A stretch of DNA of 34,806 bases from Chloroflexota bacterium (GTDB lineage: Bacteria > Chloroflexota > Dehalococcoidia > Lucifugimonadales > UBA3495). Position 1 is the stretch's first letter. Each line of letters opens with the position of its first letter. This document shows positions 1 to 34,806 of the stretch, one piece after another. The notes beneath the pieces were generated by a model that worked only from the letters and a program-made list of their open reading frames with translations, was not told the DNA's origin and ran no database searches. The translations under genes and the position numbers were made by a program. Location of the stretch: the NCBI GenBank assembly GCA_026710825.1, contig JAPOQH010000092.1, positions 1-34,806 of the forward strand, read 5' to 3'.

Positions 1-22
1 CCGCAAATTTCTCCTGAGCCAT
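1..22 (-). CDS. 5' end of an unidentified gene leaving the window
   Basis: An ATG on the minus strand opens a frame reading MAQEKFA before the window ends. It is preceded by a GGGAGG sequence about 10 bases upstream, a plausible ribosome binding site. Seven codons are too few to identify the product. Another minus-strand ATG at 70-72 opens a different short frame without a comparable ribosome binding site, so I prefer this start. Confidence 0.4.
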
Positions 23-136
23 GGTTGCCGCACCTCCCGCACCGCTGTTTGCCACTCACGATAGCGACCATGGCCGATTCTTTCTTATCTATGACGATGC
101 AAGTTTGACTGAATACTAGTTGTTGGCAACCGTGTA

Positions 137-796
137 TCACTCGGCGTTTGCGTTCTCCTCGCCGCCCGTCTCCTTGTAGGCGTACACCGCGAACAGCGGG
201 TCCCCCGGCGGCGCCATGTCCGGATTCGCCAGCCCGCCGCGCCCCCCGTTGAACCCGCCGGCGTGGAGCATGTACTGCCCCACCAGCTCAACGTGGTCCT
301 CGTCATTCGTCGAACGCCACACCCGCACCGCCTTGGTCGGGAAGCAACGGTTCGAGAACGTCACGATGAACACGCCGCCCGGCCGCAGAATCCGCGACAC
401 CTCCGAGAACACATCCACCGGCCGCGTCAGGTACTGCACCGACACCGTGATCACCACCGCGTCGAACGATTCGTCCTCAAACGGCAAGCCGGGGTCGACG
501 TTGATGTCCTTCAACAGGTACTCATTGAGCTGTGGGTTGTCCGCCATCTCCGCCGCGTTCATCCCCAGCCCAACGATCCGCTGACGGGGATGGTCATCCG
601 GCCAGTGCGTCCGCCAACTGCTCATCAGGTCCAGCACCTCGGCGTTCTCCGGAATCAACTGCTGGAACAGCCGGCCCACGGCCACGATCGCCCCACCGTC
701 GATGTGCACCACCAGGCGGGGCATCGTGTAAAACTCGGCGTCGTTGCTGTCGTCATCCCGCTGGAAAAACTCCGGCGGGAAACGCTGCGGATCCAT
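137..796 (-). CDS. Class I SAM-dependent methyltransferase-like protein (type 11 family)
   Basis: A 219-residue cytosolic protein with the layout of a Rossmann-fold methyltransferase. Strand 1 with VLDLMSS is at residues 54-60, the second acidic/loop region GLGMNAAE near 76-83, the strand 4 motif FDAVV at 111-115 and the post-motif LRPGG at 137-141. The usual glycine-rich SAM loop (DxGxGxG) is replaced by DLMSSW, a variant that to my knowledge recurs in a subset of type 11 methyltransferases. The substrate cannot be read from the sequence. I start at the ATG at 794-796 because AGGAGG lies 12 bases upstream; the frame stays open to a TTG at 847 without a better site. It lies upstream on the + coordinate axis of an amidohydrolase on the same strand, separated by two repeat elements. 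Confidence 0.8.
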   Translation of the reverse strand: MDPQRFPPEFFQRDDDSNDAEFYTMPRLVVHIDGGAIVAVGRLFQQLIPENAEVLDLMSSWRTHWPDDHPRQRIVGLGMNAAEMADNPQLNEYLLKDINVDPGLPFEDESFDAVVITVSVQYLTRPVDVFSEVSRILRPGGVFIVTFSNRCFPTKAVRVWRSTNDEDHVELVGQYMLHAGGFNGGRGGLANPDMAPPGDPLFAVYAYKETGGEENANAE

Positions 797-863
797 CGTC
801 AAACCCAACCTCCTGATCAGGCCAACCTGGCCCTCCACTGGTCGCAATCACATCACGTAACTT

Positions 864-887
864 GGGGGCGAACCATCATCCGCCCCC
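864..887. repeat. Palindromic intergenic repeat (divergent copy of the GGGCGAAT family)
   Basis: GGGGGCG and CGCCCCC form a perfect 7-bp stem around a 10-base centre, AACCATCATC. The centre resembles the AATAATCATT centre of the copies at 8171, 19445 and 25126. It lies in the gap between two minus-strand genes. Confidence 0.65.
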
Positions 888-898
888 GTCACATCAAC

Positions 899-930
899 AA
901 TCCTGTCTATCCCGTGCATCCATGTAAAGA
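899..930. repeat. Dispersed intergenic repeat containing CATCCATG
   Basis: The stretch reads ATCCTGTCTATC, then a G/C-variable part, then GCATCCATGTAAA. A close relative is at 10412-10445 (ATCCTGCCCATC ... TACATCCATGCAAA). Similar fragments are, from memory, common in intergenic DNA of many environmental bacteria; function unknown. Confidence 0.45.
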
Positions 931-939
931 ACCCGCACC

Positions 940-1959
940 CTAACCCACCCGGTACGCCCGCGCCGCGCATCCGTAGAACATGTCCGCCCGCTCGTCGGCC
1001 GAGAAATCTGCCGACATGCGCTTGAACGCGTTCCACATGATGCAGTACGAGAACGATTCCTTGTCCACCGGGAAGTTGCTCTCGAACATGCACCGGCTCG
1101 GCCCGAACTGTTCGATGCAGTGGCGCATCACCGGATCAATCGCCGCCGCCAGTTCCTCTGATCCCACCGGCGTCTCCCGTTCGTGGAAGTCGTAGCCCAG
1201 CCTCGGCATCCCGACGCCGCCCAGCTTGATCACCACGTTGGGACACTGCGCCGCCGCCGCGATGCCGCTGCGCCAGTTCGCCATCACCTCGTCGGCATTG
1301 GCGGCGTACGGCCCCGTGCGCATCAGCCCGCCCACGTGGTTCAGCACGATGGTCAGGTCCGGCACGGCGTTGGCGAAATCAACCAACTGCGGGAGTTGCG
1401 GGTGCAGCAACGACACGTCCAGGGACAAACCCATCTCGGCCAGCACCCGCGCGCCGGCCCGGTAGTCATCGCTCATCAACTGGTCGGGCATCGGATACGC
1501 GCCCACGATGGGAATCTCCGGATGCGGGTCCCAGCTCACCCCGTGCCGGATGCCCTTGAACCGGTTCGGACTCGCCGCCTGCAACGCCTCCAGCACCCGC
1601 CGCACCTCGGTACCCAGGTGCAGGTTCGCGTGCCCCACGATGCCGTGGGCCGCTTTCGTCTGGCTGTACATCCCGCTGGCAGACTGCGCCGCGATGCCCT
1701 GCACGAACTCCACCTCACCCACCGGACGCATCTCCATGGGCGGGTCCGAGCGATACATCGCCCGCGCCTCGATGAACACCGTGGACACGATATTGTGCCC
1801 GCTGCCCGTGTCCGCCTCCAGCTCATCCAGGAAATAGCGCGGTTCCACCCGGTCGGTGCGGCCATCCCACAGGTGATGGTGAGGGTCGCAAATGGGCAGG
1901 TCCGGTTCCAACGCCGGTTCAACCGTCCTGGCCAGCCAGTCATTGATCGGAGCAGCCAT
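940..1959 (-). CDS. TIM-barrel metal-dependent amidohydrolase (Amidohydro_2/COG3618 type)
   Basis: A 339-residue protein of the amidohydrolase-2 family, which hydrolyses or decarboxylates cyclic substrates such as lactones and 2-pyrone or 4-sulfomuconolactone-like compounds. The metal-binding DPHHH motif is at residues 25-29 (ICDPHHHLWD), a strand carrying LNHVGG lies mid-protein, and the C-terminal FESNFPVDK supplies the late aspartate. The start ATG (1957-1959) has GAGGAGG about 8 bases upstream. It is clearly paralogous to the gene at 5192-6217: the N-terminal DPHHH block sits at the same residue numbers and the GPSRCMFESNFPVDK region is almost identical to GPDRCMFESNFPVDK there. The exact substrate is not deducible. 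Confidence 0.88.
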   Translation of the reverse strand: MAAPINDWLARTVEPALEPDLPICDPHHHLWDGRTDRVEPRYFLDELEADTGSGHNIVSTVFIEARAMYRSDPPMEMRPVGEVEFVQGIAAQSASGMYSQTKAAHGIVGHANLHLGTEVRRVLEALQAASPNRFKGIRHGVSWDPHPEIPIVGAYPMPDQLMSDDYRAGARVLAEMGLSLDVSLLHPQLPQLVDFANAVPDLTIVLNHVGGLMRTGPYAANADEVMANWRSGIAAAAQCPNVVIKLGGVGMPRLGYDFHERETPVGSEELAAAIDPVMRHCIEQFGPSRCMFESNFPVDKESFSYCIMWNAFKRMSADFSADERADMFYGCAARAYRVG

Positions 1960-2041
1960 CTGCGCACCTCCTCAGGACGCCGAAGCGCGTGTCTGAAAAC
2001 CACCTCCCCACTCCCAAAATAGGGTCGGGGTGAGTGGAACT

Positions 2042-2399
2042 TTATTCACCGTCCAGGAGCGTCAACAGTTGACCAACGAAGTACTGCACTCCGGGCCGGT
2101 TTTGCTCAACCTCGTAGTCCTCCATATTGTCGTGAAAGAAGTTCTCGTGGAATTTGTTGGCGGCGAGGGAGCCATTCAAGAGGGTCGGATCGTCGTACTC
2201 CCGCGCAAGGAAGGCACGGCCTGCTACATGGCTCAATAACTCTTGTAACCCCAGCCTCGCTGCTGGCACAGCGCGATGATCGCCTGCGTTGCCGCTCCGT
2301 AAAGCTTCTCGGAGCCCTGCAAGTGGTCTCCGGCCGCGAACTCCCGGCCCGAGCCATCAGAAAGTCCCGGGCGGTTTGCGCGTGTTCGGCGGCGCTCAT
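2042..2399 (-). pseudogene. Broken HEPN/PaREP1-like small protein gene
   Basis: Reading the minus strand in three frames reconstructs one small protein. An N-terminus MSAAEHAQTARDFL starts at the ATG 2397-2399. After a one-base shift near 2357 the frame reads GREFAAGDHLQGSEKLYGAA and continues to CQQRGWGYKSY. A TGA and a TAG then interrupt the AM/QAV region, and after a second shift near 2210 the frame reads LAREYDDPTLL through NKFHENFFHDNMEDYEVE to the stop at 2042. These blocks match what I recall of PaREP1/HEPN-like proteins that often sit beside toxin-antitoxin-type genes. Two frameshifts and two stops mean it is dead. It lies just downstream of the protease gene. Confidence 0.75.
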
Positions 2400-2469
2400 T
2401 TCTCTGGTGGTCACGACGACTCCCCGTAGGTTCGCCATCATTGTACCCACTTCACAGTGAAATACGAAA

Positions 2470-2497
2470 GGGCCGCCGTGGTGCTACGCAGCGGCCC
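2470..2497 (-). terminator. Intrinsic terminator after the S8 protease gene
   Basis: GGGCCGC (2470-2476) pairs with GCGGCCC (2491-2497), with CGT/ACG pairing inside the loop. On the minus strand the stem is followed by TTTCGTATTTC. It sits about 32 bases past the protease stop codon, as expected for a rho-independent terminator. Confidence 0.65.
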
Positions 2498-2528
2498 AAA
2501 TATCAGACGAAGTTTTGGTCAGCGGCGA

Positions 2529-4871
2529 TTAGGGAGTGCAATCAAGCGAAGGTATGGTGACGCCCGGCGGGAGGTCCCTTCGCCCATCCAGAAACTTCCA
2601 GCGTGGGTTGGTGGGCCAGAAGAATTCGCTACTGACACTTCCACCGCCGCCACTGTCAACGAAGTCGTTGCTGGTCAGCACGGTGAAGGCGTGTTGAGCA
2701 CCTGGTGCCAAACGACGGAGGGTGTACTCAGCGCTCCCGTCGCTGACCGGAATGTTCTGCGCGTTCACATCGATATAGACGAATGCCTCAATCCATTCAC
2801 CCGTGCAACTGGCCTTGGCCAGGTTGTAATCGACCTCCATGTTGACGTAGCCGATGCGGTAGTGGGACGCTCCCGGCACGGAGTCCCAAGATATGATGAA
2901 CTCGCCGGAGTTGTTGCCGGCGCGTACGTCAATGTTAGCGGTGGGCGTAAGCTCCGCCGTGGGTAGGATTGCGAAACCGTGCCCCCATACACTGTCCTTG
3001 CCGGCCGTCTCTCGTTCGGTCGCGTTCTGCTGCAGGTAGTCGGTCACCTGCTCCGGGGTATAGTCGGGGAACCGCTGTTTTACCAGGGCGGCCAGGCCGG
3101 CCACATGGGGAGAAGCCTGGCTGGTTCCTCCGAACCAGCACGAGCCGCCAGGGGTGGAGCGGCCTAGCGTTGATGAACGTCCACAGGCAACTCCCGTAAT
3201 GTCGGGCTTGGTTCGACCGTCGAGGGCAGGACCGTGGGAGCTGTAGTCCGCGATGTACTCGGTGTCCCACCAGTGTGTTGCGGCCACCGCCAGCATACCG
3301 GGGTTACGGCTCTCCGCCGGGTTGCCGATGTGGTGTCCCGGGGAATAGTACTGCAAATCATCAGCCATCCAGGTGGTCAACTGTATCCATGCCGGGGCAT
3401 TGGGGCAGGTGTCCTTTGTTATAAACAAATAGTACGTTCCTTCGTGACTAATCCTAGTGGCCGTAGCCCCTAACCCTTCGTAAGGAATATCATCGACATC
3501 ACCATCCTGGATATCATCGGCACTGAAAACCACTATATCGTTATTCGGGCCTGGTATATATCTCGCTAAATGTAAATCTAAATCACAATCGGCTCCACCC
3601 CAACTGTCATCCCATCTCATAAAGGCGATCACTCTGGATCTTCGAGGCGAGTCTGGATCATAAGGTAAAAAGAAATTGTTCGCTTCATATCGGGACGAAA
3701 AATTGTGGTAGCCGTCACCATCCGGATCCGAGAATGTGCCATACCACGTATTCTCGGCGGAATTGCCACCGGCGTTCACCCAGGTGATTCCACTGGATAT
3801 CGCGGCATCGATAGTATTTAGAGGGCTGACATCGAAAGGCGACGTACCGTCGCCCGGGCCGTCGACAATCCAGCCCAGGGACATGTTCACGACCTGCACC
3901 CCCTGCTCCGCCATCCAGTCGGCGGCATCCCGCAGGTCACCGGGGGAGCGAGGGTTCGCTATGTACAGCTCGACTTCCGGGGCGACGTCAACCAGCGTTT
4001 CGGCGACCGCCGTGCCGTGGTTGCAAACTATTTCTGCGCAAGGCGCTTGCTCGCAATCAGCCAGCCGCGAGCTTGGAGCCCTGGCGTCAGCGAAGTAGCA
4101 CCGGGCCGTCACGTTGCGGGGCAGTTCCCCGCCTTGCATTTGGCTGAATCCCTCATAACCGGTGTCGATGACCCCGACCTTGACGCTTTGGCCCCGGAAG
4201 CCCTGCCGGTGCCAGGCGTCGGCTTGGTGTAACTCCACACCCTGGCTGACCACGTCGCCCAAGCTTTGCGGCTGGGGCGCTATGACGGTATCCACTCGCC
4301 GGACGCCGGGCCGCTCGGAGGCGGCAGGAAGCAAGGCAGGCAGGACGTGGGCTTCGATCCAGTCTTCGCCTACGTGGCGGATATACACATCGTTGTCCTC
4401 CAGGTATTGCTGAACGGCGGCGACCTGTTCCGGCTCAATGTAGAAAGTCACTAGTACGGGTTCTCCCGCCGGCGCGGGCCCGCCACCGGTGCTGTCTGTG
4501 GTGTTGGGCTGTTGCCCGGCGTCCCGCTGGTCAACGGTTGATGCCTCCTCAACCAGATGGTTCAAATTGGAGTCAAGGTTGGGATGCTTGGGTGGTACCT
4601 TGACAATCGGGGGTAGGTCAATTTCCTCTTCGCCGTTGTCGTCCGTCTGGGCGGAAACGCGCTCCGGGGCAGGCGGGGCCTCCGGTGGATCGAGAGCGAG
4701 GACAGGGTCCGTAGCGTCGGCGACCGCCTGCTGAGGCAGCGGCTGCGCTTCGGGCTGCTGCCGCTCGTTGGCGGCAAACAGGGCACCGGCCGTCAGCGCG
4801 ACCGCCAACAGGACAACTGCCGCCGATGCTACCAGCCAATGTTTGCGAAGGGTGATCACACCTCTGTTCAT
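2529..4871 (-). CDS. Secreted subtilisin-like serine protease (peptidase family S8)
   Basis: A 780-residue exported protease. Residues 11-34 form a hydrophobic signal or anchor segment after a basic N-terminus. A proline- and acid-rich linker spans about 38-135 and a probable propeptide or inhibitor-like region about 138-198. The S8 catalytic domain follows, with Asp236 in GVIDTG, His285 in NHGTAVAE, oxyanion-hole Asn370 in NAGGN and nucleophile Ser584 in GGTSQASPHVAG. More than 200 residues separate Asn370 and Ser584; this insert (about 380-500) contains DPDGDG and a block rich in Asp and Trp (RWDDSWGGADCDLDLHL), suggesting an inserted beta-sandwich or Ca-binding module. The last 170 residues resemble a fibronectin type III domain. 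GGAGG lies 11 bases before the ATG at 4869-4871. The strand is terminated at 2470-2497. Confidence 0.92.
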   Translation of the reverse strand: MNRGVITLRKHWLVASAAVVLLAVALTAGALFAANERQQPEAQPLPQQAVADATDPVLALDPPEAPPAPERVSAQTDDNGEEEIDLPPIVKVPPKHPNLDSNLNHLVEEASTVDQRDAGQQPNTTDSTGGGPAPAGEPVLVTFYIEPEQVAAVQQYLEDNDVYIRHVGEDWIEAHVLPALLPAASERPGVRRVDTVIAPQPQSLGDVVSQGVELHQADAWHRQGFRGQSVKVGVIDTGYEGFSQMQGGELPRNVTARCYFADARAPSSRLADCEQAPCAEIVCNHGTAVAETLVDVAPEVELYIANPRSPGDLRDAADWMAEQGVQVVNMSLGWIVDGPGDGTSPFDVSPLNTIDAAISSGITWVNAGGNSAENTWYGTFSDPDGDGYHNFSSRYEANNFFLPYDPDSPRRSRVIAFMRWDDSWGGADCDLDLHLARYIPGPNNDIVVFSADDIQDGDVDDIPYEGLGATATRISHEGTYYLFITKDTCPNAPAWIQLTTWMADDLQYYSPGHHIGNPAESRNPGMLAVAATHWWDTEYIADYSSHGPALDGRTKPDITGVACGRSSTLGRSTPGGSCWFGGTSQASPHVAGLAALVKQRFPDYTPEQVTDYLQQNATERETAGKDSVWGHGFAILPTAELTPTANIDVRAGNNSGEFIISWDSVPGASHYRIGYVNMEVDYNLAKASCTGEWIEAFVYIDVNAQNIPVSDGSAEYTLRRLAPGAQHAFTVLTSNDFVDSGGGGSVSSEFFWPTNPRWKFLDGRRDLPPGVTIPSLDCTP

Positions 4872-5191
4872 CAGTCAATATACCTCCATAACGTCATTGT
4901 GTTGGGCTGATGCGGCTGCAAAACGCCGAAACCGGACATGGATTAGCTCCACGCCCGGTTAATCGAGCACCAGGACGGTCAGGGTCAGAACTGCTGCCGC
5001 TAGCGACTCAGGCTATGTTTTCGGACCAGATTAGTGGGGGGCGAGGCCAGGTTCAATATAAGACTTCTGTTGTCATGTACGATGTGCGACACGCGCGCGG
5101 TTTCAACAGCATCATCATACCCAAACAGCGGCGAGGTTTGCCCGCATCTGTCGTGCCTTCCCGCCCGGGTTATCTCAGCCGACCCCCTCGC
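4872..5191. other. Intergenic stretch between protease and second amidohydrolase
   Basis: About 320 bases holding the ribosome binding site, and presumably the promoter, of the protease gene at its left end. I see no convincing coding frame, hairpin or repeat in the rest. Confidence 0.5.
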
Positions 5192-6217
5192 CTAGCTCTC
5201 GTCCACCGAGTACACCCGCACCGCCGTGTCGTGGAACATCGCCGCCCGCTCGCTGGCCGAGTAGCCCACGGACAGCCGCTTGAACGCGTTGTACATCACG
5301 TTGTACGAGTAGGACACCTTGTCCACCGGGAAGTTGCTCTCGAACATGCACCGGTCCGGACCAAACTGCTCGATGCAGTAGTTCACCAGCGGCGCCATGT
5401 CGTTGGCCAACTCCTCGGAACTCGCCGGAACGTCCCGCAGGTGCCAGTCGAACCCCGTGCGCGGCATCCCGATACCGCCCAGCTTGATCACCACGTTGGG
5501 GCACTCCGCCGCCGCCGCGATGCCCTGCCGCCAGGTCGCCAGCGTCTCATCGCTGTTCGAGTAGGGACCCACCCGCAGCAGTCCGCCGATGTGGTTCAGG
5601 ATGATCGTCAGGTCGGGCACCGCCTTGGCAAACTCCGCCAGCTCGAACATCTGCGGGAAGTACATCCAGCCTTCCAGCGTCAGCCCCATGCTCGCCAGCA
5701 CCCGTGCGCCAGCGCGAAAATTGTCGCTGGACATCTGGTGCCCGGCCTGGTGTGCTGCCGTATTCTCAATCTCCGGGTGCGGGTCCCACGTCACCGAGTG
5801 CCGGATGCCGCGGAACCGGTTGGGACTCGCCGCCTGCAGCGCCTCCAGCACCGGCTTGACACCGTCGCCCAGGTTCAGGTTGGCGTGACCCACGATGGAC
5901 GCCGCCGCGCGGCCCGAGCCGTACAGCCCGCTGGCCGATGCCGCCGCCAGACCCTGCACGAATTCAACCTCGCCCACCGGCCGCATCTCCTCCGGCCCGG
6001 TGGTGCGGTACATCGACCGCGCCTCCACGAACACCGTCGAGGTCACGTTGTGGCCGCTGTTGATGTCGGCGGCCAGCTCGTGCAGCAGGTAACGCTGGTA
6101 GGGAATCCGCTCGGTGCGGTAGTCCCAGAAGTGGTGGTGCGGGTCGCAGATGGGTATCTCGGGCTCCAGCGCATCTTCCTGCCGGAGCGCGTGCCAGTCA
6201 TTGCCTCCGAATGGCAT
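5192..6217 (-). CDS. TIM-barrel metal-dependent amidohydrolase (Amidohydro_2), paralogue of the 940-1959 gene
   Basis: A 341-residue amidohydrolase-2 protein with DPHHH at residues 25-29, LNHIGG mid-protein and FESNFPVDK near the C-terminus, all at positions equivalent to the neighbouring paralogue. The start is taken at the ATG 6215-6217 because AGGAGG lies 7 bases upstream; the frame continues to a TTG at 6265 with no better site. The two paralogues are on the same strand and are separated only by the protease and a dead HEPN-like gene, consistent with an old tandem duplication later split by insertion. The substrate is unknown; small lactone or pyrone hydrolysis is the usual family role. 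Confidence 0.88.
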   Translation of the reverse strand: MPFGGNDWHALRQEDALEPEIPICDPHHHFWDYRTERIPYQRYLLHELAADINSGHNVTSTVFVEARSMYRTTGPEEMRPVGEVEFVQGLAAASASGLYGSGRAAASIVGHANLNLGDGVKPVLEALQAASPNRFRGIRHSVTWDPHPEIENTAAHQAGHQMSSDNFRAGARVLASMGLTLEGWMYFPQMFELAEFAKAVPDLTIILNHIGGLLRVGPYSNSDETLATWRQGIAAAAECPNVVIKLGGIGMPRTGFDWHLRDVPASSEELANDMAPLVNYCIEQFGPDRCMFESNFPVDKVSYSYNVMYNAFKRLSVGYSASERAAMFHDTAVRVYSVDES

Positions 6218-6341
6218 ATCCCTGCCTCCTGTTTTCGGTGATAGTGTTGCCGGGTTCTTGCTCAATAAAAGGGCGCCGGCGGCACGGAGGAATCCGCAAG
6301 CTCACCGACGCCGGAATCATAACACAGGGGCTGGCACGCCC

Positions 6342-6938
6342 TTACGCCGGAATGATCCGCTCCACTTCCAGCGCGATGTCCGGGAAGTGTTGACTTGCCA
6401 CACTCTCTCCCGGTCCGTAATGCCGGACGCTGCCGTACACGTCCCCCTCCGGCTCCGAGTACGTCTCAACCCGTCGGTCTTGCAGGTTGACGATCCACAC
6501 TTCCACGATGCCGTTCCGCGCGTACAGCCGCTACTTTTCGTTTCGGTCAAAATCAACCGTGGAGTCGGCGACTTCGATCAACAGCAGAACATCTTGAGGA
6601 CCAGGGTGCGCCGATGCGTAGAAGTCGTCTCTCCAGGACAGCAGGGTGATGTCCGGTTCGGGTTCGCTGCTGTTGTTCAACCGCACCGGATTCTGAATCC
6701 TGACTATCGCACGTTCGGCTAAGGCCAGAATCCAGAATCGGGTGAGCCAATCAACACAAAGGGCATGCCGGTTGCCTATCGGCGCCTTTACCACTATCTC
6801 CCCATCCAGCAATTCAACCCGCTCGTCGGACCCTAGTATCCCCGCGTCAGCCATGGCGTAGTACTCCGCCACGTTGAAGCGCCGGCGCTCGCGGGTTTGT
6901 GCCGCCTCTGGAGGAGAAACTGCAATCTGCGTAGTCAT
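6342..6938 (-). pseudogene. Uma2-family PD-(D/E)XK endonuclease gene interrupted by one amber codon
   Basis: The frame starts at the ATG 6936-6938, preceded by AGAGGA. It encodes an Uma2 (DUF820) N-terminus: ERVELLDGEIVVKAPIG, PEPDITLLSW and a DVLLLIEVADSTVDFDRNEK region. A single TAG at 6531-6533 then interrupts it, and the same frame resumes with RLYARNGIVEVWIVNLQDRR and runs 62 codons to a TAA at 6342-6344. Without the TAG the product would be about 198 residues, the normal Uma2 length, and the core acidic residues (E of ELLDGE, D of PDITLL, E of IEVAD) are intact. It is therefore a very recent nonsense pseudogene, a base-calling error or a readthrough gene. Uma2 genes are abundant in Chloroflexota and Cyanobacteria; their role is unclear. 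Confidence 0.8.
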
Positions 6939-7078
6939 ATTGCGACATCCTCTCTATGTCTATGCCATGGCCCGATATCCCGAACCACCTTATTTGCCGC
7001 CTCGCGACGCAATGCTAGCATACCTGCTATCATCGAAAACGGCCTACCGAACCCGACTAAACCACGAGAGCAGCCTCC

Positions 7079-8152
7079 ATGACCACCCCCGCCCCTCGCA
7101 CCGCGCATCCCTATCGGATGTACGACGCCATCATCGCCCAGCCCGACGCCATCGCCTCGGTCATCGCGTCCCAGCGCGAGCTATGCGCCGAGATCGGCCG
7201 GACCCTCTCCGGCAAGCGACGCATCCACGTCGTCGGCATCGGCACATCCTGGCACGCCGCCCTCGTGGGCGCATCCATACTCACCGATGGCCCCGAGGCC
7301 TTCGCCCACAACTCCTTTGAGTTCTGCACCGCGACCCCTTCGGTCACCGCCGATGACGGCGTCATCGTCATCAGCCACCGAGGCACCAAGCGTTCGTCCT
7401 ACGACGCTCTCGACGTGGCGATGGCCAAAGGCGCCTACACCGTCGCCATCACCTCCACCGACCCGGGCCCTCGCATCCAGGTGGCCGACGCCGGCGTCCG
7501 CACCGTCGAACAGGAAACCTCCGCCGCATTCACCATCAGCTACACCACCGCCCTCACCGTCCTGGCCATGCTCAACCTGGCGATGGCGGGACACCTCACC
7601 GACTCCGACAACGGATTGTCCGAACTGCCCGGCAACATCGCAGCCATCCTCAGCCGTGAGGACGACGTGAAAGCCGTCGTCGCCGATCACCAGGACAAGC
7701 GCCGGTTCATCTCCGCAGGCTGGGGAGCCGACACCGCCAACGCCTACGAGGTCGCCCTCAAGATCAAGGAAACCAGCCGCGCCGACTGCGAGGGATTCCA
7801 GATCGAGCAACTGCTCCACGGCCCCTTCTGCTCGCTGGACCCCGACTGCCTGCTGACCTTCATCGCCACGCCCGGCGACGACCGGGGCCGCGCCCTGGAC
7901 CTGACCAATGCCGCCGCCGCCCTCGGCGCTCCGGTGTGGGCCCTCAGCAACCGTCCCGATGGCGGGCTGGCCGAGGCCGGCGCGCGCATCTTCCGCTTGC
8001 CGATTACCCCGTCCTACTTGACGCCCATCGCCAGCGTCGTTCCCCTGCAACTATTCACCTACCACCTGGCCCTGGCACGCGGCGCTCACCCCGACCTGTT
8101 CCAGCAGGACATCCTTGGCCAGGCCGCCGCCCGCGTCCACTACGATTTGTAA
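7079..8152 (+). CDS. SIS-domain sugar isomerase/deaminase-like protein (GlmS C-terminal/AgaS type)
   Basis: A 357-residue protein with two SIS (sugar isomerase) domains like the isomerase half of glucosamine-6-phosphate synthase. The first domain carries IHVVGIGTSWHAALVG near residues 44-59, and SHRGTKRSSYDAL follows as the phosphosugar-binding serine/threonine loop. The second domain begins around residue 200 with RRFISAGWGADTANAYEVAL and includes the EGFQIEQLLHGP segment typical of GlmS-like proteins. The glutaminase half is absent, so the protein probably isomerises or deaminates an amino-sugar phosphate, or binds one, rather than making glucosamine-6-phosphate from glutamine. The ATG at 7079 has only a weak purine-rich site upstream. 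It is followed by a palindromic repeat and a carboxymuconolactone decarboxylase-like gene on the same strand. Confidence 0.85.
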   Translation: MTTPAPRTAHPYRMYDAIIAQPDAIASVIASQRELCAEIGRTLSGKRRIHVVGIGTSWHAALVGASILTDGPEAFAHNSFEFCTATPSVTADDGVIVISHRGTKRSSYDALDVAMAKGAYTVAITSTDPGPRIQVADAGVRTVEQETSAAFTISYTTALTVLAMLNLAMAGHLTDSDNGLSELPGNIAAILSREDDVKAVVADHQDKRRFISAGWGADTANAYEVALKIKETSRADCEGFQIEQLLHGPFCSLDPDCLLTFIATPGDDRGRALDLTNAAAALGAPVWALSNRPDGGLAEAGARIFRLPITPSYLTPIASVVPLQLFTYHLALARGAHPDLFQQDILGQAAARVHYDL

Positions 8153-8170
8153 CCCGCCATACGCGCCGTA

Positions 8171-8191
8171 GGGGCGAATAATCATTCGCCC
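8171..8191. repeat. Palindromic intergenic repeat (GGGCGAAT family)
   Basis: GGGCGAATAATCATTCGCCC forms an 8-bp perfect stem (8172-8179 with 8184-8191) around AATC. Related copies are at 864, 19445, 21842 and 25126. It lies between two plus-strand genes. Confidence 0.8.
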
Positions 8192-8223
8192 TTGCATGTC
8201 AGCAACCTGAGGAGATTTGCACC

Positions 8224-8598
8224 ATGTCCACCAACGAAGACGCCCAGCGCCTCATCGAAGAAGCCGCCCAGACCCGCGGCTACACCCTGGAGATGCACCG
8301 CATCAACGCTCTCGCCGACCCCGAGTGGACTCAAAAATATGGCGAGTTCATCGAGGCCACCTACACCGGCCAGCGTCTCCTGGACCGCAAGACCAAGGAA
8401 CTGCTGCAGATCGTCGTGGAGGTCGCCCTGCGCGCCGACCAGGAGCAGATCCAGGCCCACATGCGCGTCGCCCTCGCCGAGGGAGCAACCCCCCGCGAGA
8501 TCCTCGAAGCCATGCAGGCCGTCATCGCCCCCATGGGCGCCCTGGCCTTCCGCCGCGGCGTCCAGGCCTGGGCCGCGGAAACCAACTTCGAATACTGA
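8224..8598 (+). CDS. Carboxymuconolactone decarboxylase-family protein (AhpD-like fold, no CxxC)
   Basis: A 124-residue all-helical protein of the carboxymuconolactone decarboxylase superfamily: DRKTKELLQIVVEVALRAD followed by AHMRVALAEGATPREILEAM and a terminal hydrophobic helix. The peroxidase CxxC of AhpD is absent (the equivalent segment reads ALRADQEQIQAHMR), so thiol peroxidase activity is unlikely and a decarboxylase- or isomerase-like role is more probable. GAGGAG lies 9 bases upstream of the ATG. Together with the amidohydrolases it would fit ring-cleavage product catabolism, but nothing in the sequence ties them to one pathway. Confidence 0.88.
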   Translation: MSTNEDAQRLIEEAAQTRGYTLEMHRINALADPEWTQKYGEFIEATYTGQRLLDRKTKELLQIVVEVALRADQEQIQAHMRVALAEGATPREILEAMQAVIAPMGALAFRRGVQAWAAETNFEY

Positions 8599-8649
8599 CC
8601 TTCACTGACCCTAAGCCATCAGGCCCGCGCCTTCACACCGGAGGCCGCC

Positions 8650-9849
8650 ATGTTCATCAAGTCCCTGCACCTCAAAAACATCCTCTCGTTCCGGGACACC
8701 AGGCTGGACCTCCAGCCCCTCAACGTCCTCATCGGCCCCAACGGCTCCGGCAAATCCAACCTGATCGACGTCATAGCCTTGCTGCAAGCAGTGCCGGGGG
8801 ACTTGCCTGCGTTTCTGAGGCGCAACGGCCCTACCGGGGGATGGGTGTGGAAGGGCGAGGGCTCATCTGCAGAAGCAGAATTGAGTGCATTGGAAATAGG
8901 TGCTGTGCTTGACACCGGTAACCTGCCGGCTCCTCTCGAATACCAATTGGGTCTGACCGTCATCAGAAACACCGGACACTTCGATGTGACATCAGAAAGC
9001 CTGACCATGCTGGGATTTTCCAAAGGACTGCCAGCGGTTATAACGAGGAACTACCAGGAAGCCACGATTTCCAACGGCGGGCTATTTGAGTCTGCCGAGA
9101 CTGGCAGCACCCTGTCAACGGCAGATTTCACCAGTCGCGGTAGGTCCACGTTGAACGAAATCAGAGATTCTTTCAATTACCCGATCGTCACGGATACCGC
9201 CCGACGACTTTCCGCAACAAAAATCTACCGCAACTGGTACGTTGGCCGCGACAGCCCCGTCCGACACCCCCAGCGCACCGACGGCGACCCCAACTTTCTG
9301 GCAGAGGACTTCAGCAACCTCGCCCTAGTGGTCAACGACCTGCTCAGTCGCAAGATAGACCCACCGTTGAACGATTACCTCAAGCGGTTCTACGAGTCCT
9401 ACGAAAGCCTCCATCCCCGCATCTTCGGCAACACCATCGAGTTGATCGTCAACGAAGTCGGCATGTCCAGCCCCCTGCCCGCCTCCCGCCTCTCCGACGG
9501 CACCATCCGCTTCATAGCCCTCCTAGCCATCCTGTGCCATCCGGAACCGCCGCCCCTCATCTGCATAGAGGAACCCGAAATCGCCATGCACCCCGACTCG
9601 CAGGATTTGGTCGTTCAACTGCTGAAGCAGGCGTCCGAGCGCACGCAATTGATAGTTACCACTCACTCGCCTTGGCTGATCGATCGTTTGTCTGCCATGC
9701 CGGAACAGGTGGTGGTATGCGAACGAGACCGGCACCCTGACAAGGGAACCCAGTTCAAGCGCTTCACCCGCGAGGACCTGGAAGATTGGTTGGAAGACCA
9801 GACGCTCGGCGAAGTCTGGATGGCCGGTGCTATGGGCGGAGTACACTGA
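8650..9849 (+). CDS. SMC/RecF-like AAA ATPase (AAA_21), putative defence ATPase
   Basis: A 399-residue ABC-type ATPase like those of OLD, RloA and AriA proteins. Walker A GPNGSGKS is at residues 29-36, the signature-like RLSDGTIRF at 280-288, Walker B LICIEEPE at 303-310 and the H-loop TTHSPWLID at 337-345. It ends soon after without a C-terminal Toprim nuclease, so it resembles the ATPase half of an OLD-family protein. The next gene starts 7 bases later and belongs to DUF4276, predicted to be Toprim-like. Much of the middle (about 8780-9240) has more A/T-ending codons than the strongly GC-biased neighbours, a possible sign of transfer. The start is preceded by GGAGG close by. An anti-phage role is inferred from architecture and pairing. 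Confidence 0.87.
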   Translation: MFIKSLHLKNILSFRDTRLDLQPLNVLIGPNGSGKSNLIDVIALLQAVPGDLPAFLRRNGPTGGWVWKGEGSSAEAELSALEIGAVLDTGNLPAPLEYQLGLTVIRNTGHFDVTSESLTMLGFSKGLPAVITRNYQEATISNGGLFESAETGSTLSTADFTSRGRSTLNEIRDSFNYPIVTDTARRLSATKIYRNWYVGRDSPVRHPQRTDGDPNFLAEDFSNLALVVNDLLSRKIDPPLNDYLKRFYESYESLHPRIFGNTIELIVNEVGMSSPLPASRLSDGTIRFIALLAILCHPEPPPLICIEEPEIAMHPDSQDLVVQLLKQASERTQLIVTTHSPWLIDRLSAMPEQVVVCERDRHPDKGTQFKRFTREDLEDWLEDQTLGEVWMAGAMGGVH

Positions 9850-9856
9850 CCCATAG

Positions 9857-10405
9857 ATGGACGTGTACCTGGAGGGCGGCGCCCACCTGCGCCGCCCGAT
9901 GCGAAACTTCCTCCGCAGAGCCGTAGGTAGTAGCCATATCAGCATCGACGTGGTCGCTTGTCGCAGCAGGGAAAGAGCGGTGGCGCGGTTCGCCAGAGCA
10001 TCGCCTTCAGATTCCCTGCTTTTGGTCGATTCCGAAGGAGATGATTTGAACGGTCTGCGACAGTCCGTGGCTTCCCGCGTCGGTTTGCCCGGTACGTTAG
10101 ACCGGACGTTTTTCATGGTGCAACTCATGGAAGCGTGGTTTTTGGCAGACCGTGCGGTTCTGGCAGCGTATTATGGATCGAGATTCAACGCCCGCAGCCT
10201 GCCAGGCAACCGTCAATCGGAGCAAATTCCCAAGCAGGAAGTTGAGCAAGGGTTGCGCAATGCAACTCGTGGTACTGCCAAAGGCGCTTACGATAAGACT
10301 GACCACACACCAGATCTGCTGAACACGCTCAACCCCACCACCGTCTACAACGCCTGCCCCCACTTCAAACTCCTGGTGGACCACCTCCGAATCATCAATC
10401 CATAA
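9857..10405 (+). CDS. DUF4276 family protein, Toprim-like partner of the upstream ATPase
   Basis: A 182-residue protein. The N-terminal strand carries YLEGG (Glu6), a second strand LLLVDSEGDD (Asp58, Glu60), then MVQLMEAWFLADR at 87-99 and a basic C-terminal half. An early Glu and a later DxE/DxD cluster are what a Toprim fold needs for metal binding; the MEAWFLADR block is, as I recall, diagnostic of DUF4276. It starts 7 bases after the ATPase stop with no strong ribosome binding site of its own, which suggests translational coupling. ATPase plus separate Toprim-like protein is the organisation of PARIS (AriA/AriB) and resembles a split OLD nuclease. The nuclease function is inferred, not shown. 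Confidence 0.82.
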   Translation: MDVYLEGGAHLRRPMRNFLRRAVGSSHISIDVVACRSRERAVARFARASPSDSLLLVDSEGDDLNGLRQSVASRVGLPGTLDRTFFMVQLMEAWFLADRAVLAAYYGSRFNARSLPGNRQSEQIPKQEVEQGLRNATRGTAKGAYDKTDHTPDLLNTLNPTTVYNACPHFKLLVDHLRIINP

Positions 10406-10411
10406 TCCACC

Positions 10412-10445
10412 CATCCTGCCCATCATGTACATCCATGCAAAAATA
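10412..10445. repeat. Dispersed intergenic repeat containing CATCCATG (second copy)
   Basis: CATCCTGCCCATC, then TACATCCATGCAAAAATA, matches the element at 899-930. It sits directly behind the DUF4276 gene, in the gap before alaS. Confidence 0.4.
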
Positions 10446-10465
10446 GCCCGTCCCATCCCCCATCG

Positions 10466-10495
10466 TTGACGCTCCCCACGCCCCTACCCTAAAAT
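10466..10495 (+). promoter_or_regulatory. Candidate sigma-70-type promoter for alaS
   Basis: TTGACG (10466-10471) and TAAAAT (10490-10495) are separated by 18 bases and lie about 60 bases upstream of the alaS start. It is the only good match in the gap. Confidence 0.4.
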
Positions 10496-10553
10496 CGCCT
10501 ATACTGGCCCGGTATCCTTATTTCGTAATCCTATGCGCGGGAGTCGTAACCCA

Positions 10554-13373
10554 ATGGACGGCGACAGCATCCGAAGTTCTTTCATCCGATTTTTCGAGGA
10601 GCGGGAGCATCTGCACATGCCTTCCGCTTCTTTGATTCCCGCCGGCGATCCGACCCTCCTCTTCACCTCCGCCGGCATGGTCCCCTTCAAGCCCTTCTTC
10701 ATGGGCGAGCAGACCCCGCCCCGTCGCCGTCTCACCTCCTGCCAGAAATCCTTCCGCACCACCGACATCGACGAGGTCGGCGACCACAAGCACCTCACCT
10801 TCTTCGAGATGCTCGGCAACTTCAGCATCGGCGACTACTTCAAGCCGGACGCCGTTGCTTTCGCCTGGGACCTCTGCACCGGCCTGTTCGGCCTGGAGCC
10901 GGAGCGCATGTACGTCACCGTCCACCTGGACGACGACGAAGCCTACGACATCTGGCACAACGACATCGGCGTCCCGCCCGAGCGCATCTACCGCTACGGC
11001 AACAGCGACAACTGGTGGGGACCCGCCGGCCTCGAGGGACCAACCGGCCCCTGCTCCGAACTCCACTACGACGGCGGCGCCGAGAAGGGCATCGGCCAGC
11101 ATCCCGTAACCGACGAGATGATGACCCCCGACGACCTCACCGCCATGCTGCGCCGCGAGGCCGACGAAGGCATACCCGCCGAACCGGGCGGATGCCATCC
11201 CAACTGCGACTGCGAGCGTTTCGTCGAGCTTTGGAACCTCGTCTTCATGCAGTTCTACCAGGATCTCGACGGCGTCCGCACGCCCCTGCCCGCTCCCAGC
11301 GTCGACACCGGCATGGGCCTCGAGCGCGCCGCCGCCGTCCTGCAGGGCAAGCCCAACGTCTACGAGACCGACCTGTTCCGCCCAATCATAGATTCAGTGT
11401 GCCGTCTCACCGGGCGAGAGTACGGTTCAGACTCCGAAACCGACTACGCCATCCGCGTGGTCGCCGAGCACGCCCGCGCCGCCTCCGTGCTCATCAGCGA
11501 CGGTGTGGTGCCGTCCAACAGCGAGCGCGGCTACGTGCTGCGCCGCATCATCCGGCGCGCCATCCGCTACGGCCGGCAGCTTGGTTTGGACCGCCCCTTC
11601 ATGACCGACGTGGCCGCCGCCGTCATCGACCGCTTCGCCGCCGCCTACCCCGCGCTGTCCGAAAACCGCGATTTCATCCAGCGCGTCGTCGGCCTGGAGG
11701 AGACTCAGTTCCTGGACAACATCCGCCACGGCATGCCCCTGCTCGAGGACATCCTGCACTACCTCAAAACCCCCGACGCCAACCCGCCGGCCCTGCTGGA
11801 AACCGCCGGCGTGGATGCCGACGGACTGGCAGCCGCCCGTGCCAGCGAATCCATCCCCAGCGCGGTGGCCTTCGTCCTCTACGACACCTACGGCTTCCCG
11901 CCCGAGTTGGTGGACGAGATCGGTCGCCGAGAGTACGGCCTCGCTGTCGACATGGACGGCTTCAACGTCGAGATGGAAGCCAAGCGCGAGCGCGACCGCG
12001 CCGGCCACCAGGTCATCGGCAGCATGGAAATCGTCACCGCCTACGAGAACCTGGGCGCCGGCCATACCGCCTTCGACGGCTACTACCGGACGTCCATCGA
12101 GTCCCGCATCCTCGGCATCCTGCGCGACGGCGAGGCCGTGGGACAGGCCACCCGTGGCCAGCAGGTCGAGATCGTCCTCGCCGAAACCTGCTTCTACGCC
12201 GAGGGCGGCGGACAGGTCGGCGACCGCGGCGTCATCGCCGGCCCCAACGGCCGTGTCAACGTCGAGGACACCCAGAGCCCCGTCGCCGGTCTCATCGTCC
12301 ATCGCGGCGTCGTGGCCGAGGGCGACATCGCCCTGGGCGACGCCATATCCGCGCAGGTCGAATCTGAACGCCGCCTCGACGCATCCCGCAACCACAGCGG
12401 CACCCACCTGCTTCACGCCGCGCTCCGTTCCATCCTTGGACCCCACGTGCGGCAGGCCGGCTCGCTGTGCGACACCGGACGCCTGCGCTTCGACTTCAAC
12501 CACGTTGGCGCGATGACCCCCGACGAGCAGCTTTCGGTGCAGAGCCTTGCCAATAGCAAGATCCGCGAAAACCTGGCCGTCACCGCCCGCGAGACCACCT
12601 ACACCGACGCCGTCCGCGACGGCGCGCTGGCCTTCTTCGGCGACCGCTACGGCGACGTGGTTCGCGTCGTCCGCATGGGTAGCGCGGACTCCGACGGCCA
12701 CGACCACGCCGATCCGTTCAGCTTCGAGGTCTGCGGCGGCACCCACGTCCACGCCACCGGCCAGGTCGGCACCCTCGTCGTCCTCGGCGAGTCCAGCATC
12801 GGCGGCGGCATGCGTCGCATCGAGGCCGTCACCGGCCGCGCCGCCGAGGAATTGGTGGTCCAACAATCGGCCACCCTCCAGGCCATTTCCCAGAAGCTCC
12901 AGGCGCCGGTCCAGGAACTGGAAGCTCGCCTGGACGCCTACATGGCCGACACCGACGCCCTGCGCCGTCGCCTCGCCGAAACCGAACGAGTCGGCATGCG
13001 CGCCGAGGCCGAGTCCCTGCTGGCCCGCGTCCGCGACGTGGAAGGCGTCAAACTGGTCGCCTCGGTAACCTCCGCCAGCAACGTCGAGTCCATGCGCGAA
13101 ATGGGCGACTACCTCAAGCAGAAGCTCGACAGCGTGGTGGTTGCCCTCGGCGCGGTGATCGAAGGCTCCCCCATGATCGTAACCATGGTCACCCCCGACC
13201 TCGTCGATCGCGGCCTCCACGCCGGCAACATCGCCCGCGACGCCGCGAAACTCATGGGCGGCGGTGGTGGCGGACGCCCCGAAACCGCCCAGGCCGGCGG
13301 CCGCCAACCCGACCGCCTAGGCGCAGCCCTAGACTCAGTAACCAACCTCGTCCGCGACGGCTTGGCAACATAG
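10554..13373 (+). CDS. alaS: Alanyl-tRNA synthetase
   Basis: A 939-residue class II synthetase that charges tRNA-Ala in the cytosol. The N-terminus matches the family closely (FFEEREHLHMPSASLIP, then DPTLLFTSAGMVPFKPFF). The catalytic core includes SCQKSFRTTDIDEVGDHKHL and TFFEMLGNFSIGDYF. The editing domain has the HxxxH zinc site in NHSGTHLLHAALR, with the C-x3-H partner in EVCGGTHVHATG. The C-terminal DHHA1 domain has its glycine run (GGGGGGRPE). I start at the ATG 10554 because GGGAG lies about 10 bases upstream and it gives the family-typical N-terminus; an in-frame ATG at 10533 would add seven residues. It is somewhat longer than the E. coli enzyme (876). Confidence 0.97.
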   Translation: MDGDSIRSSFIRFFEEREHLHMPSASLIPAGDPTLLFTSAGMVPFKPFFMGEQTPPRRRLTSCQKSFRTTDIDEVGDHKHLTFFEMLGNFSIGDYFKPDAVAFAWDLCTGLFGLEPERMYVTVHLDDDEAYDIWHNDIGVPPERIYRYGNSDNWWGPAGLEGPTGPCSELHYDGGAEKGIGQHPVTDEMMTPDDLTAMLRREADEGIPAEPGGCHPNCDCERFVELWNLVFMQFYQDLDGVRTPLPAPSVDTGMGLERAAAVLQGKPNVYETDLFRPIIDSVCRLTGREYGSDSETDYAIRVVAEHARAASVLISDGVVPSNSERGYVLRRIIRRAIRYGRQLGLDRPFMTDVAAAVIDRFAAAYPALSENRDFIQRVVGLEETQFLDNIRHGMPLLEDILHYLKTPDANPPALLETAGVDADGLAAARASESIPSAVAFVLYDTYGFPPELVDEIGRREYGLAVDMDGFNVEMEAKRERDRAGHQVIGSMEIVTAYENLGAGHTAFDGYYRTSIESRILGILRDGEAVGQATRGQQVEIVLAETCFYAEGGGQVGDRGVIAGPNGRVNVEDTQSPVAGLIVHRGVVAEGDIALGDAISAQVESERRLDASRNHSGTHLLHAALRSILGPHVRQAGSLCDTGRLRFDFNHVGAMTPDEQLSVQSLANSKIRENLAVTARETTYTDAVRDGALAFFGDRYGDVVRVVRMGSADSDGHDHADPFSFEVCGGTHVHATGQVGTLVVLGESSIGGGMRRIEAVTGRAAEELVVQQSATLQAISQKLQAPVQELEARLDAYMADTDALRRRLAETERVGMRAEAESLLARVRDVEGVKLVASVTSASNVESMREMGDYLKQKLDSVVVALGAVIEGSPMIVTMVTPDLVDRGLHAGNIARDAAKLMGGGGGGRPETAQAGGRQPDRLGAALDSVTNLVRDGLAT

Positions 13374-13410
13374 CGTTAAAGGGCATGGTTTTATCGGGTA
13401 ACCCGGCTTT

Positions 13411-14241
13411 ATGCACAACGCAATCAGATACGACGCCAAGGCCATCCTGGTCGCTCGGGCGGTCAAGGAGATTGCCACGCCCGACGACATTTTCCTGTTC
13501 GGCTCCCGCGCCCGCGGCGATTGGGATGACACTTCGGACATCGACATATTCACCATCGCAGACGCCGAACCTGCCACTAAGGAGCGACATCGCCACGCCC
13601 TCAAAGTCGGCCAGGCCCGCGCGCTGGAACTCTACGGCCGTCCGGTCAAAATCGACCTGGTCCGCTACAGCCTTGCGGATTTCGAACGCTTCCGTACCGC
13701 CCGCACTCACCTGACCTACCACGCCCTCAAAGACGGGATCTCCATGAATTGCGAACCGGCCGCCGGCAGCGACCGCTACCCAGACGTCGAACCCAACAAC
13801 CGGCCTGACGTCGAGCAACGCTTTACCAATTACCAACGTCAGATCCTGGCCGCGGAGTCTCTCCTTGAACAGGGCTTGGGCTACGAGGAAGTCGGCCAGC
13901 AACTCCAGCACTGCCTGGAAAATGCCTACAAGGGATTCTTGGCCTATCTTGAGTATGACGAAGGCGCCGGTAACGATTGGCGCCGTACCCATTCACTCGC
14001 CGCGCTGCAGGCGGCCATCCGCACCCTGCCCGACGGCCAGCGCATCCTGGGAGATGCGGACTTCGCGTTCCTGGATGAATACGCCATCGACGCGCCTTAC
14101 GAGGGTGTCCAGGAACCGCTGCCCGATGAATATCTGGTCCTGGAATCGATCCGGTCCACGGTGAGCAATATGATGGCCTTCATAACCGCCGACTCCGGGG
14201 AGCCGTTGCCCACGTACACCCCTCCCGGCCCGAGAAGATGA
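13411..14241 (+). CDS. Fused MNT-type nucleotidyltransferase and HEPN domain protein
   Basis: A 276-residue two-domain protein. Residues 28-85 form a minimal nucleotidyltransferase with GSRARGDWDDTSDIDI (Gly31-Ser32, Asp43 and Asp45) and a third acidic residue in KIDLVRYS (Asp82). Residues about 138-240 form a HEPN helical domain with NAYKGFLAYLEY and an R-x2-H motif (RRTHSL, Arg191 and His194). In MntA/HepT-type toxin-antitoxin modules these are separate proteins and the nucleotidyltransferase AMPylates the HEPN RNase to silence it; here they are fused. Whether it is a toxin, a self-silenced toxin or a housekeeping enzyme is unknown. Its last four bases overlap the ruvX start (ATGA), implying co-translation. 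The ribosome binding site at 13411 is weak. Confidence 0.85.
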   Translation: MHNAIRYDAKAILVARAVKEIATPDDIFLFGSRARGDWDDTSDIDIFTIADAEPATKERHRHALKVGQARALELYGRPVKIDLVRYSLADFERFRTARTHLTYHALKDGISMNCEPAAGSDRYPDVEPNNRPDVEQRFTNYQRQILAAESLLEQGLGYEEVGQQLQHCLENAYKGFLAYLEYDEGAGNDWRRTHSLAALQAAIRTLPDGQRILGDADFAFLDEYAIDAPYEGVQEPLPDEYLVLESIRSTVSNMMAFITADSGEPLPTYTPPGPRR

Positions 14242-14711
14242 CCTCTGAGCCGACGGATGCGAACGACGCCGATCCCTCGGCCCTCCCTGAAACCGGTCGT
14301 CTCCTCGCCCTCGACGTTGGCGACCGCCGCATCGGCCTCGCTGTAAGCATCCCGCCCGGCTCGCTGATCCTGCCGGCGGGACACATCCAGCGACGCAACC
14401 GCCGCGCCGACATCACCGCCATCCTGGACGCCGCGACCACCCGCGACGCCGTCGCCCTAATCGTCGGCATGCCCTACGACGCCCTCGGACGACCAGGCGA
14501 GCAGGCCCGAAAAATCCAGTCGCTGGTCCGCTCCCTTGAACGCGCCACCGACATCCCGGTCCTCACGGTCGACGAGTCCTACACCTCCCACGCCGCTGAA
14601 ACCGCCCTACGCCAGGCCGACCCAACCGCGCCACCAAGCCGAGGCGACATCGACTCCGCCGCCGCCGTCGCCATCCTCCGCCGGTTTGTGGCGCAACACG
14701 CCCAAGGTTGA
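14238..14711 (+). CDS. ruvX: Putative Holliday junction resolvase / pre-16S rRNA nuclease RuvX (YqgF)
   Basis: A 157-residue RNase H-fold nuclease. Visible motifs are LALDVGDRRIGLAV (first Asp), LIVGMPYDALGRPGEQA, the strand with VDESYTSHAAE (Glu) and the C-terminal DIDSAAAVAIL (Asp). Together these supply the acidic metal-binding triad of the family. It overlaps the preceding nucleotidyltransferase-HEPN gene by four bases. The alaS-ruvX neighbourhood is a known conserved bacterial arrangement, here interrupted by the MNT-HEPN gene. The N-terminus has about 12 extra residues before the fold. Confidence 0.93.
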   Translation: MTSEPTDANDADPSALPETGRLLALDVGDRRIGLAVSIPPGSLILPAGHIQRRNRRADITAILDAATTRDAVALIVGMPYDALGRPGEQARKIQSLVRSLERATDIPVLTVDESYTSHAAETALRQADPTAPPSRGDIDSAAAVAILRRFVAQHAQG

Positions 14712-14733
14712 TCCCCGCCCCGTTTGCTATACT
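14708..14733 (+). promoter_or_regulatory. Candidate extended -10 promoter for the MoxR-like gene
   Basis: TGCTATACT (14725-14733) is an extended -10 element; TTGATC (14708-14713) is a weak, closely spaced -35. It is 55 bases before the ATG at 14788. Confidence 0.4.
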
Positions 14734-14787
14734 GCCGGCACACCATAGCCGGGCGCAATAGCGGCCGGAACCAAAGGACGTGTCTTC

Positions 14788-16194
14788 ATGACGACCAACT
14801 CCCTGCCCGCAACCCTCGGCGAACTGCGCGACAGCGGCTACCAGACCGTCTCCGTGCGCGAGGAAATCCGCCGCAACCTGATCGCCAAGATCCGCGCCGA
14901 GGAACCGGTGTTCCCCGGAATCATCGGTTTCGAGCAGACCGTGATCCCCCAACTGGAGAACGCCATCCTGGCCGGCCAGGACATCATTCTGCTCGGCGAG
15001 CGCGGGCAGGCCAAGACCCGCCTCATCCGCGAAATGGTCAACCTGCTGGACGAACAAATCCCCACCATCGCCGGCAGCGAACTCAACGACGACCCATACA
15101 ACCCCATCAGCCCCGACGCGCAGCGCATCGTCGACGAGATGGGCGACGCTGCCCCCATCGCCTGGATACAGCGCGACCTCCGCTACTCCGAAAAGCTCGC
15201 GACACCCGACATATCAATTGCTGACCTCATCGGAGAAATCGACCCCATCAAGGTCGCCGAGGGCCGCCACCTGTCCGACGAGACCGCCATCCATTACGGC
15301 CTGGTCCCTCGTACCAACCGGGGCATCTTCTGCATCAACGAACTCCCCGACCTCGCCGAGCGCATCCAGGTCGGCCTGTTCAACCTCATGGAGGAGCGCG
15401 ACGTCCAAATCAAGGGCTACCGCATCCGCATGCCCCTGGACGTGTTCGTCGTCGCCACCGCTAACCCCGAGGACTACACCAACCGCGGACGTATCGTCAC
15501 TCCGCTGAAGGACCGCTACGGCGCCCAGATCCATACCCACTACCCGCGCACCATCGAGGAAGAAATCGACATCATGGAACAGGAGCGCAACCTGTTCCCA
15601 GATGAGGACAAGGTCTACGTCCCGTCCTTCATGACCGAGATCGTGGCCGAGGTCACCGCCCGCGCCCGCGGCAGCAACGAGATCAACCAGCGCTCCGGCG
15701 TCAGCGTCCGCGTGTCCATCTCCAACTACGAGACCCTCATCAGCAACGCCCTGCGCCGCAGCATCCGCCTGGGCGAGTCCATCGCCTGTCCGCGCGTCAG
15801 CGACCTGCCGTATCTCATCGCATCGTTGGGCGGCAAGATCGAGATGGAAACATTCGGCGAAGGCCGCGAGGACCGCCTGGTTGAAGACCTCACCAAGCGC
15901 GCCACCCTGGCCATCTTCACCCGCTACTGCAACGTGGATGATTTGGAAGACATCGTGATGGCCTTCGACCTCGGTAACGCCGTGGAAACCGGCAGCGACG
16001 TCCCTGCGGCGTCCTACGCGTCGGCTCTCTCCAACGTGGACGGCCTCTCAACAATCGTTTCTCGGCTCACCGGCGACGACCAGCGGCCCGAGGTAGTGGC
16101 ATCCGCTGTCGAATTCGTCCTCGAAGGCCTACACCTCAACCGCCGCCTCAACTGCGCCCGCACCCCCGCCGGCGGCTACCGCTACGCCCGCTAA
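14788..16194 (+). CDS. MoxR/ChlI-like AAA+ ATPase
   Basis: A 468-residue AAA+ protein related to magnesium-chelatase ChlI and MoxR chaperones. The Walker A variant GERGQAKT is at residues 70-77, Walker B FCINELPD at 181-188, sensor 1 VVATANPEDY at 221-230, and an arginine-rich block RGRIVTPLKDRYG follows. Such ATPases usually work with a von Willebrand A-domain partner to insert metals or remodel complexes, but no VWA gene follows here; the next gene is an Uma2 nuclease-like gene. The start at 14788 is preceded by AAAGGA at about 9 bases. The gene has its own candidate promoter and appears to be a single-gene transcript. Confidence 0.88.
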   Translation: MTTNSLPATLGELRDSGYQTVSVREEIRRNLIAKIRAEEPVFPGIIGFEQTVIPQLENAILAGQDIILLGERGQAKTRLIREMVNLLDEQIPTIAGSELNDDPYNPISPDAQRIVDEMGDAAPIAWIQRDLRYSEKLATPDISIADLIGEIDPIKVAEGRHLSDETAIHYGLVPRTNRGIFCINELPDLAERIQVGLFNLMEERDVQIKGYRIRMPLDVFVVATANPEDYTNRGRIVTPLKDRYGAQIHTHYPRTIEEEIDIMEQERNLFPDEDKVYVPSFMTEIVAEVTARARGSNEINQRSGVSVRVSISNYETLISNALRRSIRLGESIACPRVSDLPYLIASLGGKIEMETFGEGREDRLVEDLTKRATLAIFTRYCNVDDLEDIVMAFDLGNAVETGSDVPAASYASALSNVDGLSTIVSRLTGDDQRPEVVASAVEFVLEGLHLNRRLNCARTPAGGYRYAR

Positions 16195-16228
16195 CTCCCG
16201 CGCAACTTCTCTTTCGAGGAGGTCTGTC

Positions 16229-16819
16229 ATGACGTCGCAATCAACTACCGCAGCGCCGCCAGTCACACTGGAGGAATACGCCGCGTTGCCACAGCATCCT
16301 CGCTATGAATTGGTCAAAGGAGTCCTGGTCCAGCAGATGGTAGCCTCAGAAGAGCACGAACATACCGGCTCGTTGGTTGTCATTAGGGTCGGCAATCACG
16401 TGCTGATGAACAGTCTGGGCCGGGTTTACTTGAGCAACCGCGGCTACGTCACCGGCCCGAATTCCCCTGCCACTTCCCGCATGCCCGACGTTTCCTTCGT
16501 ATCCAACGAGCGCCTGGACCAGCCCGAGTTAGCGGGAATGCTCTACAACGGCGCCCCAGACTTGGCCGTGGAAATACTCTCCGACAGCAATACGCCGGCG
16601 GAAATAGCGCAAAAAATCGCCGAGTACCTCAACGCCGGCGGCAAGGCCGTCTGGGTCATCGACATCGACGCCCGCACCCTCACCGTCCACACCCCCAACG
16701 CGCCGCCTCTCACTCTCACCGACGCCGACACCATAACCGGCGCCGACTACCTCCCCGGCTTCACCTGCCCTCTCGCCGACCTCCTGCCGGCCATCGCCTC
16801 TTCAACCAACGACGCCTAA
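16229..16819 (+). CDS. Uma2-family PD-(D/E)XK endonuclease-like protein
   Basis: A 196-residue Uma2 (DUF820) protein of full family length. The restriction-endonuclease-like fold is marked by YELVKGVLV (Glu27), MPDVSFVS (Asp87), DLAVEILSDSN (Glu115) and AQKIAEYLNAGGKAVWVIDID, where a lysine or glutamine supplies the last active-site position. GAGGAGG lies upstream of the ATG. The stop TAA overlaps the stop of the convergent minus-strand gene by four bases (CTAA). Physiological role unknown; this family is expanded in many Chloroflexota. Confidence 0.9.
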   Translation: MTSQSTTAAPPVTLEEYAALPQHPRYELVKGVLVQQMVASEEHEHTGSLVVIRVGNHVLMNSLGRVYLSNRGYVTGPNSPATSRMPDVSFVSNERLDQPELAGMLYNGAPDLAVEILSDSNTPAEIAQKIAEYLNAGGKAVWVIDIDARTLTVHTPNAPPLTLTDADTITGADYLPGFTCPLADLLPAIASSTNDA

Positions 16820-17145
16820 ACCAGCGACGCTCTGCGACCCAAGGTAATCCCGTCGGGCAGCGCGATCGTCGCCCTCAGATTGCGGAACAGCAGGAACCGG
16901 CTCACCGACAAATCCACCCGCTCAGCGTAGTCGGCAATGCCCGGCGCCAGCAGCAGTTCGATGTCATCCTGCTCCGCGCTCTCATAGGCCTCCAGGTTCC
17001 GCCGCCGTCGCACGTTGGTATCGACCGATACCTCAACAGACTCACCGGTTCAACCCTTCCAGCAAAGCAGGTCAATCACGGCCCGCCCTCCCTTGTTCCG
17101 GATGAACTGGGCGGCCTCGGCCGTTATTTCCAACTGAGCGGTCAT
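16816..17145 (-). CDS. Candidate selenoprotein, CC/Se-motif family-like, in-frame TGA at codon 32
   Basis: From the ATG 17143-17145 (AGAGGG about 8 bases upstream) the frame reads MTAQLEITAEAAQFIRNKGG and on to DLLCWKG, meets TGA at 17050-17052, and continues in the same frame TGESVEVSVDTN to a TAG at 16816-16818: 109 codons with TGA as Sec32. The TGA lies in the turn where, from memory, the HesB-like CC/Se-motif (seleno)proteins carry CC or CU. A perfect hairpin with a GGTC apical loop starts 13 bases after the TGA and its loop is 23 bases after it, matching bacterial SECIS geometry. The downstream 77 codons are not decayed. If TGA were read as stop only a 31-residue peptide would result. 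The usual Cys next to Sec is Gly here. A recent nonsense mutation is the alternative. It follows hicA by 11 bases on the same strand. Confidence 0.55.
17014..17037 (-). promoter_or_regulatory. Candidate bacterial SECIS element
   Basis: On the minus strand GGTATC-GGTC-GATACC folds into a 6-bp perfect stem with a GGTC loop. After a two-base bulge (GA) the stem is extended by GTT/AAC. The loop begins 23 bases after the TGA at 17050-17052. E. coli fdhF has a GGUC in its SECIS loop at a similar distance. Confidence 0.5.
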
Positions 17146-17156
17146 ATCATTGCCCT

Positions 17157-17444
17157 CTAATCCAGTGGTTGCCCATCCCAGGGAGCCTCAGGGTCCAAAT
17201 ACCGGCGCGGAATATCACCACGCAAAGCCGCGCGGAACTCGTCTGCACTGTTCATCTTTAGATCATCAATAGCAATTTTACCCATCAGCAAGGCGTTGAT
17301 TTCCTTGTCGCCGTGGGACACACGGGTAGTTATCCTCAACCATTCGTGGTGGAAATATGAGTGGTGGCTGTTATTTTGCAAGAATCTCATCCGTCGGAGC
17401 AAACGCAATAGTTCCCGGGTGCTGACATTGGCGATTCTCGGCAT
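17157..17444 (-). CDS. HicA-like toxin (copy 1)
   Basis: A 95-residue small basic protein: an N-terminal helix RELLRLLRRMRF, a strand with SHHSYFHHEW carrying the histidine expected in the HicA double-stranded-RNA-binding fold, then VSHGDKEI and a C-terminal LKMNSADEFRAALRGDIP helix and tail. HicA toxins are mRNA interferases held inactive by HicB. Its start is two bases after the stop of the HicB-like gene, so translation is probably coupled; no ribosome binding site is visible. The C-terminal 34 residues are identical to copy 2. It is longer than classic HicA (about 60-80) through the conserved tail. Confidence 0.7.
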   Translation of the reverse strand: MPRIANVSTRELLRLLRRMRFLQNNSHHSYFHHEWLRITTRVSHGDKEINALLMGKIAIDDLKMNSADEFRAALRGDIPRRYLDPEAPWDGQPLD

Positions 17445-17446
17445 CG

Positions 17447-17737
17447 CTAGGCTGGTGCTGGGATCGAAGGGTGAGCCACCTGACGCACCCAGGGGGAAAC
17501 ACCTTCCGCGATCAGATCTTCAACCAATTTGTCCAATTCGACCCTCGCCGCCTGGCCCACGCTCACCCGGTCGGGTTCCATCTCCAGGAAGCAGGCAATC
17601 GCTTCGGATACATCTGCCAAAGCCTCTGCTTCTGTGTCCCCCTGTCCGTGGCATCGGCGCACAGCAGGGCAAATCGCCGCATAGCAGATCGACCCGTCCG
17701 ACAGGGTACCCCGCCAAACTACAACGTCGTATTCCAT
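17447..17737 (-). CDS. HicB-like antitoxin (copy 1)
   Basis: A 96-residue protein beginning MEYDVVVWRGTLSDGSICYA, with the HicB hallmark GQGDTEAEALADVSEAIACF around residues 36-55. HicB antitoxins bind and block HicA and repress their own operon. AGGAG stands 7 bases before the ATG (17735-17737). The first 30 residues are nearly identical to copy 2, while the second half, expected to contact the toxin or DNA, differs strongly. It is the first gene of a hicB-hicA pair, the reverse of the common hicA-hicB order. Confidence 0.75.
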   Translation of the reverse strand: MEYDVVVWRGTLSDGSICYAAICPAVRRCHGQGDTEAEALADVSEAIACFLEMEPDRVSVGQAARVELDKLVEDLIAEGVSPWVRQVAHPSIPAPA

Positions 17738-17765
17738 AACCCAACTCCTTGCTCGCCCGGTTTTC

Positions 17766-18104
17766 CTAATCCAGCGGTTGCCCATCCCAGGGAGCCTCAG
17801 GGTCCAAATATCGGCGCGGAATATCACCGCGCAAAGCCGCGCGAAATTCGTCGGCGCTGTTCATCTTGAGCTGTCTGATTGCTATGCGGCCCATGAGATC
17901 GGCATCAATCTCTTTATCCCCGTGAGAGATTTTCGTCCACAAGTTCAACCATTCGTGGTAAAAATTTGCGTGATCGCGGTCTTCTCTATCAAATCTCATT
18001 CTGTGGAGCAATCTGATCAGGTCCCGGGGTCTTACATTCGCAATCTTGGGTATTACTGCACAGGTATAGGGAATCTCCGCGGCTCCACTTGGCGTACCCA
18101 ACAC
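17766..18104 (-). CDS. HicA-like toxin (copy 2), start codon uncertain
   Basis: The core matches copy 1: IPKIANVRPRDLIRLLHRMR, then DHANFYHEW with the probable active histidine, SHGDKEI and the same final 34 residues. At the place of the copy 1 ATG this copy has ATA (18051-18053), overlapping the hicB stop. The frame is open to a GTG at 18102-18104 without a ribosome binding site; that is the boundary given here. By comparison with copy 1 the real start would be the ATA by coupling from hicB, or the gene may be poorly translated. This makes copy 2 possibly weakened. Confidence 0.6.
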   Translation of the reverse strand: MLGTPSGAAEIPYTCAVIPKIANVRPRDLIRLLHRMRFDREDRDHANFYHEWLNLWTKISHGDKEIDADLMGRIAIRQLKMNSADEFRAALRGDIPRRYLDPEAPWDGQPLD

Positions 18105-18346
18105 TCGACGCCGTCTGCGTTCAACTCAGACATCTCTTCGCCCAGTGCGTCCTGTGCTGCCTGGCCCGTCTTTACTTTCCCGGGCATCTTCTCCAAAAAC
18201 AATGCCATGGTATCTGCAACGTCGGCTAGGAGTTCCTCTTCAGTGTCGCCTTGCCCATGTGCATCGGATATTGCCGGGCAAATCGCCGCATAACAGATCG
18301 ACCCGTCCGACAGGGTACCCCGCCAAACTACAACGTCGTACTCCAT
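18053..18346 (-). CDS. HicB-like antitoxin (copy 2)
   Basis: A 97-residue protein opening with the same MEYDVVVWRGTLSDGSICYA as copy 1 and carrying GQGDTEEELLADVADTMALF. The C-terminal half (KVKTGQAAQDALGEEMSEL) is different from copy 1. AGGAGG lies 8 bases before the ATG 18344-18346, the stronger of the two ribosome binding sites. The gene overlaps or abuts the start of hicA copy 2. It is probably the first gene of the whole run that includes both hicBA pairs and the selenoprotein candidate. Confidence 0.75.
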   Translation of the reverse strand: MEYDVVVWRGTLSDGSICYAAICPAISDAHGQGDTEEELLADVADTMALFLEKMPGKVKTGQAAQDALGEEMSELNADGVECWVRQVEPRRFPIPVQ

Positions 18347-18378
18347 GACCGCCCCTCCTTGGTCAAACAATTATACGG

Positions 18379-18993
18379 CTATGCGGCCTCTCCAGATTCG
18401 GCAGCCAACAACAGCGCGTTCCGAGCCTCAATGGACGCCGGATGCACCGACGATCCATTGTCCAGGAAGCGGGCGATGTTTTTGGTGAGGAACATTAACA
18501 TCGCAGCCGTCAGGTCAGTCTCCGCCAGTTCTCCCATCTCGGGCTGCCAGGGGTACCGCTTGAGTTTCACGGGATCCAGCTTGTCAGCCAGGAAGATGAT
18601 GTGGCCGATGGAGTCGCCGCCCGTGGGGTTCCCAGTAGTATGCCAGTAGATGGCATCGTAGAGCTGCGGGTGGTTCAGCCCGTCCTCCCGCTTCAGCAAC
18701 TCCGCGCCCACCATTCCATGCAGAATCTTCGCGTTCCGCCGTTCGTAGTTCGTCACCGGCGGCAGGTCGTACTCCTCCATCCGCAGCAGGTTCTCCACGC
18801 CGGAGAAGTGCTTGGTGGCGTCATGCGCCAGCGCGGCCAGACCCACGGCGTCGGGATCCTGTCCATGCTTTTCGCAAAGCCCGCGGGCAATCTGCTCCAC
18901 CCTCTGACAGTGCTCACAGAGCCCGGCGGGCAGGCGGCGCATCCGCCGGTGGATGCGGTCATAAACTCGGCCGGGGATTTCAATGGTAGTCAT
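18379..18993 (-). CDS. HD-domain hydrolase, YqeK-like
   Basis: A 204-residue HD-superfamily phosphohydrolase. Metal ligands are visible as His28 (EHCQRV), His57-Asp58 in ALAHDATK, His92 (LHGMVGAELL) and His118 (AIYWHTTG), the order seen in YqeK, which cleaves diadenosine tetraphosphate. YqeK normally lies beside nadD; here nadD is 5.5 kb away on the other strand. The N-terminus is about 20 residues longer than compact YqeK. It follows the hicBA block on the minus strand but with its own start. The role as Ap4A hydrolase is inferred from the motif set. Confidence 0.8.
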   Translation of the reverse strand: MTTIEIPGRVYDRIHRRMRRLPAGLCEHCQRVEQIARGLCEKHGQDPDAVGLAALAHDATKHFSGVENLLRMEEYDLPPVTNYERRNAKILHGMVGAELLKREDGLNHPQLYDAIYWHTTGNPTGGDSIGHIIFLADKLDPVKLKRYPWQPEMGELAETDLTAAMLMFLTKNIARFLDNGSSVHPASIEARNALLLAAESGEAA

Positions 18994-19056
18994 GGACTGG
19001 TCTCCCTCCCCGACTCGGTGTCGAGATTACCGCGCTACACTTGCAGTTACAGAACT

Positions 19057-19413
19057 CTAACCCATATCCCCCAGGGCGCGGCCGCCCAGCAGGTGCATGT
19101 GAGGCCACGCGATGGTCTGGCCGGCGTCCTCGCCGTTGTTCATCACCAGACGGTAGCCGCTGATGGTAACGCCCTCGCGCCGGGCCATCTCCGCCGCGAC
19201 GACGAACAGGTGGCCCATGATCGCCTCCATCGCCGGGCTGATGTAATCCAGTCCGTTGATGGGCATGTTGGGGATTATCAGCAAATGCACCGGCGCCTTC
19301 GGGTTGATGTCGCGCACCACGAAACATCGCTCATCCCTGAATATCACGTCCGGATGCAGCGGGTCCCGGGCCATGGCGGCGAACGGCGAACTGCGGGCAG
19401 GGGTCATGGTCAT
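19057..19413 (-). CDS. HIT-family nucleotide-binding protein (HINT-like)
   Basis: A 118-residue histidine-triad protein. The fold markers are FRDERCFVVRDINPKAPVH, LLIIPNMPINGL, and the triad segment AWPHMHLLGGRALG at residues 102-115. His105 and His107 correspond to the last two triad histidines, including the catalytic one; the first is replaced by Trp103. HINT enzymes hydrolyse nucleoside phosphoramidates or acyl-AMPs. The neighbours are a YqeK-like Ap4A hydrolase on one side and an acyl-CoA dehydrogenase on the other, all on the same strand. A REP-type palindrome separates it from the latter. Confidence 0.88.
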   Translation of the reverse strand: MTMTPARSSPFAAMARDPLHPDVIFRDERCFVVRDINPKAPVHLLIIPNMPINGLDYISPAMEAIMGHLFVVAAEMARREGVTISGYRLVMNNGEDAGQTIAWPHMHLLGGRALGDMG

Positions 19414-19444
19414 CGGTAAAACTCCTGATTACTCGTAACACGGT

Positions 19445-19468
19445 GGGGATGAATAATCATTCGCCCCC
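19445..19468. repeat. Palindromic intergenic repeat (GGGCGAAT family)
   Basis: GGGGATGAATAATCATTCG followed by CCCCC: the AATAATCATT centre is identical to the 8171 copy, with one arm slightly changed (GGATGAAT). It lies between the acyl-CoA dehydrogenase and HIT genes. Confidence 0.75.
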
Positions 19469-19483
19469 GGTACATCCGGTCGG

Positions 19484-20623
19484 CTAAGCCGCCTCAATCT
19501 CCTGCAGCGCGATCTCCTTGTGGTCGTGGACGCTGCCGTAGGACAGTTCCTGCACCTTGGCGCGCCGCGTGTACAGCTGCAGGTTGTGCTCCATGGTGAA
19601 GCCAATCGCCCCGTGGCACTGATGCCCCAGCGAGCACACCCGCTGGTAGGCCCCGCTGCACCAAGCCTTGGCCACCGCAACCTCACGGCGCGCCGGCTGG
19701 CCTTCCGAGATCGCCCACGCCGCCTGGTATGCCACCTGCCGCGCGCCCTCAACGTCGGTCGCCATGTTGGCGCAGTGATGCTGCACCGCCTGGAAGCTGC
19801 CCACCGGACGGCCGAACTGAGTGCGCTGTTTGACGTACTCAACCGTCATGTCCACCACCGCGTCCGCGCCTCCCACCATCTGCACGCAGTGGGCCGTCGT
19901 CGCACGAGCCAACGCCCGCTCGATGACCGGCCAGCCTCCGCCGACCTCGCCCAGCACGGCGTCCGCGCCCACCGCAACGTTCTCCAGCCTGATCTCGCAC
20001 AGCCGCTCGTTGCCGATGGTGTTCACCTGCTCAATCGCAACGCCCGACGCGCTGGACGGCACCAGGAACAGCGTGATTCCCTGCTCGGGGTCGTCGCCTG
20101 CCGGCATGGTGCGTGCGGCCACGATGATCGTGTCGGCCGCATGGGCATCGGGCACGAACAGCTTGGTTCCGCTGATGCTGTAGCCGTCTCCCGACGCGCT
20201 GGCCTGCGTCTCAACGCCCCACGCCTCGGTGGTCGCCGACGGTTCGGTGAGCGCCAGCGTCAGGCGCACCGTGCCGGCGCAGACGCCGGTCAGAATGTCG
20301 CGCTTCTGCTCGTCGCTGCCAGCGTCCAGCACGGTCAACCCGCCCAGCACGACGGTGGCGAAGAACGGCGCCGGCAGCAACGCCCGGCCCATCTCCTCCA
20401 CCAGCACAGCCAGGTCCAGGAACGACCCGCCGGTGCCGCCATATTGCTCGGGGAACGGTATGCCGGTCCAGCCCAGGTTCGACACCTGTCGCCAAAGGTC
20501 CTCGCTGTAACCCTGCGCGTCCTCTTCCAACTCGCGCACCAGCGTGAGCGGACACTCCTGCGCTAGAAATTCGCGGGCTGAGTTCTTCAGCATCTGCTGA
20601 ATCTCGCTGAGTCCCATATCCAT
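19484..20623 (-). CDS. Acyl-CoA dehydrogenase family protein
   Basis: A 379-residue FAD-dependent acyl-CoA dehydrogenase. The N-terminal helical part includes FPEQYGGTGGSFLDLAVLVE, the middle beta domain the FAD/substrate segment LALTEPSAT, and the C-terminal helices QRTQFGRPVGSFQAVQHH and CHGAIGFTMEHNLQLYTRRA. It catalyses alpha,beta-dehydrogenation of an acyl-CoA in a catabolic pathway; chain type cannot be read from the sequence. GGGAGG stands about 9 bases upstream of the ATG at 20621-20623. Its natural partner genes (enoyl-CoA hydratase, CoA transferase) are not in the window. Confidence 0.95.
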   Translation of the reverse strand: MDMGLSEIQQMLKNSAREFLAQECPLTLVRELEEDAQGYSEDLWRQVSNLGWTGIPFPEQYGGTGGSFLDLAVLVEEMGRALLPAPFFATVVLGGLTVLDAGSDEQKRDILTGVCAGTVRLTLALTEPSATTEAWGVETQASASGDGYSISGTKLFVPDAHAADTIIVAARTMPAGDDPEQGITLFLVPSSASGVAIEQVNTIGNERLCEIRLENVAVGADAVLGEVGGGWPVIERALARATTAHCVQMVGGADAVVDMTVEYVKQRTQFGRPVGSFQAVQHHCANMATDVEGARQVAYQAAWAISEGQPARREVAVAKAWCSGAYQRVCSLGHQCHGAIGFTMEHNLQLYTRRAKVQELSYGSVHDHKEIALQEIEAA

Positions 20624-20937
20624 AGGGAAAAACCTCCCACCGCGGTCTGCCTCAGAACGGATCAGCCGGGCGAAGAATCAAAGATTGTGAAAGCGCAGCG
20701 AGTATAGCGCACCCACCCAACGGCGGCAAACCGACCTCGGAAGTGGACGTTGGGTTGTGCTGGGCTTCCACCAAGCCCAAGTATCCCGCCATGTACATAC
20801 TTGGATTCAACCGACAGTGGTTACCCGCGAGCATTCTAGCTCCGAATGTCCCTCCAAGTTATGCCTCATAGTCACACATTTAGTTGAACGCGCTATTACA
20901 GCGAAAAAGGCCAGGGTTGACACCGAAAGTTTGAAGG
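20624..20937. other. Intergenic stretch with one hairpin
   Basis: About 314 bases between the divergent acyl-CoA dehydrogenase and a small plus-strand frame. TGGGCTT (20761-20767) and AAGCCCA (20773-20779) form a 7-bp hairpin with a CCACC loop and no T-run, more like a repeat than a terminator. The DNA to the right is less GC-rich than the surroundings. No other gene seen. Confidence 0.45.
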
Positions 20938-21240
20938 GTGTCATCGTGGATATGTGAAATAGTCGGCGTAATGGCCGGCTATTGGTGTGGAGGAGGAAAA
21001 CCGAATAGGGATAGTGTGGAAGTGAAGGGCGGACTTTTCGGTTTGCAGATTGTTGGGAAAGGAGTTGCTGCTCACCTATTGGCTTCAAGCGTCCCGCTGA
21101 TCGCCATGACATTTTTGCCATTTCTTTTCATGGAAGGTGATGTGATGAAGCTGGTTGGGGCAATTGTCACGAGTCCAATCGGATTGGTCGCAACGTGCGT
21201 GATGTTGCGGCATCTCTGCGGTAAGGTACCAAACGACTGA
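20938..21240 (+). CDS. Small putative membrane protein, unidentified
   Basis: An open frame of up to 100 residues. The first in-frame ATG is at 20971 (89 residues, starting MAGYWCGGGKPNRDS); an upstream GTG at 20938 gives the longer form. Neither has a clear ribosome binding site. Two hydrophobic stretches are visible, HLLASSVPLIAMTFLPFLF and MKLVGAIVTSPIGLVATCVM, preceded by a soluble segment with GGLFGLQIVGKGV. Its base composition is lower in GC than the neighbours, which may mean transferred DNA or a non-gene. I do not recognise a family. Confidence 0.35.
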   Translation: MSSWICEIVGVMAGYWCGGGKPNRDSVEVKGGLFGLQIVGKGVAAHLLASSVPLIAMTFLPFLFMEGDVMKLVGAIVTSPIGLVATCVMLRHLCGKVPND

Positions 21241-21321
21241 TCGCAGTCACATTGGGTAGGGATGTCCTGCATCGGTACGGTTTACCAGTCACACTAACAC
21301 TTGGCGCCCCCGCGCCCCCAA

Positions 21322-21351
21322 TTGCCCCTCATCATCGCCCCTGTGTACAAT
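21322..21351 (+). promoter_or_regulatory. Candidate promoter for the GlcG/HbpS gene
   Basis: TTGCCC (21322-21327) and TACAAT (21346-21351) are separated by 18 bases, about 50 bases upstream of the ATG at 21402. Confidence 0.4.
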
Positions 21352-21401
21352 GCCGGCGTAAGTTAGCTATGCCATAGACGCTCCACCCACGGAGGTGCCC
21401 A

Positions 21402-21821
21402 ATGTACCAGAGGCCCACCCTCAGCCTGTCCCAGGTCCGCGCCGCCATGAACGCCATGCTCGACAAGGCCGAACAGGAACCCGACCGGCCCCTCGCCATC
21501 GCCATCCTCGACGCCGATGCCAAGATGCTCAGCTACGCCCGTATGGACAACTGCCGCGCCCTGCCCCAGCGCATGGCCGTCAGCAAGGCCTACACCTCCG
21601 CCATGTCCGGCTCCGACTCGGACGCCTACGCCGCGCGCCTCAAGAACGAGGGCCGCAACATCGCCGACTTCGGCGATCCCCAACTCGTCGCCGTCCAGGG
21701 CGCCGTCGTGGTCCGCGACCCCGAAACCGACCTCGTCCTCGGCGCCATCGGCGTCAGCGGCCTCTCCGCCCAGGAAGACGAGGACCTCGCCCGCCTCGGC
21801 GCACAGGCTCTCGGCCTGTAG
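21402..21821 (+). CDS. GlcG/HbpS-family (DUF336) protein
   Basis: A 139-residue protein of the GlcG/HbpS family, alpha-beta domains known to bind haem or corrinoids in some members and often encoded in catabolic operons. Visible family features are LAIAILDADAKMLSYARMDN, SKAYTSAMSG, then VAVQGAVVVRD and LGAIGVSGLSAQEDEDLAR. GGAGG lies 6 bases upstream of the ATG. The start of the next gene is 77 bases downstream on the same strand with a palindromic repeat between them, so the two may form a transcript. Its ligand is unknown. Confidence 0.9.
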   Translation: MYQRPTLSLSQVRAAMNAMLDKAEQEPDRPLAIAILDADAKMLSYARMDNCRALPQRMAVSKAYTSAMSGSDSDAYAARLKNEGRNIADFGDPQLVAVQGAVVVRDPETDLVLGAIGVSGLSAQEDEDLARLGAQALGL

Positions 21822-21841
21822 AAGAAACGCATCGACGTGTG

Positions 21842-21862
21842 GGGGCGAATGATTATTCGCCC
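21842..21862. repeat. Palindromic intergenic repeat (GGGCGAAT family, opposite orientation)
   Basis: GGGGCGAATGATTATTCGCC plus one C; the centre AATGATTATT is the reverse complement of AATAATCATT, so this copy is inverted relative to those at 8171, 19445 and 25126. Confidence 0.8.
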
Positions 21863-21898
21863 TTACCTAATCCGCCGGCTACCCCGGAGGCCCTCCCC

Positions 21899-22771
21899 AT
21901 GCCCAACCCGCGCGCCGAATTCTCCCCCATCTTCGACCGGCCCAGGCTGACCCTGCCCGACGGCGCGAAGGTGGCCGTCTGGTTCATCATCAACGTGGAG
22001 GAGTGGGACATCGGCCAGCCCATGGCGCGCAGCGTGCTCCCCTCGCCCCAGGGCGCGGCCGTGTCGCCCGACATCCCCAACTACTCCTGGTACGACTACG
22101 GGATGCGCGTGGGCTTCTGGCGCATGCAGCGCATCCTCAACGACTTCAACCTCCCCTGCACCATCAGCCTCAACGCCGCCGTGTGCGAGGAATATCCCCA
22201 GATGGTCCAGTCCTGCCTCGACAGCGACTGGGAACTCCTCGGCCACGGCTACATCCAGCAGGTGCTGCATCGGGAACCCGACGAGCGCGCCACCATCCGC
22301 AAGACTATCGAGGTCATCCGGGAGTTCAGCGGCAGCGCCCCGCGCGGCTGGATGGGCCCAGGCCTGGCTGAAACCTACGACACCCCCGACATCCTGGCCG
22401 AGGAGGGCATCGAGTACGTCGCCGACTGGGTCAACGACGACCAGCCCTACGAGGTCAAGGTCAAATCCGGCCGTCTCGTCGCCCTGCCCTACACCGTAGA
22501 GCTAAACGACATCCCCATCTACCTCGTGCAGCACCACTCCGCTCCCGAGCTTTTCAACCGCACCAGGGACGTGCTGGACGTCATGCTCGCCGAGGGCGAG
22601 GACAACGCCCGCATCTTTGCCATCTCCATGCACCCGTACATCACCGGCGCAGCCCACCGCATCGGCCACTTCCGCCGCCTCGTCGAGTACATCACCCATC
22701 AGGATGGCGTAGCGTTCTGGACCGGCAGCCAGATCCTCGACTGGTACAATGGGCAGGTGGGAGCCGATTAG
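21899..22771 (+). CDS. Polysaccharide deacetylase-family protein (PuuE/allantoinase-like)
   Basis: A 290-residue protein of the NodB/CE4-like fold. Segments visible are VAVWFIINVEEWDIG, the YDYGMRVGFWRM region typical of uric-acid/allantoin-type deacetylases, CTISLNAAVCEEYP, WELLGHGYIQQ and RGWMGPGLAETYDTPDIL. It ends with a histidine motif in ISMHPYITG. PuuE-type enzymes hydrolyse allantoin-like or other C-N bonds rather than chitin. The ATG at 21899 has GGAGG 8 bases upstream. Upstream is a GlcG/HbpS gene. Substrate unknown; ring or purine catabolism is a guess from subfamily style. Confidence 0.88.
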   Translation: MPNPRAEFSPIFDRPRLTLPDGAKVAVWFIINVEEWDIGQPMARSVLPSPQGAAVSPDIPNYSWYDYGMRVGFWRMQRILNDFNLPCTISLNAAVCEEYPQMVQSCLDSDWELLGHGYIQQVLHREPDERATIRKTIEVIREFSGSAPRGWMGPGLAETYDTPDILAEEGIEYVADWVNDDQPYEVKVKSGRLVALPYTVELNDIPIYLVQHHSAPELFNRTRDVLDVMLAEGEDNARIFAISMHPYITGAAHRIGHFRRLVEYITHQDGVAFWTGSQILDWYNGQVGAD

Positions 22772-23130
22772 CGCCACTGCTTGGAGTTTACGACCATGGT
22801 TTCCTCAAACGAGGCAAAGACCATCACCCGCATCGCATCCTTGGCGGCCTATCTTGAAACCGTTGACAACTCGTTCACAAATCGTTGATTCACGTTGCAG
22901 AAACGTCCAATAGGCGTTCATAACTTACCCTTAAAGGTTTATGCTGGTCCAACAACTTCACCGCTTCGGCAAACTACCCATCCCGGCACAAATTTATCAA
23001 CGCAGCCATCCAACGCACCTCAACCAATACCCACCGGTTATCAACGATCCTCCACGATGCGTACAACGCATTATGAACACCGTCAACGTCCTTAGTATTT
23101 CTGTTAAATATATTCAACTGACTTGAGATC
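22772..23130. other. A/T-richer leader region before obg
   Basis: About 359 bases with visibly lower GC. A 30-codon frame at 22796-22888 (MVSSNEAKTITRIASLAAYL and ten more residues) has GGAG about 9 bases before its ATG; it may be a leader peptide or chance. TTGACA occurs at 22863-22868 without a good -10. The last 35 bases before obg are very A/T-rich (TTAAATATATTC), which may hold its promoter. No ribosomal L21/L27 genes are present, although they often precede obg. Confidence 0.4.
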
Positions 23131-24447
23131 ATGATTGATACCGTAAGAATTAACGTCAAAGCCGGAAACGGTGGCGATGGCTGCATCAGTTTCCTCCGCT
23201 TGAAGTACCAGCCCCGCGGCGGTCCCGACGGCGGCGATGGTGGCGACGGTGGCAGCGCGTATCTCGTCGGGGATAACTCCATCAACACCCTGCTGCACCT
23301 CAAGTTCAACAGCACCTTCTACCTGGACCGCGGCACCCACGGCAAGGGCAAGAATCAGCGTGGCGCCAACGGGAAGGATCGTCACATCCCCGTGCCCATT
23401 GGCACCGTGGTCTGGCGGATGCGTCCCGATGGCAGCAAGGATTTCCTGGCCGATATAACTACTGACGAGCCCGTTCTGATCGCCAAGGGTGGCCAGGGTG
23501 GTTGGGGCAATGCCCGGTTCGTGTCCTCCACCAATCAGGAACCCATGCTGTCTGAGTCGGGCGGGAAGGGCGACTACTCCGTCCTATGGCTGGAGTTGAA
23601 ACTCCTGGCAGACGTTGGCCTGTTGGCCAAGCCCAACGCCGGCAAATCAACCTTGATCTCCCGGTGCTCCGCCGCCAAGCCCAAGGTCGCTGATTACCCA
23701 TTCACCACCGTTGAACCTGTTCTCGGTGTGGTCACCCATGGCGGGCAGGACTTTGTCATGATGGAGATCCCCGGCCTGCTTGAGGGAGCCCACCGCGGCA
23801 TCGGCCTTGGCCACCAGTTCCTCCGCCACGCCGAGCGCGCCCGCGTGTATGTCCACCTCATCGACGGCCAGTCCGACGATCCCGCCGGCGACTTCGTCAT
23901 GCTGAATCGCGAACTCCGCGAGTTCAGCCCCATGCTGGCAGCAAAGCCCCAGGTGCTGGCGGTCAGCAAGCTGGACACCACCGAGACCTTCGAACTCCGC
24001 GATGTCATCGAGGAGGAACTCCGAAGGGCCATCTCAGATCTGGATGAATACCCCTCCAGTCCGGACGAAACTCCCATCCATTTCATATCCGCGGTATCCG
24101 GTGAGGGACTGGATGGATTGCTGGGTAGAATCACCGGCATCCTGTCCGAAGCTCCCCGCGTCGGCCTGGACGAGTCCGAGTGGGAGGATGAACCGGTGGT
24201 TGCAGTCGGCGAAACCACCACGCGCGAGCGTCCTCCCATGGGCGTGTATCTGGACGGCGACACGTACGTGGTCGAATCCGAACGCCTGGAATCGCTGACC
24301 GGCCGGGCCGATATGCGCGACTATCGCGTGATGCTGCAACTCTGGCGCGAGATGACCCGCCTCGGGATCGCCCGACGCCTGGAGGAGGCCGGCATCGAGC
24401 CCGGCGACACCATCCGCATCGGCAGCGCCGAGTTGGAGTGGTTCTAG
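23131..24447 (+). CDS. obg: GTPase Obg/CgtA
   Basis: A 438-residue Obg protein, a ribosome-assembly and stress GTPase. The glycine-rich Obg domain fills residues 1-157 (NGGDGCISF, GGPDGGDGGDGG, GGQGGWGNARF). The G domain follows with G1 AKPNAGKST at 166-174, the YPFTTVEP switch, G3 EIPGLLEGAH at 212-221, G4 SKLD at 279-282 and G5-like SAVSGEG. A C-terminal OCT domain ends at ELEWF. G3 has Glu instead of the usual Asp and G4 has SKLD instead of NKxD. nadD begins on the last base of the stop codon (TAGTG), so the pair is co-translated. Confidence 0.96.
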   Translation: MIDTVRINVKAGNGGDGCISFLRLKYQPRGGPDGGDGGDGGSAYLVGDNSINTLLHLKFNSTFYLDRGTHGKGKNQRGANGKDRHIPVPIGTVVWRMRPDGSKDFLADITTDEPVLIAKGGQGGWGNARFVSSTNQEPMLSESGGKGDYSVLWLELKLLADVGLLAKPNAGKSTLISRCSAAKPKVADYPFTTVEPVLGVVTHGGQDFVMMEIPGLLEGAHRGIGLGHQFLRHAERARVYVHLIDGQSDDPAGDFVMLNRELREFSPMLAAKPQVLAVSKLDTTETFELRDVIEEELRRAISDLDEYPSSPDETPIHFISAVSGEGLDGLLGRITGILSEAPRVGLDESEWEDEPVVAVGETTTRERPPMGVYLDGDTYVVESERLESLTGRADMRDYRVMLQLWREMTRLGIARRLEEAGIEPGDTIRIGSAELEWF

Positions 24448-25079
24448 TGAGCCATGACGGCCCACCGTCCCGACGCATCGGAATCCTCGGCGGCACCTTC
24501 GATCCGCCCCACCTGGGACACCTGCTGATTGCCGAAACCGCCCGCGTTGCCCTCGACCTGGAGTCCGTGCTGTTCCTGCCCGCCGGCGAACCCTGGCTCA
24601 AATCCGGCCAGCGTATCACTCCATCCGCCCACCGCCTGCGCATGGTTGAACTCGCCATCGCGGACAACCCCGACTTCTGTGCCTCCGACCGTGAGATCCG
24701 CCGCACCGGGGCGACCTACACCGTTGACACCCTCAGGGAACTGCGCGCCGCGTACCCCCACGACACCGACTTCTATTTCATCGTCGGGTCCGACGTGCTC
24801 GACCAGTTCCATCGCTGGAAGGAACCGGAAGGCATCCTGGAGCTTTGCCATCTGGCGGTTATCGAGCGTCCCGGCGGACCCGCCGACGGTGTTGCCGCCC
24901 TGGCCGAGCGGTTCCCTGCCGCCGCAGAAGCCGGCGCGGTACTGCCCGTGGCCGGCCCCCGCGTCGATTTCAGCGCGTCCGACCTGCGCCGCATCCTCGC
25001 GGCCGGCCAGTCTGTGCGCTACCAGGTGCCCGACCCGGTGGCCGAATACATCAAGCAGCACGGCCTCTACCAAGAATGA
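24447..25079 (+). CDS. nadD: Nicotinate-nucleotide adenylyltransferase
   Basis: A 210-residue nucleotidyltransferase making nicotinate adenine dinucleotide in NAD biosynthesis. GGTFDPPHLGH at residues 15-25 is the nucleotide-binding signature, FYFIVGSDVLDQFHRWKEP the substrate region, and VDFSASDLRRILAAGQSVRY stands for the family's SSTxIR-type motif. I start at the GTG 24447-24449, one base overlapping the obg stop, because GGAG lies 8 bases upstream; a GTG at 24438 would add three residues. obg-nadD adjacency is a common bacterial arrangement. YqeK, usually a further neighbour, is encoded elsewhere in the window at 18379-18993. Confidence 0.94.
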   Translation: MSHDGPPSRRIGILGGTFDPPHLGHLLIAETARVALDLESVLFLPAGEPWLKSGQRITPSAHRLRMVELAIADNPDFCASDREIRRTGATYTVDTLRELRAAYPHDTDFYFIVGSDVLDQFHRWKEPEGILELCHLAVIERPGGPADGVAALAERFPAAAEAGAVLPVAGPRVDFSASDLRRILAAGQSVRYQVPDPVAEYIKQHGLYQE

Positions 25080-25125
25080 AAACTAGGAACCCCCGCCGCC
25101 CGGGTCAATCATCCGCCATGCGGTA

Positions 25126-25146
25126 GGGGTGAATAATCATTCGCCC
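25126..25146. repeat. Palindromic intergenic repeat (GGGCGAAT family)
   Basis: GGGGTGAATAATCATTCGCC plus C, with centre AATAATCATT and one changed base in the left arm (GGTGAAT against ATTCGCC). It lies between nadD and pyrE. Confidence 0.75.
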
Positions 25147-25219
25147 TTGACTTGCCTCCAAATCGATACCCTGCCGTACCCACCGACCGGAACGGCAATC
25201 TCATGCGCAATTCGGCCAA

Positions 25220-25228
25220 TGCGATAAT
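25220..25228 (+). promoter_or_regulatory. Candidate extended -10 element for pyrE
   Basis: TGCGATAAT resembles an extended -10 (TGnTATAAT) about 32 bases before the pyrE start; no convincing -35 is seen. Confidence 0.3.
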
Positions 25229-25259
25229 TTAGCCCTGAAAGCCTCGTGGAGTGAATGAC

Positions 25260-25832
25260 ATGACAGCTAAGTACGACGAAATGGTAACCCGCTTGCTCGA
25301 CCTGGCCCTCGAGCGCGGCGCTATCCGTTACGGCGACTTCACCCTGTCGTCGGGCCGCAAGAGCACCTACTATTTCGATGGCCGTCTGCTCAGCCTGGAC
25401 CCGGAGGGAGCGTACCTGCTCGGCCACGCGCTGCTGCCCCTGCTGACCGACGCCGGCGTCGGCGCGGTGGGCGGCCCGACCCTTGGCGCTGATCCCATCG
25501 TCGCCGCCGTCGCCACCGCATCCTGGCAGCAGGGCACGCCCATGCCGGCGTTCATCGTCCGCAAGGAGGCCAAGGGCTACGGCATGGGCCAGATGATTGA
25601 AGGCCCCCTGCCGCCCGAGGGAACCTCTGTAGCCATCGTTGACGATGCCTGCACCACCGGTGGCTCCCTGTTCCACGCCATCGACGCCGCCGAGGAAGCC
25701 GGCTACAGGATCGGTCTGGTCCTGGCCGCTCTGGACCGCAACGAGGGCGGCAGCGACGCCATCCGTCAGCGCGGCTACAGTTTCGCCGCCCTCCTCACCG
25801 CCGGCGAGGACGGCCAAATCCGCCCCGCATAA
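25260..25832 (+). CDS. pyrE: Orotate phosphoribosyltransferase
   Basis: A 190-residue type I phosphoribosyltransferase converting orotate and PRPP to OMP in pyrimidine synthesis. FTLSSGRKSTYYFDGR near 27-42 is the orotate-binding N-terminal motif, RKEAKGYG at 101-108 the catalytic loop, and VAIVDDACTTGGS at 124-136 the PRPP loop. The start is the ATG at 25260, because GGAG lies 8 bases upstream; a GTG nine bases earlier is less likely. No other pyr gene is in the window. It is convergent with a PIN toxin gene only eight bases away. Confidence 0.94.
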   Translation: MTAKYDEMVTRLLDLALERGAIRYGDFTLSSGRKSTYYFDGRLLSLDPEGAYLLGHALLPLLTDAGVGAVGGPTLGADPIVAAVATASWQQGTPMPAFIVRKEAKGYGMGQMIEGPLPPEGTSVAIVDDACTTGGSLFHAIDAAEEAGYRIGLVLAALDRNEGGSDAIRQRGYSFAALLTAGEDGQIRPA

Positions 25833-25840
25833 CCAATTCA

Positions 25841-26233
25841 CTACGCTGAAATAACCCGCAACCCCGGCAGCCGCCCGAAGTGCCGGCGGTTGTTGCTCAG
25901 TAACGTCAGGTCATGCCGCAGCGCAGTCGCCCCGATTAGCAGGTCAAAGTCGGCGATGGGTGTTCCTGCCGCCCGTAGCCGGCCCTTTTCGTGGGCAAAT
26001 ATGCGGCACGTTTCCAAGTCAGGGTCAATTATCTCGAAACCGGACAGGAAAATGCGAAGGGCCACCTCATCCCGTTCCGGATTTCTACCATTGATTACAC
26101 CGTCGTAAAGTTCGGCCGCTGACACAAACCTGATGGCGATACCCTCGGGCGCCAGTTCAGCCAGCCGCTTTGTCACCCGATCTATCTCATTTAGGTGATC
26201 TATTGCCCAATCCATGTCGAGGAGGTAGGTCAA
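25841..26233 (-). CDS. PIN-domain toxin (VapC type)
   Basis: A 130-residue PIN-domain protein, a metal-dependent RNase of the VapC toxin type. Acidic residues are Asp6 (LLDMDW), Glu41 (AAELYDG) and Asp95/Asp97 (IADFDLLIGATAL); the last position is Asn (LLSNNRRHF) as in many VapCs. It starts four bases after the DUF104-like antitoxin gene, so the two form an operon and a toxin-antitoxin pair. Confidence 0.88.
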   Translation of the reverse strand: MTYLLDMDWAIDHLNEIDRVTKRLAELAPEGIAIRFVSAAELYDGVINGRNPERDEVALRIFLSGFEIIDPDLETCRIFAHEKGRLRAAGTPIADFDLLIGATALRHDLTLLSNNRRHFGRLPGLRVISA

Positions 26234-26237
26234 ACCG

Positions 26238-26498
26238 CTAGACTTCCGGCGTTGGACTGGAACCGGATACCCGCTCGGAGTAGATACGTCGTTTCAGTTC
26301 CTCCGGATCATGGGACCCCCTCCATGCGCCGGCGGTTTCTCGTAGGGCTGCGATAGTCTGTTCCTTGGATGGCTTTTTTGATCCGCCGCTGGAGGCAGCG
26401 TCGAAGCTGAGCAGGATTTCATCGCCCTCTTCGAACGCTACCGGCTCCAACGGTACCAGGACGCCGTCGGTAAACTTTGCCTTTATCGTCTTGAGCAT
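26238..26498 (-). CDS. DUF104-like antitoxin for the PIN toxin
   Basis: An 86-residue protein. The N-terminus MLKTIKAKFTDGVLVPLEP, then FEEGDEILLSF, is the beta-hairpin of AF2212/DUF104-type antitoxins, followed by a charged C-terminal region (LRETAGAWRGSHDPEELKRR) that probably wraps the toxin. Two adjacent ATGs (26501 and 26498) are possible; I prefer 26498 for spacing from AAGGGG. It is the first gene of the pair and probably autoregulates the operon through the complex. Confidence 0.78.
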   Translation of the reverse strand: MLKTIKAKFTDGVLVPLEPVAFEEGDEILLSFDAASSGGSKKPSKEQTIAALRETAGAWRGSHDPEELKRRIYSERVSGSSPTPEV

Positions 26499-26515
26499 CA
26501 TCGCCCCTTTTTCGC

Positions 26516-27679
26516 TCAGTTCCCCAGCCCCGGCTTCTCCCCGCCGAACAGCAGCGGCTGCGCAGTGATCACCGCAACGATGCCGGAATCGCCGTCGTCC
26601 GATGCAACGGTCAGCCGCCCGCCAACCTCCACTGCCGCCGTGCGCACGTAGCCCAGGCCGATCACGTCGGCTCCATCGGCCGTGGGAACAACCGTCGCCG
26701 ACGTTACCAGACCCATCGCGCTGCCCGCCTCGTCGTTGAGACGCGCCCCCTGCAGTCCGGCGGCGACCTCGGCAACATCCGACTCGCCTGCCTCAAACCG
26801 CAGCGTAACCATGTACTTCTGCACCTTGTGGTACGTGTCCAGCCGGGCGATGACCTCCTGCCCGATGTAGCAACCCTTGTGGAAGTCAATCGCGCCGATC
26901 AGGCCCGCCTCCAGCGGATTGTACGTCTCGCTCATCTCCGACCCGTACGCCGGCTGCCCGCGCACAATCCGCAGCGCCTCCGCGGTCTCCGCGCTTATGC
27001 CCACGGCCCCTGCAAGCTCCAGGTGGGCGATGCCACGCTCCTGGGTACTGTATGACGAGGCATCAATTCGCTCTGCGTTCGGATACACCAGATGGTACGT
27101 GGGGGGACGCTGGGCGTCGTCCGGGTCTGTTGGCGGGATGACCAGCCACGCTGCGAAGGACCGCTCGCCCTCGATGGGTTCGCCGACGATGACCTGGTGG
27201 ACCGTGCCATCAAGTTGAGCATCTAGGATTGCTCCGGGCCGCGGGTCTTGCCCCAGATTGCCGCCGTCCAGTACCCGGCGCACCGCCTCCCGCGCTTCTG
27301 GCCCGGTAACCGTCAGCATCACCGTATCGCGGGTGACGTCTTCAACCTCAAGCTCTTCCATGATGGTGTACTTGTCCAGGAATTCGATGACCGCCTGCTG
27401 CTGACCCGCGCTGGTGATCATCAACTGGTGGTCGCCGCAGTGAATCACGTACACCAGGTCTACAATCCGCCCCCGGTCGCTGGTCAGCACCGTAACGGCA
27501 ACTTCCCCTGATTCAGCGTCCGGATCGACCAGGTTGGTGGACAGTCGGTTCAGCAGATCCCGGGCGTCCTCTCCGGTCAGCCGCAGGCGCCCCCCGTTGC
27601 TGGGAAAGACCGCGGCGCTCTCGGTGGCGGCGCGGAACTCCTCTGCGGTGTGGGCATCAATCGAAGCTATGGTAGCCAT
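26516..27679 (-). CDS. YgfZ/GcvT-fold folate-binding protein for Fe-S enzyme maturation
   Basis: A 387-residue protein of the YgfZ/CAF17 family, which uses a folate-binding GcvT-like fold to help assemble or repair Fe-S enzymes. The hallmark KGCYIGQE is at residues 268-275, preceded by DFH. Other family segments are LTGEDARDLLNRLSTNL near the N-terminus and a C-terminal beta-barrel ending with LGYVRTA. I start at the ATG 27677-27679, with AGG six bases upstream; GTG and ATG codons at 27691 and 27682 are alternatives. The next gene upstream is an A-type Fe-S carrier, which supports the functional assignment. They are separated by a palindromic repeat. Confidence 0.9.
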   Translation of the reverse strand: MATIASIDAHTAEEFRAATESAAVFPSNGGRLRLTGEDARDLLNRLSTNLVDPDAESGEVAVTVLTSDRGRIVDLVYVIHCGDHQLMITSAGQQQAVIEFLDKYTIMEELEVEDVTRDTVMLTVTGPEAREAVRRVLDGGNLGQDPRPGAILDAQLDGTVHQVIVGEPIEGERSFAAWLVIPPTDPDDAQRPPTYHLVYPNAERIDASSYSTQERGIAHLELAGAVGISAETAEALRIVRGQPAYGSEMSETYNPLEAGLIGAIDFHKGCYIGQEVIARLDTYHKVQKYMVTLRFEAGESDVAEVAAGLQGARLNDEAGSAMGLVTSATVVPTADGADVIGLGYVRTAAVEVGGRLTVASDDGDSGIVAVITAQPLLFGGEKPGLGN

Positions 27680-27696
27680 CATGGACCTCACAATTG

Positions 27697-27725
27697 GTAG
27701 GGGCGGGTTATAACCCCGCCCCTAC
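27697..27725. repeat. Palindromic intergenic repeat (GTAGGGGCGGG type)
   Basis: GTAGGGGCGGGTTATAACCC followed by CGCCCCTAC: the arms GTAGGGGCGGG and CCGCCCCTAC pair around TTATAA with one unpaired base. It lies between the Fe-S carrier and the YgfZ-like gene. Confidence 0.7.
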
Positions 27726-27753
27726 GCCGTTCCCTGAATGTCGCTGGTGTCTG

Positions 27754-28110
27754 TCAGATTGCGAAGGAAGTGCCGCAGCCGCAGGCCTTCTTGGCGTTGG
27801 GATTCTCGAACACGAAGCCCTTGCCGTTCAGCCCGTCCGAAAAGTCAAGCTGCGTACCCACCAGGTAGATGTAGGACTTCTTGTCCACCATCACTTTCAC
27901 GCCAAATTGCTCGACGATCTTGTCCGACTCGCGTTCCTGGTTGGTGATATCAAGGTCGTAGGTGAGGCCCGAGCAGCCACCGCCCTTCACGGCGACGCGA
28001 AGTCCGATGTTGTCGATGATGCCCTGTTTCTCGGCGAAATACTTGATCTTCTCGGCAGCCTTCTCCGAAATTTCAACGGTGAGTTCGGCGCCGTTCTGTG
28101 TGATTGGCAT
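27754..28110 (-). CDS. A-type iron-sulfur carrier protein (IscA/ErpA family)
   Basis: A 118-residue HesB-type Fe-S carrier. The three cysteines are Cys46 in KGGGCSGLTY and Cys110/Cys112 in ACGCGTSF, as required for cluster binding. GAGGAGG lies ten bases upstream of the ATG 28108-28110. It transfers clusters to target apoproteins; the YgfZ-like neighbour is consistent with that. ErpA, IscA and SufA cannot be told apart from sequence alone. Confidence 0.94.
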   Translation of the reverse strand: MPITQNGAELTVEISEKAAEKIKYFAEKQGIIDNIGLRVAVKGGGCSGLTYDLDITNQERESDKIVEQFGVKVMVDKKSYIYLVGTQLDFSDGLNGKGFVFENPNAKKACGCGTSFAI

Positions 28111-28484
28111 ATTTTGATAACCTCCTCACGGGGGGTTGAGTGATAGGTTGATTCTACGCAAATGAGGCCATCCCCGTCAAATAATTCCGTTTCCAGGTAA
28201 CTGTTCAGGTTTGAGGTGACCGCCTGCCACCAAAACCGTCATACCACCAAAACCGTCATACCGGCCTTGAGCCGGTATCCAGGAAATCCTTCCCATACTC
28301 ACGTTCCCATATCCCCGTACTTTATAGGTTTCCGTCAACCCGCCGGTGAGGCGTCCATAACCGGGAAACCCACCAACTCCCGAACAGTCACGTTTTCGCT
28401 ACCAGCGTGACCGCGCATCCCGTTATCCCGCCTATCCCGCCTATCCCGCTCCGAAACGGACATCGATAATGCCGAACTCACCCC
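28111..28484. other. Intergenic stretch with REP-type hairpin and short repeats
   Basis: About 374 bases. ATACCGGC-CTTGA-GCCGGTAT (28258-28278) is a perfect 8-bp hairpin; with the flanking CCGTC and CCAG it matches the widespread CGTCATxCC...GGxATCCAG repeat family. The 15-mer CACCAAAACCGTCAT occurs twice just before it. TATCCCGCC occurs three times in tandem at 28424-28450 (last copy one mismatch). No gene seen. Confidence 0.6.
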
Positions 28485-29711
28485 TCAGCGCGCCACATCC
28501 AGCTTTTCGACCTGGCGATACTCCCCGTCGGGGCCAATCACCGTCAGAAACACCTCGTCCGAACCCTGGTTGTCGCCGTCACCGAATTCGAGCCTGAAAC
28601 CGTCTATGTCGATGACCGCCGGATTGTGCAGCGTCTCCAACAAGCATTCGCGGCTCGGCTCACGGCCACACTCCTCCAGCCCATAGACTGCAAGACGGCC
28701 GGCCAAATATCCCTCCAGGGAAACAAACCCCGGTTCGGCCTGTGGAGCATATTCAGCCAGCGCCGCCCCATATCTGGCAATCAACGGTATGCTGGCGTCC
28801 TCAGGAAAAGGCACCACCTGCGTGACGTAAATGCCCTGTCCCTCCGGCCCCAGCGCCTTCGCCAGGGCTTCGCCTCCCACGAAGGAGACTGTCAACATCA
28901 CCGGGTCAATGTCCTGGCGCACCAATTCTGTCGTCGTGGCCACCGCGTCTTGCGTACCGATCATGACTACCGCTTCGGGATCGGATTCAACCAGGCTCGA
29001 CGCGGCCCGCCTCACTGCGCCGGAGTTCCGCTGGTAGCTCCATGCGCCGATCGGTTCCAGTCCCCGGCGTTCCAGCGCGCGCCGTACGCCCTCCAGTCCG
29101 TTCGTGCCGAAGGAGTCGTCCTGGTAGAAAACCGCCACCCGCGTGATCCCCTCCTCCGTCAACCGAGCGACCATCTCCTCCGTTTCCTGGTAATACGAGG
29201 CGCGGACGTTTACCACGTTGTCCAGCGCGGCGTCGCGCAGGAATTCCGCCCCGGTGAACGGGGCCAGGAAAGGCACGCCGGCGTCGTGAGCAACCGGCGA
29301 CGCGACCCGTGTCGTGGGAGTGCCCACCGCTCCGATCAGCGCGAAAACTCCGACTTTCTCGATCAGCCACTTGGTGGTGTGATACGCGTAGTCCGTTTCG
29401 TAAGAGTCGTCCATCGTCTTGAGCCGCAACTCGCGCCCGTGAACGCCCCCGGCCTGGTTGACCTCGTAAAACGCCGCCTCGATTCCCAGGCGCATTCCCT
29501 GGCCCAATGCCTTCGATGGCCCGCTGAAAACCGCCGACTGCCCGAAAAGGATCTCATGGTCGGTGATGCCCGGGTCTCTTTCCTCGCCGTTCGTCGCCGC
29601 CGTGGCGTCCTGCATTCCAACGCAACCCATACCCGCGACGGCAATCATCAACGCCGTGCCGAGTGTGAATTGGACAAGTCGCATAATCCGAATGCCGGCT
29701 GACTTCATCAT
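28485..29711 (-). CDS. Branched-chain amino acid-type ABC transporter substrate-binding lipoprotein (Peripla_BP_6)
   Basis: A 408-residue exported binding protein. A hydrophobic signal (about residues 11-29) ends in AGMGC with a possible lipidation cysteine at residue 30. The mature domain has ITDHEILFGQSAVFSGPSKA, LGIEAAFYEVNQAGGVHGRE, IGAVGTPTTRVASPV and PFLAPFTGAEFLR, the classic LivJ-like order. It would bind a small solute for an ABC importer, but no permease or ATPase genes follow, so partners lie elsewhere. Start at the ATG 29709-29711; a GTG at 29720 is an alternative. Confidence 0.88.
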   Translation of the reverse strand: MMKSAGIRIMRLVQFTLGTALMIAVAGMGCVGMQDATAATNGEERDPGITDHEILFGQSAVFSGPSKALGQGMRLGIEAAFYEVNQAGGVHGRELRLKTMDDSYETDYAYHTTKWLIEKVGVFALIGAVGTPTTRVASPVAHDAGVPFLAPFTGAEFLRDAALDNVVNVRASYYQETEEMVARLTEEGITRVAVFYQDDSFGTNGLEGVRRALERRGLEPIGAWSYQRNSGAVRRAASSLVESDPEAVVMIGTQDAVATTTELVRQDIDPVMLTVSFVGGEALAKALGPEGQGIYVTQVVPFPEDASIPLIARYGAALAEYAPQAEPGFVSLEGYLAGRLAVYGLEECGREPSRECLLETLHNPAVIDIDGFRLEFGDGDNQGSDEVFLTVIGPDGEYRQVEKLDVAR

Positions 29712-29907
29712 CCACCCCACTCAACTACACTCTGCACACAACCCGGAGATATCTAACCGCTGGGTAAGTCAGCTTGAAAACAAATCTCGCGATAAAGTAA
29801 ACGTGGATGGTCTGACTGATACCATTGTACCGGTTCCAATACCCTACCGAATCGTAAGTCGCAGCCGAAAAACTCCCGAGCGGAAGGGCCGACGGTCGCA
29901 ATGCGTC

Positions 29908-31176
29908 CTAAAACAGCGGCCTCTGCGGATTGTCCCGCTCCGCCGGCAAAATGTTGGCGATCGCCTCGAACCACTCCTCCGTGGCGTGATACGTCCGGTG
30001 GTTGAAGTTCCGCAGGAATGGATGGTCCAGCCCTCCGTCCCCCGGGTCCGCGTACATCAGCACCGGCCGCGCCGGCTCCGCCGTGTGCGACGCATACATC
30101 AGCTCCGAGTACATCCCCGTCGACAGCCGCCCGCCCATCGTGATCCGGTACGCGGCCACGCACTGCGCCTGCTCCACCATCGTCAGGTCCCGGTGCCGCA
30201 CCTGGTTCTCCATGTCGTCCCACACCTCCAGCGCCTCCCGGGGATCCAGCGTCATCGGAAACGCCGACGGCAGTCCCTCCTTGAGCGTGCCCGCGTTATC
30301 CAGCGGCCATCTCGCTTCGTCTGCCGTGATGGTGATCTCCGTCACGTCGTCGGCGCACGCCGCCCGCGCCTTGTCGAACACCTGCGGCGTTCCCTCATCC
30401 AGCGTCAGCGGATCAAACACGATGAAACGCCGGTGCAGTTCCTCCCGGATGCCGTCAACCCTGGCTCTCCGGTCTGCATCGAACCGTATGGCCGTGATCG
30501 GGAAGCTCGAGTACACCACCGGATACCGCCGCCGGTGGAATATCAGCCGGTACAGCATCTCCGCCGGATGTTTGACCCCAACCACATAGTGCGGAATCGT
30601 CCTCTGCTCGTACAGGTTCCGCGCCAGCAGGTCCGCCATCGCGATCTCCGCCGACCGCCAGCCCAGTATCTCCCGCAGCCGTAGCTGGAAATTCGTGTGC
30701 TGCTCCGCGTCCCGCCGCGCCAGCGCCGCCCGTATGTCCAGCATGTCGTCCACCAGCGTGATGATGCAGTCCGGCCGCCACCGCCGTATCGTGGGTATGT
30801 CGATCAGCGAGAACTGCCGGCCGCTGGTGTAGTACGTCAGGTGCGTGGAAAGCAGGCTGTGCCGCGGGTCCAGGTCCTCCATCTGCTCCGCGATGGCCAG
30901 GCCGGCCCGTTGCCATGCGTCCAGTTGGTAGGTCGGGCGGAATGACGAAAGAGTGCTTGCCAGGTCGTCGCCCTGCTCCGCGAACACATCCTCGACGCTG
31001 GCGGCGAATAATTCCTGTGGATCCGCCCCAACCCTCTGGTCAGCGTAACCGTGTGCGCCGTAACCCTGTGTGTCGATCACGCCGCCGATGTCGCCGTTCG
31101 CCCGCAGCCGGCCCAGCAGGTTGGCGACAACGACATCCTTGTTGACGCCGGAGATGCCGGCCAGAAGAGCGCGCAT
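29908..31176 (-). CDS. Two-domain protein: degenerate P-loop NTPase-like plus nucleoside 2-deoxyribosyltransferase-like
   Basis: A 422-residue protein without a confident family. The N-terminus LLAGISGVNKDVV (residues 4-16) resembles the Walker A of adenylate-kinase-like proteins but has Asn12-Lys13-Asp14 where Gly-Lys-Ser/Thr is expected. A hydrophobic strand with IITLVDDM (138-145) could be Walker B. The last 100 residues carry RDLTMVEQAQCVAAYRITMG and GGRLSTGMYSELMYA, then RPVLMYADP, resembling the nucleoside 2-deoxyribosyltransferase fold, where a Ser/Glu region binds the nucleoside. I infer a nucleotide- or nucleoside-handling protein; catalytic function is not certain. The start at 31176 has no strong ribosome binding site. 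The region 29712-29907 after it holds nothing recognisable. Confidence 0.55.
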   Translation of the reverse strand: MRALLAGISGVNKDVVVANLLGRLRANGDIGGVIDTQGYGAHGYADQRVGADPQELFAASVEDVFAEQGDDLASTLSSFRPTYQLDAWQRAGLAIAEQMEDLDPRHSLLSTHLTYYTSGRQFSLIDIPTIRRWRPDCIITLVDDMLDIRAALARRDAEQHTNFQLRLREILGWRSAEIAMADLLARNLYEQRTIPHYVVGVKHPAEMLYRLIFHRRRYPVVYSSFPITAIRFDADRRARVDGIREELHRRFIVFDPLTLDEGTPQVFDKARAACADDVTEITITADEARWPLDNAGTLKEGLPSAFPMTLDPREALEVWDDMENQVRHRDLTMVEQAQCVAAYRITMGGRLSTGMYSELMYASHTAEPARPVLMYADPGDGGLDHPFLRNFNHRTYHATEEWFEAIANILPAERDNPQRPLF

Positions 31177-31230
31177 AAAACAACGATGCCCCGTGGCCCC
31201 GCATATGTCAAGGCGAACGGCGGTACGGCC

Positions 31231-31374
31231 AGCGCCTTTCGATCATCCGCATGCGCCGCCGTAGTTATCGGCCTGCGCCGTCGCAGTTATTTGCATGCGC
31301 CGTCGCAGTCCGCTCATGGTGAGCCTGTCGAACCACGAGCGGACGGTGTGTGCAGAACCGTCCTGCGCTGCACC
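31231..31374. repeat. Long direct repeat, copy 1
   Basis: Begins CCTTTCGATCATCCG, contains short variable ATGCGCCGTCGCAG units and the 40-base block starting CCGCTCATGGTGAGCCTGTC at 31310-31349, and ends near CTGCGCTGCAC. The second copy is at 32476-32601 in the same orientation. The 31177-31556 gap holds no gene. Confidence 0.7.
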
Positions 31375-31556
31375 TTTTCTAGGCTTGGCGACAATCCAAC
31401 GACCCTGCGATCCCGCGCCCATCCGGTATCGGGCCCTTGCTCGCCAAACCACCCGATCTTTGCCTGCGCTCATTGGAGACTCTGCGATCAACAATAGTAC
31501 ACAATTGGCTGGGACCGAACGAACCATCGCTCTCCCGTTCCCGCGAGGTCCATCTC

Positions 31557-32438
31557 ATGCGTCGAATCAGCCAGAATCGTCGTGGCGCTGCCATCAAAGC
31601 GGCCAGCATCATCGCGGTGCTGCTCTTCCTTTGCACGCTGACCGCAATGACGCCCAATGCCCAAACCGTTTACGCCGGTACACCGGACTGCCCATCCAAT
31701 TGGCCGGCAGATCAGGGCGAGCAGTTTTTCACCGACCCCGATGGCGCCGAGTGGTTCGTCATACGAAGCGCGGACAGCAACGGCTATGAGACGCTGCGGG
31801 CCTACCCCGCCGATGACGGATACGCGACCGGCTACGTCCCCGGCTCACCCGACGAGGTATGCAACCTGCTGGTCCGCCGGCCCGGGAGCACGGCAGACCT
31901 GGACGAGCCTCGCCAGGTTACCTTCCGAGCCGAACGGGAGCCAAAACCCCGAGTCGTGGTGACTACAACCATATTCCGGCAGTTCTACGACCGCCTGATA
32001 CCCAACGGCCCTCAGGGACCCAATCCTGATCCCACCTGGGGGGACCTGTTCGATCTGTTCTCCGACCAGGAGCGATCGTGCATGACCGCCCACCTTGGCG
32101 AGGAACGACTCGCCATCGCGCTCCAGAACTCGGTCTTCCATCACCGCGACCCCGGCGGCGACCCCCGTCTGGAAGATGTAATCATACTCGGCTGCCTGTC
32201 CACGGACACCGCCGGCGCCCTGACCTTTGCCATCACGTTCGCCGCCGTGCTTCGGCAGGTGGAAGCCAGCGGCCAGGAGAACGCCTGCGTCCAGGAACTC
32301 CTGGAACCCGCAATCGCCGCCCTGTCCAAGCCCAACCCGACGGAAGAGGAACTCATGGCGGTCTTCGGGTTCTTCTTCGGCCTGATTTCTTGCGGCCTGG
32401 AAATGACGGATCCCCCGGCAGGATCTTCAGGAGGGTAG
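31557..32438 (+). CDS. Secreted protein of unknown function flanked by direct repeats
   Basis: A 293-residue protein with a signal peptide: basic RRISQNRRG, hydrophobic AASIIAVLLFLCTLTA and a likely cleavage after VYA at residue 40. The exported part has LFSDQERSCMTAHLGEERLA and, later, a similar SGQENACVQELLEPAIAAL segment, so two weak helical repeats each around a Cys. The ATG at 31557 has GAGG 8 bases upstream; the frame continues further upstream without such a site. It lies between two long direct repeats. I do not recognise a function. Confidence 0.7.
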   Translation: MRRISQNRRGAAIKAASIIAVLLFLCTLTAMTPNAQTVYAGTPDCPSNWPADQGEQFFTDPDGAEWFVIRSADSNGYETLRAYPADDGYATGYVPGSPDEVCNLLVRRPGSTADLDEPRQVTFRAEREPKPRVVVTTTIFRQFYDRLIPNGPQGPNPDPTWGDLFDLFSDQERSCMTAHLGEERLAIALQNSVFHHRDPGGDPRLEDVIILGCLSTDTAGALTFAITFAAVLRQVEASGQENACVQELLEPAIAALSKPNPTEEELMAVFGFFFGLISCGLEMTDPPAGSSGG

Positions 32439-32475
32439 GACGAACCCGTCCCTCCGCAAATCCGCCCCCGGCGGC

Positions 32476-32601
32476 AGAGCCTTTCGATTGTTTGTATGCG
32501 CCGCCGCAGTCCGCTTATGATGCGCCTACGTAATCCGCTCATGGTGAGCCTGTCGAACCACGAGCGGACGGTGTATTCAGCAACCTGCTGCGCTGCACAC
32601 T
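32476..32601. repeat. Long direct repeat, copy 2
   Basis: Starts GAGCCTTTCGATTG, has the 40-base block starting CCGCTCATGGTGAGCCTGTC at 32535-32574 identical to copy 1, and ends CTGCGCTGCAC. Copies 1 and 2 are about 1225 bases apart, both flanking the secreted protein gene. Confidence 0.7.
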
Positions 32602-33227
32602 GTCTCCAAACCGAGACAATCGAAACCCCTGATTCAGCCCTCCAAAAATTCCCCCGGATACTGACATCCGCCCGTTGCCCGGTACCGCACCCACGTTCTA
32701 TCCTGTATTCGTCAGGTTCCCCGCAAGGTGCTCGAGAACCGGGCGGGGTGCGCCGCACCGCATGCAGCGGCGTTCCACCAAGCTACCAAACATGGCGAGG
32801 TGTCAAAAAGGTTCGGGTCGTTCAACGGCCTGTCGGTAACAAATCGCAGAATCGGTTCCCAAGGGGCCTAAGGTCGTAGATCCGCCTCCGGCGGGTCGCA
32901 GATGCGTCTTTGACGCGTCGTGCTTTTCCGCGACTGTGCTCCCGGAACCCGGCGGGTGTCACCACCGCCCCGTGCCGCAAAGCTGCGACTCAACGAGTCG
33001 GAGAACTGCGGGTACACGGAACTCTAGGACGCAAACTCTGCGCAAAAACAGTGTTGGCCGTGCTCCGACACGCGATCCGAACCGCAACCTGACGCCAAAA
33101 ATCAGAAACTGAAGCCCCAAAGGAGATAGCCCACCGAAACATTCCATCAGAAACCGAACCAATCCACATCCTGGACATCCGGCGCGTCCATGCAGCACCC
33201 GTTCAGCCTGTCTGTGCCAGCCGGACC

Positions 33228-33255
33228 GAACCCGGCGGATCGAACCCGGCGGATC
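33228..33255. repeat. 14-bp tandem repeat, two copies
   Basis: GAACCCGGCGGATC occurs twice back to back at 33228-33241 and 33242-33255. Confidence 0.8.
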
Positions 33256-33329
33256 AAAGATGCCCCACAACCGTGGCCATCTCTCACGCGTACCCAGTCG
33301 GTCCCGACGGTATGTGCGATCCAAATCGA

Positions 33330-33438
33330 TATACCGTCGCTCCTGCGAAAGCAGGAGCCCAGAGGCCCTATGGTCAGCGAAACTCTAACGGTGTTTGCTG
33401 CTGCGCGCCGCTGGATACCGGCTTTCGAGGGATGGCGG
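33330..33438. repeat. Inverted pair of REP-type elements
   Basis: GCTCCTGC-GAAA-GCAGGAGC (33339-33358) is a perfect 8-bp stem with GAAA loop, followed by CCAG. CTGGATACCGGCTTTCGAGG (33411-33430) is the same family in the opposite orientation. Such head-to-head doublets are typical of REP/BIME-like elements. The left element is extremely close to the widely spread CGTCATTCCxGCGAAAGCxGG type. Confidence 0.7.
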
Positions 33439-33566
33439 TAGGCAAACCTGAGTTGTCGGTACAACATGCCATGAAACTGGGTACGCCCGAGGGGCAACCC
33501 ACGTTGACAACCCCATCACGCCCCGCCTACCATCGGCCCAACCAGACGTATCGCGGTGGGGGATCC

Positions 33567-34667
33567 ATGAAGGCATCCTACTTCGGCTGCATGAGCTACG
33601 CTGACCGGGACAAGTTTCCTGCCGGCTGGCCGGTGCCGCCAGCGTTCCACGACCCCGAGGTTTCCCAGCGCTCCTACGCCGAGGGCATCGCCGAATGTGA
33701 ACTGGCCGAATCCCTCGGCTTCGACTGGATCAGCCTCTCCGAGCATCACTACTCTGGCAACCGCACCACGCCCAATCCGGCGGTCATGGCCGCCGCCGTC
33801 GCCGAGCGCTGCAAGACCGCCCGCATCGCCCTGCTCGGCCAATTGCTCCCCTTGAGCAATCCCATTCGCGCCGCCGAGGAAATCGGGATGCTCGACAACC
33901 TCACCGGCGGTCGCCTCATCGCCGCCTTCATGCGCGGCACCCCCGGCGAGGACCAGGTCTACGACCTCAACCCGTCCGAGGGACGCGAACGGCTCATCGA
34001 GGCTATGGACCTCGTGCTCAAGGCCCTCACCGAACCCCAGCCCTTTTCCTGGGAGGGCCGGCACTACCAGTACCGCACCGTGTGCGTCTGGCCCCAGCCC
34101 GTGCAGCGTCCCCTGCCGCCGCTCATCGTAGCCACTCGCAGCCCCGACACCGTCCAGTACGCCGCCGCCAACCGCCTGGGCCTCGGTGTTTCCTACGACC
34201 ATCCCGACGACATGACCATCACCGTCGGCAAATACCGCGATTGGTGCGCTGACGCCGGCTGGGAACCGTCGCCGGATGACATCGTCTACCGCGGCGGCAT
34301 CTGCCTCGGCGAGACCGACGCGGATGCAGAGGCCCTCAGGGACCGTGTCGAAGCCGCCGGCGGTGGCAGCGGCACCTTCATCGGCCGCTCCCTGTCCCAG
34401 GCCGTTCAGTCCGCTCGCGCCTCAGGGCAATCCGGAAATCAACCGCCGCCGGCTCCCCCACGCGCCCGCACCGGCGGGACCATCCGCATGCTCAACTTCG
34501 TCGGCAGCCCCGACACCGTGGCGCGCCAACTCCGCGAATACCACGATAGCTGTGGCGTCGGCGTCGCAGATCTCGCCTTCCAGCAACCCGGCCTCCACCA
34601 CAAAGACGTCATGACCCAAATCGAACTCTTCGGCAAAGCAGTCCTCCCCCAAATCCACGAGTTTTGA
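33567..34667 (+). CDS. LLM-class flavin-dependent oxidoreductase (luciferase-like monooxygenase)
   Basis: A 366-residue FMN/F420-dependent TIM-barrel enzyme. The luciferase family is marked by SLSEHHYS with its active-site histidine, LLPLSNPIRAAEEIGMLDNL, and GRLIAAFMRGTPGED. A C-terminal WPQPVQRPLPPLIVATRSPD block follows and the end is VLPQIHEF. Start at the ATG 33567 with GGTGGGGGA directly upstream; the frame is open upstream but over REP elements. Substrate unknown. The stop codon TGA lies within the first unit of the 18-bp tandem array. Confidence 0.92.
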   Translation: MKASYFGCMSYADRDKFPAGWPVPPAFHDPEVSQRSYAEGIAECELAESLGFDWISLSEHHYSGNRTTPNPAVMAAAVAERCKTARIALLGQLLPLSNPIRAAEEIGMLDNLTGGRLIAAFMRGTPGEDQVYDLNPSEGRERLIEAMDLVLKALTEPQPFSWEGRHYQYRTVCVWPQPVQRPLPPLIVATRSPDTVQYAAANRLGLGVSYDHPDDMTITVGKYRDWCADAGWEPSPDDIVYRGGICLGETDADAEALRDRVEAAGGGSGTFIGRSLSQAVQSARASGQSGNQPPPAPPRARTGGTIRMLNFVGSPDTVARQLREYHDSCGVGVADLAFQQPGLHHKDVMTQIELFGKAVLPQIHEF

Positions 34668-34806
34668 CCTCTCGCCATCGTTTGACCTCTCGCCATCGTT
34701 TGACCTCTCGCCATCGTTTGACCTCTCGCCATCGTTTGACCCATCGCTATCGTTTGACCCATCGCTATCGTTTGACCCATCGCTATCGTTTGACCCATCG
34801 CTATCG
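34663..34806. repeat. 18-bp tandem repeat array, eight units, running off the window
   Basis: Four units TTTGACCTCTCGCCATCG (34663-34734) are followed by four units TTTGACCCATCGCTATCG (34735-34806). The two unit types differ at three positions and are homogeneous in blocks. The first unit supplies the TTTTGA end of the oxidoreductase gene. No unit is interrupted by unique spacers. Confidence 0.92.

Follow-up and report, generated by a model that had tools for sequence, protein, structure and literature searches.

A gene of an uncultured Chloroflexota bacterium is, on comparative sequence evidence, a selenoprotein gene whose internal stop codon is read as selenocysteine (Sec). The gene lies in a 34,806-nt window (the whole stretch of DNA analyzed), with its ATG at 17145–17143, its TAG at 16818–16816, and a single in-frame stop, TGA 17052–17050 (Table 1). 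The first-pass annotation had described a 109-codon frame broken only by TGA at codon 32, leaving the strand unstated, and had expected gene callers to cut it to 65 residues. We confirmed the frame, which is on the minus strand, and the open reading frame that ordinary rules give after the TGA indeed has 65 residues and a GTG start. Homology to 14 Chloroflexota loci and one actinomycete locus extended over the whole length of the gene.

Table 1. Coordinates of the selenoprotein gene, its elements and neighbors (window positions), and loci with a terminal TGA tail
Feature	Position or loci	Strand	Details
Selenoprotein gene	16816..17145	-	109 codons, ATG to TAG, UGA at codon 32
In-frame TGA, codon 32, read as Sec codon	17050..17052	-	TGA in 68/72 homologous stretches
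Cys28 codon	17062..17064	-	Sole Cys, 4 residues before Sec (CWKGU); from translation
GAGGG, possible ribosome-binding site	17153..17157	-	Read from sequence
SECIS hairpin, 6-bp stem	17017..17032	-	GGTC loop 17026-17023; encodes end of E38 and peptide VSVDT
65-residue GTG-started remnant	16816..17013	-	ORF list; expected call of an ordinary gene caller
HD-domain gene, upstream	18379..18993	-	Pfam HD; relative in 14/16 loci compared
Uma2-domain gene, convergent, downstream	16229..16819	+	Pfam PF05685; stop overlaps the selenoprotein gene's stop
Terminal TGA and His tail	L082 (G158), L083, L085, L086, L088, L089, L091, L093-L106		

The TGA is kept across most homologues. A first scan of genome contigs yielded 15 loci, titled as Chloroflexota (Dehalococcoidia, Chloroflexi or SAR202) in 14 cases and as an actinomycete in one, the latter being the one occurrence seen outside Chloroflexota; all 15 carried TGA at the aligned codon. 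Profile A1 (21 sequences), searched in whole genomes, matched 35 of the 50 genomes of the window's family, giving 41 matches with exactly one TGA each and two nearby copies in 6 genomes. In a class sample of 393 genomes it matched 28, with one TGA in 27 and none in the weakest match (E 7.4e-4). The phylum sample (400 genomes) gave three matches: the window's own genome, G613 with TGA at the codon-32 site and at the end, and G448 with no TGA. The model of the NCBIfam family NF041239 ("CC/Se motif family (seleno)protein") found matches in 5/393 class and 4/400 phylum genomes and added two Cys sequences (G424 and G432). Since 14 of the 15 first-scan loci were the same records as genome matches and were counted once, the merged set comprised 72 stretches. 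According to the first-pass annotation, homologues all bearing an ordinary residue at codon 32 would point to a simple nonsense mutation; 68 of the 72 instead had TGA there, three had Cys (G424, G432 and G448, distant homologues forming one clade), and one weak match apparently had Ser (G157). Neither the window protein nor the one Cys homologue compared had a match among plasmids, and none of the 43 stretches of viral contigs that fit a pattern encoded a relative.

This distribution bears on two simpler readings of the locus. A nonsense mutation in a decaying gene, with translation ending at the TGA after 31 residues, would suit a genome in which TGA is a normal stop (it ends 3 of the 11 window genes examined) and a downstream remnant that has its own GTG. 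We consider it extremely unlikely, given that the TGA and the frame on either side of it are kept in nearly all stretches, across many genera, together with a conserved hairpin. A further reading, in which the locus makes a 31-residue peptide and, from the GTG at 17013 past the TGA, a second protein, is hardly credible either: the codon aligned with that GTG is not ATG, GTG or TTG in 7 of the 15 first-scan loci, all of which keep the TGA.

The machinery for Sec insertion, to which the first-pass annotation had tied its proposal, was present in the draft genome (137 contigs, 91.67% complete, 4.77% contamination), on contigs other than that of the window. Three genes scored over their cut-offs: selA (548 bits, C60), selB (366 bits, C93) and selD (377 bits, C87), the last itself with an in-frame TGA. 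A tRNA-Sec with anticodon TCA was called by ARAGORN and scored 66.4 bits to the Rfam model against a cut-off of 47, a threshold not specific by itself, because 5 of 14 control genomes pass it, as does a second place in this genome (47.9 bits) that ARAGORN calls tRNA-Ser. An open frame on either side of the TGA would also be expected if UGA were generally reassigned, or simply read through, to an amino acid other than Sec. We give this option almost no weight, as TGA acts as a stop in other window genes, the genome holds Sec machinery, and Cys occupies the site in three homologues.

The window carries the hairpin GGTATC-GGTC-GATACC, which starts 17 nt past the TGA and presents its loop 23 nt past it. 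In the SECIS of Escherichia coli fdhF, too, a short stem bears a GGUC loop, about as far from the UGA as here, but the single bulged U of the fdhF stem is missing from the window's upper stem. Of the 943 TGAs examined on both strands of the window, 1 had a GGTC loop on a perfect 6-bp stem, the hairpin starting 12–33 nt past the TGA. Published constraints on bacterial SECIS elements (G in the first two loop positions, 16–37 nt from the UGA; PMC13188914, Fig. 2 legend) agree with the window hairpin (23 nt, GGUC). As coded here, these constraints are passed by 63 of 68 Sec sites but also by 498 of the 943 window TGAs, so a generic match is no evidence. Rfam at gathering thresholds gave no match in the window.

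We compared the hairpin in 62 Sec genes (the 68 minus six tandem paralogues; 60 distinct sequences). All six stem pairs form in 54/62 and the loop is GGTC in 58/62. Among the distinct sequences 98.1% of cells were paired, against 25–56% when one side was slid by 1–3 columns. Shuffling the 3' letters within each pair still left a mean of 93.8% paired, because most columns hardly vary, yet 0 of 500 shuffles reached the observed value. No shuffle of the 500 reached the covariation score either, or the count of cells in which both sides had changed; the two weak measures of the five were the number of pairs with changes on both sides (reached by 78/500) and further pair types (83/500). RNAalifold on the alignment predicted only 4 of the 6 stem pairs. 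The pair formed by the third bases of a Val and an Asp codon was A-U in 35 genes, G-C in 25, A-C in one and G-U in one. The switch between A-U and G-C, at two synonymous third positions, requires no fewer than four changes on the best protein tree, and one genus (g13) has A-U in two genomes and G-C in two. A sign test on this switch had four independent pairs on supported branches, a number with which significance is unreachable. The stem and loop proposed in the first-pass annotation at SECIS distance were not only found but proved conserved, with compensatory synonymous changes. Its three-base-pair extension past a bulge exists in the window but is poorly conserved, the pairs forming in 39, 35 and 18 of the 60 distinct sequences.

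The second hairpin Val is GTC in 59/62 genes, against 150/415 other Val codons of the same genes; the hairpin Ser is TCG in 55/58 (elsewhere 71/343) and the hairpin Thr ACC in 59/62 (elsewhere 109/222). The hairpin codons are much more uniform than the rest of the same genes. Lying in coding sequence, the hairpin also spells the peptide VSVDT, which is invariant in the 21 A1 sequences; judged from the codons, the 62 Sec genes encode VSVDT (56), VPVDT (4) or VSVGT (2). The peptide is missing from the three Cys homologues and from the doubtful Ser sequence, and in the tandem paralogues whose hairpin has seemingly moved its Asp is Ser. The pattern would fit a peptide dictated by the RNA hairpin (window 17031–17017 and the same place in relatives), an idea that draws on one event, because the three Cys homologues form one clade, and on the single doubtful Ser sequence.

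None of the six tandem paralogues keeps the original stem intact. When folded alone, five showed an alternative hairpin 16 or 17 nt past the TGA and the sixth (G766b) showed none. These second TGA-bearing copies (L076–L081) adjoin the first, and in five of the six the hairpin has seemingly moved 6–7 bases towards the TGA.

Many relatives have a further TGA near the end of the gene. Among 27 Sec sequences from outside the window's family, the next stop in 21 is TGA, after which come 1–3 codons, a His and, directly or with a single codon between, a stop (e.g. HKHAPT-TGA-AH-stop; Table 1). Another four have Cys at the same place (PTCRH, LTCQH, PTCAH, PGCRH) and then a stop, and two (G613 and L023) have neither a terminal TGA tail nor Cys. 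Placing U and C at this position on the best tree requires four changes, and supported branches force two of these. The three homologues with Cys at the codon-32 site include two that are readable to their end, both finishing in WNGC plus four residues. The protein of the window's genus ends in LGRRAS or nearly so, lacking Cys or Sec there; the window's gene is without a second Sec site. In L090 (G212), the TGA that closes the PTCAH tail is followed in the same frame by EPACAH and another stop, echoing that tail.

A hairpin commonly follows the terminal TGA. By a rule set after the folds had been seen (GT loop, at least five consecutive pairs), it was present after 17 of the 21 terminal TGAs, the exceptions being G342, G276, G261 and G303, and after none of the four Cys codons; the same rule found hairpins at 0/35 true stops of the window's family and at 20/927 other TGAs in the 21 loci. 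Arm cells were paired in 124/147 cases across the 21 sequences, against a mean of 74 and a highest value of 93 in 2000 shuffles of arms among sequences; 124/147 is inflated because the best-pairing hairpin was chosen per sequence, as it was for the 927 control TGAs. In the sequences inspected, the tail stems are located past the true stop and hence are not accounted for by coding. The terminal TGA might still be an ordinary stop and the hairpin a transcription terminator or a product of chance: GC-rich hairpins are common after genes, and both the four sequences without a hairpin and the late choice of the rule speak for caution. We regard this as improbable, since it leaves unexplained a short His tail at a fixed distance in 21/27 sequences with Cys there in 4/27, as well as the contrast between 17/21 and the control counts, and no T-run is evident past the hairpins in the sequences inspected. 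Comparative evidence thus favors the terminal TGA of many relatives as probably a second, C-terminal Sec codon. As its hairpin lies beyond the true stop, annotation would cut such a second Sec off.

The window protein belongs beside a known family. NF041239 was its only NCBIfam match at E ≤ 1, with 39.0 bits (E 6.2e-10) against a cut-off of 40, which places it in a sister branch rather than among the curated members. All 21 A1 members matched the same model at E up to 0.1, and two of ten proteins scanned singly exceeded the cut-off (L020, 47.4; L022, 42.1). Both NF041239 (Moor_selen_rel) and the window protein have Sec or Cys at the same site, but in the window protein the residue right before Sec is Gly (GU) and the Cys stands at −4. 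The adjacent Cys that we took as the mark of NF041239 comes from the family name and the Cys members found; CC occurs in the three Cys homologues and CU in G613, 1 of the 68 Sec homologues. In Table 1 of PMC13188914, NF041239 figures among the predicted selenoprotein families, with a single Sec and the motif CxxU, whereas many relatives here are without Cys and have a probable second Sec. Across the 68 Sec homologues, Cys stands at −4 in 26, three residues before Sec in one and directly before it in one; another 28 lack any Cys, G313 among them being covered only from Sec onward. Neither CC/CU nor CxxU thus fits the branch. The relation to CC/Se-motif proteins drawn in the first-pass annotation thus stood, just under the cut-off, without the adjacent Cys that the name implies. 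Its description of the selenoprotein as new was too strong, the family being already listed as predicted in that table, although the selenoprotein reading itself held.

Structure prediction offers a possible fold. No Pfam family, PF01521 included, matched the window protein at E up to 1; the 21 A1 members together gave just two isolated weak matches, to unrelated families. A profile searched against the sequences of solved structures had no match at E up to 5. An AlphaFold2 model built from 15 sequences had a mean pLDDT of 88.2. Foldseek against the PDB returned HI1723 as the best hit (E 0.004; none reached E 0.001), and six of the top ten hits were titled SufA or IscA, with TM 0.42–0.56 over the IscA-type hits. 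With hhalign against the window's own IscA-type protein (27754–28110), the Sec column fell on the Cys of GCSG at 29.6% probability. The model thus points to a likely IscA-like fold, and we consider Sec insertion at codon 32 combined with such a fold highly probable. The A-type carriers IscA and SufA have a C-terminal pair of ligand Cys, which the window protein, with Cys28 as its only Cys, lacks. The predicted fold, if right, would be shared with IscA/SufA/ErpA (PF01521, TIGR00049), as would the placement of the Sec column on the GCSG Cys; just one of the 21 A1 members reached TIGR00049 (E 0.028). TIGR01911 (HesB-like selenoprotein) and NF038090 (IscA/HesB) also comprise small HesB/IscA-related proteins; the window selenoprotein matched neither at E up to 1, whereas the IscA-type protein at 27754–28110 matched both. 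TIGR01911 appears in PMC13188914 as a selenoprotein family with the motif UxGP.

We propose that SelB, with GTP and Sec-tRNA-Sec, would bind the GGUC hairpin 23 nt downstream of UGA-32 and deliver selenocysteine there in place of termination, an event of which we are nearly certain. The product would probably fold like IscA/SufA, as modeled, and place Sec32 near the position of the first ligand Cys of IscA. Many relatives in the class would seem to add a second Sec (or Cys) 3–5 residues from the C-terminus, beside a His. As one joint reading, which we find reasonably likely, the genes would form a two-Sec, IscA-like branch of Chloroflexota in which the first Sec replaces a ligand Cys and its coding hairpin maybe dictates VSVDT; the second Sec would lie 3–5 residues from the C-terminus beside His, with a GU-loop hairpin past the true stop; and Sec and Cys would switch among relatives, the window's lineage keeping only the first site.

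As to function, the protein would most likely use Sec in a small selenolate site to bind a metal, Fe-S or chalcogenide ligand or hand it on, and in the window's lineage Cys28 would be the partner of Sec32; we hold this view tentatively, at somewhat less than even confidence. A thiol/selenol redox protein working through a Cys-Sec bridge is a serious competitor to a ligand-binding IscA-like carrier, although it too falls short of an even chance. It accords with the CxxxU motif of the window's genus and the Cys at −4 in 26/68 homologues, and PMC13188914 expects redox roles for most uncharacterized selenoproteins and gives CxxU for NF041239. Set against it are the 28 of 68 Sec homologues that lack any Cys (counting the one seen only from Sec on), a model that resembles IscA/SufA and not thioredoxin, and the His-rich C-terminal site of many relatives. 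Given where Cys stands or is missing in the 68, a Cys-Sec bridge cannot be the general mechanism of the branch.

The comparison settles the window TGA as a Sec codon and adds a deep Chloroflexota sequence set to a family for which a review of 2026 gives a single Sec and the motif CxxU (PMC13188914, Table 1). In the literature searched, with subscription papers and NCBI records lying outside the search, NF041239 was mentioned only in PMC13188914, and nothing joined selenoprotein with Chloroflexi and SAR202. The accessible portions of PMC1794560, PMC12013277, PMC2398784 and PMC5029168 contain no mention of the branch. This kind of selenoprotein is already known; within the bounds of that search, the novelty lies in the branch itself, in its members without Cys and in the second Sec that its relatives probably have. 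Because Cys homologues are few and distant and 28/68 proteins are Cys-free, searches that depend on Cys homologues may overlook genes of this kind, a limit that the deep-Sep authors state for their own method (PMC12013277). If the C-terminal UGA also encodes Sec, proteins now annotated to end there would be missing a short tail that holds a residue likely to act as ligand or in catalysis. In that case the family would serve as a test case in two respects, Sec placed on a fold resembling that of an Fe-S carrier and a conserved peptide shaped by an RNA signal.

Four small genes (17157–18370) precede the selenoprotein gene on its strand, together with HD-domain, HIT-domain and acyl-CoA dehydrogenase genes. 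A relative of the HD gene stands directly before the selenoprotein gene in some of the 16 loci compared. We rejected conserved neighbors as a guide to function: the HD gene recurs in most of these loci, yet the few more distant loci listed besides mostly have other neighbors. The HD- and HIT-domain genes are side by side in the window (18379–19413, minus strand), likewise in most related family loci; proteins of both kinds can act on dinucleoside polyphosphates. The small genes at 17157–18370 (minus strand) form two adjoining pairs that are mutually alike, one with a weak HicB-like match (E 0.037), and may be HicAB-like. Elsewhere on the minus strand, two clearly similar open reading frames (940–1959 and 5192–6265), presumably amidohydrolase paralogues, both have ICDPHHH near their start, and another near the window's end (34439–34798) opens with the short repeat MGQTIA/MGQTMA.
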